Shown one piece after another: positions 1 through 57,568 of a DNA stretch of 57,568 bases. Numbering within the stretch: position 1 is the first letter of the stretch; the number at the start of each line of letters is the position of its first letter. Origin of the DNA: Thermoleophilia bacterium. GTDB taxonomy: Bacteria > Actinomycetota > Thermoleophilia > Gaiellales > JAICJC01. The stretch covers positions 1-57,568 of the forward strand of contig JAICJC010000007.1 in the NCBI GenBank assembly GCA_025928655.1, written 5' to 3'. A program made the translations under genes and the position numbers. Below the pieces are notes generated by a model that was given only the letters and a program-made list of their open reading frames with translations, ran no database searches and was not told the origin of the DNA.

Positions 1-47
1 GATCGCCCTCGACCGCGACGGCGGGCTGGGACAACGACGACGAATAA
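1..47 (+). CDS. 3' end of an upstream gene (partial)
   Basis: An open frame enters from the left edge and ends with GAA TAA at 42-47, giving a C-terminus ending GWDNDDE. The stop lies 10 bases before ilvC, so the two genes probably share a transcript. In actinobacteria the gene before ilvC is often the acetolactate synthase small subunit, but these few residues do not identify it. No function is assigned from the sequence. Confidence 0.4.
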
Positions 48-57
48 GGGTGGTTGC

Positions 58-1074
<1,017 letters not shown>

Positions 1075-1086
1075 GGCCGAGCGCCG

Positions 1087-1593
1087 CTAGGCCGCCCGGT
1101 ACCCTCGCGGCGGGCGCGTTCTCAGGATGATCAGCGTGTCCCGCCGCGCGCGGCGGCCGAGGCCGCAGACGCATGCGCTGAACGCCTCCCGGATCCGGCG
1201 TCCCCGAACCTCACCGCGGACCACGACGTTGAAGGGGGAGAACGGGCAGAAGCATCCGGTCGAGCTCCGGGGAGCGGTCCGGTAGTCGATCAGCGCCGCG
1301 CACAGCCGCGTTTCCCACGAGGCCGGCCGGGCTCGATCGCGGCGCCGCTTCGGGGCCCGGCACGTGACCGTGAACCGGCGCCGGACGCCGGGGCCGAAGA
1401 AGTGGTTGCGGCGACCACGGGCCCGGCTCGCGTAGACACCGCGAACCACGAAGCGCGCGTACGCCCTCGCGCGGACCGGCGTCGTTGCCTCGGGGTGAGA
1501 TCCGGCCGGCCGCGGTGAGGCGGCGCCGCCGAAGCAGCCGCCCGCGACGCAGGCAAGCCCCGAGACGACGACGACGACGGCAAGGCGCTTCAC
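1087..1593 (-). CDS. small secreted lipoprotein, unknown function
   Basis: The 168-residue product starts at a GTG (1593). It opens with MKRLAVVVVV and a hydrophobic stretch ending in CVAGGC, which fits a lipobox with Cys20 as the lipidated residue. After processing it would sit on the outer face of the membrane. The mature part is Arg-rich with several cysteines (CFCPF, CVCG) and no domain I recognise. It lies 12 nt from the convergent ilvC end. The start is supported by the signal sequence, not by a clear ribosome site. The high Arg content leaves some doubt that it is expressed. Confidence 0.6.
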   Translation of the reverse strand: MKRLAVVVVVSGLACVAGGCFGGAASPRPAGSHPEATTPVRARAYARFVVRGVYASRARGRRNHFFGPGVRRRFTVTCRAPKRRRDRARPASWETRLCAALIDYRTAPRSSTGCFCPFSPFNVVVRGEVRGRRIREAFSACVCGLGRRARRDTLIILRTRPPRGYRAA

Positions 1594-1650
1594 GGCATTG
1601 AGACAGCCCGGCCGGCGGAAAGGTTCCGACCGTCCGAAGGGGCATCGCGG

Positions 1651-1962
1651 TCAGCGCGCGCTCGACCCGGAGCCGCGGCCGTCCAGCCGGATCGTCCAGA
1701 GGTCGACCGACTCGACGACGAGATGCGACCCGTGCCAGGGGTCGCGCGCCAGCGTGCTTTTGACCTCGTCCTCGGACGCGGCCTCCATCGCGAGGATCAC
1801 GCGGTGCTCGTCGGCCAGCGGACCGCCGAGGACGATGACCCCGTCGTCGACGAGCCCGTCCATGAACGCGGCGTGCTCCTCCCACCCGGACTGGCCCTCG
1901 AGCGGCGCGGAGGGGTCCCATTCAGGGCCCCTGCGGCGCTCGAGCACGACGAACATCGGCAT
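1651..1962 (-). CDS. YCII-family protein
   Basis: This 103-residue protein matches the small YCII domain (YciI-like, dimeric alpha/beta barrel of the ferredoxin-like class). It has a beta strand at the N-terminus (MPMFVVLERR), the HAAFMDGLVDDGVIVLGGPL segment typical of the family (a His-Asp pair is usually the putative active site), and a C-terminal strand (VESVDLWTIRL). Family members are linked to dechlorination or isomerisation chemistry, but most have no known substrate. It starts 9 nt after the end of the membrane-anchored repeat protein gene upstream, so the two are probably cotranscribed. Confidence 0.8.
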   Translation of the reverse strand: MPMFVVLERRRGPEWDPSAPLEGQSGWEEHAAFMDGLVDDGVIVLGGPLADEHRVILAMEAASEDEVKSTLARDPWHGSHLVVESVDLWTIRLDGRGSGSSAR

Positions 1963-1971
1963 GGACCGGGC

Positions 1972-2616
1972 TCAGCCGGTCCGGTGAAGCGGCCCGCCGC
2001 TCCCTCGCGGCGCGATCCGCCGGAACGGCGTCGGCCGCATCTGGCCGGCCGCGGCGACGCCGGGCCAGCTGGCGCGGGCGCTCAGGGGCGCGGGCCTGCG
2101 CACGCCCCCCGCCGAGGCGAGCGGCATGGGCTGCGGCCAGCCCGCGGGGCGCAGGTCGCGCGGCCGGCCCGTGGAGGTCAGGCCCTGCCGGCGGGCGGCG
2201 CCGTCCCCGGCGACGGGAACGGGCGGCGGGTGCCCCTCGGGCGCTGCGACCTCGAAAACCGGCTCGGGCGCCCCCTCGGCGACCGGCTCGGGCCCGGTGA
2301 CGACCTCGGGCTCCGGCTCGGTGACGACCTCGGGCTCCGGCTCGGTGACGACCTCGGGCTCCGGCTCGGTGACGACCTCGGGCTCCGGCTCGGTGACGGC
2401 CTCGGGCTCGGGCTCGACCGCCGCGACGGGCGCCATGGGCGCCTGCTGCGCGGGCTCGGGGGCCGGCTCGGGCCGGGGTCGCGGCGGCTGCGCGGGCGCC
2501 TCGTAGGCCGCACGCCGCTCTCGCGCCCTCCGCCACATGACGTAGAGCGCCGCTCCCGCGGCCGCACCGATCAGGATGCCCGTCCCGATCGCGCTCGACT
2601 TCGACTTCGACGACAT
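1972..2616 (-). CDS. membrane-anchored Glu/Pro-repeat protein
   Basis: The 214-residue product has an N-terminal transmembrane helix (about residues 9-26, IGTGILIGAAAGAALYVMW) followed by RRARERR, so the bulk should lie in the cytoplasm. Next comes a Pro/Glu-rich stretch with four to five copies of the octapeptide TEPEPEVV, encoded by a 24-bp DNA tandem repeat (2296-2415), then a basic Pro-rich tail. Similar short proteins with one helix are often called YtxH-like. The ATG at 2616 is chosen because GGGAGGG lies 7 nt upstream; longer open frames upstream lack any start signal. The function is unknown. The repeat and acidic linker suggest a spacer or tether. Confidence 0.7.
   Translation of the reverse strand: MSSKSKSSAIGTGILIGAAAGAALYVMWRRARERRAAYEAPAQPPRPRPEPAPEPAQQAPMAPVAAVEPEPEAVTEPEPEVVTEPEPEVVTEPEPEVVTEPEPEVVTGPEPVAEGAPEPVFEVAAPEGHPPPVPVAGDGAARRQGLTSTGRPRDLRPAGWPQPMPLASAGGVRRPAPLSARASWPGVAAAGQMRPTPFRRIAPRGSGGPLHRTG
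2296..2415. repeat. 24-bp tandem repeat, five units
   Basis: Five consecutive 24-bp units begin at 2296, 2320, 2344, 2368 and 2392. Units 1-4 are nearly identical; the fifth has two substitutions. They lie in frame in the membrane-anchored repeat protein and encode TEPEPEVV on the minus strand. The unit length is a multiple of three, so copy-number change keeps the frame. Confidence 0.9.
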
Positions 2617-2623
2617 CGTACTG

Positions 2624-2649
2624 CCCTCCCGCTCGGGGGAGGGATCGTA
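2624..2649 (-). promoter_or_regulatory. palindrome over Shine-Dalgarno and -10 box of the repeat protein gene
   Basis: CCCTCCC (2624-2630) and GGGAGGG (2637-2643) form a 7-bp inverted repeat with a 6-nt loop. On the minus strand the downstream arm is the Shine-Dalgarno sequence for the ATG at 2616. A TACGAT box (minus strand, 2644-2649) directly abuts the palindrome. If transcription starts 6-7 nt after the box, one arm is lost from the RNA, so a DNA operator is as likely as an RNA hairpin. Confidence 0.4.
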
Positions 2650-2724
2650 GCGCCGATCCGCGGCATGTGAAATCCCCCGTACGGGTAGTGCCGGTGTGGC
2701 GCGGGCGATCCGTTCGCAGGCGCC

Positions 2725-3462
2725 GTGCGAATGACGCCCATGAACGCCCCTACGCCCGGTACGATCGCCGCTCCCTTGCCCGCCCCCGCTCCTTCCCTGG
2801 TCACCGTCGCACCACGGAGCCCGGCGCGCGGCGTGGCGCTGATCGCGCACGGAGGCAGATCGAAGAGCACGGCACCCGACTCCAACCTGCGAGCGCCGGC
2901 CCTGCGCATGCTCCCGTTCCTGGCCGACCTGGCCCGGGCCGGGCGCCGCAGCGGCCTGGCCGTCGCCCAGCTCCGCTACCGGGTGATCGGCTACAACGAC
3001 GGCGACCCCGTCCGCGACCTGGAATGGGCCCTGAACGAGCTCTCGGGCCGCTTCGGCGCCCCCGTGTGCCTCGTCGGCCACTCCATGGGCGCCCGGGCCG
3101 CCCTGCGGGCCGCCGGGCACGACGCCGTGCGGTCGGTGGCCGGGCTGGCCGCGTGGTGCCCGCCGAACGAGCCGGTGGCCCAGCTGGAGGGGCGCACCGT
3201 CATGCTGGTGCACGGCTCCCGCGACCGGGTCACCGATCCGGCCGGATCGCTGCACCTCGGGCGCCGGGCGCGCGGCACCGCCGCCCGGATCGCCCGCGTC
3301 GAGGTCGCCGGGGCCGGGCACGCGATGCTCGAGCGGCTGCCGCTGTGGCAGTCGCTCACGCGCCGCTTCGTCCTGGGAACGCTGGGCCTGGAGCCGCTCG
3401 ACGAACGCATCGCCGCGGCGTTCGCCCTGCCACCCGAGCGTGCCCTGCGAGTGCCGCTGTGA
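2725..3462 (+). CDS. alpha/beta hydrolase
   Basis: A small cytosolic hydrolase of the alpha/beta fold. It has an N-terminal strand and oxyanion region (VALIAHGGRSKST), the nucleophile elbow GHSMGA, and late strands with VHGSRDRVTDP (acid) and AGHAM (catalytic His). The start is uncertain. GTG 2725 gives 245 residues, but a TACGAT box lies at 2760-2765 and TTG 2776 follows it by 10 nt, which would give 228 residues and remove a Pro-rich leader. It heads a four-gene operon: its TGA overlaps the GTG of the next gene. The substrate is unknown; the context suggests lipid metabolism. Confidence 0.82.
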   Translation: MRMTPMNAPTPGTIAAPLPAPAPSLVTVAPRSPARGVALIAHGGRSKSTAPDSNLRAPALRMLPFLADLARAGRRSGLAVAQLRYRVIGYNDGDPVRDLEWALNELSGRFGAPVCLVGHSMGARAALRAAGHDAVRSVAGLAAWCPPNEPVAQLEGRTVMLVHGSRDRVTDPAGSLHLGRRARGTAARIARVEVAGAGHAMLERLPLWQSLTRRFVLGTLGLEPLDERIAAAFALPPERALRVPL

Positions 3463-4715
3463 GCCGCCTGCGCGTGGCCGTCGTCGGGAGCGGGGTCGCC
3501 GGCCTCACGGCCGCCCACATCCTGGGCCGGACGCACGAGGTGACGCTGTTCGAACGCGACGAGCGCCTCGGCGGCCACGCCAACACGATCGCCGTGCGGG
3601 CGGCGGACGGCCGCGAGCTGGCGCTCGACACCGGGTTCATCGTCCACAACCGGCGCACGTACCCCACCCTGCTGCGGCTCTTCGCGGAGCTCGGGATCCC
3701 CACGCAGGCGAGCGACATGTCGTTCGGCGTGCGGTGCGAGGGCTGCGGGCTCGAGTATGCCGGCGCCCGCGGCATGCAGGGCGTCGTCCCGCGCCCGGGC
3801 GTGCTCGGGCGGCCGCGGTACCTGCGCATGCTGGCCGAGGTGCGCCGGTTCCACCGCCACGCCCGGGCCGTCCTCGCCGACCCGGCGGCCGACGACCTGA
3901 CGCTCGACGGCTTCCTGCGCCAGGGCGGATACTCGGCCTACTTCGCCGGCCACTTCATGCTGCCGCTCACCGGCGCGGTGTGGTCGTCGTCGCCCGCGAC
4001 CATCCGCGACTTCCCGGCCCGCTACCTGATCCGCTTCTTCGCCAACCACGGCATGCTGACGGTCAAGAACTCGCCCCAGTGGCGGACGGTCACCGGCGGC
4101 AGCCGCGAGTACGTGAGCCGGATCGCCGCCCGCCTCCGCGACCGCGTCCACGCCGGCACGCCGGTCGTGTCCGTCGCCCGCGACGACGACGGCGTCACCC
4201 TGAACGGCGAGCACCGCTTCCACCGGGTCGTGATCGCCGCCCATCCCGACCAGGCGCTCGCCATGCTGGCCGACCCGAGCGAGGCCGAGCGCGCCGTCCT
4301 GGGCGGATTCGGGTACTCGAGCAACCAGACGGTGCTGCACACGGACTCCTCCCTGCTCCCCCGCGCCGCCGGCGCGCGGGCGTCCTGGAACTACCTGCTC
4401 GACGCGTGCTCGACGAGCCAGCCGCTCGTCCACGTCACCTACCACCTGAACCGGCTCCAGGCCCTGCGCGAGCCGGTCGACTACTGCGTGACGCTGAACA
4501 GCACCGCCCGCATCGGGGCGGGGCACGAGCTGCGGCGGATGACCTACGAGCACCCCATCTACACCCACGCCAGCCTGGCGGCGCAGGCGCGCCTGCCGGA
4601 GATCCAGGGCGACCGCAACACGTACTACTGCGGCGCGTACCACGGCTGGGGGTTCCACGAGGACGGCTGCGTCTCGGGCCTGCGGGCCGCGGTCGGGCTG
4701 GGGTGCGCCTGGTGA
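3459..4715 (+). CDS. FAD-dependent amine-oxidase-like oxidoreductase
   Basis: 418 residues starting at GTG 3459, whose last bases overlap the previous stop (GTGA). The N-terminus is an FAD-binding Rossmann motif (VAVVGSGVAGLTAAHIL, then the FERDERLGGHANT segment typical of amine-oxidase-like flavoproteins). The family (COG2907 type) is regularly encoded beside DUF1365 and a cyclopropane-fatty-acid-synthase-like methyltransferase, as here. Related three-gene sets have been tied to modified fatty acids, including furan fatty acids in Rhodobacter; I recall this from the literature and cannot check it here. It probably oxidises or desaturates methylated acyl chains at the membrane surface (inference). 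Confidence 0.87.
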   Translation: MSRLRVAVVGSGVAGLTAAHILGRTHEVTLFERDERLGGHANTIAVRAADGRELALDTGFIVHNRRTYPTLLRLFAELGIPTQASDMSFGVRCEGCGLEYAGARGMQGVVPRPGVLGRPRYLRMLAEVRRFHRHARAVLADPAADDLTLDGFLRQGGYSAYFAGHFMLPLTGAVWSSSPATIRDFPARYLIRFFANHGMLTVKNSPQWRTVTGGSREYVSRIAARLRDRVHAGTPVVSVARDDDGVTLNGEHRFHRVVIAAHPDQALAMLADPSEAERAVLGGFGYSSNQTVLHTDSSLLPRAAGARASWNYLLDACSTSQPLVHVTYHLNRLQALREPVDYCVTLNSTARIGAGHELRRMTYEHPIYTHASLAAQARLPEIQGDRNTYYCGAYHGWGFHEDGCVSGLRAAVGLGCAW

Positions 4716-5455
4716 GGTCGGCGCTCTACGAGGGCCAGGTGGTGCACGATCGCCGGGCCGGCCTCCGCAACCTGTTCCGCTACCGCGTCTACATGTGGCA
4801 CGTCGACCTGGACGAGCTGGACGAGCTCGACCGGCGGCTGTGGGCGTTCGGGAACGACCGCCGGGCGCTCACGACGATCCGGGCCCGCGACCACCTCGGC
4901 GATCCCCGGCGGACGATCCGCGCGAACGTGGAGCGCTACCTGTCCGCCCACGGGATCGACCTCGGCGGCGGGCGGGTATCCCTGCTGACGAACGCGCGCG
5001 TGCTCGGCTACGTCTTCAACCCGCTCTCGATCTTCTACTGCCACCGCCCGGACGGCAGCCTGCGCTGCGTCGTCGCCGAGGTGCACAACACCTACGGCGA
5101 GCGCCACTGCTACCTGCTGGAGCCGGGCGACCGCGGCCGGGCGAGCGCCGGCAAGGAGTTCTACGTCTCGCCCTTCCTGGCAGTGGACGGGAGCTACGAG
5201 ATGACCCTCGCGACGCCCGGCGAGCGGCTCTCGGTGCAGATGGCGCTGCGCCAGGACGGCGAGCGCGTGTTCGCCGCCTCGCTCACCGGCCGCCGGCGGC
5301 CCGTCACGAACGGCACCGTGGCGCGGATGCTGCTGCGCCATCCGCTGATGACGGCCCGGGTGACCTCGCTCATCCACCTGCAGGGCGTCAAGCTCTTCCT
5401 GCGCGGCGTGAGCCGCGTCCCGCGGCCGCCGCACCCGCCCCAGGAGCACGTCTGA
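4712..5455 (+). CDS. DUF1365 family protein
   Basis: 247 residues from GTG 4712 (GTGA overlap with the preceding gene). It begins RSALYEGQVVHDRR and carries the conserved blocks YRVYMWHVDLDEL, LLTNARVLGYVFNPLSIFYC and EVHNTYGERHCYLL that define DUF1365. The biochemical function is unsettled. The family almost always occurs between an FAD amine-oxidase-like gene and a CFA-synthase-like methyltransferase, and this operon repeats that order with overlapping stops and starts. Ends with TGA overlapping the next ATG (TGATG). Confidence 0.88.
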   Translation: MRSALYEGQVVHDRRAGLRNLFRYRVYMWHVDLDELDELDRRLWAFGNDRRALTTIRARDHLGDPRRTIRANVERYLSAHGIDLGGGRVSLLTNARVLGYVFNPLSIFYCHRPDGSLRCVVAEVHNTYGERHCYLLEPGDRGRASAGKEFYVSPFLAVDGSYEMTLATPGERLSVQMALRQDGERVFAASLTGRRRPVTNGTVARMLLRHPLMTARVTSLIHLQGVKLFLRGVSRVPRPPHPPQEHV

Positions 5456-6681
5456 TGAGCGCCGTCGCGCACCAGGAGGGGTCTGACCCCGTCTGGTGCA
5501 TGCCGCGGGCGCCGCGGGTGGCGGCGCGGGCGCTCATCGCCCGGTCGCTCTTCCTGCGGGCCGTGGGGGCGCTGCCCCTGCGCGTGGTGCTGCCGGACGG
5601 TGCGGCGGCCGGGGGCGGCGGGCCGGGCGCACCGGTCATGACGATCGCGCGCGACGCGTTCTTCCACCGGCTGGCCGCGGACGGCAAGATCGGGTTCGGC
5701 GAGGCCTACATGGCCGGCGACTGGGAGGCGGACGACCTGGCCGCCGTGCTGCGCGGCTTCGCCGGGCGGGTGGAACGGCTGCTGCCGGGGCCGCTGCAGC
5801 GGCTGCGGGCCGTGTACGAGCCGCGCCTGCCCGCCGAGGAGCGCAACACCGTCGCGGGCGCCGCGCGCAACATCGCCCGCCACTACGACCTCTCGAACGA
5901 CCTCTTCGCACTCTTCCTCGACCCCACGATGACCTACTCGGCAGCGGTCTTCGAGCCCGGCGATACCCTCGAGGCCGCCCAGATCCGCAAGTACGAGGCC
6001 CTGTGCCGCATGGCCGGCCTCGGGCCGGACGACCACGTGCTCGAGATCGGCACGGGCTGGGGCGGGTTCGCCGTGCACGCCGCGGCGGCCCACGGCTGCC
6101 GGGTCACGACGGCGACGATCTCGCACGCGCAGGCCTCCCTCGCCCGCGAGCGGGTGGCGGCGGCGGGCCTGTCCGACCGGGTCGACGTCGTCCTGCGCGA
6201 CTACCGGGGCCTCCGGGGCCGCTACGCGAAGATCGTCTCGATCGAGATGCTCGAGGCGGTCGGCGAGGAGTACTGGCCGGCGTTCTTCGCCGCCTGCGAC
6301 CGGCTCCTGAAGCCGGGCGGGGCGATCGCCCTGCAGACGATCACGATGCCCCACCGCCGCTATCTCGCGTCACGGCGGGCCTACGGGTGGATCCACAAGT
6401 ACATCTTCCCGGGCGGCCTGATCCCGTCCCGGGAGGCGATCGACCGGGTGCTGCGGGACACGTCGTCGCTCCGGGTCACGGGCGCCGCGGAGATCGGCCG
6501 CCACTACGCGACGACGCTGCGGCACTGGCGCGAGCGCTTCCTCGCCCGGCGCGACCAGGTGCACGCGCTCGGCTTCGACGGCACGTTCGTGCGGATGTGG
6601 GAGTTCTACCTGGCCTACTGCGAGGCCGGGTTCGCGACCGGGGCGCTCGGCGACGCCCAGCTCCGCCTGGCGCGGGTCTGA
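5455..6681 (+). CDS. cyclopropane-fatty-acid synthase-like SAM methyltransferase
   Basis: 408 residues if translation starts at ATG 5455 (TGATG overlap). It has the SAM-binding motif VLEIGTGWGGFAVHAA, the ARHYDLSNDLFALFLDPTMTYS block and the C-terminal LRHWRERF and FYLAYCEAGF blocks of CFA synthases (Mycolic_acid_cyclopropane synthase family), which methylenate or methylate unsaturated acyl chains of phospholipids. The first 15 codons include a complete REP palindrome (5469-5499). A second in-frame ATG at 5500 follows it directly and may be the original start, giving 393 residues. It is the last gene of a four-gene lipid operon; a hairpin follows the stop. Confidence 0.93.
   Translation: MSAVAHQEGSDPVWCMPRAPRVAARALIARSLFLRAVGALPLRVVLPDGAAAGGGGPGAPVMTIARDAFFHRLAADGKIGFGEAYMAGDWEADDLAAVLRGFAGRVERLLPGPLQRLRAVYEPRLPAEERNTVAGAARNIARHYDLSNDLFALFLDPTMTYSAAVFEPGDTLEAAQIRKYEALCRMAGLGPDDHVLEIGTGWGGFAVHAAAAHGCRVTTATISHAQASLARERVAAAGLSDRVDVVLRDYRGLRGRYAKIVSIEMLEAVGEEYWPAFFAACDRLLKPGGAIALQTITMPHRRYLASRRAYGWIHKYIFPGGLIPSREAIDRVLRDTSSLRVTGAAEIGRHYATTLRHWRERFLARRDQVHALGFDGTFVRMWEFYLAYCEAGFATGALGDAQLRLARV
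5469..5499. repeat. REP palindrome, GGGGTC class, in the 5' end of the methyltransferase gene
   Basis: A 31-bp near-palindrome with outer arms GCACCA / TGGTGC and inner arms GGGGTC / GACCCC around a central T. The same element is found at 16737-16767, 48637-48667 and 48754-48784. Here it is read in frame as HQEGSDPVWC. Confidence 0.85.
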
Positions 6682-6699
6682 GGAGCCTCGTCAGGCTCC
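6682..6699 (+). terminator. hairpin after the lipid operon
   Basis: GGAGCCT and AGGCTCC form a 7-bp stem with a 4-nt loop immediately after the methyltransferase stop. There is no U-run, so termination would depend on the hairpin alone or on Rho. The rest of 6700-6990, between this convergent operon and the response regulator, holds no gene I can support; only weak inverted repeats are visible. Confidence 0.45.
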
Positions 6700-6990
6700 G
6701 GGCAGACCTGCCCCCAGTTCGTCCCCGCCACCACCGTTGCGCACCCGGCCACTGCTCCTCCTCCGAACTCGACCGGCCCGATCATGGCCTCCACGCCCGC
6801 GGCCGGCAAGACCCGGAAGTACCCACCTGCCCGGTACCCGGATGCGGGAGCGCGGGGGCCGCGGGGTCACGGGCTGGTGACAGGGTGTTGCGAGAGCGTC
6901 ATGGATCTGCAAATGACACATGTAAACGGCGCCGACTGGCGTCCGCCCGTCCGCGCTCGAGCGCTCCGCCGCGGGCCTCCCGCCGGCCGC

Positions 6991-7680
6991 TCACGTGGCC
7001 CTGCCGCCCTCGTCCTCGGCGATGCCGAGCCGGTGGGCGATCGCGGCCGCCTCGGTGCGGTTGCGGGCGTGCAGCTTGGCGAGGATGTTCCGGACGTGGT
7101 TCTTCACGGACTGCTCCGTGATCGTGAGCTGCGCGGCGACGTCGCGGTTCGACGCGCCGCCGGCGACGACGGCGAGCACCTCCCGCTCGCGCCGGGTGAG
7201 GCCGTATCCGGCCGCGGGATCGGGCGGATCGCGGCGGGCGATGTCGCGGATGAGCGCGGCGGCGCCCGGCCCGGGCAGCACCGCGCCGCCGTTGGCCGCC
7301 ATGCGGATCACGTCGGAGAGCAGGGCCGGATCGCGCGTGTCCTGCTTCACGACGTAGCCGCTGGCCCCGGCGGCGAGGGCGTCCACGACGTCGGTCGGGT
7401 CGCGCGACACGGTGAAGACCAGCACATACGTGCCGGGATGGTTGTCGCGGACATGGCGGGTGAGCTCGACGCCGCGCATGCGCGGCATCTCCAGGTCGAC
7501 CAGCAGCACGTCGGGATGCAGCCGGCCCACGAGCCGGATGGCCTCCTCGGCGGAGTCCGCCTGGCCGAGCACGGTGACATCCGCGCGCCGGGACAGCACC
7601 GAGACGACGGATTCCCTCCATGCCCACTCGTCGTCGCAGACGATGACGGACACCCGGGACGGCTCCGGCGCGTCAGCCAC
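6991..7680 (-). CDS. NarL/LuxR-family response regulator
   Basis: 229 residues. The receiver domain (about 8-125) has the acidic pair in VCDDE, the phosphoacceptor Asp62 in LLVDLEMP, a conserved FTVS and the lysine in YVVKQ. The C-terminal LuxR-type helix-turn-helix (about 165-225) reads LTRREREVLAVVAGGASNRDVA and continues with SVKNHVRNIL. It is a transcription factor activated by phosphorylation. It overlaps the preceding sensor gene by 8 bp, so it is translationally coupled to it and is the expected partner of the unusual split sensor. Targets are not visible. Confidence 0.93.
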   Translation of the reverse strand: MADAPEPSRVSVIVCDDEWAWRESVVSVLSRRADVTVLGQADSAEEAIRLVGRLHPDVLLVDLEMPRMRGVELTRHVRDNHPGTYVLVFTVSRDPTDVVDALAAGASGYVVKQDTRDPALLSDVIRMAANGGAVLPGPGAAALIRDIARRDPPDPAAGYGLTRREREVLAVVAGGASNRDVAAQLTITEQSVKNHVRNILAKLHARNRTEAAAIAHRLGIAEDEGGRAT

Positions 7681-8914
7681 GCTGCCCCACGGGAAAGGCC
7701 AGGCGCACGGTGACGGGCCGCCCGGGAGCGGCGTCGATGTGGAGCCGCCCGCCCAGGACGGCCGCGTCGCGGCGCAGGCTCTCGAGGCCCAGGTGCGTGG
7801 TGTCCGGCCCGGGGTCGAACCCGGCGCCGCTGTCGCGGATCGTCACCGCGACCTCCCCGCCGTCGACCCTCGCCGAGACCGTGATGGGCGAGCCTCCGTG
7901 CTTGTGCGCGTTCCACACGGCCTCCTCCGCGAACCGCCCGAGCGCCGCGGCGGCCGTCGCGGCCACGGGCAGCTCGCACCCCGCCGCGACCGAGACGTCG
8001 GCCTCGGCCCCGAGCAGCCGCGCCCGGCCGACCGCGGCGGCCAGCGCGGCGGCGATCGTCTGTGCCGCCGCGGGCCCGCCCGGCGCGTAGCCGGAGAGCT
8101 CGTCGAGGCTCGTGCCGGCGTGCCGGACGAGCCGGTCGAGCTGGTCGCATTCCTCCTGCCAGGCCGGATCGAGGGGCCGGCGGCCGCGCAGGTCGCCGAG
8201 ACGGGCCTGGAGGTCGGGGATGACGCCACCGATCCGGCCCGCGACGTCGGCGAGGGCGGCAACGCGGGTCTGCGTGCGGGCCTCGTCTGCCACCGCGGCC
8301 GCCACCTCCTCCGACCGGGCCTGGTAGGCGATCCCGGTCTGCTCCAGCGCCGTGAACAGCCGCCGCACGTACCCGAACAGCCCGATCCCGATGTAGAGGC
8401 CGACCAGCCCGAGCGGCCACTCCGTCGTGTGCACGGGCTCGGTGCCCGCCCGCACGCCGGCGAGCGCGGCGCCGCCGAGCACGAGGCTGACCACGACGGC
8501 GTCCGCCGTCGCCAGCGCGAGCGCGCGCCGGGGGGAGACGAAGACGGTCGCGATGATGACCGGCAGGGCGCAGGCGTAGAGCGCGATCACCCGGGCGCCG
8601 CCTCCGACCACGACCAGTCCGACGCACAGCGCCTGATCGACCCACAGCCAGCCGGGCCGCCGCTCCACGACGCCGTACAGCCGCCGCCCGAACGCACCGG
8701 TGGCGACGGCCCACGCCAGGTAGAGGGCGAACACGGCGACGTCCCAGCCCGCTTCGCGCGTCCCGCCCGACGGCCGCGCCGCGACGACCACCATCGCCGC
8801 CGCCACGCCGGCCCGCACGAGCAGAACCGCGCGCCCGAGCGCCCACCGGGCGGCCCGGAACCGGGCCAGAACCGCGCCGGAGTCGATCAGCGGAGTGGCG
8901 AGCGACGCGTCCAT
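7673..8914 (-). CDS. membrane sensor with histidine-kinase ATPase domain but no phosphoacceptor His
   Basis: 413 residues. Residues about 28-180 form five or six membrane helices; a linker helix follows (183-245). The HATPase_c domain has an N box (EEAVWNAHKHG, about 330-340) and a D/G1 box (DSGAGF, 361-366), ending with a G2-like HLGLESL. Where NarL-partner kinases carry the HisKA_3 histidine, this protein reads ALADVAGRIGGVIPDL with Ala225. The preceding gene encodes a paralogue that keeps the histidine but lacks the ATPase domain. The ATG at 8914 is 4 nt after that gene's stop. The likely role is an ATP-binding subunit that phosphorylates its partner in trans (inference). Confidence 0.88.
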   Translation of the reverse strand: MDASLATPLIDSGAVLARFRAARWALGRAVLLVRAGVAAAMVVVAARPSGGTREAGWDVAVFALYLAWAVATGAFGRRLYGVVERRPGWLWVDQALCVGLVVVGGGARVIALYACALPVIIATVFVSPRRALALATADAVVVSLVLGGAALAGVRAGTEPVHTTEWPLGLVGLYIGIGLFGYVRRLFTALEQTGIAYQARSEEVAAAVADEARTQTRVAALADVAGRIGGVIPDLQARLGDLRGRRPLDPAWQEECDQLDRLVRHAGTSLDELSGYAPGGPAAAQTIAAALAAAVGRARLLGAEADVSVAAGCELPVAATAAAALGRFAEEAVWNAHKHGGSPITVSARVDGGEVAVTIRDSGAGFDPGPDTTHLGLESLRRDAAVLGGRLHIDAAPGRPVTVRLAFPVGQRG

Positions 8915-8918
8915 CGGG

Positions 8919-9815
8919 TCAGGGTACGGAGGGGGTCGGGCCGCGGCCAGTTTCCAAGGTACCGGTCGAGGGGGTACCTCTCAGCCGGCCGATCGCGACG
9001 TCGAGCTCGGCGTCCGCCCGCGCGGCCAGCCCCTCCACGGCGTCCAGGGTGGCGCCCGCGGCCGGATCCTCCTCGCACTCCGCCCGCAGCGCCGCGATCC
9101 GCAGGGCGAGCGCCGGGAAGACCTGGCGCAGGCGGCCGTGGAGGCGGAAGGCGACCTCCTGGCGCTCCGCGGCGACCGTGGCCGCGCGCACGGCCGCGAT
9201 CGCGTCCGCCGCGCGCCCCATGTACGCCGCCGCCGCGTCCGCGAGCTCGTCGAACTGGTGCCGCACGTAGGCGAACAGGCCGGCCACGACGACATAGCCG
9301 ACCACCGGCGCGGTCCACGCGGAGAGGGGAACGCTGCGGGTCGCCGGGTCGGCGCCCGAGAGCCGCCACCCGAGGTGGCTCGCGACGAGCACGGCGCAGC
9401 CGCCGATCCCGAGGAGCAGGGTGCGTCGCGCCGACCAGAACACCGACGCGAACCCGAACGGCGACCAGCCGTACACGTAGAACAGGTTCTCCCACCCGCC
9501 CGCGACCACGAGCAGGGCGCACCAGGCGGCGACATCGACCCACACCAGCCGCCGCCGGGCCGCCACCCGGGCATAGGCGCGGTCGACCGAGCGGAGCGGC
9601 ATGAGCACCCAGGCGAGCGCGACCGTCCACGCCACGGCGATGACGACGGTCAGGCGATCGCCGTGCGACGCCGGCTCGGCCGGGAGCAGCAGCCCGAGGC
9701 CCACCAGGATCGCGATACGGCTGTACACGATGCCGCCGAACAGCGACCGCTCGTACGTGCTCAGCGGGGCGAACCCCGCGGGGTCGACCCGAGCCGTGTC
9801 GGAGGCACCCGCCAT
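8919..9815 (-). CDS. membrane sensor with HisKA_3 phosphoacceptor region, no ATPase domain
   Basis: 298 residues. The membrane region (about 30-182) is followed by a linker beginning FAYVRHQFDELAD, which resembles GYVRRLFTALEQ in the downstream paralogue. Residues 217-233, ERQEVAFRLHGRLRQVF, are a good HisKA_3 motif with His226. The protein ends about 70 residues later, so the HATPase_c domain is absent. It is first in the three-gene operon; a TAAGAT box lies 12 nt upstream of its ATG. It is probably the phosphoacceptor half of a two-protein kinase (inference). The tail is Pro/Thr-rich. No frameshift into an ATPase domain is visible in the 4-nt gap to the next gene. Confidence 0.82.
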   Translation of the reverse strand: MAGASDTARVDPAGFAPLSTYERSLFGGIVYSRIAILVGLGLLLPAEPASHGDRLTVVIAVAWTVALAWVLMPLRSVDRAYARVAARRRLVWVDVAAWCALLVVAGGWENLFYVYGWSPFGFASVFWSARRTLLLGIGGCAVLVASHLGWRLSGADPATRSVPLSAWTAPVVGYVVVAGLFAYVRHQFDELADAAAAYMGRAADAIAAVRAATVAAERQEVAFRLHGRLRQVFPALALRIAALRAECEEDPAAGATLDAVEGLAARADAELDVAIGRLRGTPSTGTLETGRGPTPSVP

Positions 9816-9827
9816 GGATTGCCAGGG

Positions 9828-9833
9828 ATCTTA
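9828..9833 (-). promoter_or_regulatory. -10 box of the split-sensor operon
   Basis: TAAGAT on the minus strand, 12 nt before the ATG at 9815. It lies in the 76-bp gap to the divergent SDR gene, whose own box (TACGGT, 9879-9884) is separate. Confidence 0.45.
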
Positions 9834-9891
9834 CGAGCGTTGTCCGCGGTGAACACGGCCCGCCCCGTCGCGAGCGGCTACGGTGATGGCG

Positions 9892-10653
9892 ATGCGGTTG
9901 CAGGACGGCACGCGCGTATGGGTCTGCGGCGCCTCGAGCGGGATCGGCGCCGCGCTCGCGCGCGAGCTGGCCGGGCGCGGCTGCCGGGTCGCGGCGAGCG
10001 CGCGCCGCGCCGACCGGCTCGACGAGCTGGCCGGCAGCGCCCGCGGCGAGGTCGTGCCGGTGCCCGTCGACGTCACCGACCGCGAGGCGATGATGGCCGC
10101 CGGGGAGGCGGTGCGCGAGCGGTTCGGGGCGATCGACCTGGCGATCCTGAACGCGGCCTACTGGGGCGGGTTCTCGGTCGAGGCCTGGGACACGGAGGTC
10201 ATCCGCCGCCACTTCGACACGAACGTGATCGGGATGGCGCACGGCATCGAGGCCGTGCTGGCCGACATGCGCCGCCGCCGCAGCGGCGCGATCGCCGGCA
10301 TGGCCAGCCTGGCCGGCTACCGCGGGCTGCCGCGCTCCGAGGCCTACGGCGCGACGAAGGCGGCCGAGATCAACATGCTGGAGTCGCTGCGCATCGACCT
10401 GCGCCCGTACGGCATCGCCGTGCACACGATCTGTCCCGGGTTCGTGCACACCGAGCTGACGGCGAGGAACACCTTCCGGATGCCGTTCATCATGGAGGCG
10501 GACGACGCCGCCCGCCGGATCGCGCGCGGCCTCGAGCGCGGCCGGGCCGAGATCGCCTTCCCGCTGCCGATGCTGCTCCTGATGAAGACGGCGAAGATGG
10601 TGCCCGTCAGGCTGTGGGCCGAGGCGTTCCGGCTGGTGCCGCCGCGCTCGTAG
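9892..10653 (+). CDS. short-chain dehydrogenase/reductase
   Basis: 253 residues from ATG 9892. NAD(P)-binding glycine motif GASSGIG near the N-terminus, the NAA structural motif (ILNAAYWG), catalytic Ser in MASLAGYRG and the active-site YGATK. It is a classical SDR of normal length with a short hydrophobic C-terminal region (LPMLLLMKTAKMVP) that may touch the membrane. I chose ATG 9892 because a TACGGT box at 9879-9884 ends 7 nt upstream; ATG 9886 and GTG 9883 are in frame but too close to that box. Its 3' end overlaps the convergent cyclase gene by 47 bp. The substrate is unknown. Confidence 0.88.
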   Translation: MRLQDGTRVWVCGASSGIGAALARELAGRGCRVAASARRADRLDELAGSARGEVVPVPVDVTDREAMMAAGEAVRERFGAIDLAILNAAYWGGFSVEAWDTEVIRRHFDTNVIGMAHGIEAVLADMRRRRSGAIAGMASLAGYRGLPRSEAYGATKAAEINMLESLRIDLRPYGIAVHTICPGFVHTELTARNTFRMPFIMEADDAARRIARGLERGRAEIAFPLPMLLLMKTAKMVPVRLWAEAFRLVPPRS

Positions 10654-13600
10654 CCGCCGCCGGAGCCGCGAGGGCGTCGGCGCGGGCGATCCACGGAGCC
10701 GCGCCCAGCCGCACGAACGTCTCGCGCGCCTCGTGGACCAGGCCGGCGGCGTCGCCGCCGTGCGCCAGCCGCGCCTCCGCGTGCTCGAGCCGGGCGACGG
10801 CGAGCCAGAACACGAGCCCGAGGCTGTCGAAGAGGCGCTCGGCTGCGAGGTAGGCCTCGTCGGCCCCCGCCGCCCCGTCGGTGAGGCGGGCGCGAAGGCG
10901 ATGGGCATGGGCCTCCATCATCGGCGAGCGCAGACCCGGCGGACGGTCTTCGACGATCTGCAGGATCTCGTCGAGGCGGTCCATCCTGCCCAGCGCGTAG
11001 GCCGCCTCGGCCGCCCAGCGCAGGCCCTGCTTCACGGCCTGCGCCGTGTCGCCGAGCAGCCCCCGCGCGGCGACGGACTGCTCGCCGAGCTCGAGCGCGT
11101 CGGCGTAGCGACCCTCCGCATACGCGACCGCGGCCGCGGCTCCCACATACCCGAGGCGCTCCTGCACGTCGAACGACGTCGGCAGGCGCGAGAAGATCTC
11201 GAGCAGCCCGCGGGCGTCGTCCACCTGACCCCGGTTCAGGTGGATCTCGAGGATCGACGTCAGCGGACTGATCAGCGTATGGCCGCTCGGCAGCTGCTCG
11301 CGCGGGACCTCGGCGAACGCGGCCATGGCCTCGTCCCAGCGCCCCAGCTGGAACAGCGGGTAGGTGCTCTCGCTTTGGGCGAACCACTCGTTGGGGCGGT
11401 CTCCGGACTTCCGCGCGAGCTCCAGCATCCGCGCGAGATGGCCGAGCGCCTCCTCGTAGCGGTCGACGGCGAACGCCTGATCGGAGAGGTTGCCGAGGCC
11501 GACGCCCGCTCGCTCCACGAAGCCGTGCTCGAGCGCCATCTCGACGGCCGCGGAGAGCAGCATGCTCGACTCCTGGCGGCGTCCGCGGGTGGCAGCGAGC
11601 ACACCCTTCGCCCCCCACCCGAACACGAGGATCTCGGGCAGTTCGAGCGCCTCGCCCATGTCGAGCGCACGCTCGATCAGCATGGACGCCCGCTCGATCT
11701 GCCCGACGAAGAGCAGCGCGTTTCCGAGACGCGCCGTGAGGAAGGCCAGATCGGCGTCGGGCGCGTCCTCGCCGATCACGCCGAACGCCGCCTCCATCCG
11801 CTGGATGGCGAGCTCGTGATCGCCGCCCCGCTCGAGCGCGTAGGCAAGCCGGCTCGTGGCACGCGCGGCCGCATGCGTGTCTCCCGCGGCCTCGTGCAGC
11901 CGGATCGCCTGCTCGAAGATCTCGGTCGCATCCGCGAGCCGGCCGCTTCGCGTCGCCATCTGGCCGGCGCGGTCGAACAGGTCCGCACGGGCCGCGTCGT
12001 CGTCGGTCAGCCCGGCGGCCTGGGCGTAGTAGCGCTGCGCCTCTCCCGGGGCGCCCAGCGACTCGGCCCGCTCCCCCGCGCGGACGAACAGCGCCTGGGC
12101 GCGCGCGCGGACGCGGTCGGAGTCATCGTCGTCGGGAGCGGCCTCATAGGCGTCGAGGTAGTGGGCGCCGAGCACCTCGACGAGTTCGTCGTCGTCCGCG
12201 GCCGCCGCCTCCAGATGGGCGGCCGCGGCCAGGTGGCGCAGGCGCCGCTCCCGCCGGGAGAGCGTCTCGTACGCGACCCGGCGCATGAGATCCTGGAGGA
12301 AGCCGTACTGGCCGTGCTCCGGCGAGCGCGGGTCGGCCTGGATCGAGAGCACCTCCTTGCGCACGAGCCCGGCCAGGATCACGTCATAGGCGGCGGGGTC
12401 CGCGTCGGCCAGTGCGGCCAGCGCATGCTTCGTGAACGTCTTCCCGAGCACGGCGCCGTTCTGGACGACCAGCCGCTCATCCGGTGTGAGGCCGTCGAGC
12501 CGGGCGGCGATGAGCGCATGCAGCGTCTCGGGCACCTCCAGCGTCTCCACCGGCCCGGTCGCCCGGTAGACGCTGCCCTCCTGCACCACGTGGCCGCGGT
12601 CGAGCAGCATGCGTACCGTCTCGACGGCATACAGCGGGACGCCTTCCGACCGGGCCAGGATCTGGGCCGCGAGCGCGTCGGGCAGCCCGGCGACGAGCCC
12701 GTCCAGGAGCTCGCGCATGGCGGCGTCGCCGAGCGGCTCGAGGTAGAGCGACGTGAAGTTGCGCTTCCCGGCGCCCCACGTGGGCCGCTTCTCGACCAGC
12801 TCGGGGCGCGCAGCGGTGATCACGTACAGCGGCGAGTTGCGCGACCACTCGAGCAGGTGCTCCACGAAGTCGAGCAGCGACGCGTCGGCCCACTGCATGT
12901 CCTCGAACGCGAGCACGGTGGGGTAGACGTCTGCGAGGCGCTCGAAGAAGAGCCGCCAGGCCGCGAAGAGGTCCTCCCGCTCGAACCGGCCCTCGCTCCC
13001 GACCCCGAGCAGGTGGGCCACCCGCGGCTCGACGAACGCGCGCTCCTCCGCATCGCCGATGTGATTGTCCAGGACATCGGCCAGCTTCGCCATCACCGCC
13101 TCGTCCGGCTCGTCCTCGCCGATGCGGCAGCGCATGCGCACCATGTCGGCCAGCGCCCAGTAGGTCACTCCCTCGCCGTAGGACGGGCACCGGCCGCGGT
13201 GCCAGTAGACCACCTGGGCCAGGCCGTCGAAGTACTTGTAGAACTCCCAGACGAGCCGCGACTTGCCGATGCCCGCGATCCCGGTCACCGAGACGAGATG
13301 GGCCCGGCGCTCGTCGGCGCAGGCGTGGAAGAGATCCTTGATCTGGCGCAGCTCGCGGTCGCGGCCGACGAACGGCGCCTCGAGCCCCTCCGACTTGAGC
13401 GAGCCGCGCGCGCCCGAGACGATCCGCACGGCCCGCCACAGCCGGTGCAGGCCGATCTTGCCCTTGAGCTCGTGCTCGCCGGCGTCCTCGTAGACGACGG
13501 CCGGCTCGGTCGCGCGCCGCGTTGCGTCGCCGACGAGCACCTTCCCGGGCTCCGCCAGCGACTGCACCCGGGCGGCCGTGTTGACGACGTCGCCCGCCAC

Positions 13601-14164
13601 CATGCCCTCGCCCACGGCGCCGACGGTCACGGTCGCCTCACCCGTGAGCACCCCCGCCCGCACCCGCAGGTCGGGGATGCCGATCTCGTCCCCGAGCGCG
13701 GTCACGGCCGCGACCAGGTCGAGCGCCGCCCGGACGGCCCGCTCGGGATCGTCCTCGGTAGCGTTGTGGGCGCCCCAGACGGCCATGACGGCGTCGCCGA
13801 TGAACTTCTCGACGACGCCGCCGTAGAGCTCGATCAGCCGCCGGCAGACGTCGAAGTAGCGCGACAGCAGGGCGCGGACGTGCTCGGAGTCGCGCGCCTC
13901 CGAGAGCGCCGTGAACCCGACAACGTCGGCGAAGAGCACGGTGACCAGGCGCCGCTCCGTCGCCGGCTCGCCGGGGACGACGGCCGCGGCGCCCTCCGCC
14001 GCGCCATCCCGCGCGACGACCGGGGTCCCGCACTCGCCGCAGAACCGGTCGCCCGGCAGGACGGCTGCCCCACACGAGCCGCAGACCGCGGCCAGCGACG
14101 CGCCGCACCCGCGGCAGAATCGCTTGCTGGAAGGGTTTTCCGTCCCGCACGCGGCGCAGATCAC
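10607..14164 (-). CDS. zinc-ribbon / class III cyclase / AAA ATPase / TPR signalling protein
   Basis: 1185 residues. In order: a double zinc ribbon (CAACG and CRGCG, CGSCG and CGECG, residues 3-48); a class III nucleotide cyclase domain (about 72-230) with both metal-binding Asp residues (LFADVVGFTALS and FIGDAVMAVWG); an AAA/NACHT-like ATPase with P-loop GIAGIGKS; then a long C-terminal region of helical TPR-like repeats. Proteins of this type are frequent in actinobacteria; cyclase activity and ligand are usually unproven. The start is GTG 14164, 6 nt after a TACACT box (14171-14176), suggesting a leaderless mRNA. The C-terminal end overlaps the convergent SDR. Confidence 0.9.
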   Translation of the reverse strand: MICAACGTENPSSKRFCRGCGASLAAVCGSCGAAVLPGDRFCGECGTPVVARDGAAEGAAAVVPGEPATERRLVTVLFADVVGFTALSEARDSEHVRALLSRYFDVCRRLIELYGGVVEKFIGDAVMAVWGAHNATEDDPERAVRAALDLVAAVTALGDEIGIPDLRVRAGVLTGEATVTVGAVGEGMVAGDVVNTAARVQSLAEPGKVLVGDATRRATEPAVVYEDAGEHELKGKIGLHRLWRAVRIVSGARGSLKSEGLEAPFVGRDRELRQIKDLFHACADERRAHLVSVTGIAGIGKSRLVWEFYKYFDGLAQVVYWHRGRCPSYGEGVTYWALADMVRMRCRIGEDEPDEAVMAKLADVLDNHIGDAEERAFVEPRVAHLLGVGSEGRFEREDLFAAWRLFFERLADVYPTVLAFEDMQWADASLLDFVEHLLEWSRNSPLYVITAARPELVEKRPTWGAGKRNFTSLYLEPLGDAAMRELLDGLVAGLPDALAAQILARSEGVPLYAVETVRMLLDRGHVVQEGSVYRATGPVETLEVPETLHALIAARLDGLTPDERLVVQNGAVLGKTFTKHALAALADADPAAYDVILAGLVRKEVLSIQADPRSPEHGQYGFLQDLMRRVAYETLSRRERRLRHLAAAAHLEAAAADDDELVEVLGAHYLDAYEAAPDDDDSDRVRARAQALFVRAGERAESLGAPGEAQRYYAQAAGLTDDDAARADLFDRAGQMATRSGRLADATEIFEQAIRLHEAAGDTHAAARATSRLAYALERGGDHELAIQRMEAAFGVIGEDAPDADLAFLTARLGNALLFVGQIERASMLIERALDMGEALELPEILVFGWGAKGVLAATRGRRQESSMLLSAAVEMALEHGFVERAGVGLGNLSDQAFAVDRYEEALGHLARMLELARKSGDRPNEWFAQSESTYPLFQLGRWDEAMAAFAEVPREQLPSGHTLISPLTSILEIHLNRGQVDDARGLLEIFSRLPTSFDVQERLGYVGAAAAVAYAEGRYADALELGEQSVAARGLLGDTAQAVKQGLRWAAEAAYALGRMDRLDEILQIVEDRPPGLRSPMMEAHAHRLRARLTDGAAGADEAYLAAERLFDSLGLVFWLAVARLEHAEARLAHGGDAAGLVHEARETFVRLGAAPWIARADALAAPAAATSAAAPAGTPRPTA

Positions 14165-14170
14165 GCACCG

Positions 14171-14176
14171 AGTGTA
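14171..14176 (-). promoter_or_regulatory. -10 box of leaderless cyclase gene
   Basis: TACACT on the minus strand ends 6 nt before GTG 14164, so transcription should begin at or within a base or two of the start codon. The space between box and start has no Shine-Dalgarno sequence. Confidence 0.55.
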
Positions 14177-14214
14177 CGGGACCGCCCGGGTCGGAGGCTA
14201 GTGCGCGGGGCCGC

Positions 14215-14715
14215 TCAGCTCTTCTCGAACTCGCGCAGATAGCCCTCGAAGAGGCGCCGGTGGCCCTGCTCGTCGTGCAGGATGTCGATCACCATGTCCT
14301 GGGTGACCGGGTCGATGCCTTCCGTCTCCTCGATGATGCCGGTGTAGTGCTCGATCGCGCCGGTCTCGGCCTCGATCACGCCCCGGATCACGTGCACGAT
14401 GTCGGTCTGCTCATCCGGCGGCTGCAGGTAGCTCTGCTCGGCGGTGAACTCCTGCGAGCCGGGCACGACGCCGTAGAGCTCCTTGATCCGCTCGGCGAAC
14501 TGGCGCGCGTGGCCGAGCTCCTCCTGGATGTCCTCTTCGAGCGACTCGACGATCTCGCGCGCGCGGACGCCGTCCGGATTCACCGAGTTGGCGATGTAGC
14601 TCATCACCGTCTCGATCTCCATCCAGTAGGCCTTGGACAGCATCTCGACGATGTGGTCGCGCTTGTCCGACTGGTCCTTGCCGAGGATCCCCTCGCTCCT
14701 GCTCTTGACAGCCAT
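14215..14715 (-). CDS. ferritin-like di-iron protein
   Basis: 166 residues from ATG 14715, selected because GGAGG lies about 8 nt upstream. This is a four-helix ferritin-like fold with carboxylate/histidine ligands in the expected order: EIETVMSY (helix 1), EEELGHARQ (ExxH, helix 2), EAETGAIEHY (helix 3) and HDEQGHRRLFEGYL (ExxH, helix 4). It resembles bacterioferritin/ferritin-like and DUF2202-type proteins, which store iron or protect against peroxide in the cytosol. It is divergent from leuC with 71 bp between the starts. Without a structure, storage and oxidase roles cannot be separated. Confidence 0.85.
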   Translation of the reverse strand: MAVKSRSEGILGKDQSDKRDHIVEMLSKAYWMEIETVMSYIANSVNPDGVRAREIVESLEEDIQEELGHARQFAERIKELYGVVPGSQEFTAEQSYLQPPDEQTDIVHVIRGVIEAETGAIEHYTGIIEETEGIDPVTQDMVIDILHDEQGHRRLFEGYLREFEKS

Positions 14716-14786
14716 GATGCTCCCTCCGGAGGTGAATTCCGCACCGTCGATACCCACGCAGACGCGTCGGTACACTCCTCGGCAGG

Positions 14787-16151
14787 ATGGCTGCAGCACC
14801 GAAAACGCTGGTCGAGAAGGTCTGGGACGACCACGTGATCGGGGACGATCTGCTGTTCGTCGACCTGCACCTCGTCCACGAGGTGACGAGCCCGCAGGCC
14901 TTCGAGGGGCTGCGGACGGCGGGCCGCAAAGTGCGCCGCCCCGACCGCACCATCGCGACCGCCGACCACAACGTCGCGACCGGCCCCGGCGAGCCGGACG
15001 AGCTCTCCCAGGCCCAGCTCGCGGCGCTCGAGCGCAACTGCGCCGACTTCGGCGTGCGCGTGTACCCGCTCGGCCACCGCCGCAACGGCATCGTGCACGT
15101 GATCGGGCCGGAGCTCGGCCTCACCCAGCCCGGCATGACGATCGTCTGCGGCGACTCGCACACCTCGACCCACGGCGCGTTCGGGGCGCTCGCCTTCGGC
15201 ATCGGCACGAGCGAGGTCGAGCACGTGCTCGCCACGCAGACCCTGCCGCAGCGCAGGCCGCACACGATGCGGATCGACTACGCCGGCGAGCTCGGGCCGG
15301 GCTGCACCGCAAAGGACATGATCCTGGGCACGATCGCGCAGATCGGGACGGACGGCGCCAGCGGCCACGTCGTCGAGTACACCGGCGCGGCCGTCCGGCG
15401 GCTGTCGATGGAGGGCCGTCTCACCGTCGCGAACATGTCGATCGAGGCCGGGGCCCGGGCCGGCATGATCGCGCCCGACGACACCACCTTCGCCCACCTC
15501 GAGGGCCGGCCGGGCGCGCCGCAGGATTTCGACGCCGCCGTCGAGCGCTGGCGCCGCTACGCCACCGACGAGGGCGCGACATACGACCGCACGGTCACGA
15601 TCGAGCTGGACGGCATCGTCCCCCAGGTCTCGTGGGGCACGAACCCCTCCCAGGTCGCGCCGATCACGGGCGTCGTCCCCGAACCGGCGGACGAGACCGA
15701 TGAGCGCGCCCTGCGCTACATGGACCTGCGTCCCGGGACGCCGCTCTCCGATATCGCCGTCGACCGGGTCTTTCTCGGCTCGTGCACCAACTCGCGCATC
15801 GAGGATCTCCGGGCGGCGGCCGCCATCGTCGAGGGACGGCGGGTGGCCTCGTCGGTGCGCGCCATGGTCGTGCCCGGCTCGTTCCAGGTGCGCGCGGACG
15901 CCGAGCGCGAGGGCCTCGACCGGATCTTCACGGCCGCCGGATTCGAGTGGCGCGGAGCCGGCTGCTCGATGTGCCTGGGCATGAACCCGGACATCCTGGA
16001 GCCGGGCGAGCGCTGCGCGTCGACGTCGAACCGCAACTTCGAGGGCCGCCAGGGCCGGGGCGGGCGCACCCACCTGATGAGCCCGGCGATGGCCGCCGCC
16101 GCGGCCGTCACGGGCCGTCTCACCGACGTGCGCGAGCTGGTGGGCGGATGA
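14787..16151 (+). CDS. leuC: 3-isopropylmalate dehydratase large subunit
   Basis: 454 residues, aconitase family. It isomerises 2-isopropylmalate to 3-isopropylmalate in leucine synthesis, as a heterodimer with LeuD. The [4Fe-4S] ligands are Cys333 ([11 protein letters not shown]), Cys393 and Cys396 (CSMC). The substrate-binding block [20 protein letters not shown] is at 121-140 and [10 protein letters not shown] is near the C-terminus. It is preceded by a TACACT box (14771-14776), 10 nt before the ATG. The stop TGA overlaps the leuD ATG (ATGA). leuB and leuA are not in the window. Confidence 0.96.
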
Positions 16152-16732
16152 AGCCCGTCCGCCTCATCTCCGGCACCGTCGCGCCGCTCGACCGGGCGTC
16201 GGTCGACACCGATCAGATCGTGCCGAAGCAGTTCCTGAAGCGGATCGAGCGCAGCGGGTTCGGCGAGTTCCTGTTCTACGACTGGATGCAGCAGGCCGAC
16301 TTCCCGCTGCTGTGGCCGGAGTACCACGGGGCGCCGATCCTCGTCACGGGGCGCAACTTCGGCTGCGGGTCGTCGCGCGAGCACGCCGCCTGGGCGCTCC
16401 AGGACTTCGGCTACCAGGCGATCGTGGCCGAGAGCTTCGGCGACATCTTCGCCACCAACTGCTCGAAGAACGGCCTCCTCACCGTCGTCCTCGAGCCGGA
16501 CGCGATCCGCGAGCTGCTCGACTCGGCGCCGGCGGAGGCGACGATCGACCTCGAGGCCCAGACCGTGACGCTGCCGTCCGGCCGGGCGGTGCCGTTCGAG
16601 ATCGACGCCCAGGTGCGCGAGCGGCTGCTGAACGGCTGGGACGACATCTCGCTCACGGAGCAGCGCGCGGACGAGATCGCGCGCTACGAGGCCGAGCGCG
16701 AGCGGGTCGGGCCGGACGCGCTCGCCATCTAG
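16148..16732 (+). CDS. leuD: 3-isopropylmalate dehydratase small subunit
   Basis: 194 residues, the swivelling-domain partner of LeuC. It has [14 protein letters not shown] near the N-terminus, the [17 protein letters not shown] signature, and [18 protein letters not shown], all typical of LeuD. ATG 16148 overlaps the leuC stop, so the two are translationally coupled. It ends 39 bp before the convergent MFS gene, and that gap is almost wholly a REP palindrome which may serve as a two-way terminator. Confidence 0.96.
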
Positions 16733-16736
16733 CCAC

Positions 16737-16767
16737 GCACCAGAAGGGGTCTGACCCCGTTTGGTGC
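16737..16767. repeat. REP palindrome, GGGGTC class, between convergent leuD and MFS
   Basis: A 31-bp near-palindrome (GCACCA outer arms, GGGGTC/GACCCC inner arms) filling the gap between the leuD stop (16732) and the MFS stop (16772). It is the same element as at 5469-5499 and, inverted, at 48637-48667. It would form a strong stem in either transcript. Confidence 0.88.
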
Positions 16768-16771
16768 GTTT

Positions 16772-18055
16772 CTAGCGACCGCGGGCGCCGGCGCCGCCGA
16801 CGCGCAGGGCGGGGAGGCCCGACAGGCGGCCGTCGCGCTGCAGCCGGGTTGCGGCCCACACCGCCGTGGCCGCGGCGATGACGCCGGAGACGGCGAAGGA
16901 GAGCTCGGTACCGCCCCGCGCGGCCAGCCAGCCGGCCAGGATGCCGGCGGCGGGGCCGGTGCCGTTGAAGGCGAAGTAGTACAGGCCCGCGACCCGCCCG
17001 CGGAGATGGTCGGGGGCGCCCAGCTGGAGGGTCGAGTTGGCGCTCGACGTCCACAGCGTGAAGCTCAGGCCGGTCGCGAACAGCAGCACGCAGGCGGCGA
17101 TCAGCGAGGTCTCCGGCGCGAGCAGGAGCTGGGCGGCGCCGAAGCCGGCCATCGCGACCACCAGGGCGCGCAGGCTGGCCCGGCCGAGCGACGCCGAGAT
17201 CAGCGCGCCCAGGAGGGCGCCGCCGCCGAACGCCGCAGTGATCGCGCCGAGCACGTTCGGTCCGGAATGGAGCGTCGTCTGCGCCAGCACGGGCAGCAGG
17301 ACGTTGAAGTTGAACGAGAAGGTGCTCAGCAGCAGCACGGCCACGAGCGCCGTCATCGCAATCGGCGTGCGGCGGACGTAGGCGAGCGCGTCGGCGGTCC
17401 CGCCGAGGAGGCTGGTCGGGCGCCGGCTCGTGTCGACCGGGAAGAGCTCGTCGACCCGCATCAGCAGGAGCCCGGCGAGCACGGCCACGAAGCTCAGGCC
17501 GTTGATCAGGAAGCAGGCGCCGGGGCCGGCGGCGGCGACGATCAGGCCGCCGACGGCGGGGCCCACGACGCGGGCCGCGTTGAAGAGGCTCGAGTTGAGC
17601 GCGACGGCGTTCGGGAGCTCGTCGCGACCGACCATCTGGTACGTGAGCGCCTGCCGGGACGGCGCGTCGAGCACGAGCACCGTGCCGCGCAGGCCCGTCA
17701 GCAGGTACACCTCCCAGACCGTCACGGCGCCGCCGAGGGTGAGCGCGGCGAGCACGAAGGCGAAGCCCATCGAGAACACCTGCGTGGCGATGACGGTCCG
17801 GCGGACGTCGAGGCGGTCGACCAGCACCCCCGCGAACAACCCGAAGAGCGTGTAGGGCAGGAACTGGAACGCGGCCAGGATGCCGACGGCGACCGGCGAG
17901 TGGGTCAGCTCGAGCACGAGCCAGGCGGTGGCGATGTTCTGCATCCACGTCCCGCTGACGGACACGACCTGGCCGCCGAAGAAGAGGCGGTAGTTGCGGT
18001 GCTTGCGGAGGCTGGCGAACGTGCGCGTATGGGCGCGCAGGAGGGCCTCGGTCAC
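16772..18055 (-). CDS. MFS transporter
   Basis: 427 residues with about 12 hydrophobic segments. The N-terminus SLRKHRNYRLFFGGQVVSVSGTWMQNIATAWLVLELT matches MFS exporters of the MFS_3/enterobactin-exporter-like group, and the loop between helices 2 and 3 reads GVLVDRLDVRRTV. The likely role is a proton-coupled exporter in the cytoplasmic membrane; the substrate is unknown. It lies downstream of and overlaps (ATGA, 18052-18055) a MarR-family regulator, the usual arrangement of a regulator controlling its own drug or metabolite exporter. Confidence 0.92.
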   Translation of the reverse strand: MTEALLRAHTRTFASLRKHRNYRLFFGGQVVSVSGTWMQNIATAWLVLELTHSPVAVGILAAFQFLPYTLFGLFAGVLVDRLDVRRTVIATQVFSMGFAFVLAALTLGGAVTVWEVYLLTGLRGTVLVLDAPSRQALTYQMVGRDELPNAVALNSSLFNAARVVGPAVGGLIVAAAGPGACFLINGLSFVAVLAGLLLMRVDELFPVDTSRRPTSLLGGTADALAYVRRTPIAMTALVAVLLLSTFSFNFNVLLPVLAQTTLHSGPNVLGAITAAFGGGALLGALISASLGRASLRALVVAMAGFGAAQLLLAPETSLIAACVLLFATGLSFTLWTSSANSTLQLGAPDHLRGRVAGLYYFAFNGTGPAAGILAGWLAARGGTELSFAVSGVIAAATAVWAATRLQRDGRLSGLPALRVGGAGARGR

Positions 18056-18495
18056 GCAGTCTCCTCCGCCAGGAGCAGTGCCAGCGGCTCGAGCGCCGCC
18101 TGGACGGTGGCCCGCTCGGCGTCGGTGAGCCGGCGCAGCCGCCGGGCCAGCCAGGCGGTGCGGCGGGAGCGGGCCGAGCGGAGCACGCGCACGCCGGCGA
18201 CGGTGACCCGGAGCCCAACCCGGCGGCGGTCGGCCTCGGAGCGCACACGCTCGACGAAGCCGGCGCCCTCGAGCCGGTCGATGTACCCGGACATGGCCGG
18301 CGCGGACACGCCCTCGTGGTCGGCCAGCGCCCGCACCCCGATCCCGGGGTTCGAGCGGATGACGTGCAGAAGCGCCGCCTGGCCGGCGGTGATCCCGAGC
18401 CCGGCCAGCTCGCGGCGCAGATGCCGGTTGAGCTGGAGCAGCAGCGGCCGGAGGCCGTTCGCCAGCTCGAGAGAATCAGTGATCGTTAACATCAC
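18052..18495 (-). CDS. MarR-family transcriptional regulator
   Basis: 147 residues with the winged-helix core: GITAGQAALLHVIRSNPGIGVRALADHEGVSAPAMSGYIDRLEGAGFVERV (HTH around residues 50-85), then the wing RSEADRRRVGLRVT. It binds DNA as a dimer and usually represses itself and a neighbouring exporter until a ligand releases it. Starts at GTG 18495 or ATG 18492; a TACAAT box on the minus strand ends 5 or 8 nt upstream, so the message is likely leaderless. An imperfect palindrome overlaps the start (18476-18498) and is a good candidate for autoregulation. Confidence 0.9.
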   Translation of the reverse strand: MMLTITDSLELANGLRPLLLQLNRHLRRELAGLGITAGQAALLHVIRSNPGIGVRALADHEGVSAPAMSGYIDRLEGAGFVERVRSEADRRRVGLRVTVAGVRVLRSARSRRTAWLARRLRRLTDAERATVQAALEPLALLLAEETA

Positions 18496-18498
18496 TAA
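18476..18498. promoter_or_regulatory. candidate MarR operator over its own start codon
   Basis: Arms TCAGTGAT (18476-18483) and ATCACTAA (18491-18498) are inverted repeats with 7 of 8 positions paired, separated by 7 bp that include the palindrome GTTAAC. The site covers the start codon and lies just downstream of the TACAAT box, where bound repressor would block initiation. The total span and arm spacing are typical of MarR-family sites. Confidence 0.5.
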
Positions 18499-18575
18499 TC
18501 ATTGTAGCGTGAACGAGATGGCTTTGCCACGGTTCCCCCGGCGAACCGGAACCGGGGTCGGTACGATCTCCCGCC

Positions 18576-19706
18576 ATGTACGTGGCCGTCCCGCGAGAGC
18601 ACGAGCCCGGCGAGCGCCGGGTGGCGCTCACACCGGATGCGGTGGGCCGGCTGGGGCCGCTCGGGATCGACGTGCTGGTCGAGTCGGGAGCGGGCGATCC
18701 GGCCTCGCTGCCCGATTCCGCCTACCGCGAGGCCGGCGCGACCATCGTCGAGACGGCCGCCGCGCTCTACGAGCAGGCCGACATCGTCGTCCGCGCCGGG
18801 CGCGTCCAGGCGGAGGAGGTGCCGGCGCTGCGCGAGGGCTGCGTGCTCGTGGGCTGGCTGTGGCCGCGCACGAGCCCGGAGCTGGTGCAGGCGCTCTGCG
18901 ACCGCCGCATCACCGCGTTCGGGATGGAGTCGATCCCGCGCGCGACCCGCGCGCAGCGGATGGACGCGCTCTCCTCGCAGGCCACCGTCTCGGGCTACCG
19001 GTCGGTGGTGCTGGCCGCCGAGATGCTGCCGAAGTTCTTCCCCATGCTCATGACCGCCGCGGGCACGGTGGCGCCGGCCAAGGTGCTCGTGCTCGGAGCC
19101 GGGGTGGCCGGGCTCCAGGCGATCGCGACCGCCCGCCGGCTGGGCGCCGTCGTGTCGGCATTCGACACCCGGCCGGTGGTGAAGGAGCAGGTCGAGAGCC
19201 TGGGCGCCTCGTTCGTCGAGATCGAGCTCGCAGTCTCGGGCGCGCAGGACTCCCGCGGCTACGCCACCGCGCTCACCGACGAGCAGCAGGCCCAGCAGCA
19301 GCGCGAGCTCGAGCGCCACATCGCCGACATGGACGTCGTCATCACGACCGCGCTCGTCCCCGGCCGGCCCGCGCCGCGGCTGATCCCCGCGTCGGCCGTG
19401 GAGGCGATGCGCCCCGGCTCGGTGATCGTCGACCTGGCGGCCGAGACGGGCGGCAACTGCGAGCTGACCGAGCGCGGCGAGACGGTGGTGCGCGAGGGCG
19501 TGACCGTCGTCGGCGTCCTCAACCTGCCGGCCGGGATGCCGCTCCACGCAAGCCAGATGTACGCGCGCAACATCGGCGCCGTGCTCGACCACCTGGTCAA
19601 GGACGGCGAGCTGACGCTCGACCTCGACGACGAGATCAACGCCGATGCGATCATCACGCACGAGGGCCGCGTCACGACGCGGCTCCTGCAGACGGAGGCC
19701 GCGTGA
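18576..19706 (+). CDS. pntAA: NAD(P) transhydrogenase alpha subunit, part 1
   Basis: 376 residues: the NAD(H)-binding dI component of proton-translocating transhydrogenase. It begins MYVAVPREHEPGERRVALTPDAV as in PntA and alanine dehydrogenases, and has the Rossmann motif VLGAGVAGLQAIATARRLGA and the RAQRMDALSSQATVSGYR segment specific to PntA. The next two genes supply the membrane parts, which rules out alanine dehydrogenase. TACGAT (18562-18567) ends 8 nt before the ATG (leaderless). The stop overlaps the next GTG. The complex couples NADH to NADPH hydride transfer to proton flux, supplying NADPH. Confidence 0.95.
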   Translation: MYVAVPREHEPGERRVALTPDAVGRLGPLGIDVLVESGAGDPASLPDSAYREAGATIVETAAALYEQADIVVRAGRVQAEEVPALREGCVLVGWLWPRTSPELVQALCDRRITAFGMESIPRATRAQRMDALSSQATVSGYRSVVLAAEMLPKFFPMLMTAAGTVAPAKVLVLGAGVAGLQAIATARRLGAVVSAFDTRPVVKEQVESLGASFVEIELAVSGAQDSRGYATALTDEQQAQQQRELERHIADMDVVITTALVPGRPAPRLIPASAVEAMRPGSVIVDLAAETGGNCELTERGETVVREGVTVVGVLNLPAGMPLHASQMYARNIGAVLDHLVKDGELTLDLDDEINADAIITHEGRVTTRLLQTEAA

Positions 19707-20023
19707 ACGAGTCCCTGCTGATCGAGCTGACCGTGTTCGTGCTGGCGGCGTTCGTCGGGATCGAGGTGATCTCGAAGGTGCCGACGATGCTGCACACGCC
19801 CCTCATGAGCGGCACGAACGCGATCCACGGCGTGGTGATCGTGGGCGCGATCCTCGTGGCGGGATCGCACCACGGCGCCCTGACGACCGTCGTCGGCACG
19901 ATCGCGGTCGCGTTCGGCGCATCGAACGTGATCGGCGGCTTCCTCGTCACCGACCGGATGCTCGAGATGTTCCGCAAGCGCCCCGAGGCGGGTGCGTCCG
20001 ACCAGGGCGGGGACACCGGTTGA
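19703..20023 (+). CDS. pntAB: NAD(P) transhydrogenase alpha subunit, part 2 (membrane)
   Basis: 106 residues from GTG 19703 (GTGA overlap). Three to four hydrophobic helices, with the characteristic VISKVPTMLHTPLMSGTNAIHG motif and GGFLVTDRMLEMF at the end. It is the first part of the membrane dII domain, separate here as in many actinobacteria and Rhodospirillum. Together with PntB it forms the proton channel. The stop TGA overlaps the TTG start of pntB. Confidence 0.95.
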   Translation: MNESLLIELTVFVLAAFVGIEVISKVPTMLHTPLMSGTNAIHGVVIVGAILVAGSHHGALTTVVGTIAVAFGASNVIGGFLVTDRMLEMFRKRPEAGASDQGGDTG

Positions 20024-21417
20024 GCCGCACAGACGCGATCGGCGCGGCCTATCTCGTCTGCGCGATCCTCTTCATCATCGGCCTGCGGCGGCTCTCGTCC
20101 CCCGCGACCGCCCGCTCCGGGAACCGGCTCGCGGCCGTCGGCATGGCGATCGCGATCGCCGCCACGCTGTTCGACGAGCGCGTGCTCTCCTTCGGCTGGA
20201 TCGTGGTGGGCGCGATCGCCGGCGGCGTCGCCGGCGCCGTCGGCGCCCGCAAGGTGAAGATGACCGCGATGCCGCAGATGGTCGCGCTGTTCAACGGCGT
20301 CGGCGGCGGCGCGGCCGCCCTCGTGGCCCTGGCGGACTACCACGACACCGTCGGCCTGCCCGGCCACGTCGAGGTCAGGATCATCGCGTCGATCCTGTTC
20401 TCGGCCGTCGTCGGGGCGGTCAGCTTCTCCGGCTCGATGATCGCGTTCGGCAAGCTCCAGGAGGTGATCTCGGGCGCGCCCACGGTCGTCCCCGGCCAGC
20501 GGTTCGTCACGGGGGCGCTGGCGGCCGTCGTGGCCGTGCTGTGCGTGATCCTGGGGACGGGCCACGAGAGCCAGGCGCTGCTCGCGGTGACGATGGCGAT
20601 CGCCCTCGTGCTGGGGATCCAGATGGTCATGGCGATCGGCGGCGCCGACATGCCGGTCGTGATCTCGCTCCTGAACGCCTTCACCGGCCTGGCCACGGCC
20701 TCGACCGGCTTCGTGCTCTCGAACAACGTCCTCATCATCTCGGGGACGCTCGTCGGCGCCTCGGGCACGCTGCTGACGCAGATGATGGGCCGGGCGATGA
20801 ACCGCACCATCACGAACGTCGTGTTCGGCGCCTTCGGCACCGGCGGCGGGGCCGCCGCCGCGGTCGGCGCGGGCGCGGTCGACGGCCAGGTGCGCGCGAC
20901 GACCGCCGAGGATGTCGCCGTGATGCTGGCGTACGCGCGCAGGGTCGTGATCGTGCCGGGCTACGGGCTCGCCGTCGCCCAGGCCCAGCACAACGTGCGC
21001 GAGCTGGCCGACCAGCTCGAGCGCCGCGGCGTCGACGTCCGCTACGCGATCCACCCCGTCGCCGGCCGCATGCCGGGGCACATGAACGTGCTCCTGGCCG
21101 AGGCCGACGTGCCGTACCCGCAGCTGTTCGAGATGGACGACATCAACCCGGAGTTCCCGCGCACCGACGTGTCGCTCGTGATCGGCGCGAACGACGTCGT
21201 GAACCCGGCCGCGCAGAACACCCCCGGCAGCCCGATCTACGGCATGCCGATCCTGAAGGTGCACGAGTCGGCGGCGATCGTCGTGCTCAAGCGGAGCATG
21301 AACACGGGCTTCGCGGGCATCGAGAACGAGCTCTTCTACGACCCCAAGACGTCGATGCTGTTCGGGGACGCCAAGGCGTCGGTCGCCAGCCTGACGACAG
21401 CCGTCAAGGCGGTGTAG
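20020..21417 (+). CDS. pntB: NAD(P) transhydrogenase beta subunit
   Basis: 465 residues from TTG 20020, a rare start supported by the TTGA overlap with pntAB and by the family length. The N-terminal half is hydrophobic (membrane part of dII). The C-terminal half is the NADP(H)-binding dIII with VPGYGLAVAQAQHNVRELADQL, HPVAGRMPGHMNVLLAEA, and the ANDVVNPAAQ and SMNTGFAGIENELF blocks. It completes the three-gene pnt operon. A pair of GGGGAC-class palindromes follows the stop by 13 bp and may act as a terminator. Confidence 0.95.
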   Translation: MSRTDAIGAAYLVCAILFIIGLRRLSSPATARSGNRLAAVGMAIAIAATLFDERVLSFGWIVVGAIAGGVAGAVGARKVKMTAMPQMVALFNGVGGGAAALVALADYHDTVGLPGHVEVRIIASILFSAVVGAVSFSGSMIAFGKLQEVISGAPTVVPGQRFVTGALAAVVAVLCVILGTGHESQALLAVTMAIALVLGIQMVMAIGGADMPVVISLLNAFTGLATASTGFVLSNNVLIISGTLVGASGTLLTQMMGRAMNRTITNVVFGAFGTGGGAAAAVGAGAVDGQVRATTAEDVAVMLAYARRVVIVPGYGLAVAQAQHNVRELADQLERRGVDVRYAIHPVAGRMPGHMNVLLAEADVPYPQLFEMDDINPEFPRTDVSLVIGANDVVNPAAQNTPGSPIYGMPILKVHESAAIVVLKRSMNTGFAGIENELFYDPKTSMLFGDAKASVASLTTAVKAV

Positions 21418-21430
21418 CCGGGCGGAAAGC

Positions 21431-21458
21431 GGGGACAGTCCCCGAGGGGACTGTCCCC
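21431..21458. repeat. paired GGGGAC-class palindromes after pntB
   Basis: GGGGACAGTCCCC (21431-21443) and its reverse complement GGGGACTGTCCCC (21446-21458) are separated by GA. Each is itself a 6+1+6 palindrome, and together they form one 28-bp inverted repeat. The element lies between convergent pntB and the small membrane-protein gene. The same pair ends the window (57537-57566). Confidence 0.85.
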
Positions 21459-21466
21459 ATTCCCTG

Positions 21467-21901
21467 CTACGACGCGGCGGGGCCGGTCGGCACCCGGACG
21501 CGGCCGCCCATCTCGAAGGCGCCGTAGCCGGCGACGAGGGCGCCGATCAGCGACAGCCACAGGCCGAACGCGGTGTGGCTGTGGTGATCGATGAACTCGA
21601 GGATCACCATCACGGCGGTGAACGCGGCCACGACCAGCAGCGCCTGCGGCAGCGGGATCGGCAGCGGCACGGCGTTCGGGACGAACATCAGCACCGCCCC
21701 GGCGAGCAGCACGAGCGAGCCGATGACGGCCAGCTTGCCGAGCCCGTTGGTGTCCCATGCGCTGGCGCTCGCGCTCACGTGGCCGAGCGGGCCGAGGTTG
21801 ACGGTGATGGAGTACCAGTCCAGGAACAGCGTGCCGATCACCGCGGCGAGCGTGCCGCCGACGACGATCCACTGGCTGCGCGAAACCTGCGACCAGTCCA
21901 T
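21467..21901 (-). CDS. small four-helix membrane protein, unknown function
   Basis: 144 residues with about four hydrophobic segments (residues about 12-30, 57-76, 85-105 and 113-133) and a short loop IDHHSH between helices 3 and 4. No family is recognised. ATG 21901 is chosen because AAGGAG ends 7 nt upstream; the in-frame GTG at 21907 is only 1 nt from it. Unlike many genes in the window it therefore has a leader with a Shine-Dalgarno sequence. It lies alone between the pnt operon and the M20 peptidase gene. Confidence 0.75.
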   Translation of the reverse strand: MDWSQVSRSQWIVVGGTLAAVIGTLFLDWYSITVNLGPLGHVSASASAWDTNGLGKLAVIGSLVLLAGAVLMFVPNAVPLPIPLPQALLVVAAFTAVMVILEFIDHHSHTAFGLWLSLIGALVAGYGAFEMGGRVRVPTGPAAS

Positions 21902-21946
21902 AGTCACACTCCTTCAAGAAGACGACGGTCGAAAAACCTGCCCTTG

Positions 21947-21966
21947 TTCGCCGCACCCACGGCGAA
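21947..21966 (-). terminator. hairpin downstream of M20 peptidase gene
   Basis: TTCGCCG and CGGCGAA form a 7-bp stem with a 6-nt loop, starting 13 nt after the peptidase stop (minus strand). A run of five T residues follows about 10 nt later on the transcript strand. The gap makes it an imperfect Rho-independent terminator. Confidence 0.45.
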
Positions 21967-21978
21967 TCCTCTGCAACC

Positions 21979-23049
21979 TTACAGGGCAACCAGGAGCGCG
22001 GACAGGAGCGAGATGCGCTCCCCCAGCGACTCGAGCGACACCCGCTCGTCCACGGCATGCGCCCCCGACCCGGTCGGGCCGAGGCCGTCGATGACCGGCG
22101 TGCCGACCGCCGCGGCGAAGTTGCCGTCCGAGCCGCCCGGCGAGGCGTTCTCGGCCAGGTCGATGCCGGTGTCGCGGGCGATCGCGATCGCCGAGCGGAC
22201 GAGCTCGGCCGCCCCCGCGGTCTGCATCATCGGCGGCCGCGTCACCCCGCCCGTGATCTCGATCGCGGCGCCGTCCAGGCGCGGCCGCAGGCCGCGGATC
22301 GAGCTCTCGAGGGTGCGCTGGCCCTCGACCGTCCAGGCGCGGGCGTCGATGCGCGCCCAGGCCTCCCCCGCGACGACGTTGTCGCCGGTGCCGCCGCCCA
22401 CCTGCCCGACGTTCGTGCGGATGCCGGCCGCCGGGTCGGCCATGCCGTGCACCGCGATGATCTGGTGGGCGAGCTCGTCGACCGCCGAGACGCCGGCGCG
22501 CGCGCCGTTGCCGGCGTGGGCGGCCCGGCCGCGGATGTGCAGCTGGTATCGGGCCAGGCCCGAGCGCGTGGTCGTGATCGTCCCGTCCTTGACCGGCGGC
22601 TCCAGCACGAGCGCGGCCCGGGCGCCGGCGGACAGCTCCTCGACCAGCGGGCGGCCGGTGGGGCTGCCGATCTCCTCGTCGGCCGTGACCAGGAAGTGCA
22701 CGGGCCGGGGCTGCTCGCCCAGGCGCCGCAGCGCCTCGAGCCCGGTGACGATCCCGGCCTTCATGTCGAGCGCGCCCGGCCCCCAGGCGTAGCCGTCCTT
22801 CACATGGAAGGGCATCGCCGGCAGCGTGCCGGCCGGCCACACCGTGTCCATGTGCGCCATGAGCACGAGCGGTGGGCCGTCATCGGGGCCGAGCCGTGCG
22901 ATCAGGTGCGGGTCGCGCCGCTCGATGCGGGCGCCGAGCGCTTCGAGCTCGGCGGCGATGAAGCGGCCGATGTGCCCCATCCGCTCGCCGTCGCCGGTCG
23001 GGCTCTCGAGCTCGACCAGACGCTGGAGGAGCTCGACCGCGTCCATCAT
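21979..23049 (-). CDS. M20-family metallopeptidase
   Basis: 356 residues, zinc-dependent exopeptidase/deacylase fold. Metal ligands: MAHMDTVWP (His and Asp of the HxD motif), GPGALDMKAG (bridging Asp), and TADEEIGS (catalytic Glu pair). The dimerisation domain occupies about residues 170-280 with RGRAAHAGNG. Resembles ArgE/DapE/carboxypeptidase G2 types, so the substrate is an N-acyl amino acid or small peptide, not determinable here. A TACGCT box on the minus strand (23058-23063) ends 8 nt before the ATG: a leaderless single gene. Confidence 0.9.
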   Translation of the reverse strand: MMDAVELLQRLVELESPTGDGERMGHIGRFIAAELEALGARIERRDPHLIARLGPDDGPPLVLMAHMDTVWPAGTLPAMPFHVKDGYAWGPGALDMKAGIVTGLEALRRLGEQPRPVHFLVTADEEIGSPTGRPLVEELSAGARAALVLEPPVKDGTITTTRSGLARYQLHIRGRAAHAGNGARAGVSAVDELAHQIIAVHGMADPAAGIRTNVGQVGGGTGDNVVAGEAWARIDARAWTVEGQRTLESSIRGLRPRLDGAAIEITGGVTRPPMMQTAGAAELVRSAIAIARDTGIDLAENASPGGSDGNFAAAVGTPVIDGLGPTGSGAHAVDERVSLESLGERISLLSALLVAL

Positions 23050-23110
23050 CGGCGAGAAGCGTATCGGGCGCGGATGGCCGCCGCAGCGGCCACCCGCACC
23101 CGCCGGAGGA

Positions 23111-24451
23111 CTACTGGACGATGCGCGACTGGCCGGCGGTGATGTCCGACGCGATCTGCTGGAAGATGCCGGTCAGCGACGTCGGATTCGGCAGGTCGTA
23201 GAAATACTGGCTGCCGGGGCTGGCGATCTTCTCGAGCGCCGTCTCCGCCGGCATCGACGGCGTCTCCGGCGTCCCCCAGCGCGAGCTGCCGTACCACTGC
23301 ACGGTCGTGCCGCCGATCTTCGCGCCGATCGCCGCATCGCACTCGTCGCCGTCGGCGGTGTACGCGATCGAGTAGACGAGCACCTTCGCCGCCTTCGCGA
23401 CGCCGGCGCTGGTGACGCCCTGGCCGCACGGGTTGGTGCGGTACGGCGACGTGCTGGCCATGAAGGTCGGAGCGTCGTTCGCGGCGCCGTCGGAGAGAAA
23501 CACGATGATCTTCTGCGTCCCGGCGCGGCCGTCCTTCACGAGCTCCTGGTACGCGGCGTCGATCGCCTCGGCGTAGGCGGTGCCGCCGCCGGCCTTGACG
23601 CAGTTGAGGGTCGACATGAACGATGAGGACATGTTCAGGTTGCCCGTGCTGGTCGCGTAGGAGTTGGACAGCGGGACGAGCACGTAGGCCGCGTTGCCCA
23701 TGCTGTAGGTGCCGCCGTTTCCGTCGTACTGCTGGCTGCCGTCCGGGTACCGCTTCGTGCTGTTGAAGTACGGGTCGACGTCGACGCATGACTGGCTCGT
23801 GCTCGGCGCCGGCGGCAGCACCGCCAGACCGACGTCGTCGAGCGTCGGGTCCATGGTCTTCATGAAGGCGTTGATGCCGGCCTTCGCCTGGCTCAGCTTG
23901 CTGTTCGACGACATCGACCCCGTGCGATCGAGGACGACCATGACGTCGAGGGGCACGCCGCCGCACGGCGAGCAGGCCTGGGCGTAGGCCTTGAGCTGGA
24001 TCGTGCTGAAGCCCAGCAGCTTGAGCAGGTAGGTGGGCACGTTGGCGGTCTCGTCGACCGTGACCGTGTTCGGGTACCCGTTCGTGCAGTTGTAGCCGGC
24101 CTGCGGCGCGCAGGTGACGCTGACGTTCTGGCTGACGTTGCCGGCCGGGACGCCCCTGATCGGGTTCGAGCCGCCTGACTGCGACCCGTACTTGCCCGCG
24201 GCGGTGGTCGCGTTGGCGGAGCTTGGCGGGTAGGCCATCGTCAGCTGGCCGGCCCCGGCGGTGGCGGACGCGTCGGCCGACGCCTGGAGCGCCTTCTGGA
24301 CGCGGTACGCGTTGCCGAAGTCGATCACGAGGCCGGCGAATACCAGGATCGAGAACATGAAGACCACGACCAGCGGGAGCGTCTGGCCGGACGTGTGGGC
24401 GACCGCGCGCAGACGGCGGCCGGCTCGGTGTTCTGCGGGGGTGGGCGCCAC
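23111..24451 (-). CDS. TadG-like pilus-assembly protein with von Willebrand A domain
   Basis: 446 residues. After a short basic N-terminus comes a TadE/G-type helix (GQTLPLVVVFMFSILVFAGLVI) followed by FGNAYRVQKALQASADASATAGA, which anchors the protein with its C-terminal part outside. A vWA domain starts near DVMVVLDRTGSM (MIDAS motif), with LSDGAAND further on. Extracytoplasmic cysteines (CSPCGG, CDAAIG) may form disulphides. GTG 24451 is chosen for the GGGAGG 6 nt upstream. No other tad/flp genes are nearby, so this is an orphan TadG-like surface protein; adhesion is a guess. Confidence 0.82.
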   Translation of the reverse strand: MAPTPAEHRAGRRLRAVAHTSGQTLPLVVVFMFSILVFAGLVIDFGNAYRVQKALQASADASATAGAGQLTMAYPPSSANATTAAGKYGSQSGGSNPIRGVPAGNVSQNVSVTCAPQAGYNCTNGYPNTVTVDETANVPTYLLKLLGFSTIQLKAYAQACSPCGGVPLDVMVVLDRTGSMSSNSKLSQAKAGINAFMKTMDPTLDDVGLAVLPPAPSTSQSCVDVDPYFNSTKRYPDGSQQYDGNGGTYSMGNAAYVLVPLSNSYATSTGNLNMSSSFMSTLNCVKAGGGTAYAEAIDAAYQELVKDGRAGTQKIIVFLSDGAANDAPTFMASTSPYRTNPCGQGVTSAGVAKAAKVLVYSIAYTADGDECDAAIGAKIGGTTVQWYGSSRWGTPETPSMPAETALEKIASPGSQYFYDLPNPTSLTGIFQQIASDITAGQSRIVQ

Positions 24452-24583
24452 GAGATGCCTCCCAGGGAAAAGGGGTCGCGCGAGGCCGGCCCTCCTCAAA
24501 GCCGGTGCGCGTTCGCTCCCCTCACCATCGACAGGAGGCGCGTTTCGCTCCATCACCCGAATTGGGGGAGGCTGCCAGCCGCG

Positions 24584-27271
24584 CTACTCGCCGAGCGCGA
24601 CCAGGGCGGCCAGCTCGTCGTCGTCGAGGTCGGAGAGCACCGACTCGACTCCGCGGTCGACGACCCGGGTCGCCAGGTCGCGCTTGCCCGCGATCAGCCC
24701 GTCGATCCGCTCCTCGATCGTCCCGGCGCAGACCAGCCGGTGTACCTGCACGACCCGCGTCTGGCCGATGCGGTGGGCGCGGTCGGACGCCTGATCCTCG
24801 ACGGCCGGGTTCCACCAGCGGTCGAAGTGGAAGACATGGCTCGCGTTCGTCAGGTTGAGGCCCAGCCCGCCGGCGCGCAGCGACATCACGAGCACCCGCG
24901 GGTCGCCACCCGGCGCCTGGAAGTCGTCGACGATCCGCTCCCGGGCGGTCCGCGGCGTGGAGCCGTCCAGGTACAGCAGGCCGCCGGTGAGCTCCTTGCC
25001 GAAGTGCTCGGCCAGCAGCCGCCCCATGACCGCGTACTGGGTGAAGACGAGCGCGCTGTCCCCCTCGTCCACCACCTCGGCCAGCATCTCCGTGATCCGG
25101 TCGAGCTTGCCCGAGCGGCCCGCCAGGGCGCCCTGGCGGCCGAGCGCGTGCACCGGGTGGTTGCACACCTGCTTCAGCCGCGTGATCAGGGCGAGGACGT
25201 TGCCGCGCCGCTCGATCCCCGAGAGGCCGCGGACGCGGCCGAGCATCGCGTCGATGGTGGCCTGGTAGAGCGCCGCCTGCTCGACGGTGAGCGTGCAGAA
25301 CTCCGTCGAGTCCTGGCGCGGGGGCAGATCCGGGAGCACGGCCGGGTCGGTCTTGCGCCGCCGCAGCAGGAAGGGAGCCGTCATGCGGCGCAGGGCGTCC
25401 TCGGCCCGGCCGTCGCCGCGCCGCTCGATGGCGTTTGCGAACAGGCGCCGGAAGCCGGTGCGGGTGCCGAGCAGGCCGGGGTTCAGGATGTGCATGATCG
25501 ACCACAGGTCGTCGAGCCGGTTCTCCACCGGCGTGCCGGTGAGGGCGACCCGGTGGCCGGCCGTGATCGCCCTGGCCGTCTGGGCGGCCCGGGTGAGCGG
25601 GTTCTTCACCGCCTGGGCCTCGTCGAGCGCGAACATGCGCCACTCCCGCGACGTCAGCAGGCGGCGATCGCGCGGCAGCAGGGCGTACGACGTGAGCACG
25701 ACGTCCCAGCCGTCGAGGTCGGCCGCCTTCGACGTGCGGTCGGGGCCGTGATGGATGAGCGTGCGCAGGCCGGGCGCGAACCGGTGCAGCTCGCGCTGCC
25801 AGTTGCCGAGCACGGACGTCGGGCACACGATCAGCGCCGGCCGGTCGTCCTCGTCGCCGCGGTCGAGCAGGTAGGCGATCAGCTGGACGGTCTTGCCGAG
25901 GCCCATGTCGTCCGCGAGCAGCGTCCCCAGCCCCAGCTCGCGCATGCGCACGAGCCAGCCCAGGCCCGCCTTCTGGTACGGCCGCAGGAGCCCCTCGAAC
26001 TCCGCCGGCGGCTCCACCGGCCGGCGCAGGGCGGGGTCGCGCAGCCGCGCGGCCAGACCGGCCAGGTCGCCCTCGGACTCGACGACCCCCATGACCACGC
26101 CGCGCACATCGGTGGAGCCGGCGAGCGCCGCCCCGAGGGCGGTCATGGCCGGCATCCCGGGGCTGTGCAGCGCAGATGCCGCCAGCGCCCGGGCGCGGGC
26201 GAGCGCCTTGGGATTGAGCGCCCGCCACTCCCCGCCCAGGCGCACGAGCGGCTGGGTGGCCGCGGCCAGCGCCCGCAGCTCCTCGACGCTCACCTCGTGG
26301 CCTCCGAGCGACGCCTTCAGGTCGTAGCGGACGACGCCGTCGAGCTGGAGCGGCCCTCCGGCCAGCTCGAGCCGGGCGTCGTCGAAGTCGAGGTCGCGCT
26401 CCTCGGAGACGGCGGCCGGCAGCTCCACCCGCGCGCCGGCGAACTCGAGCGCCGAGGTGGCCAGCCGCAGCTCGACGACCGCGTCCTCGCCCAGCATCAC
26501 CACGCCGTCCGCCACCCGCCCGAGCGGCGCGAACACGTGCGCGGCCCGGCGCATGAGCCCGGGGTCGTCCGGCGTCACGGTGAGCGGCCAGCCGCCCGAG
26601 GCGTCGCCGGGCAGGTCGAGGCGCAGCTGCAGCGGCGCCAGCGAGTCGCGCAGCCGCACCACCGGCGCCGCCATCCCCAGGTCGGGAGCGACCGCGCGCA
26701 GCATGGGCTGCAGCACCGAGAGGTCGACCCCGGACACCTGCACCTCGCCCGTGCGCAGGATCTTCGGCTCGCGCACGGCGGCCGCGAGCGCCTGCATGCT
26801 CGAGTCCACGAACCCCGCCACCGCCTCCTCGGGCGCGAGCGGCGCCGGCTCCTCGCTCTCGTGATCCTCGACGACGGCGTGGCCGGCCTCCGGGAAGGCG
26901 GCCGCGAACCGGCTCAGGTCGGGCACGGTGCCGCCGTCGAGGATGGCCCGCTCCACCACCCGCGCCGCCAGCCGCCACGCCCGCACCGACGCGCTGGACG
27001 CGCCGTCGCGGTCGGTGAGCAGGTAGGCCAGGCCGGGGAGCGACGCCAGGCAGCGCATCTCCACCGACCGCCGCCGCCCGCCGACCACGACCGTCTGGTT
27101 CAGGCGCCGCAGCGTCGGCGGCAACCCCAGCTCGTCCAGCAGATCGACCCACCCTCCCGGCGTCAGAGGCGAGAACGAGTAAAGCCCGAGCACCGGCTCC
27201 TCGACCCCCCGCGGGACGAAAGCCATCTCGAGCGGCGCCCGCCGCGCGGTGGATGTTGAGGGCAGAGACAA
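24584..27271 (-). CDS. SNF2/HepA-type DEAD-box ATPase
   Basis: 895 residues. The N-terminal ~400 residues match the SNF2-associated region (long beta-rich domain preceding the helicase in bacterial Snf2 proteins). The motor follows, with DDMGLGKT (Walker A), DEAQ (Walker B), the TGTPVENR segment (motif III), and the second RecA lobe ending in QASDRAHRIGQTR (motif VI). It is likely a double-stranded DNA translocase involved in transcription or repair. The start is TTG 27271: a minus-strand TACGGT box at 27279-27284 ends 7 nt before it. It is divergent from the molybdenum hydroxylase operon and shares its promoter core. Confidence 0.92.
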   Translation of the reverse strand: MSLPSTSTARRAPLEMAFVPRGVEEPVLGLYSFSPLTPGGWVDLLDELGLPPTLRRLNQTVVVGGRRRSVEMRCLASLPGLAYLLTDRDGASSASVRAWRLAARVVERAILDGGTVPDLSRFAAAFPEAGHAVVEDHESEEPAPLAPEEAVAGFVDSSMQALAAAVREPKILRTGEVQVSGVDLSVLQPMLRAVAPDLGMAAPVVRLRDSLAPLQLRLDLPGDASGGWPLTVTPDDPGLMRRAAHVFAPLGRVADGVVMLGEDAVVELRLATSALEFAGARVELPAAVSEERDLDFDDARLELAGGPLQLDGVVRYDLKASLGGHEVSVEELRALAAATQPLVRLGGEWRALNPKALARARALAASALHSPGMPAMTALGAALAGSTDVRGVVMGVVESEGDLAGLAARLRDPALRRPVEPPAEFEGLLRPYQKAGLGWLVRMRELGLGTLLADDMGLGKTVQLIAYLLDRGDEDDRPALIVCPTSVLGNWQRELHRFAPGLRTLIHHGPDRTSKAADLDGWDVVLTSYALLPRDRRLLTSREWRMFALDEAQAVKNPLTRAAQTARAITAGHRVALTGTPVENRLDDLWSIMHILNPGLLGTRTGFRRLFANAIERRGDGRAEDALRRMTAPFLLRRRKTDPAVLPDLPPRQDSTEFCTLTVEQAALYQATIDAMLGRVRGLSGIERRGNVLALITRLKQVCNHPVHALGRQGALAGRSGKLDRITEMLAEVVDEGDSALVFTQYAVMGRLLAEHFGKELTGGLLYLDGSTPRTARERIVDDFQAPGGDPRVLVMSLRAGGLGLNLTNASHVFHFDRWWNPAVEDQASDRAHRIGQTRVVQVHRLVCAGTIEERIDGLIAGKRDLATRVVDRGVESVLSDLDDDELAALVALGE

Positions 27272-27277
27272 AATTGG

Positions 27278-27284
27278 TACCGTA
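27278..27284. promoter_or_regulatory. symmetric bidirectional -10 element
   Basis: The heptamer TACCGTA gives TACCGT on the plus strand (27278-27283) and TACGGT on the minus strand (27279-27284). Spacing to ATG 27292 is 8 nt and to TTG 27271 is 7 nt. Both genes would be leaderless and both would be read from the same melted core. Symmetric TANNNTA -10 sequences are known to drive divergent transcription in bacteria. Confidence 0.6.
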
Positions 27285-27291
27285 GCCTGAG

Positions 27292-27747
27292 ATGCAGTTG
27301 CGGCTGACCATCAACGACCAGCGTCATGAGCTGGAGGTGGAGCCGCACCGCCCCCTCGCCGACGTCATCCGCACCGACGCCGCCCTCACCGGCACGAAGG
27401 TCGCCTGCGGCGAGGGCACGTGCGGCAGCTGCACCGTCCTCGTGGATGGGCGCGCGGTGCTCTCGTGCCTCACGCTCGCCGTCGCCTGCGACGGGGCGGA
27501 CGTGCGCACGGTCGAGGGCGAGGACGAGCTGCTCGGCCGGCTGCAGGCGGCGTTCACGGCCGAGGACGCGTTCCAGTGCGGCTTCTGCACGCCCGGCCAG
27601 CTGCTCTCGGCGGTCGCGCTGCTGCGCGCGAACCCCCGCCCCAGCTCGGCCGAGATCCGGGCCGGGATGAGCGGGAACCTGTGCCGCTGCGGCGCCTATC
27701 CGGCCATCGAGCGCGCGGTCGCACGGGCGGCCGGGGAGGCGCGCTAG
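27292..27747 (+). CDS. molybdenum hydroxylase, 2Fe-2S small subunit
   Basis: 151 residues, CoxS/XdhC-like. The N-terminal ferredoxin-type cluster has CGEGTCGSCTVLVDGRAVLSC, and the C-terminal helical cluster CGFCTPGQ plus CRCG. No Tat signal is present, so the enzyme is cytosolic. It passes electrons from the molybdenum centre to FAD. It is first of a three-gene operon: its TAG overlaps the GTG of the large subunit. Leaderless start at ATG 27292. Confidence 0.95.
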   Translation: MQLRLTINDQRHELEVEPHRPLADVIRTDAALTGTKVACGEGTCGSCTVLVDGRAVLSCLTLAVACDGADVRTVEGEDELLGRLQAAFTAEDAFQCGFCTPGQLLSAVALLRANPRPSSAEIRAGMSGNLCRCGAYPAIERAVARAAGEAR

Positions 27748-29987
27748 TGGCTCGGCTCGTGAAGACCCAGGTCGAGATGGAGGGCCGATACGAGGAGCGC
27801 TGGACGCTGGTCGAGGAGGATGTGACGCCCGAGTACGCGGACGGCGAGGAGCTCGCCGTCGTCGGTCATCCGCATACGCGCGTCTCCGCCGCCGCCCGGG
27901 TGACCGGCGGCGCCCGCTTCATCTCCGACATCGACCTGCCCGGCATGGTGCACGCGGCCGTGCTGCGCAGCCCACACGCGAACGCCCGGGTCGCGTCGCT
28001 CGACCGGGCCGCCGCGGCGGCGCTCCCCGGCGTCCGGGCCGTGATCGGGCCGGGCGACGTGCCCGAACGCGACGGCCGGCCGGTGCTGACCGACGCCCCC
28101 GCCTACGCGGGCGGCGCCGTCGCCGCGGTGGCCGCGGACACCCCCGACCAGGCCGAGCGGGCGCTCGAGGCGCTCGCGCCGGGGTGGGAGCCACTCGCGT
28201 TCGTCGTCGACCTCGACGAGGGGCTGGCCCGCCAGGAGTTCACCGAGGACCCGGAGGAGACCTCTCGCGGGGACGTCGACGCCGCCCTCGCCGGCGCGGC
28301 CGCGGTGATCGAGGCCGAGTACCGCACGCCGACCCAGATCCAGACGCCGCTCGAGCCGCACTGCGCCGTCGCGGCCTGGGACGCGGGCGGCCTGACCGTG
28401 TGGTCGTCGACGCAGGGCATCTTCGCCGCCCGCGACGAGCTCGCCCGCGCCTTCGGCCTCGAGCCGGACGACGTGCGGGTCGTGTGCGAGTACATGGGCG
28501 GCGGCTTCGGCGGCAAGCAGGGATGCGGCCCCGAGGGCTACATGGCGGCCGAGCTCGCCCGCCGCGCCGGCCGTCCGGTGCGGCTCGTGTACACGCGCCG
28601 CGACGAGCACACGACGGCCGGCTACCGTGCGCCGACGGTGCAGACGTACCGCATCGGCGCGGATGCGGACGGCAAGCTGGTCGGCGTCGAGGGCTCCGCC
28701 GTCATCGGCGTCGGCGTCCACGGCTGGGTCTTCCCCGTCCTCAACCCGGCGGAGGCGCTGTACGAGTGCGCCCACGTGCGCTCGATGGTGCTGCCGGTGA
28801 AGCTCAACCTGGGCTTCTCGAACGCGTTCCGGGCGCCGGGCGTGATGGAGGGGACGTTCGGCTTCGAGCAGGCGCTCGACGAGCTGGCGGAGGAGCTCGG
28901 GATCGACCCGCTCGAGATCCGCCTGCGCAACCCGGCGGCGATCGAGCAGGCGAGCGGCAAGCCGTACACGTCCAAGCACCTCGAGGCCTGCCAGCGGCGC
29001 GTCGCCGAGCTGGCCGGCTGGAAGGAGCGCGACGCGCTGCGGTCGGACGGGCGCGTGCGCCGCGGGATGGGGCTCGCGAGCCAGATCTGGTGGGGCGGCG
29101 GCGGCCCGCCCGCGCACGCCACCGTGCGCCTCGGCAAGACCGCCCGCCCGACGCTCGTGTGCGGCTTCCAGGACATCGGCACCGGCACGATGACGGCCAG
29201 CGCCGTCGTCGTCGCCGAGGCGCTCGGCGTGCCCGTCGGCCACGTGCGCGTCCAGGCCGGCGACACCGCCCGCTCCGGCTACGGGCCGACGTCCGGCGGG
29301 TCGATGACGCTCGCGTCGGTCGCGCCGGCCGTGCGCACGGCCGCGCACGACGTGCGCACGCAGCTGCTCGACCTGGCCGCGGACATGTTCGAGATCGCCG
29401 CCTCCGACCTGGTGCTCGCGGACGGCCACGTCAGCTCCCGCGACGGGACGCTGCGGCACGAGATCACCGAGATCACGTCGAAGCTCGGCAACTCGTCGCT
29501 GGTCGGGCACGGCTCGCGCGGGCCCAACCCCGACGGCATGCGCGTCAACACGTTCGGCTGCCAGGCGGCCCAGATCGCGGTCGACACGCTCACCGGCGCG
29601 GTCACCGTCGAGAAGGTGTGGGCGGTGCACGACGTCGGCCGCATCGTCAACCCGATGGGCGCGATGAGCCAGGTCACCGGCGGCGTGCTGCAGGCGGTCG
29701 GGTTCGCGCTGTCGGAGGAGCGGGTCGTCGATCCGACCACCGGCACCGTGGTGAACGCCGGGCTCGAGGATTACAAGGTGCCGACCATCGCGGACACGCC
29801 GGAGATCGTGTGCGAGTTCGTCGACTCCCCCGATCCCCACCTCGCCCTGGGCATCAAAGGGCTCGGGGAGCCGCCCATCATCCCGACCGCGGCGGCCATC
29901 GGAAACGCGTTCGCCCACGCCACCGGCGTGCGCGTGCGGCAGGCGCCGTTCACGCCCCGGCGGGTGCTGGAGGCACTCGCGGGATGA
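27747..29987 (+). CDS. molybdenum hydroxylase, molybdopterin large subunit
   Basis: 746 residues from GTG 27747 (1-nt overlap with the small subunit). Xanthine dehydrogenase/CoxL family: MGGGFGGKQGCGPEGY (Mo-pterin contact), RAPGVMEGTFGFEQALDELA, and near the C-terminus GIKGLGEPP, whose Glu matches the catalytic base of XDH-type hydroxylases. The active-site loop of true CO dehydrogenase (AYRCSFR) is not seen, so it is a hydroxylase of an aldehyde, purine or aromatic, not a CO dehydrogenase. The N-terminal 35 residues (VKTQVEMEGRYEERWTLVEEDV) precede the usual domain start and are unusual. Confidence 0.93.
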   Translation: MARLVKTQVEMEGRYEERWTLVEEDVTPEYADGEELAVVGHPHTRVSAAARVTGGARFISDIDLPGMVHAAVLRSPHANARVASLDRAAAAALPGVRAVIGPGDVPERDGRPVLTDAPAYAGGAVAAVAADTPDQAERALEALAPGWEPLAFVVDLDEGLARQEFTEDPEETSRGDVDAALAGAAAVIEAEYRTPTQIQTPLEPHCAVAAWDAGGLTVWSSTQGIFAARDELARAFGLEPDDVRVVCEYMGGGFGGKQGCGPEGYMAAELARRAGRPVRLVYTRRDEHTTAGYRAPTVQTYRIGADADGKLVGVEGSAVIGVGVHGWVFPVLNPAEALYECAHVRSMVLPVKLNLGFSNAFRAPGVMEGTFGFEQALDELAEELGIDPLEIRLRNPAAIEQASGKPYTSKHLEACQRRVAELAGWKERDALRSDGRVRRGMGLASQIWWGGGGPPAHATVRLGKTARPTLVCGFQDIGTGTMTASAVVVAEALGVPVGHVRVQAGDTARSGYGPTSGGSMTLASVAPAVRTAAHDVRTQLLDLAADMFEIAASDLVLADGHVSSRDGTLRHEITEITSKLGNSSLVGHGSRGPNPDGMRVNTFGCQAAQIAVDTLTGAVTVEKVWAVHDVGRIVNPMGAMSQVTGGVLQAVGFALSEERVVDPTTGTVVNAGLEDYKVPTIADTPEIVCEFVDSPDPHLALGIKGLGEPPIIPTAAAIGNAFAHATGVRVRQAPFTPRRVLEALAG

Positions 29988-30859
29988 AGCCGTTCACCTA
30001 TTCCGCGCCGGCGTCGGTCGCCGAGGCCGCCGAGCGGCTCGCGGCTCCGGGCGCGCGGGCGATGGGCGGCGGCACCGACCTCCTGCCCCAGCTGCAGCGC
30101 GGCATCCGCCGGGCCGGCGAGGTCGTCGACCTGCGCGGCGCCGTGCCGGCGGGCATCCTGGCGGCCGGCCAGGGGGTGCGCATCGGCGCGGCGACCCGGG
30201 TCGCCGACGTGGCCCGTGACCCCGACATGGCCGCCCGCTTCGCCGTGCTGGCCCAGGCGGCCGGGGCGGTGGCGTCGCCGCAGCTGCGCGAGATGGGCAC
30301 CGTCGCCGGCAACCTGTGCCAGGCGGTGCGGTGCTGGTACTACCGCCACCCCGACCTGACCTGCTGGCTGCGCGGCGGCGACACCTGCTACGCCCAGGTC
30401 GGCGACCACCGCAAGCACGGTCTCGAGCCGGGCGACTGCATCTCCGTCGCCCCCTCCGACCTGGCCGCCGCGCTGCTGGCCCTGCGGGCCGTCGTCACCA
30501 CGAACCGGCGGGAGTCGTTCCCGCTCGCCGACCTCTACCGCAAGGCGACCGCCGGGGACCGCTCGACGATCGCGCTCGACGACGGCGAGCTGGTCACGGC
30601 CGTCACGGTGCCGGAGCCGCCGGACGCGAGCGCCTACATGCGCGCCGGCGAGCGGGCGGCCTGGAGCTTCGCCCTCTGCGGCGTCGCCGCGGCCCGCTTC
30701 GGCGGCGAGGTGCGCCTGGCGGCGATCGGCGTGTCGAACCTGCCCCGGCTGCTCGACCCGGCCGATCCGCTGGCCGGCCTGCCCGGCCTCGAGATGACAG
30801 GCTGGAAGCGCCGGCTGCTCGAGACCCTCACACAGGACGCGCTCGCCGCGGTAGGGTGA
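29984..30859 (+). CDS. molybdenum hydroxylase, FAD subunit with probable extra 4Fe-4S cluster
   Basis: 291 residues, CoxM/XdhB-like. The FAD motif GGGTDLLPQLQRG is at 28-40 and GTVAGNLCQ at 105-113. Unlike CoxM it carries Cys117, Cys127, Cys135 and Cys152 in an insert (RCWYYRHPDLTCWLRGGDTC), closely like the 4Fe-4S insert of the E. coli aldehyde oxidase subunit PaoB. This suggests an aldehyde-oxidase-like electron chain with an additional cluster. ATG 29984 overlaps the large-subunit stop (ATGA). Its last codons overlap the -10 box of the next gene. Confidence 0.92.
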   Translation: MKPFTYSAPASVAEAAERLAAPGARAMGGGTDLLPQLQRGIRRAGEVVDLRGAVPAGILAAGQGVRIGAATRVADVARDPDMAARFAVLAQAAGAVASPQLREMGTVAGNLCQAVRCWYYRHPDLTCWLRGGDTCYAQVGDHRKHGLEPGDCISVAPSDLAAALLALRAVVTTNRRESFPLADLYRKATAGDRSTIALDDGELVTAVTVPEPPDASAYMRAGERAAWSFALCGVAAARFGGEVRLAAIGVSNLPRLLDPADPLAGLPGLEMTGWKRRLLETLTQDALAAVG

Positions 30860-30863
30860 CCCG

Positions 30864-31772
30864 ATGGGCAGATGGGCCGGCGTCGTCTCCGTGGTCGTGG
30901 CCGCGCTCGCGCTGCCCGCGTCGGCGGCGGCCAGGCCGCTGCCGCAGATGCCGGTGCGGACGAAGCCGCCCCCGGTGAAGGAGGAGTCGCCGTCGGCGGC
31001 GCCGGGCTACCTCGCCTGGGTGCAGAACACGCGCAGCCACCCGCACCTCTTCAACGTCTACGCGCAGCACGACGGCCGCACCCGGTACCGGGTGAACCCG
31101 GTCGGCACGCAGGCGGGGCTCGGCACCGGGATCGACGGGACGACGCTCGTCTACACGCAGCGGCACCGCGGGGGGTTCAACATCCGCATGTTCGACCTCG
31201 CGACGAAGCACCGCTTCGCGCCCCCGGCCGGCGTGAACACGCCGCGCATCGAGGACGAGCCCACCGTCTCCGGCGACTGGCTGCTCTTCCACCGCAGCCA
31301 CGGCGGGGCGACGCCGGGGCAGCGGGTCATCCTGCGCGATCTGCGCAGCGGGGAGACGCGGGTGCTCGCCTCCGTGGACGGGCGCGCCGCGCTGCTCGAG
31401 GCCGGCCAGGTGAACGGCGACTGGGCGGTCTTCACCAAGTCCGTGGACGGGACGCGCTTCAACGTCTGGCGCTACCGGATCTCGACGAGGACGCTCGTCG
31501 AGGTGCCCAACCCGCGCGACAGGGTGCACTCCTCGGCGGCGGTGAACCCGTTCGGCACGGTGTACTTCGAGGAGAGCGGGAGGCGCTGCGGCGCCAACGC
31601 GACCGTCGAGATCTACCCGGTCGGCGGCCCGATGATCACCGCCGGGACGCTGCGGCCGGGGATCGACATGTTCCACCCGTTCCTGTTCGCCAACGCGACC
31701 GACAGCTACCTCTTCGCGAAGCTGCACTGCGTGGGCGGCGCCACCGACATCTTCGAGTCGAACTTCGCCTGA
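30864..31772 (+). CDS. secreted beta-propeller-like protein
   Basis: 302 residues. A clear signal peptide (MGRWAGVVSVVVAALALPASAAA, probable cleavage after ASAAA) is followed by repeated short strands with motifs such as YLAWVQN, LVYTQRH, WLLFHRS and WAVFTKS. The roughly regular spacing suggests a TolB/WD40-like propeller of five to six blades. Two cysteines near the end (RRCGANA, LHCVGGA) may pair. Function unknown. A TAGGGT box (30852-30857) ends 6 nt before the ATG, so it can be transcribed separately from the hydroxylase operon just upstream. Confidence 0.75.
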   Translation: MGRWAGVVSVVVAALALPASAAARPLPQMPVRTKPPPVKEESPSAAPGYLAWVQNTRSHPHLFNVYAQHDGRTRYRVNPVGTQAGLGTGIDGTTLVYTQRHRGGFNIRMFDLATKHRFAPPAGVNTPRIEDEPTVSGDWLLFHRSHGGATPGQRVILRDLRSGETRVLASVDGRAALLEAGQVNGDWAVFTKSVDGTRFNVWRYRISTRTLVEVPNPRDRVHSSAAVNPFGTVYFEESGRRCGANATVEIYPVGGPMITAGTLRPGIDMFHPFLFANATDSYLFAKLHCVGGATDIFESNFA

Positions 31773-31791
31773 TGCGGCAGTGTCGGGTCGT

Positions 31792-32397
31792 TCAGCCCGA
31801 GTAGTCGAACGTCGACTCGAAGCCGGTGCGGCCGGTGAACTCGAACGAGAAGTGCTCGTCGGCGGCGACCAGCCGCTCGGCCACCACCTCGCGACCCGAG
31901 CGGTCGTGGCCGGGGATGATGCAGGTCACCGTGCTCCCCGTCTCATATGGCGTGGTCATCGTCAGCGTGACGGCCCCGCCGGCGCGGAAGCGGCCGCGGC
32001 CGCGCGTGTGGTCGAGGTCGATGTCGCTCGCGTGCACCGCTAGCACCTCGCTCGGCTTGAAGACCCACGGGAACTGCTCGGCCGGCGTCCCGCCCAGCCG
32101 GCCCAGGAACACGTCCTCAAGCGCCTGCCGCTGGCCGTCGTCGCCGCGGCCGTCGACGTGGAGCACGAACCGCCACGGCGAGCCCGGCTCGTCGTCGGCG
32201 TAGCGGATGACCATGACGACGTCGAGCCCGGACAGGTCGGCGTCACCGACCGCCCCCTCCTCCACGTGCCAGGAGAGGGCGCCGATGCACTCGCCGTAGG
32301 TCGAGCGGCCGCCGGGGACGCCGTCGATGCGGCGGCACGGGCAGATCGGATCGCAGTTGCACGCCTCGAGCGTCGTGCCCCGGAGCCGCCAGCTCAC
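31792..32397 (-). CDS. DUF1326 family protein
   Basis: 201 residues starting [22 protein letters not shown], the cysteine-rich signature (CNCDxxCPC) of DUF1326. Later blocks ([46 protein letters not shown]) also fit. Family function is unknown; the cysteines suggest metal or redox chemistry. It follows ilvD with a 4-bp ATGA overlap, so it is translated from the same message and might relate to Fe-S enzyme upkeep (inference). Confidence 0.88.
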
Positions 32398-34094
32398 GGC
32401 CGGGTGACGGCGCCTTCGCTCGCCGACGAGACGAGCGCGGCGTACTTCGCGAACACGCCGTGCTCGTAGCGCGGCTTGGGCGGCGTCCAGTCGCGCAGGC
32501 GGGCCGCGATCTCGTCCTCGGAGAGCAGCACCCGCAGCTCGCGTGCCTCCACGTCGAACTCGATGGTGTCCCCGTCCTGGACGGCGGCGATCGGGCCGCC
32601 GTGCGCCGCCTCGGGCGTCACGTGACCGGCCATCAGCCCGTGGGTGGCGCCCGAGAAGCGGCCGTCGGTGAGGAGCGCGACCTCCTCGCCCAGGCCCTCG
32701 CCGACGATCGCGGCGGTGACGTGCAGCATCTCGCGCATGCCCGGGCCCCCGGCGGGGCCCTCGTAGCGGATCACGACGACGTCGCCCGGCTTGATCGCCC
32801 CCGCCTTGACCGCCGCGAAGCAGTCCTCCTCGCAGTCGAACACGCGGGCCGGGCCGCTGTGCGACGTGCGCTCGTGGCCGGCCAGCTTGACGACGCAGCC
32901 GTCCGGCGAGAGGTTGCCGCGCAGGATCGCGAGCCCGCCGGTGGGCTTGAGCGGCGACTCGATGGGGACGACCACCGGCTGTCCCGGCGTCTCGACGGCC
33001 TGGTCGACGATCTCGCCCATCGTGCGGCCGTCGACGTTGCGGGCGCAGGCGTGGACGAGCTCGCGCTTGCGCAGCTCGCGGGCGACCAGCGCGACGCCGC
33101 CGGCGTCGAAGAGGTCGGTCGCGACGAACTGGCCCCCCGGCTTGAGGCTGGCGACGATCGGCGTGCGGGCCGCGATCTGGTCGAACTCGTCGATCGAGAA
33201 CGGGATCTGCAGCTCGTGGGCGATCGCGAGCAGGTGCAGCACGCCGTTCGTCGATCCGCCGGCGGCGGCCACCGAGGCGGCCGCGTTCTCGATCGCCTCA
33301 CGGGTGATGATGTGCGACGGGCGGATGTCCTCGCGCACGAGCTTCATCGCCAGCCGGCCGCACTCCTCGGCGGCGTCGCCCTTGCCCCGGTTGAGCGCCG
33401 GGATGCCGTTCAGGCCCGCCGGGCTGATCCCCAGGAAGTCGAGCGCCATCGACATGGTGTTGGCGGTGTACTGGCCGCCGCAGGCCCCGGCGCCCGGGCA
33501 CGCGGACGACTCGACCTCGTGCAGCTCGGCGGCGTCGATCTTGCCGGCGGCGTAGGCGCCGACCGCCTCGAACACGTCCTGGATCGTGATGTCGCGGCCC
33601 CGGAACGTCCCCGGCGCGATGGTGCCGTTGTAGAGCACGAGCCCCGGTACGTCGAGGCGGCAGAGCGCCATCGCGCCGGCGGGGATCGTCTTGTCGCAGC
33701 CGACGATGCACACGAGGCCGTCCATCAGGTGCCCGCGCACGACGAGCTCGATCGAGTCGGTGATCAGCTCGCGGCTGATCAGCGACGCCTTCATCCCCTC
33801 CGTCCCCATCGTCACGCCGTCCGAGATGGACACGGTGTTGAACTCCATCGGCGTTCCGCCGGCGGCGCGGATGCCCGCCTTCACGCGCTGCGCCAGCTCC
33901 CGCTGGTTGAAGTTGCACGGCATCGTCTCGATCCACGTCGTGGCGACGCCGACCAGGGGCTTGGCGAGGTCGTCGTCGGTGAAGCCGATCGCCTTCAGCA
34001 TCGACCGCGCGGCGGCCCGGTCGGGGCCGTCGGTCAGGGCGGCACTGTGGCGCTTGGCAGGATCAGAGGGGCGGTCGTACGGGTTCGTCGGCAT
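32394..34094 (-). CDS. ilvD: dihydroxy-acid dehydratase
   Basis: 566 residues, IlvD/EDD family. It dehydrates 2,3-dihydroxyisovalerate to 2-ketoisovalerate in valine/leucine synthesis. Fe-S ligand cysteines are visible in [21 protein letters not shown] and [13 protein letters not shown]-terminal [21 protein letters not shown] is diagnostic. TAGGCT on the minus strand (34103-34108) ends 8 nt before ATG 34094 and overlaps the stop codon of the upstream small gene. Complements ilvC at the left of the window. Confidence 0.96.
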
Positions 34095-34105
34095 GGCCGC
34101 CTAGC

Positions 34106-34342
34106 CTACCGATCCACCACCTCCACCGCGACGTACAGCCCCCACGCCTGGCCCGACTCGAAGAGCTCGTCCTGGTCGACGTCGCCGACCTCCCCCAGCA
34201 CGTGCGGCGTGGGATCGTCCTTCGTCGAGCCCCACACCATCTTGCGCGGCGGCGGCGCGACGGCCTGCGCCAGGTGGTCTCCGCGCTCCTGGGCCGCGAG
34301 CAGCTCCTCGCCGGCCGGCCCGTCCGCGTATCCCTTTCCCAT
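34106..34342 (-). CDS. small conserved hypothetical protein
   Basis: 78 residues, acidic and hydrophilic: MGKGYADGPAGEELLAAQERGDH, then KMVWGSTKDDPTPHVLGEVG and GLYVAVEVVDR. No domain recognised. The start is supported by a TACACT box (minus strand, 34349-34354) ending 6 nt upstream. It sits directly before ilvD (11 nt) and is divergent from a membrane-protein gene with overlapping promoter boxes. It is probably cytosolic; function unknown. Confidence 0.65.
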   Translation of the reverse strand: MGKGYADGPAGEELLAAQERGDHLAQAVAPPPRKMVWGSTKDDPTPHVLGEVGDVDQDELFESGQAWGLYVAVEVVDR

Positions 34343-34348
34343 CCCGCA

Positions 34349-34358
34349 AGTGTAGTCT
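34349..34358. promoter_or_regulatory. overlapping divergent -10 boxes
   Basis: Minus-strand TACACT (34349-34354) serves ATG 34342 at 6 nt; plus-strand TAGTCT (34353-34358) serves GTG 34368 at 9 nt. They share the two bases TA at 34353-34354, so both cannot be melted by separate polymerases at once. Confidence 0.5.
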
Positions 34359-34367
34359 CCGCTCGAC

Positions 34368-35054
34368 GTGGCGGAGGACGTGACGGGGATCGCCGGCCCG
34401 GCCGGAGGACGTGCTTCGGGCGCGGCGATCCTGCGGCTCGCGGCCCTTTCGGCCGCCCTCGCGTTCGCCGTGACGATCGCCGGCGGCGAGTGGCTCGGCT
34501 GGACATGGACCGGGTTCGCCGACAACAACACGGTGTGGGACTGGCTGCACCTGCTGGTGCTCCCCGTGGTGCTGACGGCGGCGCCGGTCTGGTACGGCAC
34601 CCGTCGCAGCGCCCGGGTGGAATGGCGGCTCCTGCTCGCGGCCCTCGCGATCGCGTTCGTCATCCTGCTCGCCGGCGGCTACGAGCTCGGCTGGACCTGG
34701 ACCGGGTTTGACGGGCGCACGCTCTGGGACTGGCTCGAGCTGCTCGTGCTGCCGGTGACCGTGACCGCCTTCCCGATCTGGCTGGCGCTCCGGCGCAGCA
34801 TCCATCCGCGGGTGCGCCGGCTGGGGACGGCCCTCCTGGTCGCCTTCGCCGTGCTCGTCACCGCCGGCTACGGCTTCCACTGGCAGTGGACCGGCTTCCC
34901 CGGGAACACGCTGTGGGACTGGCTGCACCTGCTGCTCGTCCCGTTCGTCCTGCCCGTCGTGCTCGCCTGGCTGTCGGCCCGGATCGAGCAGGCGGAGGAG
35001 GAGGCGCGCGAGCGGGGAGCGGTCAGCTCCGAGCGGCCCGCCGCAGCAGGCTGA
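34368..35054 (+). CDS. membrane protein with three WTGF-WDWL repeats
   Basis: 228 residues from GTG 34368. A unit of about 63 residues repeats three times: a helix ending in a GG or GY turn, then GWxWTGF, NTxWDWL and a second helix LLVLPVVLT. Motif copies begin near residues 44, 109 and 171. Each WTGF...WDWL stretch probably lies at the membrane surface between helices, making about six helices in all. I have seen similar motifs in uncharacterised actinobacterial proteins but know no function. The C-terminal tail is Glu-rich. It overlaps the convergent Fe-ADH gene by 32 bp. Confidence 0.75.
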   Translation: MAEDVTGIAGPAGGRASGAAILRLAALSAALAFAVTIAGGEWLGWTWTGFADNNTVWDWLHLLVLPVVLTAAPVWYGTRRSARVEWRLLLAALAIAFVILLAGGYELGWTWTGFDGRTLWDWLELLVLPVTVTAFPIWLALRRSIHPRVRRLGTALLVAFAVLVTAGYGFHWQWTGFPGNTLWDWLHLLLVPFVLPVVLAWLSARIEQAEEEARERGAVSSERPAAAG

Positions 35055-36000
35055 GCAGCTCCTCCCGGTCGGGCGGCGGCCGCATGCGCGCGAGCTCCGG
35101 ACGCTCCAGGGCCGCGTCCGCGACCGAGATCAGGTCGTCGCGCGAGACGCCCAGATCCTCGAGCGTTCGCCGGCCGCCGCCGAGCTCCGTGACCCGCTCC
35201 GGCAGCCCGGCGACCGTCACGCCCAGGGCGTCCGCGAGCCGGGCGACGGCGGCCCCCTCGCGGCCCGCCATGGCGGCCAGCACGTGCGGCAGCATGGTGG
35301 CGTTCGTGGCCGCGTGCGGCGTCCCGCAGACCCGCACGATCGTCTGGCACAGCACGTGGTGGAGCGAGTAGCCGGCCGAGTCCATCGCATAGGCCGCCAG
35401 GAGCGACCCCTGCGCCAGCCGCTCGCGGGCGTCGGGCGCTCGGCCCTCGATCCCGGCCGCGATGTCGCCCGCCGCCGCGGCTGCCGCCATGCCGGACACG
35501 GGGTTGCGGCCGGGCCCGTACAGGGCCTCGGCGGCGTGCGCGAGCGCGTTCATGGCGCTCGCGCGCCGGTCGGGCTCCGGCTGGCCGGTCATCAGCGCGG
35601 GGTCGGCCAGCACCAGCACCGGCCGGTGACGGTCGCGCCCCTCGTACCCGGGGACGACCCGGTGGCCGCCCGTCATCTCCGCGCCGGAGAGCGTCGTCGG
35701 GACGGCGCACACCCGCCCGCCGCGGGCGGCGGCGACGGCCTTGGCCGTGTCGATCACGCGCCCGCCGCCCCACGCGACCACGCGTCCCTCGCCCACCTCC
35801 GCGACGAGCGCGGCGGCGATGTCGGCGACCTGGCCCGGGGGCACGTCGCGCACCGAGCGCCACGCGTCGCGCAGCGCCTCCGGGATGCTCGCGCGCGCCC
35901 GCGGCGTCGAGAGCAGGTCGGCGCCGCGCCAGGCGTGCTCGCCGGCGCCCGGCCCGAAGCGGATCAGGCGCTCGCCGTCGGCCCAGGTGAACGCGCTCAC
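35023..36000 (-). CDS. iron-containing alcohol dehydrogenase, maleylacetate-reductase-like
   Basis: 325 residues from GTG 36000 (GTGA overlap with the EamA gene). It has the NAD-binding GGGRVIDTAKAVAA and PTTLSGAEMT, then metal-site histidines in NALAHAAEALYG, YSLHHVLCQ and TPHAATNATMLPHV. The HHVLCQ...PHA pattern is closer to maleylacetate reductases than to alcohol dehydrogenases, so a role at the end of aromatic ring degradation is plausible. The length is slightly short for the family. No other aromatic catabolic gene is beside it; the linked EamA transporter might import or export the substrate. Confidence 0.85.
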   Translation of the reverse strand: MSAFTWADGERLIRFGPGAGEHAWRGADLLSTPRARASIPEALRDAWRSVRDVPPGQVADIAAALVAEVGEGRVVAWGGGRVIDTAKAVAAARGGRVCAVPTTLSGAEMTGGHRVVPGYEGRDRHRPVLVLADPALMTGQPEPDRRASAMNALAHAAEALYGPGRNPVSGMAAAAAAGDIAAGIEGRAPDARERLAQGSLLAAYAMDSAGYSLHHVLCQTIVRVCGTPHAATNATMLPHVLAAMAGREGAAVARLADALGVTVAGLPERVTELGGGRRTLEDLGVSRDDLISVADAALERPELARMRPPPDREELLSLLRRAARS

Positions 36001-36878
36001 TGGGCCAGCGCCACCCCGGCCACCACGAGGGCGGCCCCCAGGCCCAGCCACACGGTTACGTGCTCACCCAGCGTCAGGGCTCCGATGACGATCGCCACGA
36101 CGGGGACAACGTACAGGTAGGCGACCGTGCGGGAGGCATCGAGCTGGCGCAGCCCGCGGCTCCACCCGATGTACCCGGCCAGGGTGGCGGCCAGACCGAG
36201 GTAGAGCAGCAGGGCGATGCCGCCCGCGTCCAGGTGGGACACGCGCCGGATCGCCGCGCCGCTCGCGAACGGGAGCAGCGCCGCGGTGCCGATCAGCGAC
36301 GCCGCGGCCGTGACCGGCAGGACGCCGTAGCGGGGCAGGAGCGGCTTTACCAGCACGTTGTAGGCGGCGAACGCCACGGGCGCAGCCAGGACGAGCAGCG
36401 GCCCGTGCGCGTTCGCGAACGAGATCCGCTCGCCCGAGCCGAGCAGCACCACCACGACGACGCCGGCGAACGAGACCGCAAGCCCCGCCGCCCGCCGGCG
36501 TGAGAACCGCTCCTGGCCGACGGCGACGGCCATCGCGAGCGCGATCCCCGGCGCCGCGGCGACCACGACGCTGGCCGTGCCGGCCGTCGTCAGGCGCTCG
36601 CCGGCGTTCAGCGACAGGTGGTAGACGGTCACCACCACCAGCCCCGCGGCAGCGAGGCGGGCGAGGTCGCGCCGGGAGAGGCGGGGCAGGCCGCGGGAGA
36701 GGATCAGCGCGACCGCGAACCCCGGCGCCGCCACCAGGTAGCGGCCGAGGGCGATGTCCGGCGCGGCCAGGCCGTCGTCGATCAGGCCCTTGATGGCCGC
36801 GTACGACCCCGCCCACATGACGACCACCAGGGCGAGCAAGAGGTGCGGGCTCCGTGGGACACTGCCCCGTATGCCCAT
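35997..36878 (-). CDS. EamA/DMT-family transporter
   Basis: About 293 residues with ten predicted helices in two EamA halves (LLLALVVVMWAGSYAAIKGLI and PLLVLAAPVAFAAYNVLVKPLL). A drug/metabolite transporter of the cytoplasmic membrane. The start is uncertain. ATG 36878 would make this gene overlap the divergent thioesterase start (36871) by 8 bp; the longer open frame to 36938 would overlap even more, and no good internal start lies before the first helix. The stop overlaps the Fe-ADH GTG. Confidence 0.87.
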   Translation of the reverse strand: MGIRGSVPRSPHLLLALVVVMWAGSYAAIKGLIDDGLAAPDIALGRYLVAAPGFAVALILSRGLPRLSRRDLARLAAAGLVVVTVYHLSLNAGERLTTAGTASVVVAAAPGIALAMAVAVGQERFSRRRAAGLAVSFAGVVVVVLLGSGERISFANAHGPLLVLAAPVAFAAYNVLVKPLLPRYGVLPVTAAASLIGTAALLPFASGAAIRRVSHLDAGGIALLLYLGLAATLAGYIGWSRGLRQLDASRTVAYLYVVPVVAIVIGALTLGEHVTVWLGLGAALVVAGVALAQ

Positions 36879-37302
36879 CAAGCGGATCGAGATCCGGTGG
36901 CGCGATCTGGACGGATTCGGCCACGTTAACAACTCCACCTACCTGACGTATCTGGAGGAGGCCCGTGACCAGTACCTGACGGACATCCTCGGCGAGGCGG
37001 TGCACCGGACGGTCATCCGCCACATCGAGGTCGACTTCGTCTCGGGCCTTACGCAGGCGGACGACTACGTGGACGTCGAGGTGGCCCTGACCGGCGCCGG
37101 CTCGTCCAGCGTCACGCTCGAGGAGCGCATCGTCTCGACCATGGACGGCCGCGTGGCCGCGACGGCGAGGACCGTGATGGTGCACACCGACGAGACCCGC
37201 GCCGCCTCGGCGCCGTGGCCGCCCGCGTCGCGCAGGGCGATCGAGGCGACCCTCGGAAACACGGGAACCGTCCCCGCCGGGGACAGTCCCCACCCCGCCT
37301 AG
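36871..37302 (+). CDS. acyl-CoA thioesterase (hot-dog fold)
   Basis: 143 residues starting MPIKRIEIRWRDLDGFGHVNNSTYLTYLEEAR, the hallmark of 4HBT/YbgC-type thioesterases (catalytic Asp in RDLD). It hydrolyses an acyl-CoA thioester in the cytosol; the substrate is unknown. A GACACT box at 36858-36863 ends 7 nt before the ATG. The last codons (GTVPAGDSPHPA) are formed by a GGGGAC-class repeat inserted at the 3' end. The TAG stop shares a CTAG with the stop of the convergent thioredoxin gene. Confidence 0.9.
   Translation: MPIKRIEIRWRDLDGFGHVNNSTYLTYLEEARDQYLTDILGEAVHRTVIRHIEVDFVSGLTQADDYVDVEVALTGAGSSSVTLEERIVSTMDGRVAATARTVMVHTDETRAASAPWPPASRRAIEATLGNTGTVPAGDSPHPA
37263..37291. repeat. degenerate paired GGGGAC-class palindrome in thioesterase 3' end
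   Basis: GGGGACAGTCCCC (37279-37291) is intact; the partner arm to its left (GGGAACCGTCCCC, 37263-37275) has changed bases. The pair is coding for the last residues of the thioesterase. Confidence 0.7.
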
Positions 37303-37943
37303 TACAGCGCCGAGGCCAGGCGGCGGCGGTACTTGGCCGCCAGCGGGTGATCCTGGCCGAGCTCCGTGAACACGCCGACCATGACCTCGCGGATGCGGTC
37401 GCGCAGGTCGGCGCCCGCGTCACCCAGAAGGCTCAGGAGCAGCTCCAGGCCGCGCTCCGTCTCGCCCTGATCGAGCGCCTCGAGCGCCGGCGCGAGCACC
37501 GGGTCGCCCGCCGACTCGATCCGGACGAGGGCCGCCCGGGCGGCCGGGTGGTTCGGCTGCAGCTCGAGCGCCCGGCGCACCGACTCCTCGTCGCCCAGCG
37601 CGGCCAGCCGGTCGGCCTCGGAGGGCAGCAGGCCCCTCAGGAACGAATCGACCGCCACGCGCGGCACGGCGCCGGTGAACTCGTCCACCATCCGGCCGTC
37701 CTTGAAGGCCTTGACCGCAGGGATGCCCTGGACGCGGTAGCGGGCGGCGACGTGCGGGTTCGCGTCGACGTCGACCTTGACGAGCTCGACCGCGCCGTCC
37801 GTGGCCGCCACCGCCTGCTCGAGCACCGGGCCGAGCTGGCGGCAGGGGCCGCACCACTCGGCCCAGAAGTCGACCACCACGGGCAGCTCCCGTGACCGCT
37901 CGACCACGTCGGTCTCGAATGTCTGGTCGGTCGCGTCGGCCAC
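37299..37943 (-). CDS. thioredoxin-domain protein with TPR-like C-terminus
   Basis: 214 residues. The thioredoxin domain (1-110) has the redox motif WAEWCGPC and the cis-proline segment VQGIPAVKAF. The C-terminal ~100 residues are helical (EALDQGETERGLELLLSLLGDAG), as in YbbN/CnoX-type thioredoxins that act as holdases or co-chaperones. The gene follows the PAC2 gene by 1 nt, so they form an operon. The stop shares CTAG (37299-37302) with the thioesterase. Confidence 0.92.
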   Translation of the reverse strand: MADATDQTFETDVVERSRELPVVVDFWAEWCGPCRQLGPVLEQAVAATDGAVELVKVDVDANPHVAARYRVQGIPAVKAFKDGRMVDEFTGAVPRVAVDSFLRGLLPSEADRLAALGDEESVRRALELQPNHPAARAALVRIESAGDPVLAPALEALDQGETERGLELLLSLLGDAGADLRDRIREVMVGVFTELGQDHPLAAKYRRRLASALY

Positions 37944-37944
37944 G

Positions 37945-38787
37945 TCAGTCGTCCTTCTCGTCGGATTGCTCGCGCAGGTAGCGCTCGAAGTCGGCGGCGA
38001 GCTCCTCGCCCGTGGGCGGGTCGTCGCGGTCGGCCGCCTGCTCCAGCTGCTCGACGTAGCCGGCGACGTCCGGGTCGTCGGCGATCGCCGACGCCACCCG
38101 CAGCTGGTACTCGCTGGCCGCCCGCTCGAGCTCCGCGCTGCCGGCCGGGGTCCCCACGAGATCCGCCAGCCGCTCGAGCAGCGCGAGCGCCGCCTGCGGG
38201 TTCGGGGCGGCCGAGATGTAGTGCGGCGTCGCCGCCCACAGGCTGGCCGAGACGAGGCCGGCCCGCGAGCAGGAGTCGTGCAGGACGCCGACGATGCCGG
38301 TCGGGCCCTCGTACGTCGAGCGCACGAGCCCGTGCCGGGACATGAGCTCGGGGTCGGAGGCGCTGGCCGAGACCGGCACCGGCCGGGTGTGCGGGGTGTC
38401 CGCGAGCAGCGCGCCCATCGTGATCACGAGCCGCGAGCCGTACCGCTGGGCCAGATCGACGATGGAGTCCGAGAACGCCCGCCAGCGCATGTTGGGCTCC
38501 GTGCCGAGCACGATCATCAGGTCGTGATCCTGCGAGGCGAAGACCTCCGTCACCGGCCACTCGACATGGCGCACGTCGCCGTCCACCATCGAGACGGTCG
38601 GCCGCGTCTGCTGGTAGTCGACGAAGGGCTCGGAGTCGATGACGGCGAAGCGCTCGGCGTCGGTGACGGAGCGCAGGTAGCCCGCGGCCAGGCTGGCCGC
38701 GCCGCCGGCGTCGTTCCAGCCGCGGAACGCCGCAACGACGCGCGGCCGGCGCAGCCTGGGATCCCCCTCGAGCTGGACGAAGTCCAC
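37945..38787 (-). CDS. PAC2-family protein
   Basis: 280 residues, PAC2 (proteasome-assembly-chaperone-2-like) family: VVAAFRGWNDAGGAASLAAGYL at the start, DHDLMIVLGTEPNMRWRAFSD, GALLADTPHTRPVPV and GIVGVLHDSC later. Actinobacterial members are common, often near proteasome or ATP-grasp genes; the biochemical role is unknown. The C-terminus is a charged helix. Start GTG 38787, with a TAGACT box (minus strand, 38794-38799) ending 6 nt upstream, hence leaderless. First gene of the PAC2-thioredoxin operon. Confidence 0.92.
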   Translation of the reverse strand: MDFVQLEGDPRLRRPRVVAAFRGWNDAGGAASLAAGYLRSVTDAERFAVIDSEPFVDYQQTRPTVSMVDGDVRHVEWPVTEVFASQDHDLMIVLGTEPNMRWRAFSDSIVDLAQRYGSRLVITMGALLADTPHTRPVPVSASASDPELMSRHGLVRSTYEGPTGIVGVLHDSCSRAGLVSASLWAATPHYISAAPNPQAALALLERLADLVGTPAGSAELERAASEYQLRVASAIADDPDVAGYVEQLEQAADRDDPPTGEELAADFERYLREQSDEKDD

Positions 38788-38793
38788 GTCTGC

Positions 38794-38811
38794 AGTCTAG
38801 GACGGTATAAC
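38794..38811. promoter_or_regulatory. back-to-back divergent -10 boxes between PAC2 and the protease gene
   Basis: Minus-strand TAGACT (38794-38799) lies 6 nt from GTG 38787. Plus-strand TATAAC (38806-38811) lies 7 nt from GTG 38819. Only 6 bp separate the boxes, so each promoter's -35 region lies inside the other gene. Confidence 0.55.
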
Positions 38812-38818
38812 CCGAGCG

Positions 38819-39958
38819 GTGGCCGTCGACCTGATCGTGATCGCGTGGGTGGCAGTGTCGGCGCTGCTCGGCGCCCGTCGCGGTCTGGTGGCGAACGTGC
38901 TCGGGCTGGCCGGCTTCGCCATCGGCGCCGTGGCCGGGGCCCGGATCGCCCCTCACCTGCTCACCGGCGGCTCCGGGTCGACGTGGCTTCCGCTCGCCAG
39001 CATGGTCGGCGCGCTCGTGGGCGGGACGATCGCCCAGGCGGTGACCGGATCGGTGGCGGAGCTCCTGCGCGGTCGGCTCGTGCGCGGGCCGCTGCGGATG
39101 GCCGACACCGCCGGCGGCCTGGTCGCCGGCGCGGCGCTGGGGCTGGCCGTGGCCTGGCTGGCGGCCGTCGTGGCGCTCGCGCAGCCGGGGCTGGGCCTGC
39201 GCCGCGACGTGCAGGGGTCGGAGGTGCTCCCGGCGCTCCTGCGGGCGGTGCCGGCCGACGAGGTGCTGAACGCGCTCGCCCGCTTCGACCCGCTGCCGGT
39301 CATCCCTTCGATCGCCGACCGGGCGCTGCCGCCGCCCGACCGCAGCGTGCTGCGGAGCTCCGCCGCCCGCCGCGACCAGCGCAGCGTGGTGCGCATCGAG
39401 GGCGTCGCCTGCGGCCTGAACATCCAGGGATCGGGCTGGGTGCTGCGCCCGGGCATCGTGGCGACGAACGCACACGTGATCGCCGGCGAGGACGACGCGA
39501 GCGTCGAGGTTCCGGGCGGCACCACCCTGCGCGGGACGCCGGTCGCGGTCGACTCGGGGAACGACGTCGCGCTCCTGCGGGTGCCCGGCTTGCAGACGCC
39601 GGCGCTTCGGCTCGCCACCCGCCCGCCCTCCGGCGAGCCGGCCGTGCTGATCGGGTATCCGGAGAACGGCCCGCTCACCGCCGTCCCCGGCCGCGCCGGG
39701 GCGCCCGTCACCGCGCTCGCGCCGGACGCCTACGGGCGCAACGTCCATCCCCGCGCGGTCGTGCCGCTGCGGGGCGTGCTGCGCCACGGCGACAGCGGCG
39801 GTCCGGTCGTGAACGGCGCCGGCCTGGTCGTGGCGATGATGTTCGCCGCCGACGAGGGCGGCGGCGTCGCCGGCGGGTTCGGCGTCCCGCTGGACGCGAT
39901 CCGGGCCGCGCTGCGCCACACCGGCGGGCACGCGGACACCGGCCCCTGCCTCGGCTGA
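38819..39958 (+). CDS. MarP-like membrane serine protease (CvpA + trypsin-like)
   Basis: 379 residues. The first ~150 residues are a CvpA-type four-helix membrane domain (ALLGARRGLVANVLGLAGFAIGAVAG), the rest a chymotrypsin-fold protease with His in ATNAHVIAG, Asp in SGNDVALLRV and Ser in GDSGGPVVN. This is the architecture of Mycobacterium MarP (Rv3671c), a periplasmic protease needed for acid tolerance through cleavage of peptidoglycan hydrolases. Cys near VACGLNIQGSGW and the C-terminal Cys could form a regulatory disulphide as in MarP. Leaderless start GTG 38819. Confidence 0.92.
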   Translation: MAVDLIVIAWVAVSALLGARRGLVANVLGLAGFAIGAVAGARIAPHLLTGGSGSTWLPLASMVGALVGGTIAQAVTGSVAELLRGRLVRGPLRMADTAGGLVAGAALGLAVAWLAAVVALAQPGLGLRRDVQGSEVLPALLRAVPADEVLNALARFDPLPVIPSIADRALPPPDRSVLRSSAARRDQRSVVRIEGVACGLNIQGSGWVLRPGIVATNAHVIAGEDDASVEVPGGTTLRGTPVAVDSGNDVALLRVPGLQTPALRLATRPPSGEPAVLIGYPENGPLTAVPGRAGAPVTALAPDAYGRNVHPRAVVPLRGVLRHGDSGGPVVNGAGLVVAMMFAADEGGGVAGGFGVPLDAIRAALRHTGGHADTGPCLG

Positions 39959-39968
39959 CCGGCTGACC

Positions 39969-40032
39969 GGGGTCAGACCCCGAACGGGCGCCGTTGCAGT
40001 TCCGTGACGCTTCTTGCGTGGGGTCTGACCCC
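39969..40032. repeat. BIME-like inverted pair of GGGGTC-class palindromes
   Basis: GGGGTCAGACCCC (39969-39981) and GGGGTCTGACCCC (40020-40032) flank a 38-bp spacer. Read on the minus strand, the spacer's end (CCCGTTC next to the core) resembles the repeats at 48.7-48.8 kb. It fills the gap between the convergent protease and CoxE-like genes. Confidence 0.8.
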
Positions 40033-40034
40033 GG

Positions 40035-41159
40035 TTACCGCGAGATCACGTCGGCCAGGGCCTCGAGCGCGACCAGGTTGTGGCCCTCGACGAACTCGTC
40101 CGAATGGCGCAGGGCGATCCGCATGCCGCCCGCGAGCGGCGCGAACCCGTCGCGGCCCTTCAGCGGGTTCACCCAGATGAGCCGGTGGGCCTGGCGGGCG
40201 ATCCGGCCGAGCTCGGTGTCGAGCTCGCGCAGGTCGCCGCGCTCCCAGCCGTCGGAGACGACCACCACCGTCGCTCCGCGGGTGAGCCCGCGCCGCCCCC
40301 AGGTGTCGTTGTAGTGGCGCAGCGACTCGCCGATCCGCGTGCCGCCGCCCCAGTCGGGCATCAGCCCGCCGGTCGCCGCCAGCGCGCGGGCCGGGTCGAG
40401 CTTGCGCAGGTGCGGCGTGAGGCGGGTGATGCGCGTGCCGAACGCGAACGCCTCCACGTGCCGGCCGGAGGCGATCACGGCCTGCAGGAACATCACCATC
40501 GCGCGCGCGTAAGGCTCCATCGACCCGGACACGTCGCACAGGAACACGAGCTTGCGCGGCACGCGCTTGCGGCTCCGGTAGGCCGGATCGAACGGCAGGC
40601 CGTCGGTGCGCATCGCCCGCCGCAGCGTCCGCCGGGCGTCGAGCGCGTCGCCCGCGCGGGCGGCCCGCAACCGCCGGGAGCGGCGCATCGGCACGGCCTT
40701 GGGCAGCCGCTCCATCAGCCGCCGCAGCCGCCCCAGCTCCGCGGCTGTCATGTCGGCGAAGTCGCGCCGTCGCAGACGCTCGTCCGGCGAGGCCGCGAGC
40801 AGCAGGGTGAGCTCCTCGCCGCCGTCGTCGCCGCCCCCCTCGCCCTCCGCCGCGCTCGGGGCGGGCGCCGAGTCGGGCTCGAACCGCGGCACCTCGAGGC
40901 CGATCTCCGGCGCCGGCGTCCGCCCCGCCCGCTCCCAGTAGGCGGCGAAGGCCGCGTCGAAGGCGTCGAGATCGTCGTGGCGGGCGACGAGCGTGCAGCG
41001 GAGCGCGTGGAAGACGTCCTCGCGGTGCGCCAGCCCCACGACCTCGAGGCCGCGCAGGGCGTCCTGGAGCCGCCCCGGCCCGACCTCCAGCCCCGCCTCG
41101 CGCAGGACGCGGCCGAAGCCGACCATCCGCTCGAGGACCGCGTCACCCGGCGCCGGCAC
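40035..41159 (-). CDS. CoxE-like von Willebrand A protein
   Basis: 374 residues. The N-terminal helical region is followed by an acidic linker (APSAAEGEGGGDDGGEE) and a vWA domain with the MIDAS residues in FLCDVSGSM, threonine in GGTRIGESL and the late Asp in VVSDGWERGD. Matches the CoxE/VWA_CoxE family, which works with a MoxR/CoxD ATPase to mature molybdenum hydroxylases. It follows the MoxR gene by 1 nt. Its expected client here is the hydroxylase at 27.3-30.9 kb, although the genes are separate (inference). Confidence 0.9.
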   Translation of the reverse strand: MPAPGDAVLERMVGFGRVLREAGLEVGPGRLQDALRGLEVVGLAHREDVFHALRCTLVARHDDLDAFDAAFAAYWERAGRTPAPEIGLEVPRFEPDSAPAPSAAEGEGGGDDGGEELTLLLAASPDERLRRRDFADMTAAELGRLRRLMERLPKAVPMRRSRRLRAARAGDALDARRTLRRAMRTDGLPFDPAYRSRKRVPRKLVFLCDVSGSMEPYARAMVMFLQAVIASGRHVEAFAFGTRITRLTPHLRKLDPARALAATGGLMPDWGGGTRIGESLRHYNDTWGRRGLTRGATVVVVSDGWERGDLRELDTELGRIARQAHRLIWVNPLKGRDGFAPLAGGMRIALRHSDEFVEGHNLVALEALADVISR

Positions 41160-41160
41160 G

Positions 41161-42057
41161 TCAGCCCTCGCGGGCCTGCGCCACCAGCCGCGACAGGTGC
41201 CCGTCGCGCACGAGTTCGATGTCCTCGTGGTGCTTCAGCACCGAGCCCAGCGTCGAGTCGACGACGCCGGCGTCGAGCTCCGACTCGCCCAGCGCCACCA
41301 GCGCCTGGATCCAGTCGATCGTCTCGGCGACGCCCGGCACCTTGGCCAGGTCGAGCTCACGCAGCGAGGCGACGAACGCGGCCGCCTGCACCGCCAGGCG
41401 CTCGGGCACGCCGGGCACGCGGGCGCGCACGATGGCGATCTCGCGCTCCGTGTCGGGATGGCCGATCCAGTGGTAGAGGCAGCGGCGCTTGAGCGCGTCG
41501 TGCAGGTCGCGGGTGCGGTTCGAGGTCAGCACGACCCGCGGGCGGCTCGCGGCCCGCACGGTGCCGATCTCGGGGATCGTCACCTGGAAGTCGGAGAGCA
41601 GCTCGAGCAGGAAGGCCTCGAACTCGTCGTCGGCGCGGTCGATCTCGTCGATCAGCAGCACCGGCGGGACCGGGTCGGTGTGCTCGATCGCCTCGAGCAG
41701 CGGCCGCCGCTCGAGGAACTCGCGCCCGAACAGGTCGTGCAGCGTGCGCCCCGGGTCGAGCGCCGCCGACGCCTCCAGCGTGCGGATGTAGAGCAGCTGG
41801 CGGGCATGGTTCCAGTCGTAGAGCGCGTGCGCGACGTCGATGCCCTCGTAGCACTGGAGCCGGATCAGCCGGCCGCCGGTGACGAGCGCGAGCGCTTTCG
41901 CCGCCTCGGTCTTGCCCACCCCCGCCTCGCCCTCCAGGAGCACGGGCTTGGAGAGCGCCAGCGACAGCGCGAGCACGGTCGCGAGCCCGCGATCGGCCAG
42001 GTAGGCCTGCTCGGCGAGCTCGGCGGTCAGCGCGTCGATCGAGACGGGGTCTGCCAC
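41161..42057 (-). CDS. MoxR/CoxD-type AAA ATPase
   Basis: 298 residues from GTG 42057. Walker A is GEAGVGKTEAAKAL, Walker B LLIDEIDRADDEFEAFLLELLSDF, sensor 1 VVLTSNRTRDLHDALKRR. MoxR-family ATPases act with a vWA partner to remodel metalloenzymes; the CoxD branch assists insertion of sulphur or metal into molybdenum hydroxylases. Encoded directly before the CoxE-like gene and 17 nt after the SDR stop. Start chosen because upstream in-frame codons give no domain homology. Confidence 0.92.
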   Translation of the reverse strand: MADPVSIDALTAELAEQAYLADRGLATVLALSLALSKPVLLEGEAGVGKTEAAKALALVTGGRLIRLQCYEGIDVAHALYDWNHARQLLYIRTLEASAALDPGRTLHDLFGREFLERRPLLEAIEHTDPVPPVLLIDEIDRADDEFEAFLLELLSDFQVTIPEIGTVRAASRPRVVLTSNRTRDLHDALKRRCLYHWIGHPDTEREIAIVRARVPGVPERLAVQAAAFVASLRELDLAKVPGVAETIDWIQALVALGESELDAGVVDSTLGSVLKHHEDIELVRDGHLSRLVAQAREG

Positions 42058-42074
42058 AGGATGAGCGTAGACGG

Positions 42075-42830
42075 CTAGCCCCTGGGCTGCGGCGGCTCCC
42101 AGCCGCTGCTCGTCAGGTCGACGCCCCCGTCGATGGCGATCGTCTGGCCGGTGACGTAGCCGGCCGCGGGCGAGGCCAGGAAGGCGATCAGGTCGCCCAC
42201 CTCGGCGGCGCTCCCGAGCCGCTTCATGGGCACCTGCGCGGCCACCTCGTCCAGGTCGAGCCCGTAGCCGCGGACGCCCTCCGTGTCGATCCACCCCGGC
42301 GCGACGCAGTTGAGCGCGATGCCGTGGCGGCCCCATTCCATCGCGAGCGTGCGCGTGAGCGCCCCCATCCCCGCCCGCGCCGCCGAGGAGTGGGCCATCC
42401 CTGCGATGCCGCGCTCGGGGCACAGGACGACCGAGATCACCCGGCCGCCGCCGTTCGGGATCATCCACCGCTTCGCCACGGCCTGGGTCAGGAACCAGGG
42501 GGCGTCCAGGTTCAGGCGCCGTACGGCCCGCCAGCCGCCGGGGGTGATGTCCTCGGCGGCGGCCGTGAACTGGCCGCCGGCGTTGTTGACGAGGCAGTCG
42601 ATCCGCCCGAACCGCTCCAGGCACTCGTCGACCAGCCCGGCCTGCACCTCCGGCCCGCGGATGTCTCCAGGATGGACGACGCACGCCTCCCCGATCAGCG
42701 CGTGCGTCTCCTCGAGCGGCTCCGCCCGGCGACCGGCGATCACCACCCCGAAACCGTCGCGATGGAGGGCGAGCGCGGCCGCCCGGCCGATGCCGGTCCC
42801 GCCCCCCGTGACGATCGCGGCGCGCTCCAC
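42075..42830 (-). CDS. SDR-family protein with altered active site
   Basis: 251 residues starting GTG 42830, 6 nt after a TAGGTT box (minus strand, 42837-42842). The cofactor motif TGGGTGIG and NNAGG are intact. In the active site the usual Tyr-x3-Lys is replaced by His-x3-Arg (AHSSAARAGMGALTRTLAMEWG), and the usual Ser region reads ISVVLCPE. Peroxisomal-type 2,4-dienoyl-CoA reductases also lack the tyrosine, with a similar HAGxAK-AMTRHLAVEWG stretch, so reduction of a dienoyl-CoA-like substrate is possible; the Arg is unexplained. Heads the SDR-MoxR-CoxE operon. Confidence 0.85.
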   Translation of the reverse strand: MERAAIVTGGGTGIGRAAALALHRDGFGVVIAGRRAEPLEETHALIGEACVVHPGDIRGPEVQAGLVDECLERFGRIDCLVNNAGGQFTAAAEDITPGGWRAVRRLNLDAPWFLTQAVAKRWMIPNGGGRVISVVLCPERGIAGMAHSSAARAGMGALTRTLAMEWGRHGIALNCVAPGWIDTEGVRGYGLDLDEVAAQVPMKRLGSAAEVGDLIAFLASPAAGYVTGQTIAIDGGVDLTSSGWEPPQPRG

Positions 42831-42862
42831 GGGGTGAACCTACCAGAGCAGCCCGATGCCCT

Positions 42863-42916
42863 TTTACGTCGACTGGCCGGGCCCGTACACTTCCATGAGA
42901 ACCACGGAGGTGCGCG
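42863..42916 (+). promoter_or_regulatory. promoter and ribosome site of the HNH gene (ATT start)
   Basis: A possible -35 (TTTACG, 42863-42868) is followed after 17 bp by the -10 box TACACT (42886-42891). A strong GGAGG (42906-42910) ends 6 nt before ATT 42917. ATG 42944 is 33 nt from the ribosome site, and the ATG at 42895 is out of frame and upstream of the expected RNA start. Confidence 0.55.
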
Positions 42917-43444
42917 ATTCGCTGTCTGCTGCTCGACGCAACCATGCGACCAACCAGCCTCGTCACGCGTGAGCGGGCGGTGTCGCTGGTCGTGTGCGGC
43001 CAGGCTCAGGTGATCGCCGACGACCCGGACGTCGTCTACCGGTCGGAGCACCTGCGGGTCGCCCTGCCGGTCATCCTCCAGGTGCCGGCGTACGTCGAGC
43101 TGCGGCCGATCGTGAAGCGCAACGTGGTCCGGCGCGTGCTCTTCTGCCGCGACAACTGGCGCTGCGCCTACTGCGGCCGCGAGGGCGGGCCGCGCGACCT
43201 GACGATGGATCACGTGAAGCCGCTCTCGCGCGGCGGCGAGCACAGCTGGGACAACGTCGTGAGCGCCTGCCGGCGCTGCAACCACCGCAAGGGCAACCGG
43301 CTGCCGTACGAGGCCGGCATGTACCCGCGCAACGTCCCCAAGGCGCCGGACATGGTGCAGGTCGCCTGGGCCGGCCGGCTCACGCACCCGCTGCAGCGCG
43401 AGTACGTGGCCGCCTGGCACAAGGTGCCCGAAGCGGTGCTCTAG
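42917..43444 (+). CDS. HNH endonuclease, probable ATT start
   Basis: 175 residues if started at ATT 42917, 166 if at ATG 42944. Residues just after ATT, RCLLLDATMRPTSLVTRERAVSLVV, match the conserved beginning of this HNH family (typically M-R-x-LLLNATYEPL), which ATG 42944 would cut off. The C-terminal HNH domain has CAYCG, the metal/catalytic TMDHVKPLSRGG, and the second pair CRRCNHRKGNR. A stop at 42896-42898 closes the frame upstream. Function is probably a DNA nuclease of housekeeping or mobile origin; no partner gene is seen. The stop shares CTAG with the convergent aminotransferase. Confidence 0.85.
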   Translation: MRCLLLDATMRPTSLVTRERAVSLVVCGQAQVIADDPDVVYRSEHLRVALPVILQVPAYVELRPIVKRNVVRRVLFCRDNWRCAYCGREGGPRDLTMDHVKPLSRGGEHSWDNVVSACRRCNHRKGNRLPYEAGMYPRNVPKAPDMVQVAWAGRLTHPLQREYVAAWHKVPEAVL

Positions 43445-44295
43445 GCGCCCGCGGCCCGGCGCAGCGCCGCCTGCATGGCGGCCGCGACCGGCCCCGGGCA
43501 GCCGTCGCCCACGGCGGCGCCGTCGATCCGCACGACCGGCATCACCTCGCGCACGCTGGACGAGGTGAAGACCTCGGCGGCCGCCGCCAGCCGCCGGCGC
43601 GGGTAGGCGCCCTGCTCGACCTCCATCCGCGCCTCTGCGGCGGCGGCCAGCAGCGCCTCGCGGGTGACGCCCGCCAGGATCCCCAGGTCGAGCCCGGGCG
43701 TGTGCAGGACGCCCTCCTCGACGAACCACACGTTCGAGGTCGGGCATTCGAGCGCGATGCCCTCGAGGGAGAGGAACAGGGCGTCGTCGGCGCCGCGCTT
43801 GCGGGCCTCGTGCTGGGCGGCCATGTTCACGGCGTAGCTGGTGGACTTGACCCCGGCCAGCAGCCACGGCGAGGCCTGGCGCGCGGTCGTGCCGATCGCG
43901 AGCTGGAGCGTCGCCAGCTCGATCCCGCGCGCCCGCATGGCGTCCAGCCCCTCCTGCAGCGGCGTCACGAGCGCGAAGCCCGTGGGGCCGTCGCCGGCCC
44001 CCGGCGTCCACACCAGCCGCAGCACGGCGTCGACCCCGCCGAGGCCGGCGAGCGCCTCGCCGACGAGCGCCGCGAGCCCGGTCGCATCCGGCGCCTCCAG
44101 CTCGAGCACCTCTGCCGATCGGACCAGGCGGTCGAGGTGCTCGGCGACCCGGAACGGGCGCCCCCCGTACACCCGCAGGGTCTCGAACGCCGCCCGGCCC
44201 CGCAGCACCGCCTCGTCGTCGGCCCGCAGCCAGGGCCGGCGCGGGTCGACGAGGCCGTGGCCGAGCACGGCGAGCGCGAGCGGGTCCCTCGACAT
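43441..44295 (-). CDS. class IV PLP aminotransferase (IlvE/PabC-like)
   Basis: 284 residues, fold-type IV. The PLP lysine lies in LLAGVKSTSYAVNMAAQHEARKRGADDALFL; TSNVWFVEEG and VTREALL provide the phosphate cup. It starts LALAVLGHGLVDP and FETLRVYGGRPFRVAEHLDRL. The family contains branched-chain aminotransferases, D-amino-acid aminotransferases and aminodeoxychorismate lyases. With ilvC, ilvD and leuCD in the window a branched-chain role is attractive but not proven; the short N-terminus is nearer PabC. TAGCAT (minus strand, 44304-44309) ends 8 nt before ATG 44295. Confidence 0.88.
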   Translation of the reverse strand: MSRDPLALAVLGHGLVDPRRPWLRADDEAVLRGRAAFETLRVYGGRPFRVAEHLDRLVRSAEVLELEAPDATGLAALVGEALAGLGGVDAVLRLVWTPGAGDGPTGFALVTPLQEGLDAMRARGIELATLQLAIGTTARQASPWLLAGVKSTSYAVNMAAQHEARKRGADDALFLSLEGIALECPTSNVWFVEEGVLHTPGLDLGILAGVTREALLAAAAEARMEVEQGAYPRRRLAAAAEVFTSSSVREVMPVVRIDGAAVGDGCPGPVAAAMQAALRRAAGA

Positions 44296-44302
44296 GCTGT
44301 GC

Positions 44303-44309
44303 GATGCTA
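44303..44309. promoter_or_regulatory. overlapping divergent -10 boxes, aminotransferase and methyltransferase
   Basis: Minus-strand TAGCAT (44304-44309) and plus-strand GATGCT (44303-44308) almost coincide. Distances are 8 nt to ATG 44295 and 7 nt to GTG 44316. The plus-strand box is weaker, with G in place of T at its first base. Confidence 0.42.
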
Positions 44310-44315
44310 CCCGCC

Positions 44316-45044
44316 GTGTCCGCCGTCTCGGAGCGCAAGCGCCACGCCCGCAGCCTGTTCGCCGGCATCGCCGCCGACTACGACCGCTGGGCCCAGGTGC
44401 TGTCCTTCGGCCAGGACCGGCGCTGGCACGACGTGATGGTCGAGACGCTCGCCCCGGCGGCCGGCCGGGAGGGGGCCGTGGTGGCCGACGTCGCCACCGG
44501 GACGGGCGCCGTGGCGATCGCGCTCGCCCGCCGCTACCCGTGCCGCGTGGTCGGCGTCGACCAGAGCCCCGACATGCTCGCGGGCGCCCGGGCGCGGATC
44601 GATGCCGCCGGGCTCGGCGGCCGGATCGAGCTGGTCGAGGCGGACGCCGAGAGGCTGCCCCTGGAGCCCGCCTCGGTCGACGCGCTCACCCACACCTACC
44701 TGCTCCGCTACGTCGACGACCCGGCCGCGGTGCTGCGGACGCTCGCGGGCGCGGTGCGGCCCGGCGGGATCATGGCGTCGCTCGAGTTCGGCGTGCCGCG
44801 CGGCGCGGGCCTGCACGCGTGGCGCCTCTACACCAGGGTCGGCCTGCCGCTGGCAGGCGCCGCGGCGGGGCCGGGGTGGCTGCACACCGGCCGCTTCCTG
44901 GGCCCGAGCATCGAGGGCTTCTGGGAGCGCCACCCGCTCGACTCCGTGCTCGGCATGTGGGCCGACGCCGGGATGGAGCGGATCCGCGCGCGCCGCCTCA
45001 GCATCGGCGGCGGGATCGTCATCTGGGGCGTGCGCGCCGCCTGA
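44316..45044 (+). CDS. UbiE/MenG-like methyltransferase
   Basis: 242 residues from GTG 44316 (an ATG at 44304 is in frame but lies inside the promoter box). Class I SAM methyltransferase: VADVATGTGAVAIALARR (motif I), VGVDQSPDMLAGAR, and the LFAGIAADYDRWAQVLSFGQDRRW opening typical of demethylmenaquinone methyltransferases. Likely the last C-methylation in menaquinone synthesis, or a related quinone or sterol substrate. The NxxxSFG-type N-terminal block is present but not perfect. Overlaps the convergent membrane gene by 26 bp. Confidence 0.86.
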   Translation: MSAVSERKRHARSLFAGIAADYDRWAQVLSFGQDRRWHDVMVETLAPAAGREGAVVADVATGTGAVAIALARRYPCRVVGVDQSPDMLAGARARIDAAGLGGRIELVEADAERLPLEPASVDALTHTYLLRYVDDPAAVLRTLAGAVRPGGIMASLEFGVPRGAGLHAWRLYTRVGLPLAGAAAGPGWLHTGRFLGPSIEGFWERHPLDSVLGMWADAGMERIRARRLSIGGGIVIWGVRAA

Positions 45045-45453
45045 GCAGCTCGTGGGCGCGCTCGGCGTTGCGCGCCACCCACACGCACAGGGCGGCGAGC
45101 GGCAGCTCGATCAGGACGGCCGTCGCGATCGCCATCGCCTCCTCGCTCCCGCGCGAGGCCGTGGCCATGTCGAACCAGGCGTCGCAGGCGAGCATGGTCG
45201 CCGCAGCGGTCGCGGTGCTCTGAATCCAGGGCGAGCGCCTGACGGCGGCGATCGCGGTCGCGATCAGGAGGCCCGCCATCGCGGCGTCGAACCCGCCCCA
45301 GGCCACGTCCCAGTGCCGGGCCAGGTGCCGCTGCGGCAGCTCGTAGGCGATCCACGCCGTCCACGGGACGAGCCCGATGCCCACGATCGCAAAGAGCGGC
45401 GCGACCCAGCGCGGGATCGGTGTCATCGGTTCTGCCTGACCGGGTGTCGCCAT
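45019..45453 (-). CDS. four-helix membrane protein, unknown function
   Basis: 144 residues with hydrophobic segments at about residues 17-36, 50-66, 75-92 and 105-125. The loop motif HWDVAWGGFDAAMAG is reminiscent of a family of small actinobacterial membrane proteins, but I cannot name it. A TACGAT box (minus strand, 45460-45465) ends 6 nt before ATG 45453, supporting this start over ATG 45426. The C-terminus is very basic (ELLRRRARPR). It overlaps the methyltransferase 3' end by 26 bp. Confidence 0.78.
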   Translation of the reverse strand: MATPGQAEPMTPIPRWVAPLFAIVGIGLVPWTAWIAYELPQRHLARHWDVAWGGFDAAMAGLLIATAIAAVRRSPWIQSTATAAATMLACDAWFDMATASRGSEEAMAIATAVLIELPLAALCVWVARNAERAHELLRRRARPR

Positions 45454-45470
45454 GCCGGAATCGTAGATTC

Positions 45471-46129
45471 TCACGCATCGCCCTCCGGCAGGAGACCGAT
45501 CCCGGCCGCCGCCGCGAGCGTCTCGACCGCGGCGAGCGCATCGGAGATGGGCATCCGCGCGCCGGCGAGGCGCTCGGGGTTCACGATGGCGGCCAGGCGG
45601 CAGCGGCGAAGCGTGCAATTGGCGAACGCCGCGGATGCCAATCGCGCGCCCGTCAGGTCGCAGTCCACCATCTCGACCGACTCGAGCGCGCCGTCCTGGA
45701 GGTCGATCTCGGTCATCGCGCACGACTCGAACCGCACCCGCGCCAGCCGGGCGACGCGCAGCGAGGCCAGGTCGAGCCGGCAGCCGCGCACGGTCACGTC
45801 CTCGAGCCGGGCATTCGCGAGCTCGATGCCGGTCAGTCGCATGTCGAGCAGCTCGACCCGCGCAGGGTGATCCCGTCCGCCCGGGCGTTCGCCCAGCTTC
45901 CGCCCTCGACCCGGGCGGCGCGCAGCGAGGCGCCGCGCAGGGAAGCGCCGGTCAGGTCGACGTCGGCGAGCGCGGCTTCGAGCAGCTCGGCGCCGTCGGC
46001 GGACTGCCCGGACAGATCGAGCCCCGCGAGGCGCACTGCGCGCAGCGTCGCGCCGGCGAGCGCGCCGGCCGCGGGCGCGATCGTCTCGAGCTCCTCGCCG
46101 AGATCGGGAGGAGCCGGCCCGTCATTCAG
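45471..46129 (-). pseudogene. pentapeptide-repeat protein gene with a frameshift
   Basis: Two frames join into one protein of about 219 residues. The first (46129 to about 45860) reads DGPAPPDLGEELETIAPAAG and then pentapeptide repeats such as ALADVDLTGASLRGASLRAA. The second (to 45471) continues with RLTGIELANARLEDVTVRG and more A(D/N)Lxx-type units. The shift lies near 45857-45859, a GGG on the coding strand: one additional G would restore LRGVELLDMRLTG. The only start in frame one overlapping the cupin gene is CTG 46129; GTG 46036 is the alternative. It could be a pseudogene, an assembly error, or a slippery site. Confidence 0.65.
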
Positions 46130-46649
46130 CCGGGACCATCTCCTCGAGGTAGCTGGCAGAGCGTCGCGCCAGGCGCCCGTCGGCGCCGGTCTCGTAGTAG
46201 CCCATCCGCCACAGCGGCGGAGAGTAGATGTGGAGCGACACGGCCGGCTCCGTGCCGGCGTGGCGGACGTCGTGGATCCGGGAGGCGTCGAACTCGAAGC
46301 CCTCGCCCGGCGAGTACGTGGTCTCGTCGAGCTCGGCCGACCCGAGCACCATGCGCAGCTCGGACAGGTTCCCGTCGACGACCCGCACGGCGCCCGACGA
46401 GACGTCGTGGTCGTGGAGGCCCGTCTCCTGCGCCGACACCCAGGTCAGCAGCCACGCCTCCACATGGTGATCGCGGTGCAGGCGCGCGTAGTAGCGCTCG
46501 TCGATGTCGTGGCGGACGAGGCCGCGCCACAGCTGCGGCCGGCCGGCGAGCTCCTCGGCGAGGGCGCGCAGCTCGGCCGGCTCGAGGTCGCGGTCGGCGC
46601 TGCAGCGCTCCGCGAACCAGGCCGCGATCTCGGCGTAGGGATCGTTCAT
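46122..46649 (-). CDS. cupin-fold, cysteine-dioxygenase-like protein
   Basis: 175 residues from ATG 46649, with GGAGG about 6 nt upstream. The cupin metal motifs are visible: LLTWVSAQETGLHDHDVSSGAVRV (HxH plus Glu-like positions) and the second motif GEGFEFDASRIHDVRHAG (His). The family resembles cysteine dioxygenase type I (iron, oxidises a thiol). The start overlaps the amidohydrolase stop (ATGA). The substrate is unknown. Confidence 0.82.
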   Translation of the reverse strand: MNDPYAEIAAWFAERCSADRDLEPAELRALAEELAGRPQLWRGLVRHDIDERYYARLHRDHHVEAWLLTWVSAQETGLHDHDVSSGAVRVVDGNLSELRMVLGSAELDETTYSPGEGFEFDASRIHDVRHAGTEPAVSLHIYSPPLWRMGYYETGADGRLARRSASYLEEMVPAE

Positions 46650-47614
46650 GGGACACCTCCCTGGGGATGGAGGACCCGGGCCGGGTTGCGCTCGGCGACC
46701 GCCCGGCCCACGAACGGGCCGAGCGCCTCGAGCGCGCCCAGGAGCGGCGCCGGGTCGATGACGGGAATGTCGGTGCCGAGCACGATCTGCTCGGCGCCGT
46801 AGGCCGCCAGTGCGAGCTCGAGGTCGAGCCGCTGGCAGGATGCGGAATCGAGGAACAGGTTGCGATCGATGGCGCGGGCGCTGCCGTTGAACGTGCGCCA
46901 GCGCCCCTCCAGGAAGGGCGCGCCGCCCGCCATGATCCCGAACACCACCCGCAGCGCCGGGTACGCCGCGGCGCCGAGCGCGCGCCAGGTCGCGAAGGCG
47001 CGCAGCGACCAGGACGGGTACTGGGCGAGCGGCGTCCACCACGCCGGCAGGCGGGTGTCGGCCGGGTCGGGCCGCGTCCACGGCGCCGGGCCGGGGTGCA
47101 CGAAGAGCGGGCGGCCGGCCGACTCGAGCACCCGCAGCACCGGCGCGCAGCGGTCGAGGCCCGCCGGCGTGGCGAGCGCCTCGCTCGGGAGCGAGAGCCC
47201 GACGAAGCCGTCCTCCAGCCGGCGGGCGACGCCTGCCGCACCGGCGTCCGCCGCGGCCAGGCAGGCCGCCGCAAAGGCACGTATGCGCCCGCCCGACCCG
47301 GCGGAGATCTCGGCGATGCCGTCGTGGTAGGCGTCCAGCAGCGGGCCGGCCTCGTCCTCGGACAGCGACTCGACCCCGATCGGCGTCGAGATCGAGATCA
47401 CGGCGGTGTCGATCTCCCCCGCGTCCAGGATGGCGAGGCGGCGCCCCGGGTCGTGGGCGGCGGCGGAGAGCGGCCCCCCGGGCTCGAAGCCGAGCTCGAG
47501 GCGCATGCCGTCGCCGCTCCCGTAGACGCGCGGCGGCCGGTCACGCGCGGCGAGGGCCGAGATGAAGCCCTCCGGCCACAGATGCTGGTGCAGATCGACG
47601 CGCGTCTTGCGCAC
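46646..47614 (-). CDS. amidohydrolase family 2 (TIM-barrel) protein
   Basis: 322 residues from GTG 47614. It begins RKTRVDLHQHLWPEGFI (HxH metal motif), with a later His in LFVHPGPAPW and Asp in VLGTDIPVID. Matches amidohydrolase_2/ACMSD-like hydrolases or decarboxylases. First gene of the amidohydrolase-cupin-pentapeptide operon, divergent from a LacI-type regulator that probably controls it; the 32-bp gap contains candidate operator half-sites. No good -10 box is visible for this gene. Confidence 0.87.
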   Translation of the reverse strand: MRKTRVDLHQHLWPEGFISALAARDRPPRVYGSGDGMRLELGFEPGGPLSAAAHDPGRRLAILDAGEIDTAVISISTPIGVESLSEDEAGPLLDAYHDGIAEISAGSGGRIRAFAAACLAAADAGAAGVARRLEDGFVGLSLPSEALATPAGLDRCAPVLRVLESAGRPLFVHPGPAPWTRPDPADTRLPAWWTPLAQYPSWSLRAFATWRALGAAAYPALRVVFGIMAGGAPFLEGRWRTFNGSARAIDRNLFLDSASCQRLDLELALAAYGAEQIVLGTDIPVIDPAPLLGALEALGPFVGRAVAERNPARVLHPQGGVP

Positions 47615-47623
47615 CCCCGGGTC

Positions 47624-47650
47624 TTGTGAAACGATTAACTCCGATTGTGA
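47624..47650. promoter_or_regulatory. candidate regulator binding region, TTGTGA direct repeats
   Basis: TTGTGA occurs at 47624-47629 and 47645-47650, exactly 21 bp apart (two helical turns), each followed by a CGAT-containing sequence. The region covers the probable -10 (TTAACT) and start (GTG 47647) of the LacI-type gene and precedes the amidohydrolase start. Confidence 0.4.
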
Positions 47651-48615
47651 CCGATAGACGCCCCAGACGCAAGCGGGCCACGCTCCGCGACGTCGCGGAG
47701 CTGACCGGCCTCTCCACCGCCGGCGTCTCGTACGCCCTGCGCGGCCAGCGTGTGTCGCCGGCCACGGCCGAGCGGGTGCGCGACGCGGCCGATCGCATCG
47801 GGTTCCGCTCCGACCCGATCGCCCGGGCCCTGCGCAGCGGCTCTTCCGGCGTGATCGGCGTGATCGGCGGCAGCCTGGCCGACTACTGGCACCAGGAGTT
47901 CGCGTCGGAGCTGCAGCGGCACCTGCGCCGGCGCGGCCGCCACATGCTGCTCGCCGACGCCGACGGCGACGCCGACACGGAGCTCGAGCGCGCCCATGGG
48001 CTCGTCGACCAGCGCGTCGACGGCCTGATCGCGCTCCCCGTGGCGCCGGGCTCGGACGGCTGGCGCGAGGTCGTCGCCGAGCTGCCGGTCGTGGCCGTCG
48101 GCGCGGCGCTCCCCGCGCCGGCCGGGGCGATCCGCTTCCCGGCGGACGCCGGGTCTGACCTGATGCTCGACCATCTGCGCGACCTGGGGCACGAGCGGAT
48201 CGCGGTGCTCGCGTCGGGCATGCACCGGCCGCGCCGGCGGCGGGGCGTCCAGACCCGCGTGTGCGGGTTCTCGGCTGCCGAGGGGCGCGCGGCGGCGGTC
48301 TCGGCCCTGCGCCGTCCCGGCCGCCCGACGGCGATCTTCGCCCTCTCGGACGCGCTCGCCTACGGCGCCTACATGGCGTGCGCCGAGCTCGGCCTGCGGA
48401 TCCCCGGCGACGTGTCGGTGGCCGGATTCGACGACCACCCCATCTCACGCCTGGTGGCGCCACCGCTGACGACGGTCAGCTGGGACACGGCCCGGGCGGC
48501 CGGGGCGGCGGCGGCCATGCTGCTCGACACGATCGAGGGCCGGCGCCGCGTCCGCCCCGAGCTGGTCATGCCGCCCCGGCTCGTCATCCGCGGCTCGACC
48601 GCCCCGCCCGCATAG
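47647..48615 (+). CDS. LacI-family transcriptional regulator
   Basis: 322 residues from GTG 47647 (GTG 47626 would add seven). N-terminal HTH: ATLRDVAELTGLSTAGVSYALRGQ, hinge helix SDPIARALRSG. The periplasmic-binding-protein-like ligand domain runs to the end, with GVIGVIGGSLADYWHQEFASELQR and SVAGFDDHPISRLVAPPLTTV. Regulates by effector-dependent DNA binding; the divergent amidohydrolase operon is the obvious target. A TTAACT sequence ends 6 nt before GTG 47647. Two BIME-like repeats follow the stop. Confidence 0.92.
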   Translation: MTDRRPRRKRATLRDVAELTGLSTAGVSYALRGQRVSPATAERVRDAADRIGFRSDPIARALRSGSSGVIGVIGGSLADYWHQEFASELQRHLRRRGRHMLLADADGDADTELERAHGLVDQRVDGLIALPVAPGSDGWREVVAELPVVAVGAALPAPAGAIRFPADAGSDLMLDHLRDLGHERIAVLASGMHRPRRRRGVQTRVCGFSAAEGRAAAVSALRRPGRPTAIFALSDALAYGAYMACAELGLRIPGDVSVAGFDDHPISRLVAPPLTTVSWDTARAAGAAAAMLLDTIEGRRRVRPELVMPPRLVIRGSTAPPA

Positions 48616-48634
48616 CCGGTGCCTGGCACCGGTC

Positions 48635-48853
48635 ATGCACCAAACGGGGTCAGACCCCTTCTGGTGCGGCCGACGCGTCCCGCCGCCAGGAACGTGCCAC
48701 AGAACTGTGGCGGCCGCCGTTCGGGGTCTGACCCCGACTTCGGCCACGCGGATGCACCAAACAGGGTCAGACCCCTTCTGGTGCGGCCGACGCGTCCCGC
48801 CGCCAAGAACCTGCCACAGAATTGTCACGGCCGCCGTTCGGGGTCTGACCCGT
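48635..48853. repeat. tandem pair of BIME-like composite repeats
   Basis: Two direct copies, 48635-48751 and 48752-48853 (period 117 bp). Each has the 31-bp GCACCA/GGGGTC palindrome, a ~55-bp spacer containing CCACAG-AA-CTGTGG (perfect in copy 1, degraded in copy 2), then CCGTTC and an inverted GGGGTCTGACCCC core. The second core of copy 2 has lost one C and ends at the GNAT stop codon. They fill the gap between the convergent lacI-like and GNAT genes; no credible gene is inside. Confidence 0.88.
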
Positions 48854-49699
48854 CTATTCGCTCGAGAGCATGATGTAGGTGCGGTCGCGGGTCATGCCGA
48901 CCCGCTCGTAGAGGCGGACGGCGCCGGTGGGGTTGTCGGAATCGACCTTGAGGCCGACCGTCTCGAGGCCACGGTGGTGGAACTCCGCGAACGCCGCCCG
49001 CAGGAGCGCCTCGCCGAGGCCGCGGCCGCGCCAGGACGGGCGCACGGCCAGGTCCTTGACCCAGCCCTCGCGCCAGCACAGGCACACGCCGGCGAGCTCC
49101 GCGCCGGCCTCGGCCAGGAGCCAGACGCCGGGATCGAAGCCGGGATCCTTCGTCATCCACGGGTGCCAGCGGGCGAAGGGCAGCACCTCCTCGGCGCTCG
49201 CGGCGAACGCCTCCACGAGCAGCTCGTGAACGGCCGCGGCGTCGGCGTCCGCATACGTGCGCACCGAGATGCTTTCGGGCCAGTGCGGCGCCGGCCCCTC
49301 CGCCGAGACGTCCTTCTGCATCCGCACGACCTCGCGCGTCCGCTTCCAGCCGCGCAGCGCGTAGAGCGAGACCAGATCCTGGGCCGCGTCGGGCACGATC
49401 GTCTCCAGACGGCCGCCCTGGCGCGTGACGGCGTCGAGCAGCGCACCCGCGACCGCACCGCCGCGATGGTGGGGGTGCGGCCACACCTCGACGTAGGCGT
49501 CCTCGAGCGTGGCGTACCCGATGACCCGGTCGTCCCCGTCGAGCGCCACCCACGCGCGGCCGAGGTCCCAGGCTGCCCGCAGGTGGTCGGCGGTCGTCTC
49601 GGACGCCCCGTGCAGCGCGAGCGAGAGGGCCTCCGAGACCTCGTGGGCCGCCTCGACGTCCGACATGCCCGCCGGCCGGACGAGCACCTCCGCGGTCAA
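48854..49699 (-). CDS. double-GNAT acetyltransferase, MshD-like
   Basis: 281 residues with two GNAT domains. The C-terminal one is intact (DLAVRPSWRGRGLGEALLRAAF, the acetyl-CoA loop RxxGxG; then NPTGAVRLYERVGM). The N-terminal one is degenerate (VEVWPHPHHRGGAVAGALLDAV). This is the layout of mycothiol synthase MshD, though the sequence is not close enough to name it. Stop at 48854 lies against the tandem repeat; the ATG overlaps the quinone-reductase stop (49696-49699), so the two genes are cotranslated. Confidence 0.88.
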   Translation of the reverse strand: MTAEVLVRPAGMSDVEAAHEVSEALSLALHGASETTADHLRAAWDLGRAWVALDGDDRVIGYATLEDAYVEVWPHPHHRGGAVAGALLDAVTRQGGRLETIVPDAAQDLVSLYALRGWKRTREVVRMQKDVSAEGPAPHWPESISVRTYADADAAAVHELLVEAFAASAEEVLPFARWHPWMTKDPGFDPGVWLLAEAGAELAGVCLCWREGWVKDLAVRPSWRGRGLGEALLRAAFAEFHHRGLETVGLKVDSDNPTGAVRLYERVGMTRDRTYIMLSSE

Positions 49700-50637
49700 C
49701 CGGCGAACTCGATCAGCACCTTGCCGAGCTTGCCCGGGGCGGCCAGGTGGTCGAACGCCTCATTGGCCTGCGCCGCGGGGAACACGCGATCGATCAGCGG
49801 CTTCACCCGGCCGTTCGCGAGCAGCGGCACGACCTGGTGGGCGAACGCCTGCACGGCGGCGGCCTTCTGCTCCAGCGGCCGCGCCCGCAGCACGGTGCCC
49901 ATCACCGTCGCCCGCTTGCTCATCAGCGCCCGCAGCGAGATGTCTGTGTCGGCGCCGGCGCCCGTGCCGACCACGATGATGCGGCCCAGCGGCGCGAGTG
50001 CCTCCAGGCTCCCGGTCAGGTTCTGGGCGCCGATCAGCTCGATCACGACGTCGACGCCGGCGGCGTCCGCGAGCGCGACCGGCTCCGCGCCGAGCTGCAC
50101 CAGGGCGTCCTCGTGGGCGCGCGCGTTGGCGAGCACGCGGGCGCCGATCGCGACCCCCAGCTGGACGGCGGCCGTGCCGACCCCGCCGGTGGCGCCGTTC
50201 ACGAGCAACGTCTCGCCCATGCTCAGGGCCGCGCGGGAGAAGATCGCGTCGTGCGCGGTCACGAACGCCTCGGGCACGGCTGCGGCGTCGCGGTCGTCGA
50301 GCGCGTCGGGGACGCGGGCGAGATGGCGCTCGTGGGCGACGACGGTGTCGGCCAGCCCGCCGCCGCCGACGATCCCGAACACGCGGTCGCCCTCGCGCCA
50401 CGCGGTCACGGCGGCCCCGCACGCCACGACGCGGCCCGAGACCTCGAGCCCGGGGATGTCCTGCGGCGACCCGGCCGGCGCCGGGTAGTGCCCGGCCCGC
50501 TGGGCCAGGTCGGCGGGGTTGAGCCCCGCGTGTGTGGCGCGAACGAGGACCTCGTGGTCGCCAGGGACCGGATCGGGGCGCTCCCCGACGGTCACGACCT
50601 CGGAGCCACCGGCGCCCGTGTAGGTGACGGCAATCAT
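49696..50637 (-). CDS. quinone oxidoreductase-like MDR dehydrogenase
   Basis: 313 residues, medium-chain dehydrogenase family without structural zinc. GroES-like domain with HAGLNPADLAQRAGHYPAP and PGLEVSGRV; Rossmann motif LLVNGATGGVGTAAVQLG; no catalytic zinc cysteine/histidine pair. Resembles NADPH:quinone reductase/zeta-crystallin (PIG3-like). ATG 50637 is 7 nt after a TAGGAT box (minus strand, 50645-50650) which abuts the left end of a 205-bp inverted-repeat element. Heads the two-gene operon with the GNAT gene. Confidence 0.92.
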   Translation of the reverse strand: MIAVTYTGAGGSEVVTVGERPDPVPGDHEVLVRATHAGLNPADLAQRAGHYPAPAGSPQDIPGLEVSGRVVACGAAVTAWREGDRVFGIVGGGGLADTVVAHERHLARVPDALDDRDAAAVPEAFVTAHDAIFSRAALSMGETLLVNGATGGVGTAAVQLGVAIGARVLANARAHEDALVQLGAEPVALADAAGVDVVIELIGAQNLTGSLEALAPLGRIIVVGTGAGADTDISLRALMSKRATVMGTVLRARPLEQKAAAVQAFAHQVVPLLANGRVKPLIDRVFPAAQANEAFDHLAAPGKLGKVLIEFAG

Positions 50638-50649
50638 GCGGTAGATCCT

Positions 50650-50854
50650 AGATGGTTGACCGGGAACTCCTCGCGCGCCTGGACGCGCAGCGCTCGCGTG
50701 TGGGTCGCGACGCTGGTGGCGCTGCGGCCGCGAAACCTTCGCATCGCCGCGTCCTCGATCGCGCCCATAGGTCAACTATGCGCGCTCCCTGCGTCCTTGC
50801 GCTGCTCGGTTCGCGGCCGCCCAGGACATCACGGGATTCCCCGGTCAACCATCT
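50650..50854. mobile_element. MITE-like 205-bp inverted-repeat element
   Basis: Perfect 15-bp terminal inverted repeats AGATGGTTGACCGGG (50650-50664) and its complement (50840-50854), extended imperfectly inward. An inner pair, GCGGCCGCGAAACC and GGTTCGCGGCCGC, continues the palindrome. No open frame of note and no transposase. The right end supplies the last three codons and the stop of the zinc dehydrogenase (QDG-stop). The left end meets the -10 box of the quinone-reductase gene. No target-site duplication is obvious. Confidence 0.55.
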
Positions 50855-51996
50855 TGGGGCTCGCGCCCCGCCAGGTCGCTGTCCATCACGACCACGGTGC
50901 GCGCGCCCTCACCGCGACGCAGCCGGCCCATGGCCTCCTCGATCTCGTCGAGCCCGACGACGTGGGAGACGACGCCGGCGAGGTCGATCTCTCCAGCCGC
51001 CGCCAGCGCCACCAGCGCGGGCAGCTCCGCGGCGACGTCGGCCGAGCCGTAGTAGCTGCCGCGCAGCGTCTTCTCGCTCAGGAGGTCGAGCGCCCGCAGC
51101 GACAGCTCGACCCCGGCCGGCGCGATCCCGACGATCGTCGCCTGCCCGGCGGGGCGCAGGACGTCCCAGGCGAGCCGCATCGTGTCGGCGCGGCCGATCA
51201 CCTCGAACGCGTGGTCGAAGCCGCCCGGGAGGCGCTCCCGCAGGGCCGCGCGGGCGTCCCGGCCGGCCTCGAGCACCTCCGTCGCCCCCCGCGCGCGGGC
51301 AAGCGCCAGCTTGGCCGGGTCGCGGTCGACGGCGACGATCCGGCCGGCCCGCGCCAGCCGCGCGCCGGAGACCACCTGCAGCCCGACGCCGCCGCACCCG
51401 ATGACGCACACCGACTCGCCCTCGGCCACCCGGGCCGCGTTGCGCACCGCGCCCACGCCGGTGACGACGCCGCAGCCGACCAGGGCGGCCTGCCACAGCG
51501 GCAGGTCGTCCCCGATCGGCACCGCGCCCGCCGCCGGGACGACGCAGCGCTCGGCGAAGCAGGACACGGTCAGGAAGTGCTTGATCGGGGTGCCGTCGGG
51601 CCGTCGCAGCCGCGACGTGCCGTCCATCAAGGTGCCCGCCAGCGACCGGTCGGCCGCGGGCTCGCACAGGTGCGGCCGCCCGGCGACGCACATGCGGCAC
51701 TCACCGCAGGACGGCACGAAGCAGAAGGCGACCCGGTCGCCGGGCCGCACGTGGGTGACGCTCTCCCCGGCCGCCTCGACGACCCCCGCGCCCTCGTGGC
51801 CGAGCACGACCGGCCACCGGCCGTCGCCGAGGTGACCCTGGGCCAGGTGCAGGTCGGAGTGGCACACGCCCGCGGCGGCCACCCGCACGAGCACCTCGTC
51901 GTGTCGGGGCGGGTCGAGCAGCAGTGTCTCGACGCGCAGCGGCGCGCCCTTGTCCTCCAGGACGGCGGCCCGGATCTCGACGGCGCGGGCGCTCAT
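50845..51996 (-). CDS. zinc-dependent alcohol dehydrogenase (MDR)
   Basis: 383 residues. Catalytic zinc ligands in GVCHSD and GHEGAG, structural zinc CGECRMCVAGRPHLC, cofactor motif GCGGVGLQ. Close in form to the NAD-dependent class III/Rxyl_3153-type dehydrogenases and to the second dehydrogenase in the same operon. ATG 51996 overlaps the enolase-superfamily stop. Last in the dehydrogenase-enolase-dehydrogenase operon. Its C-terminal codons run into the MITE-like element. Confidence 0.93.
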   Translation of the reverse strand: MSARAVEIRAAVLEDKGAPLRVETLLLDPPRHDEVLVRVAAAGVCHSDLHLAQGHLGDGRWPVVLGHEGAGVVEAAGESVTHVRPGDRVAFCFVPSCGECRMCVAGRPHLCEPAADRSLAGTLMDGTSRLRRPDGTPIKHFLTVSCFAERCVVPAAGAVPIGDDLPLWQAALVGCGVVTGVGAVRNAARVAEGESVCVIGCGGVGLQVVSGARLARAGRIVAVDRDPAKLALARARGATEVLEAGRDARAALRERLPGGFDHAFEVIGRADTMRLAWDVLRPAGQATIVGIAPAGVELSLRALDLLSEKTLRGSYYGSADVAAELPALVALAAAGEIDLAGVVSHVVGLDEIEEAMGRLRRGEGARTVVVMDSDLAGREPQDG

Positions 51997-53099
51997 CCGA
52001 CCCGGTAGGAGTCGAGGGCGTCCAGGTCGGGCTCGACGCCGAGGCCGGGGCCGTCCGGCGGCCGGATGGTGCCGTCGGCCGCGATCTCGACCGGCGCCGG
52101 CAGCAGCCAGTCGCGCCGCCCGGCCGACCAGGCGGGCGGGTCGAACGGCACCTCGACGTACGGGCAGGTCGAGAACGCGAGCGCGGCGTGCAGATTCGCG
52201 ACCAGGCCGTAGCCGTTCGACCAGGTGTGCGGCGACCACGTCCGACCGTGCAGGTCGGCCACCGCCGCGATCCGGCGCGCCCCGCCGATCCCGCCGGCGA
52301 GCACGACGTCGGGCTGGATCACGTCAACGCCGGCGCGCACGACCAGGTCGCGGGCCGCGGCGGCGTCGCGCACCATCTCGCCTGCGGCGATCCGGATCGA
52401 CGTCGCCCGTCGCAGGGCCGCGTAGCCGTCGAGGTCGTCGGTGCGGAGCGGCTCCTCCAGCCACTCGACGCCGAGCGGCTCGAGCGCACGGGCGCACGCG
52501 ATCGCGGTCGCGACGTCCCAGCGCGGGCGCAGGTCGCCCGGCATGCGCCAGCCCTGGTTGGCGTCGACCATGATCGCGAAGCCGGGCCCGACCGCGGCCC
52601 GCACCGCCGCGACGGTCTCGACGCCCGCGCGCCAGTCGTCGCCGAACCGGAGCTTGGCCGCCCGCACCCCCGCGTCGCGCAGGGCGGCGCAGCGACGGGC
52701 GCGCTCGTCGGAGGGCACCGGCTCGGCGCTCGACGCGTAGGCGACGAGCGCCTCGCTGCGCCCGCCCAGGAGGCGCCAGAGCGGCTGCCCGAGCGCCCGG
52801 CCGACCAGATCCCACACGGCCACCTCGAGCGTCCACGGCCGGCCGCCGTGGAAGTCGACCGTCTCGCACACCTCGCGCACGACCTCGGTGCGGAAGGGGT
52901 CGAGGCCCGCGAGGAGCCGCTCGAGCGTGCCGGCGTCGGGGAGCGCGTCGCCGCTCGCGTAGCCGCGCGTGCCGTCGTCGGCGACGACGCAGACGAGGGT
53001 CGCGTCCTGGTGCGTGCGCGGCTGCGGATCCCAGGCGGCCTCGAGCGGCGGGTCGAGGGGGAAGCGGTAGCGCGTCGTCTCGACGGCTGCGATCTTCAC
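51993..53099 (-). CDS. enolase-superfamily (mandelate racemase-like) dehydratase
   Basis: 368 residues from GTG 53099. The N-terminal capping domain is followed by a barrel with KLRFG (strand 2), metal ligands Asp in IMVDANQGW, Glu in WLEEPL and Glu in IAAGEMV, then Asp in IQPDVVLAGG and His in SPHTWSNGYGL forming the His-Asp dyad of the mandelate racemase subgroup. Such enzymes dehydrate acid sugars or racemise hydroxyacids. Both neighbours are zinc dehydrogenases with overlapping stops and starts, suggesting oxidise-dehydrate-oxidise processing of a sugar or polyol. Confidence 0.9.
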   Translation of the reverse strand: MKIAAVETTRYRFPLDPPLEAAWDPQPRTHQDATLVCVVADDGTRGYASGDALPDAGTLERLLAGLDPFRTEVVREVCETVDFHGGRPWTLEVAVWDLVGRALGQPLWRLLGGRSEALVAYASSAEPVPSDERARRCAALRDAGVRAAKLRFGDDWRAGVETVAAVRAAVGPGFAIMVDANQGWRMPGDLRPRWDVATAIACARALEPLGVEWLEEPLRTDDLDGYAALRRATSIRIAAGEMVRDAAAARDLVVRAGVDVIQPDVVLAGGIGGARRIAAVADLHGRTWSPHTWSNGYGLVANLHAALAFSTCPYVEVPFDPPAWSAGRRDWLLPAPVEIAADGTIRPPDGPGLGVEPDLDALDSYRVG

Positions 53100-54220
53100 G
53101 CCGCGTCCTCGGGGCCGAGCGCGAGCACCGCCCGGCGGGCGCCGCCCTCCCGCAACAGGCCGAAGGCGTCCTCGATCCGCTCCAGGGGGAGCCGGTGCGA
53201 GATCAGCCGGTCGAGCGGAAGCCGCCCGCGCCGGTAGGCGTCGAGGATCAGCCCGAAATCGCGCTCGGGGCGGGCCGACCCGTAGAGCGCACCGATCACC
53301 CGCCGCTCGCCGCGCGGGATCAGCCGGGCGGGCACGCGCAGCTCGGCGTCGGCCCGCGGGATCCCGATCAGCACCGCCTGGCCGCGCGGCCGCACCGACA
53401 GGAACGCGGCCCGCATCGCCTCCGGCCGGCCGGTCGCCTCGAAGGCATGGTCGACCCCGCCGCCGGACGCGTCCTGCACGGCCGCGCCGGTCGTGTCGGC
53501 GTCCCCGCTCCACGCGACCGCCGCCGTCGCCCCGAACTCGGCCGCCGCCTGCGCCCGCTCGAGGCTCACGTCGACGGCGACGATCGGCGCGGCGCCTGCC
53601 GCCGCGGCGCCCATCACCGCCGACAGCCCGACGCCCCCGCAGCCGAACACCGCCACCCGCTCGCCCGGGGCCACCCGGGCGGTGCGCCAGGCGGCGCAGA
53701 CCCCCGTCGTGATCGCGCACCCGACGAGCGCGGCCACGTCGAACGGCACGTCGGCGGGGATCGGGATGCACGACGCCTCGGGGACGACGGTGTGCTCCGC
53801 GAAGGTCGAGAGCAGCGAGTAGTGGTAGACGTGCCGGCCGTCGTGCGACAGACGGGTGGTGCCGTCGAGCAGCCCGCCGGCCTCCATGGCCGGGAAGGCG
53901 GCCGCGCACAGGTGCGGCAGGTCGCGCCGGCACTCGTCGCAGGCGCCGCAGGCGGGCAGCCACGAGAGCGCCACCCGGTCGCCGGCGGCGACGGCGGTCA
54001 CGCCCGGCCCCACCGCCTCCACGACGCCCGCGCCCTCGTGGCCGAGCACCGCCGGGCAGCGCGTGGCGGCGGTGCCGTCGATCGCGTTCTGGTCGGAGTG
54101 GCAGACGCCGCTCGCATGCAGCCGCACGAGCACCTCGTGCTGCTTCGGCGGGTCGAGCTCGACGTCCACCACGCGCAGGCTGGCCCCGGTCTCCGGCAGG
54201 AGTGCTGCTCGCGTCCTCAA
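53096..54220 (-). CDS. zinc-dependent alcohol dehydrogenase (MDR), second copy
   Basis: 374 residues from TTG 54220. Catalytic zinc residues in GVCHSD and GHEGAG, structural zinc CGACDECRRDLPHLC, cofactor motif GCGGVGLS. Similar along its length to the dehydrogenase at 50.8 kb. A TATCCT box (minus strand, 54230-54235) ends 9 nt upstream of TTG 54220; the longer GTG 54238 start would lie upstream of that box. First gene of the operon, overlapping the enolase-like gene by GTGA. Divergent from the MetE-like gene. Confidence 0.92.
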   Translation of the reverse strand: MRTRAALLPETGASLRVVDVELDPPKQHEVLVRLHASGVCHSDQNAIDGTAATRCPAVLGHEGAGVVEAVGPGVTAVAAGDRVALSWLPACGACDECRRDLPHLCAAAFPAMEAGGLLDGTTRLSHDGRHVYHYSLLSTFAEHTVVPEASCIPIPADVPFDVAALVGCAITTGVCAAWRTARVAPGERVAVFGCGGVGLSAVMGAAAAGAAPIVAVDVSLERAQAAAEFGATAAVAWSGDADTTGAAVQDASGGGVDHAFEATGRPEAMRAAFLSVRPRGQAVLIGIPRADAELRVPARLIPRGERRVIGALYGSARPERDFGLILDAYRRGRLPLDRLISHRLPLERIEDAFGLLREGGARRAVLALGPEDAA

Positions 54221-54229
54221 CGCGGCGCG

Positions 54230-54239
54230 AGGATACACT
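54230..54239. promoter_or_regulatory. overlapping divergent -10 boxes
   Basis: Minus-strand TATCCT (54230-54235) and plus-strand TACACT (54234-54239) share two bases. Spacings are 9 nt to TTG 54220 and 7 nt to GTG 54247, so both divergent genes look leaderless. Confidence 0.5.
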
Positions 54240-54246
54240 CGCGAGC

Positions 54247-55353
54247 GTGATCACCGCCCGCACAGACGTCGTCGGCAGCCTGCTGCGCCCGCCCGAGCTG
54301 CTCGAGGTTCGCGGCCGCTTCGACCGTAGCGAGGCCTCCGCCGCCGAGCTGAAAGCGGCCGAAGACCGGGCCGTGGACGCCGTCGTGGAGATGCAGGAGC
54401 GCGCGGGCATCGCGGTCGTGACCGACGGCGAGATGCGCCGGCTGTCGTTCCAGAGCGGGCTCCCCGACGCCGTCGACGGGTTCGGCGAGGTCCCGCTCGA
54501 CGCGTACCTGTGGGGCGACTGGCACGGCGAGGAGGTCGGCGACCGCTCCACCGAGCGGCCCGCCGGGCTGGGCGTCCGCGAGCGCCTGCGCCGCCGTCGC
54601 CACGTCGCCGCCGAGGACTTCACCTACCTGCGCGGGCGGGCCGCCGCGATCCCCAAGGTCACCCTCACGAGCCCGAGCCTGTACGCGAACCTGTGGTCGG
54701 CGGAGCACTCCCGCGACGCCTACCCGACGCTGGACGACTTCCTCGAGGACGTCGCCGACCTGACCCGCGACGAGGTGGCGGAGCTGGCCCGGCTCGGCTG
54801 CACCTACATCCAGCTCGACGCGCCCCACTATCCGCTCCTGATCGACCCGGAGACGCGCGCGTTCTACGAGCGCCAGGGCTGGACGGCCGAGCGCTACATC
54901 GCGCGCGGGATCGAGCTCGACAACCACGTGATGGCGGGGCACCCCGACGTCACGTTCGGGTTCCACCTCTGCCGCGGGAACCAGGCCAGCCGCTGGCTCG
55001 TCTCGGGCGGGTACGAGCCGATCGCCCGGGCGGTGTTCCGCACGGTCGCCGCGCAGCGGCTCCTGCTCGAGTACGACGACGAGCGGTCGGGGTCGTTCCA
55101 GCCGCTGGACGAGGTGCCGGAGGACAAGATGGTCGTGCTCGGCCTCGTGACGACGAAGTCGCCGCGGCGCGAGACCGTGGACGAGCTGGAGGGGCGCATC
55201 CGTGAGGCGGCCCGCCACGTCGGCCTGGAGCGGCTCGCCGTCAGCCCCCAGTGCGGCTTCGCGACGTCCGTGGTGGGGAACGCGCTGTCGCACGACGACC
55301 AGCGGTCGAAGCTGGAGACGCTGGCACGCACCGCCGAGCGAGTGTGGGGCTGA
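54247..55353 (+). CDS. MetE C-terminal-domain-like methyltransferase
   Basis: 368 residues from GTG 54247, 7 nt after a TACACT box. Single cobalamin-independent methionine-synthase catalytic domain: TDVVGSLLRPPEL at the start, zinc ligands His and Cys in GFHLCRGNQ, Glu in LLLEYDDERSGSF and Cys in VSPQCGFATS. The N-terminal MetE half is absent, as in small MetE homologues and epoxyalkane:coenzyme M transferase-type proteins that transfer methyl or alkyl groups to thiols. Substrate unknown. Neighbouring operon is catabolic, so a degradative role is possible. Confidence 0.9.
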   Translation: MITARTDVVGSLLRPPELLEVRGRFDRSEASAAELKAAEDRAVDAVVEMQERAGIAVVTDGEMRRLSFQSGLPDAVDGFGEVPLDAYLWGDWHGEEVGDRSTERPAGLGVRERLRRRRHVAAEDFTYLRGRAAAIPKVTLTSPSLYANLWSAEHSRDAYPTLDDFLEDVADLTRDEVAELARLGCTYIQLDAPHYPLLIDPETRAFYERQGWTAERYIARGIELDNHVMAGHPDVTFGFHLCRGNQASRWLVSGGYEPIARAVFRTVAAQRLLLEYDDERSGSFQPLDEVPEDKMVVLGLVTTKSPRRETVDELEGRIREAARHVGLERLAVSPQCGFATSVVGNALSHDDQRSKLETLARTAERVWG

Positions 55354-55411
55354 TCACGCCGGCCGGGAGGCGGAGTGGCGATTCCCGGAGGGCTCCGTCA
55401 CAATACGGCCG

Positions 55412-56653
55412 GTGGACGGACCGTTACACGGCACCGTGCCGAGCGTGCTGGTCGTCTGCCCGAGCCAGCGCGACCGGCTGAACTTCGCCGACGAGCGGAT
55501 CCTCGATCGGTATGCGCTGCGCTTTGCCGGCCAGCCGATCGATCCCGGGTTCGGCGCGTGCACGTTCGTCGACCACATGGTCCGGTTCGGCCCCGCGGCC
55601 GACGGCATCTTCGGCTCGAGCGACGCGACGGGGCACATCGCCGCGATCCTGGCCGAGGCCGCCGGCCTGCCCGGGCCCGGCCGCGCGGCCTTCATGCGCT
55701 GCCACGACAAGCTGGCGTCGCGCGAGATCCAGGCCCAGGCCGTGCCCGAGGCGACGCCGGCGTTCGCGCCGGTGAACCTCGACGACCCCCGCGTCCGCCC
55801 GCCGCTGCCGTTCCCCTTCTTCATGAAGCCGATCGCCGCCCACCTGTCCCAGCTCGCCTACCAGGTGCGCGACGAGGCCGAGTTCGCCGGCGTGGTCGCG
55901 CAGGCGCGGCGCGAGATCGACGCGATCACCGCCCACGACCGGGCGCTCGAAGGGCGCGAGTTCCGGACGCTGATCGCCGAGGAGCTGCTCGACGGGTCGC
56001 TGGTGACCTTCGAGGGCTGGATACAGGCCGGCCGGGTGAGGCCCGTCGGCGTCACCGACGCGGTCATGCACCCGAACGGCATCAGCTTCCTGCGGTTCGA
56101 GTATCCCAGCCGGCTGCCGGAGGGGCCGCAGCGCGCGATGACCGGCATCGCCGAGCGGCTCATGCCCGCGCTCGGCTTCGGCGACAGCACGTTCAACATC
56201 GAGTTCTTCGTCCGCCCCGACGGCCGGCCGATGATCGTCGAGGTGAACGGCCGGATGGCCTCGCAGTTCGCGCCGCTCGTCGCGGCGGTGCACGGCGTGT
56301 CGACGTACGAGCTGCAGCTCGACCTCTGCACCGGCCGCACGCCCGACCTGCCGCCGGCGCGGGACGACGTGGTGGCCGCGAGCTTCGTGCTGCGGACGTA
56401 CGCCGACGCGGTCGTGCGCTCGGTACCCGACCCGACCACGGTGCTCGAGCGCTACCCCCACGCCCACGTCGAGGTGCTCGTCCGGCCGGGGCACCGGCTG
56501 AGCGAGTACGAGCAGGACACCGCCAGCCAGCGCCTCGCGATCGTCGCGCTCGCCGCCCGCGACCGGGCGTCGCTGCTGGCCCGGTTCGCGGAGGCCGTCG
56601 ACCTGCTCCCGTTCGAGCTCGAGCCGTTGCCGGCGCCCGTGCGCCGCTCCTAG
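55412..56653 (+). CDS. ATP-grasp domain protein
   Basis: 413 residues from GTG 55412, 7 nt after a CACAAT box (55399-55404). The N-terminal Rossmann-like part (VPSVLVVCPSQRDRLNFADERIL) precedes an ATP-grasp fold: CHDKLASREIQAQAVPEATPAF, PFFMKPIAAHLSQ (ATP lysine), IAEELLDGSLVTFEGW, and the metal-binding NIEFFVRPDGRPMIVEVNGRM. Such enzymes ligate a carboxylate to an amine or thiol. No non-ribosomal or peptide-synthesis genes are near, so the product is unknown. The stop shares CTAG with the convergent dehydrogenase. Confidence 0.87.
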   Translation: MDGPLHGTVPSVLVVCPSQRDRLNFADERILDRYALRFAGQPIDPGFGACTFVDHMVRFGPAADGIFGSSDATGHIAAILAEAAGLPGPGRAAFMRCHDKLASREIQAQAVPEATPAFAPVNLDDPRVRPPLPFPFFMKPIAAHLSQLAYQVRDEAEFAGVVAQARREIDAITAHDRALEGREFRTLIAEELLDGSLVTFEGWIQAGRVRPVGVTDAVMHPNGISFLRFEYPSRLPEGPQRAMTGIAERLMPALGFGDSTFNIEFFVRPDGRPMIVEVNGRMASQFAPLVAAVHGVSTYELQLDLCTGRTPDLPPARDDVVAASFVLRTYADAVVRSVPDPTTVLERYPHAHVEVLVRPGHRLSEYEQDTASQRLAIVALAARDRASLLARFAEAVDLLPFELEPLPAPVRRS

Positions 56654-57516
56654 CCGGTGCGCTTGGGGATGCGGGCGACCGCGCTCACGTCCTCGTCGCC
56701 GAAGCCGCCGTCCATGAGGCCGTCCTCCTGCGTCGCCACGAGCGCGGCGACGTCCATCGGCACGCCGGCACGCTCGGCCTCGTCGAGGGCGATCCCGAGA
56801 TCCTTGCGGTGGAGCGCCAGCTTGAAGCCGAGCGGGTAGGTGTTCGAGATCATGTTCGCGGCCCGGTTCTGGAGCACCCACGAGGCCGCCGCGCCGCCCG
56901 AGAGCGCCTCGACCAGCTTCTCGAGCGGGAGGCCGGCCGCCTGCGCGAGCGCGATGCCCTCGCCCACCGTCGCGTAGGTGCCGGCGATCATCACCTGGTT
57001 CACGGCCTTCGCCACCTGGCCGGCGCCGCTGGGGCCGAGATGGGTGATCTTGCTCCCGATCGCGTCGAGGATCGGGCCGGCCCGGGCGACGTCGGACTCC
57101 TCGCCGCCGCAGAAGATGGTGAGCGTGCCCTTCTCGGCGCCCTCCGACCCGCCGGACACGGGCGCGTCGACCATGCCGATGCCGCGCTCGCGCAGCTTCG
57201 CCGCGATCTCGGCGGTGGCGGCCGGCGAGACGGTGGAGCAGTCGACCACGAGGCCGCCGCCGGCCAGGCCCTCGGCGACGCCGTCCGGCCCGAGCACGAC
57301 GTGCTCGAGGTCGGGCGTGTCGGAGACGCAGACGAGCACGGCCTCGGCGTTCGCGGCGGCCGCGGCCGGCGTCTCCGCCCGCGCCGCGCCGGCCTCGGCG
57401 AGCGGCTCCTCGCGCTCGCGGGTGCGGTTGTGCACCGTCACCTCGTGCCCGGCCGCGAGCAGGTGCCGCGCCATGGGCGCCCCCATCGTTCCGAGCCCGA
57501 TCACCGCCACGCGCAT
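56650..57516 (-). CDS. beta-hydroxyacid dehydrogenase (3-hydroxyisobutyrate / tartronate semialdehyde type)
   Basis: 288 residues. Rossmann motif VAVIGLGTMGAPMARHLLAAGH, the substrate signature DAPVSGGSEGAEKGTL, and the catalytic Lys region GQVAKAVNQVMIAGTYATVGE. The C-terminal helical domain reads FKLALHRKDLGIALDEA. Reduces or oxidises a small beta-hydroxyacid with NAD(P). A TAGACT box (minus strand, 57524-57529) ends 7 nt before ATG 57516. Could belong with the acid-sugar operon (tartronate semialdehyde reductase) or valine degradation; the sequence alone does not decide. Confidence 0.93.
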   Translation of the reverse strand: MRVAVIGLGTMGAPMARHLLAAGHEVTVHNRTREREEPLAEAGAARAETPAAAAANAEAVLVCVSDTPDLEHVVLGPDGVAEGLAGGGLVVDCSTVSPAATAEIAAKLRERGIGMVDAPVSGGSEGAEKGTLTIFCGGEESDVARAGPILDAIGSKITHLGPSGAGQVAKAVNQVMIAGTYATVGEGIALAQAAGLPLEKLVEALSGGAAASWVLQNRAANMISNTYPLGFKLALHRKDLGIALDEAERAGVPMDVAALVATQEDGLMDGGFGDEDVSAVARIPKRTG

Positions 57517-57536
57517 CGGCGCGAGTCTAGCGAAGC

Positions 57537-57566
57537 GGGGACAGTCCCCATCCGGGGACTGTCCCC
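57537..57566. repeat. paired GGGGAC-class palindromes at window end
   Basis: GGGGACAGTCCCC (57537-57549) and GGGGACTGTCCCC (57554-57566) form an inverted pair with a 4-bp spacer, the same arrangement as at 21431-21458. It lies upstream of the beta-hydroxyacid dehydrogenase gene, beyond its -10 box. Confidence 0.82.
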
Positions 57567-57568
57567 AC

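Follow-up and report, generated by a model that had tools for sequence, protein, structure and literature searches.

A putative two-subunit membrane histidine kinase from a Thermoleophilia bacterium, with acceptor histidine and ATPase on paralogous proteins

In a 57,568-nucleotide stretch of a Thermoleophilia contig (hereafter the window), two adjacent genes encode related membrane proteins which share out the parts of a histidine kinase: protein A carries the phosphoacceptor histidine and protein B the ATPase. We propose that A and B, born of gene duplication and complementary loss, join as the subunits of a single membrane histidine kinase. In such a kinase, the equivalent membrane modules would pair and the DHp hairpins would pack as a four-helix bundle like that of a kinase homodimer. 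The ATPase of B would bind ATP and, acting strictly in trans, phosphorylate His226 of A, the only acceptor that the complex has, and A would then hand the phosphate to Asp62 of a co-encoded NarL-type response regulator, which would control transcription. That A and B are partners is very likely. That phosphate passes through His226 is somewhat probable, and we hold the explanation as a whole, a hetero-oligomeric A/B kinase that phosphorylates A-His226 and feeds the regulator, to be about equally so.

The genes for A, B and the regulator form a tight minus-strand operon. Protein A, the His half (298 aa; 8919..9815, minus strand), consists of a membrane module of 5-6 helices, a linker helix and a complete DHp hairpin with His226 (codon 9138-9140), and has no ATPase. 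After a 4-nt spacer on the same strand (8915..8918), across which A and B are probably translationally coupled, comes protein B, the ATPase half (413 aa; 7673..8914, minus strand), with an A-like membrane module, a DHp and an HATPase_c domain. The end of B overlaps by 8 nt, a detail that the first-pass annotation does not mention, the start of the gene for a NarL/MadR-type response regulator (6991..7680, minus strand; phospho-acceptor Asp62, codon 7495-7497). GC3 is 0.94-0.95 in A and B, and coding-type GC periodicity backs all three frames. On the 5' side of A lies a divergent short-chain dehydrogenase gene and downstream of the operon a cyclopropane-fatty-acid-synthase-like gene, both named by reading their translations; the neighbouring genes in the window gave nothing firm as a hint to signal or targets. 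A finding outside this system is a 1185-aa protein at 10607-14164 (minus strand), whose translation reads as a zinc-ribbon start, a class III cyclase-like domain, an AAA-type ATPase and a repeat region.

In a search of their own genome, A and B are mutual best matches in the membrane and DHp stretch that they have in common, at 32% identity across 243 aa (E=1e-15); judged by this sequence similarity, which is beyond chance, they are true paralogues. Their DHp helices align without gaps, with His226 of A in ERQEVAFRLHGRLRQVF and Ala225 of B (codon 8240-8242) in ALADVAGRIGGVIPDL, and the register can be followed from A (AERQEVAFRLHGRLRQVF) through ordinary kinases (EERARIAREMHD) to B (TRVAALADVAGRIGG). 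The HisKA_3-like DHp of A (aa 217-279; 8979..9167, minus strand) is matched by PF07730 in the correct place and below the Pfam cut-off (15.2 vs 24 bits, E=0.032); its register agrees with canonical kinases despite this score. His226 is followed by Gly227, where Asp or Glu is usual, a point absent from the first-pass annotation of this DNA. The DHp-like region of B (about aa 216-283; 8066..8269, minus strand) lacks a histidine at the phosphoacceptor position, and its HATPase_c domain (aa 324-409; 7688..7945, minus strand) scores above the Pfam cut-off (29.8 vs 26.4 bits, E=8.5e-7), with the N box EEAVWNAHKHGG, the D box IRDSGAGF and the G2 box THLGLESLRRDAAVLGG. The P1 (HPt-type), P4 ATPase and P5 coupling domains of the CheA family were looked for and none was found; A and B have a HisKA_3-like DHp and HATPase_c instead. 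In split-kinase terms, A is thus a His-bearing protein without ATPase and B an ATPase-bearing protein with alanine at the acceptor position. The first-pass annotation had read the two genes in the same way, and its placing of both, of their key residues and of the N and D boxes of B holds.

It had also claimed that A stops before any ATPase domain, and this too is borne out, as no HATPase match was found in A. AlphaFold2, working from a shallow alignment (mean pLDDT 64), models A as membrane helices followed by a helix at 164-246, a second at 251-278 and a disordered end, with His226 in mid-helix and a pLDDT of about 76-90 in the DHp part (residues 190 to 278). The presence of this two-helix hairpin with His226 implies that the whole DHp is there and that only the ATPase is missing. 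As modelled, A is a case of clean domain loss rather than of ragged truncation. That A was once longer and was cut short by a frameshift or truncation is ruled out by the interval between A and B, which contains no ATPase-coding remnant, and by the same plan in other genomes.

Indeed A-like and B-like proteins occur in three further genomes of the window's class, with the allocation of histidine and ATPase kept in each. In two of them the halves are fused. The first, G005 (JANYCN010000037.1, an Actinomycetes MAG of the same order as the window), has one 664-aa ORF that runs through a membrane module, a DHp, an ATPase, a second membrane module and a DHp with histidine, where it ends; the first DHp has methionine at the acceptor position (RAAAERAIMVKV) and the second histidine (RAEARRSIHSQ). 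The second, G154 (CAUJCX010000022.1, an Actinomycetota MAG of the same class but a different family), repeats this plan in a 678-aa ORF, with no histidine in the first DHp (INVDVARGLRV), the N box EALNNARKHGPG and a histidine in the second DHp (AQAQLHHTLRQ). In both chains the ATPase half precedes the His half, the reverse of the gene order in the window. Their N-halves match at E=5e-32 and their C-halves at E=1e-22, which makes the halves orthologous and the fusion an old, maintained architecture. The third genome, G237, belongs to the family of G154 and has separate genes for A' (275 aa, LGELHSREAG) and B' (442 aa), which overlap by 8 nt; its kinship to the window pair is weaker. A LuxR/NarL-type regulator gene is linked in all four lineages: within the operon in the window, on both sides of the fused kinase in G005, and divergently oriented beside the kinase genes in G154 and G237. 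The two G005 regulators (L018:1363-2124, plus strand, and 4181-5071, minus strand) are 56% identical to each other.

The AlphaFold2 model of the G154 chain reproduces this order, with a six-helix membrane region, a DHp, a Bergerat ATPase (309-394), a second membrane region, a long helix with His621 and a second DHp helix at the end; built from four alignment rows, with a mean pLDDT of 66 and a pTM of 0.55, it is too weak to judge DHp packing. In Foldseek, the ATPase part of the chain resembles kinases, among them VanS, VraS and DesK, at E values from 0.002 to 0.1. The whole fused chain has nothing below E=0.001; its weak top match is adenylyl cyclase 9 (E=1.8e-3).

The natural fusions are strong evidence that the two halves work together. 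They also bear on the idea that A is a stand-alone phosphotransfer protein charged by another kinase of the cell, with B as a decoy or inhibitory subunit, for which the genome would offer candidates in at least ten other HATPase-type loci. Since A shares an operon with B and the chains of G005 and G154 tie the corresponding halves together, we regard this as highly unlikely. Another reading takes A for a truncated kinase in decay, or for a product of faulty assembly, and B for a degenerate kinase in its own right, their complementarity being coincidental; the pair comes from a single MAG contig, the HisKA_3 match of A is sub-threshold and no relatives were found in genomes of the window's genus or family. 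Here the clean domain edge just where the DHp hairpin of A stops, the coding-type periodicity, the tight gene spacing and the lack of an ATPase-coding remnant all speak to the contrary. The conserved homologues, two of them intact single chains in reverse order, largely refute this reading, to which we give very little credence. The duplication and reciprocal loss put forward in the first-pass annotation are well supported by the paralogy of A and B and by the same complementary pattern in the three other genomes, so that the check it had proposed, a search for homologous gene pairs, came out in its favour. The two findings that it had named as refuting, homologues of A that carry an ATPase of their own and homologues of B that retain the histidine, did not turn up within the family.

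No close relatives of A were found in 84,980 GTDB genomes, none were found on plasmids, and an alignment of the two fused His-halves as query matched only the G005 and G154 MAGs. As the profile searches (n=300-400) scored only 6-8 candidates per genome, and one of them missed G237, the family is probably undercounted. Low-scoring matches (G012, G046, G047, G116, G149, G175, G218, G227, G260, G266, G267, G411, G624 and others) proved, in the cases looked at, to be complete kinases of the ordinary kind or else unrelated ORFs whose likeness lay in the membrane module or the coiled linker. The matches in family f29 were rejected as kinase halves, being LuxR regulators anchored in the membrane by a module that resembles this one. 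They include adjacent pairs of ~260-aa proteins in which that module is fused directly to a LuxR-type HTH, with no kinase (L032:302-1853, L039:306-1878, L084:1240-2821), and these are paired membrane-bound transcription regulators. G046 also encodes a 195-aa membrane protein (L021:2172-2759, plus strand) with a HisKA-like helix at its end (LLRHRIANPLMTIGGAARTL) and no ATPase, possibly another stand-alone His protein.

Kinship among the four lineages was assessed with leave-one-lineage-out profiles of the His- and ATPase-halves, ranked among non-members. The halves of the window, G005 and G154 came out as the best non-members, at 63/48, 72/71 and 64/45 bits respectively, the runners-up scoring 36, 29 and 42. 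The B' protein of G237 was recovered at 44.5 vs 34 bits, and A' was not recovered by the profile built without it; G237 is thus perhaps a distant member of the family, perhaps a case that arose in parallel. Of two trees, one places A and B of the window as weak sisters (80/75) and the other leaves them unresolved; the N-halves and the C-halves of G005 and G154 form two separate groups. With trees so poorly resolved, the sequences would fit one old duplication or several independent ones.

Across the family the acceptor histidine is invariant in all four His-halves, one of ten invariant columns among proteins only about 20-30% identical, and is absent from all four ATPase-halves, where the position holds alanine in the window and G154 and methionine in G005; B' of G237 has no histidine there, in an alignment that is gapped at this point. 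The N box, E-A-x-x-N-x-x-x-H-G, is likewise invariant in the ATPase-halves. This conservation favours an active kinase over the main alternative, an A/B receptor complex in which phosphotransfer is dead or secondary and the regulator is controlled by binding or conformation, or by phosphatase activity only. That alternative draws on the residue after the histidine (G, S, H and S in the four His-halves, never Asp or Glu) and on the D box, which is intact in the window and altered in the other three ATPase-halves (VTNQA, VANPS and AFVSH). In canonical HisKA_3 kinases the Asp or Glu at this H+1 position is thought to serve as general base. LytS-, HWE- and HPt-type proteins nevertheless function without it, and AgrC-type kinases work although they lack a classical D box; the losses seen here thus lower confidence without being decisive, and catalysis is not assured. 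The use of a similar membrane module on paired LuxR-output proteins without a kinase would also suit such a receptor complex.

As to the regulators, that of the window, with 80 bits to PF00072 (Response_reg), 66 bits to PF00196 (GerE) and NarL/MadR as its best family, keeps Asp16/Asp17, Asp62, the threonine and the lysine, in line with the first-pass claim of an intact Asp62 in the same operon; the acidic pair, the phospho-Asp and the lysine are kept in the G005 and G154 regulators as well. The window, the two G005 and the G154 regulators also share an unusual start of alpha1, in which a polar and then an aromatic residue come after the acidic pair (DDEWAW, EDSWLY, EDSWMY and EDQFEW) at a site that reads DDHP in most ordinary NarL regulators, together with a K-[QRK]-D motif and a beta5-alpha5 loop two residues longer. 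The alpha1 motif and the longer loop are both absent in eight of nine other regulators compared; in the ninth, that of G237, the aromatic motif is missing, the loop is longer still and the conserved lysine is lost, the last a further point for dead phosphotransfer. In known kinase-regulator complexes the alpha1 and beta5-alpha5 surfaces touch the DHp. The shared features fall on these very surfaces and look like co-adaptation. Given the invariant histidine and N box, the intact D box of the window and the residues kept by the window, G005 and G154 regulators, we rate a complex with dead or secondary phosphotransfer as rather unlikely. The first-pass annotation had spoken of an obligate two-protein kinase: its complementary halves stand and the partnership is strongly supported, whereas obligate catalysis is something that we infer, with the H+1 acid and the D box counting against it.

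A wider generalisation is tentative and, on present evidence, somewhat doubtful: A, B and their relatives may represent a small class, within the Actinomycetota, of obligately hetero-dimeric membrane kinases, built as two subunits or as a single chain, that phosphorylate one way in trans, dispense with the H+1 acid and possibly arose more than once. The family is known from four lineages, and this, like the sub-threshold HisKA_3 in A, tells against the A/B kinase itself. So does a 712-aa tandem in G168 (L079:1036-3174, minus strand), which the family profile matches only marginally (E=1.8e-5) and which is arranged the opposite way. Its first half is a complete NarL-type kinase (RRLHDDLGN and ATPase), its second half a membrane module with a DHp-like region, in which tyrosine replaces the histidine, and no ATPase; a NarL regulator follows. 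With histidine and ATPase in the same half, it shows that other allocations exist nearby and that there are tandem kinases in which one ATPase has been lost, and suggests a route by duplication, loss of one ATPase and then loss of either histidine.

If the proposed A/B kinase is real, it is a natural asymmetric histidine kinase with one ATPase and one acceptor histidine. It would let several points that homodimeric kinases blur be tested cleanly, namely cis versus trans transfer, the need for both halves to sense, the half in control of phosphatase activity and the need for the acid after the histidine, and the fused forms would be ready-made single-chain pseudo-heterodimers for structural work. 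Split-kinase theory predicts switch-like responses when the free His protein is a phosphatase (Amin et al., PMC3591291).

Among known systems, sensor kinases of the NarL/DesK type (HPK7, HisKA_3), such as DesK and LiaS/VraS, have in common with A and B the membrane module, the DHp register, the ATPase and a NarL-type regulator, but their ordinary members unite LHD/MHD and the ATPase in a single chain and work as homodimers. The mammalian membrane adenylyl cyclases (C1/C2) resemble the G154 chain in their two six-helix membrane repeats and complementary active-site losses; their catalytic domains are unrelated and the likeness is an analogy only. Among actinobacteria, HK1 and HK2 of M. tuberculosis are, as far as is known, a single kinase in two halves and not a pair of full-length membrane paralogues, with no fused complementary tandem described, and are reportedly split, following Shrivastava and co-workers, into an ATPase protein and a His protein. 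With TcrA (Rv0600c-Rv0601c-Rv0602c) they form a two-protein kinase with its regulator (PMC8965865, PMC9274095), and it is in organisation that we liken them to A and B. The first-pass view that actinobacteria offer no described example must be narrowed to that extent, though HK1/HK2 is not known to be a paralogous membrane pair. In Rhodobacter sphaeroides, CheA3 and CheA4 carry the histidine and the ATPase on separate proteins, neither of which autophosphorylates alone (PMC3591291). They match A and B in combining a His protein without ATPase, an ATPase protein without acceptor domain and a downstream regulator, but they are soluble proteins of a chemotaxis cluster with HPt-like P1 and P4 domains, whereas A and B have a NarL/DesK-type DHp and ATPase on paralogous membrane proteins, with the histidine in the dimerisation helix. 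Hik36 and Hik43 of Synechocystis, termed a split histidine kinase, interact with each other and with a regulator in two-hybrid tests (PMC7656254); they differ in being a CheA homologue divided between two distant genes. More such systems may be hidden among the 1556 of 42417 HisKA proteins in SMART that have no ATPase domain (Amin et al., PMC3591291). In the literature searched, mostly non-subscription journals, we found no description of NarL-type membrane paralogues with reciprocal loss and a natural single chain. Split kinases as such are already known; what is new here is their occurrence as full-length, NarL-type membrane paralogues with reciprocal losses, joined in relatives into a natural single chain.
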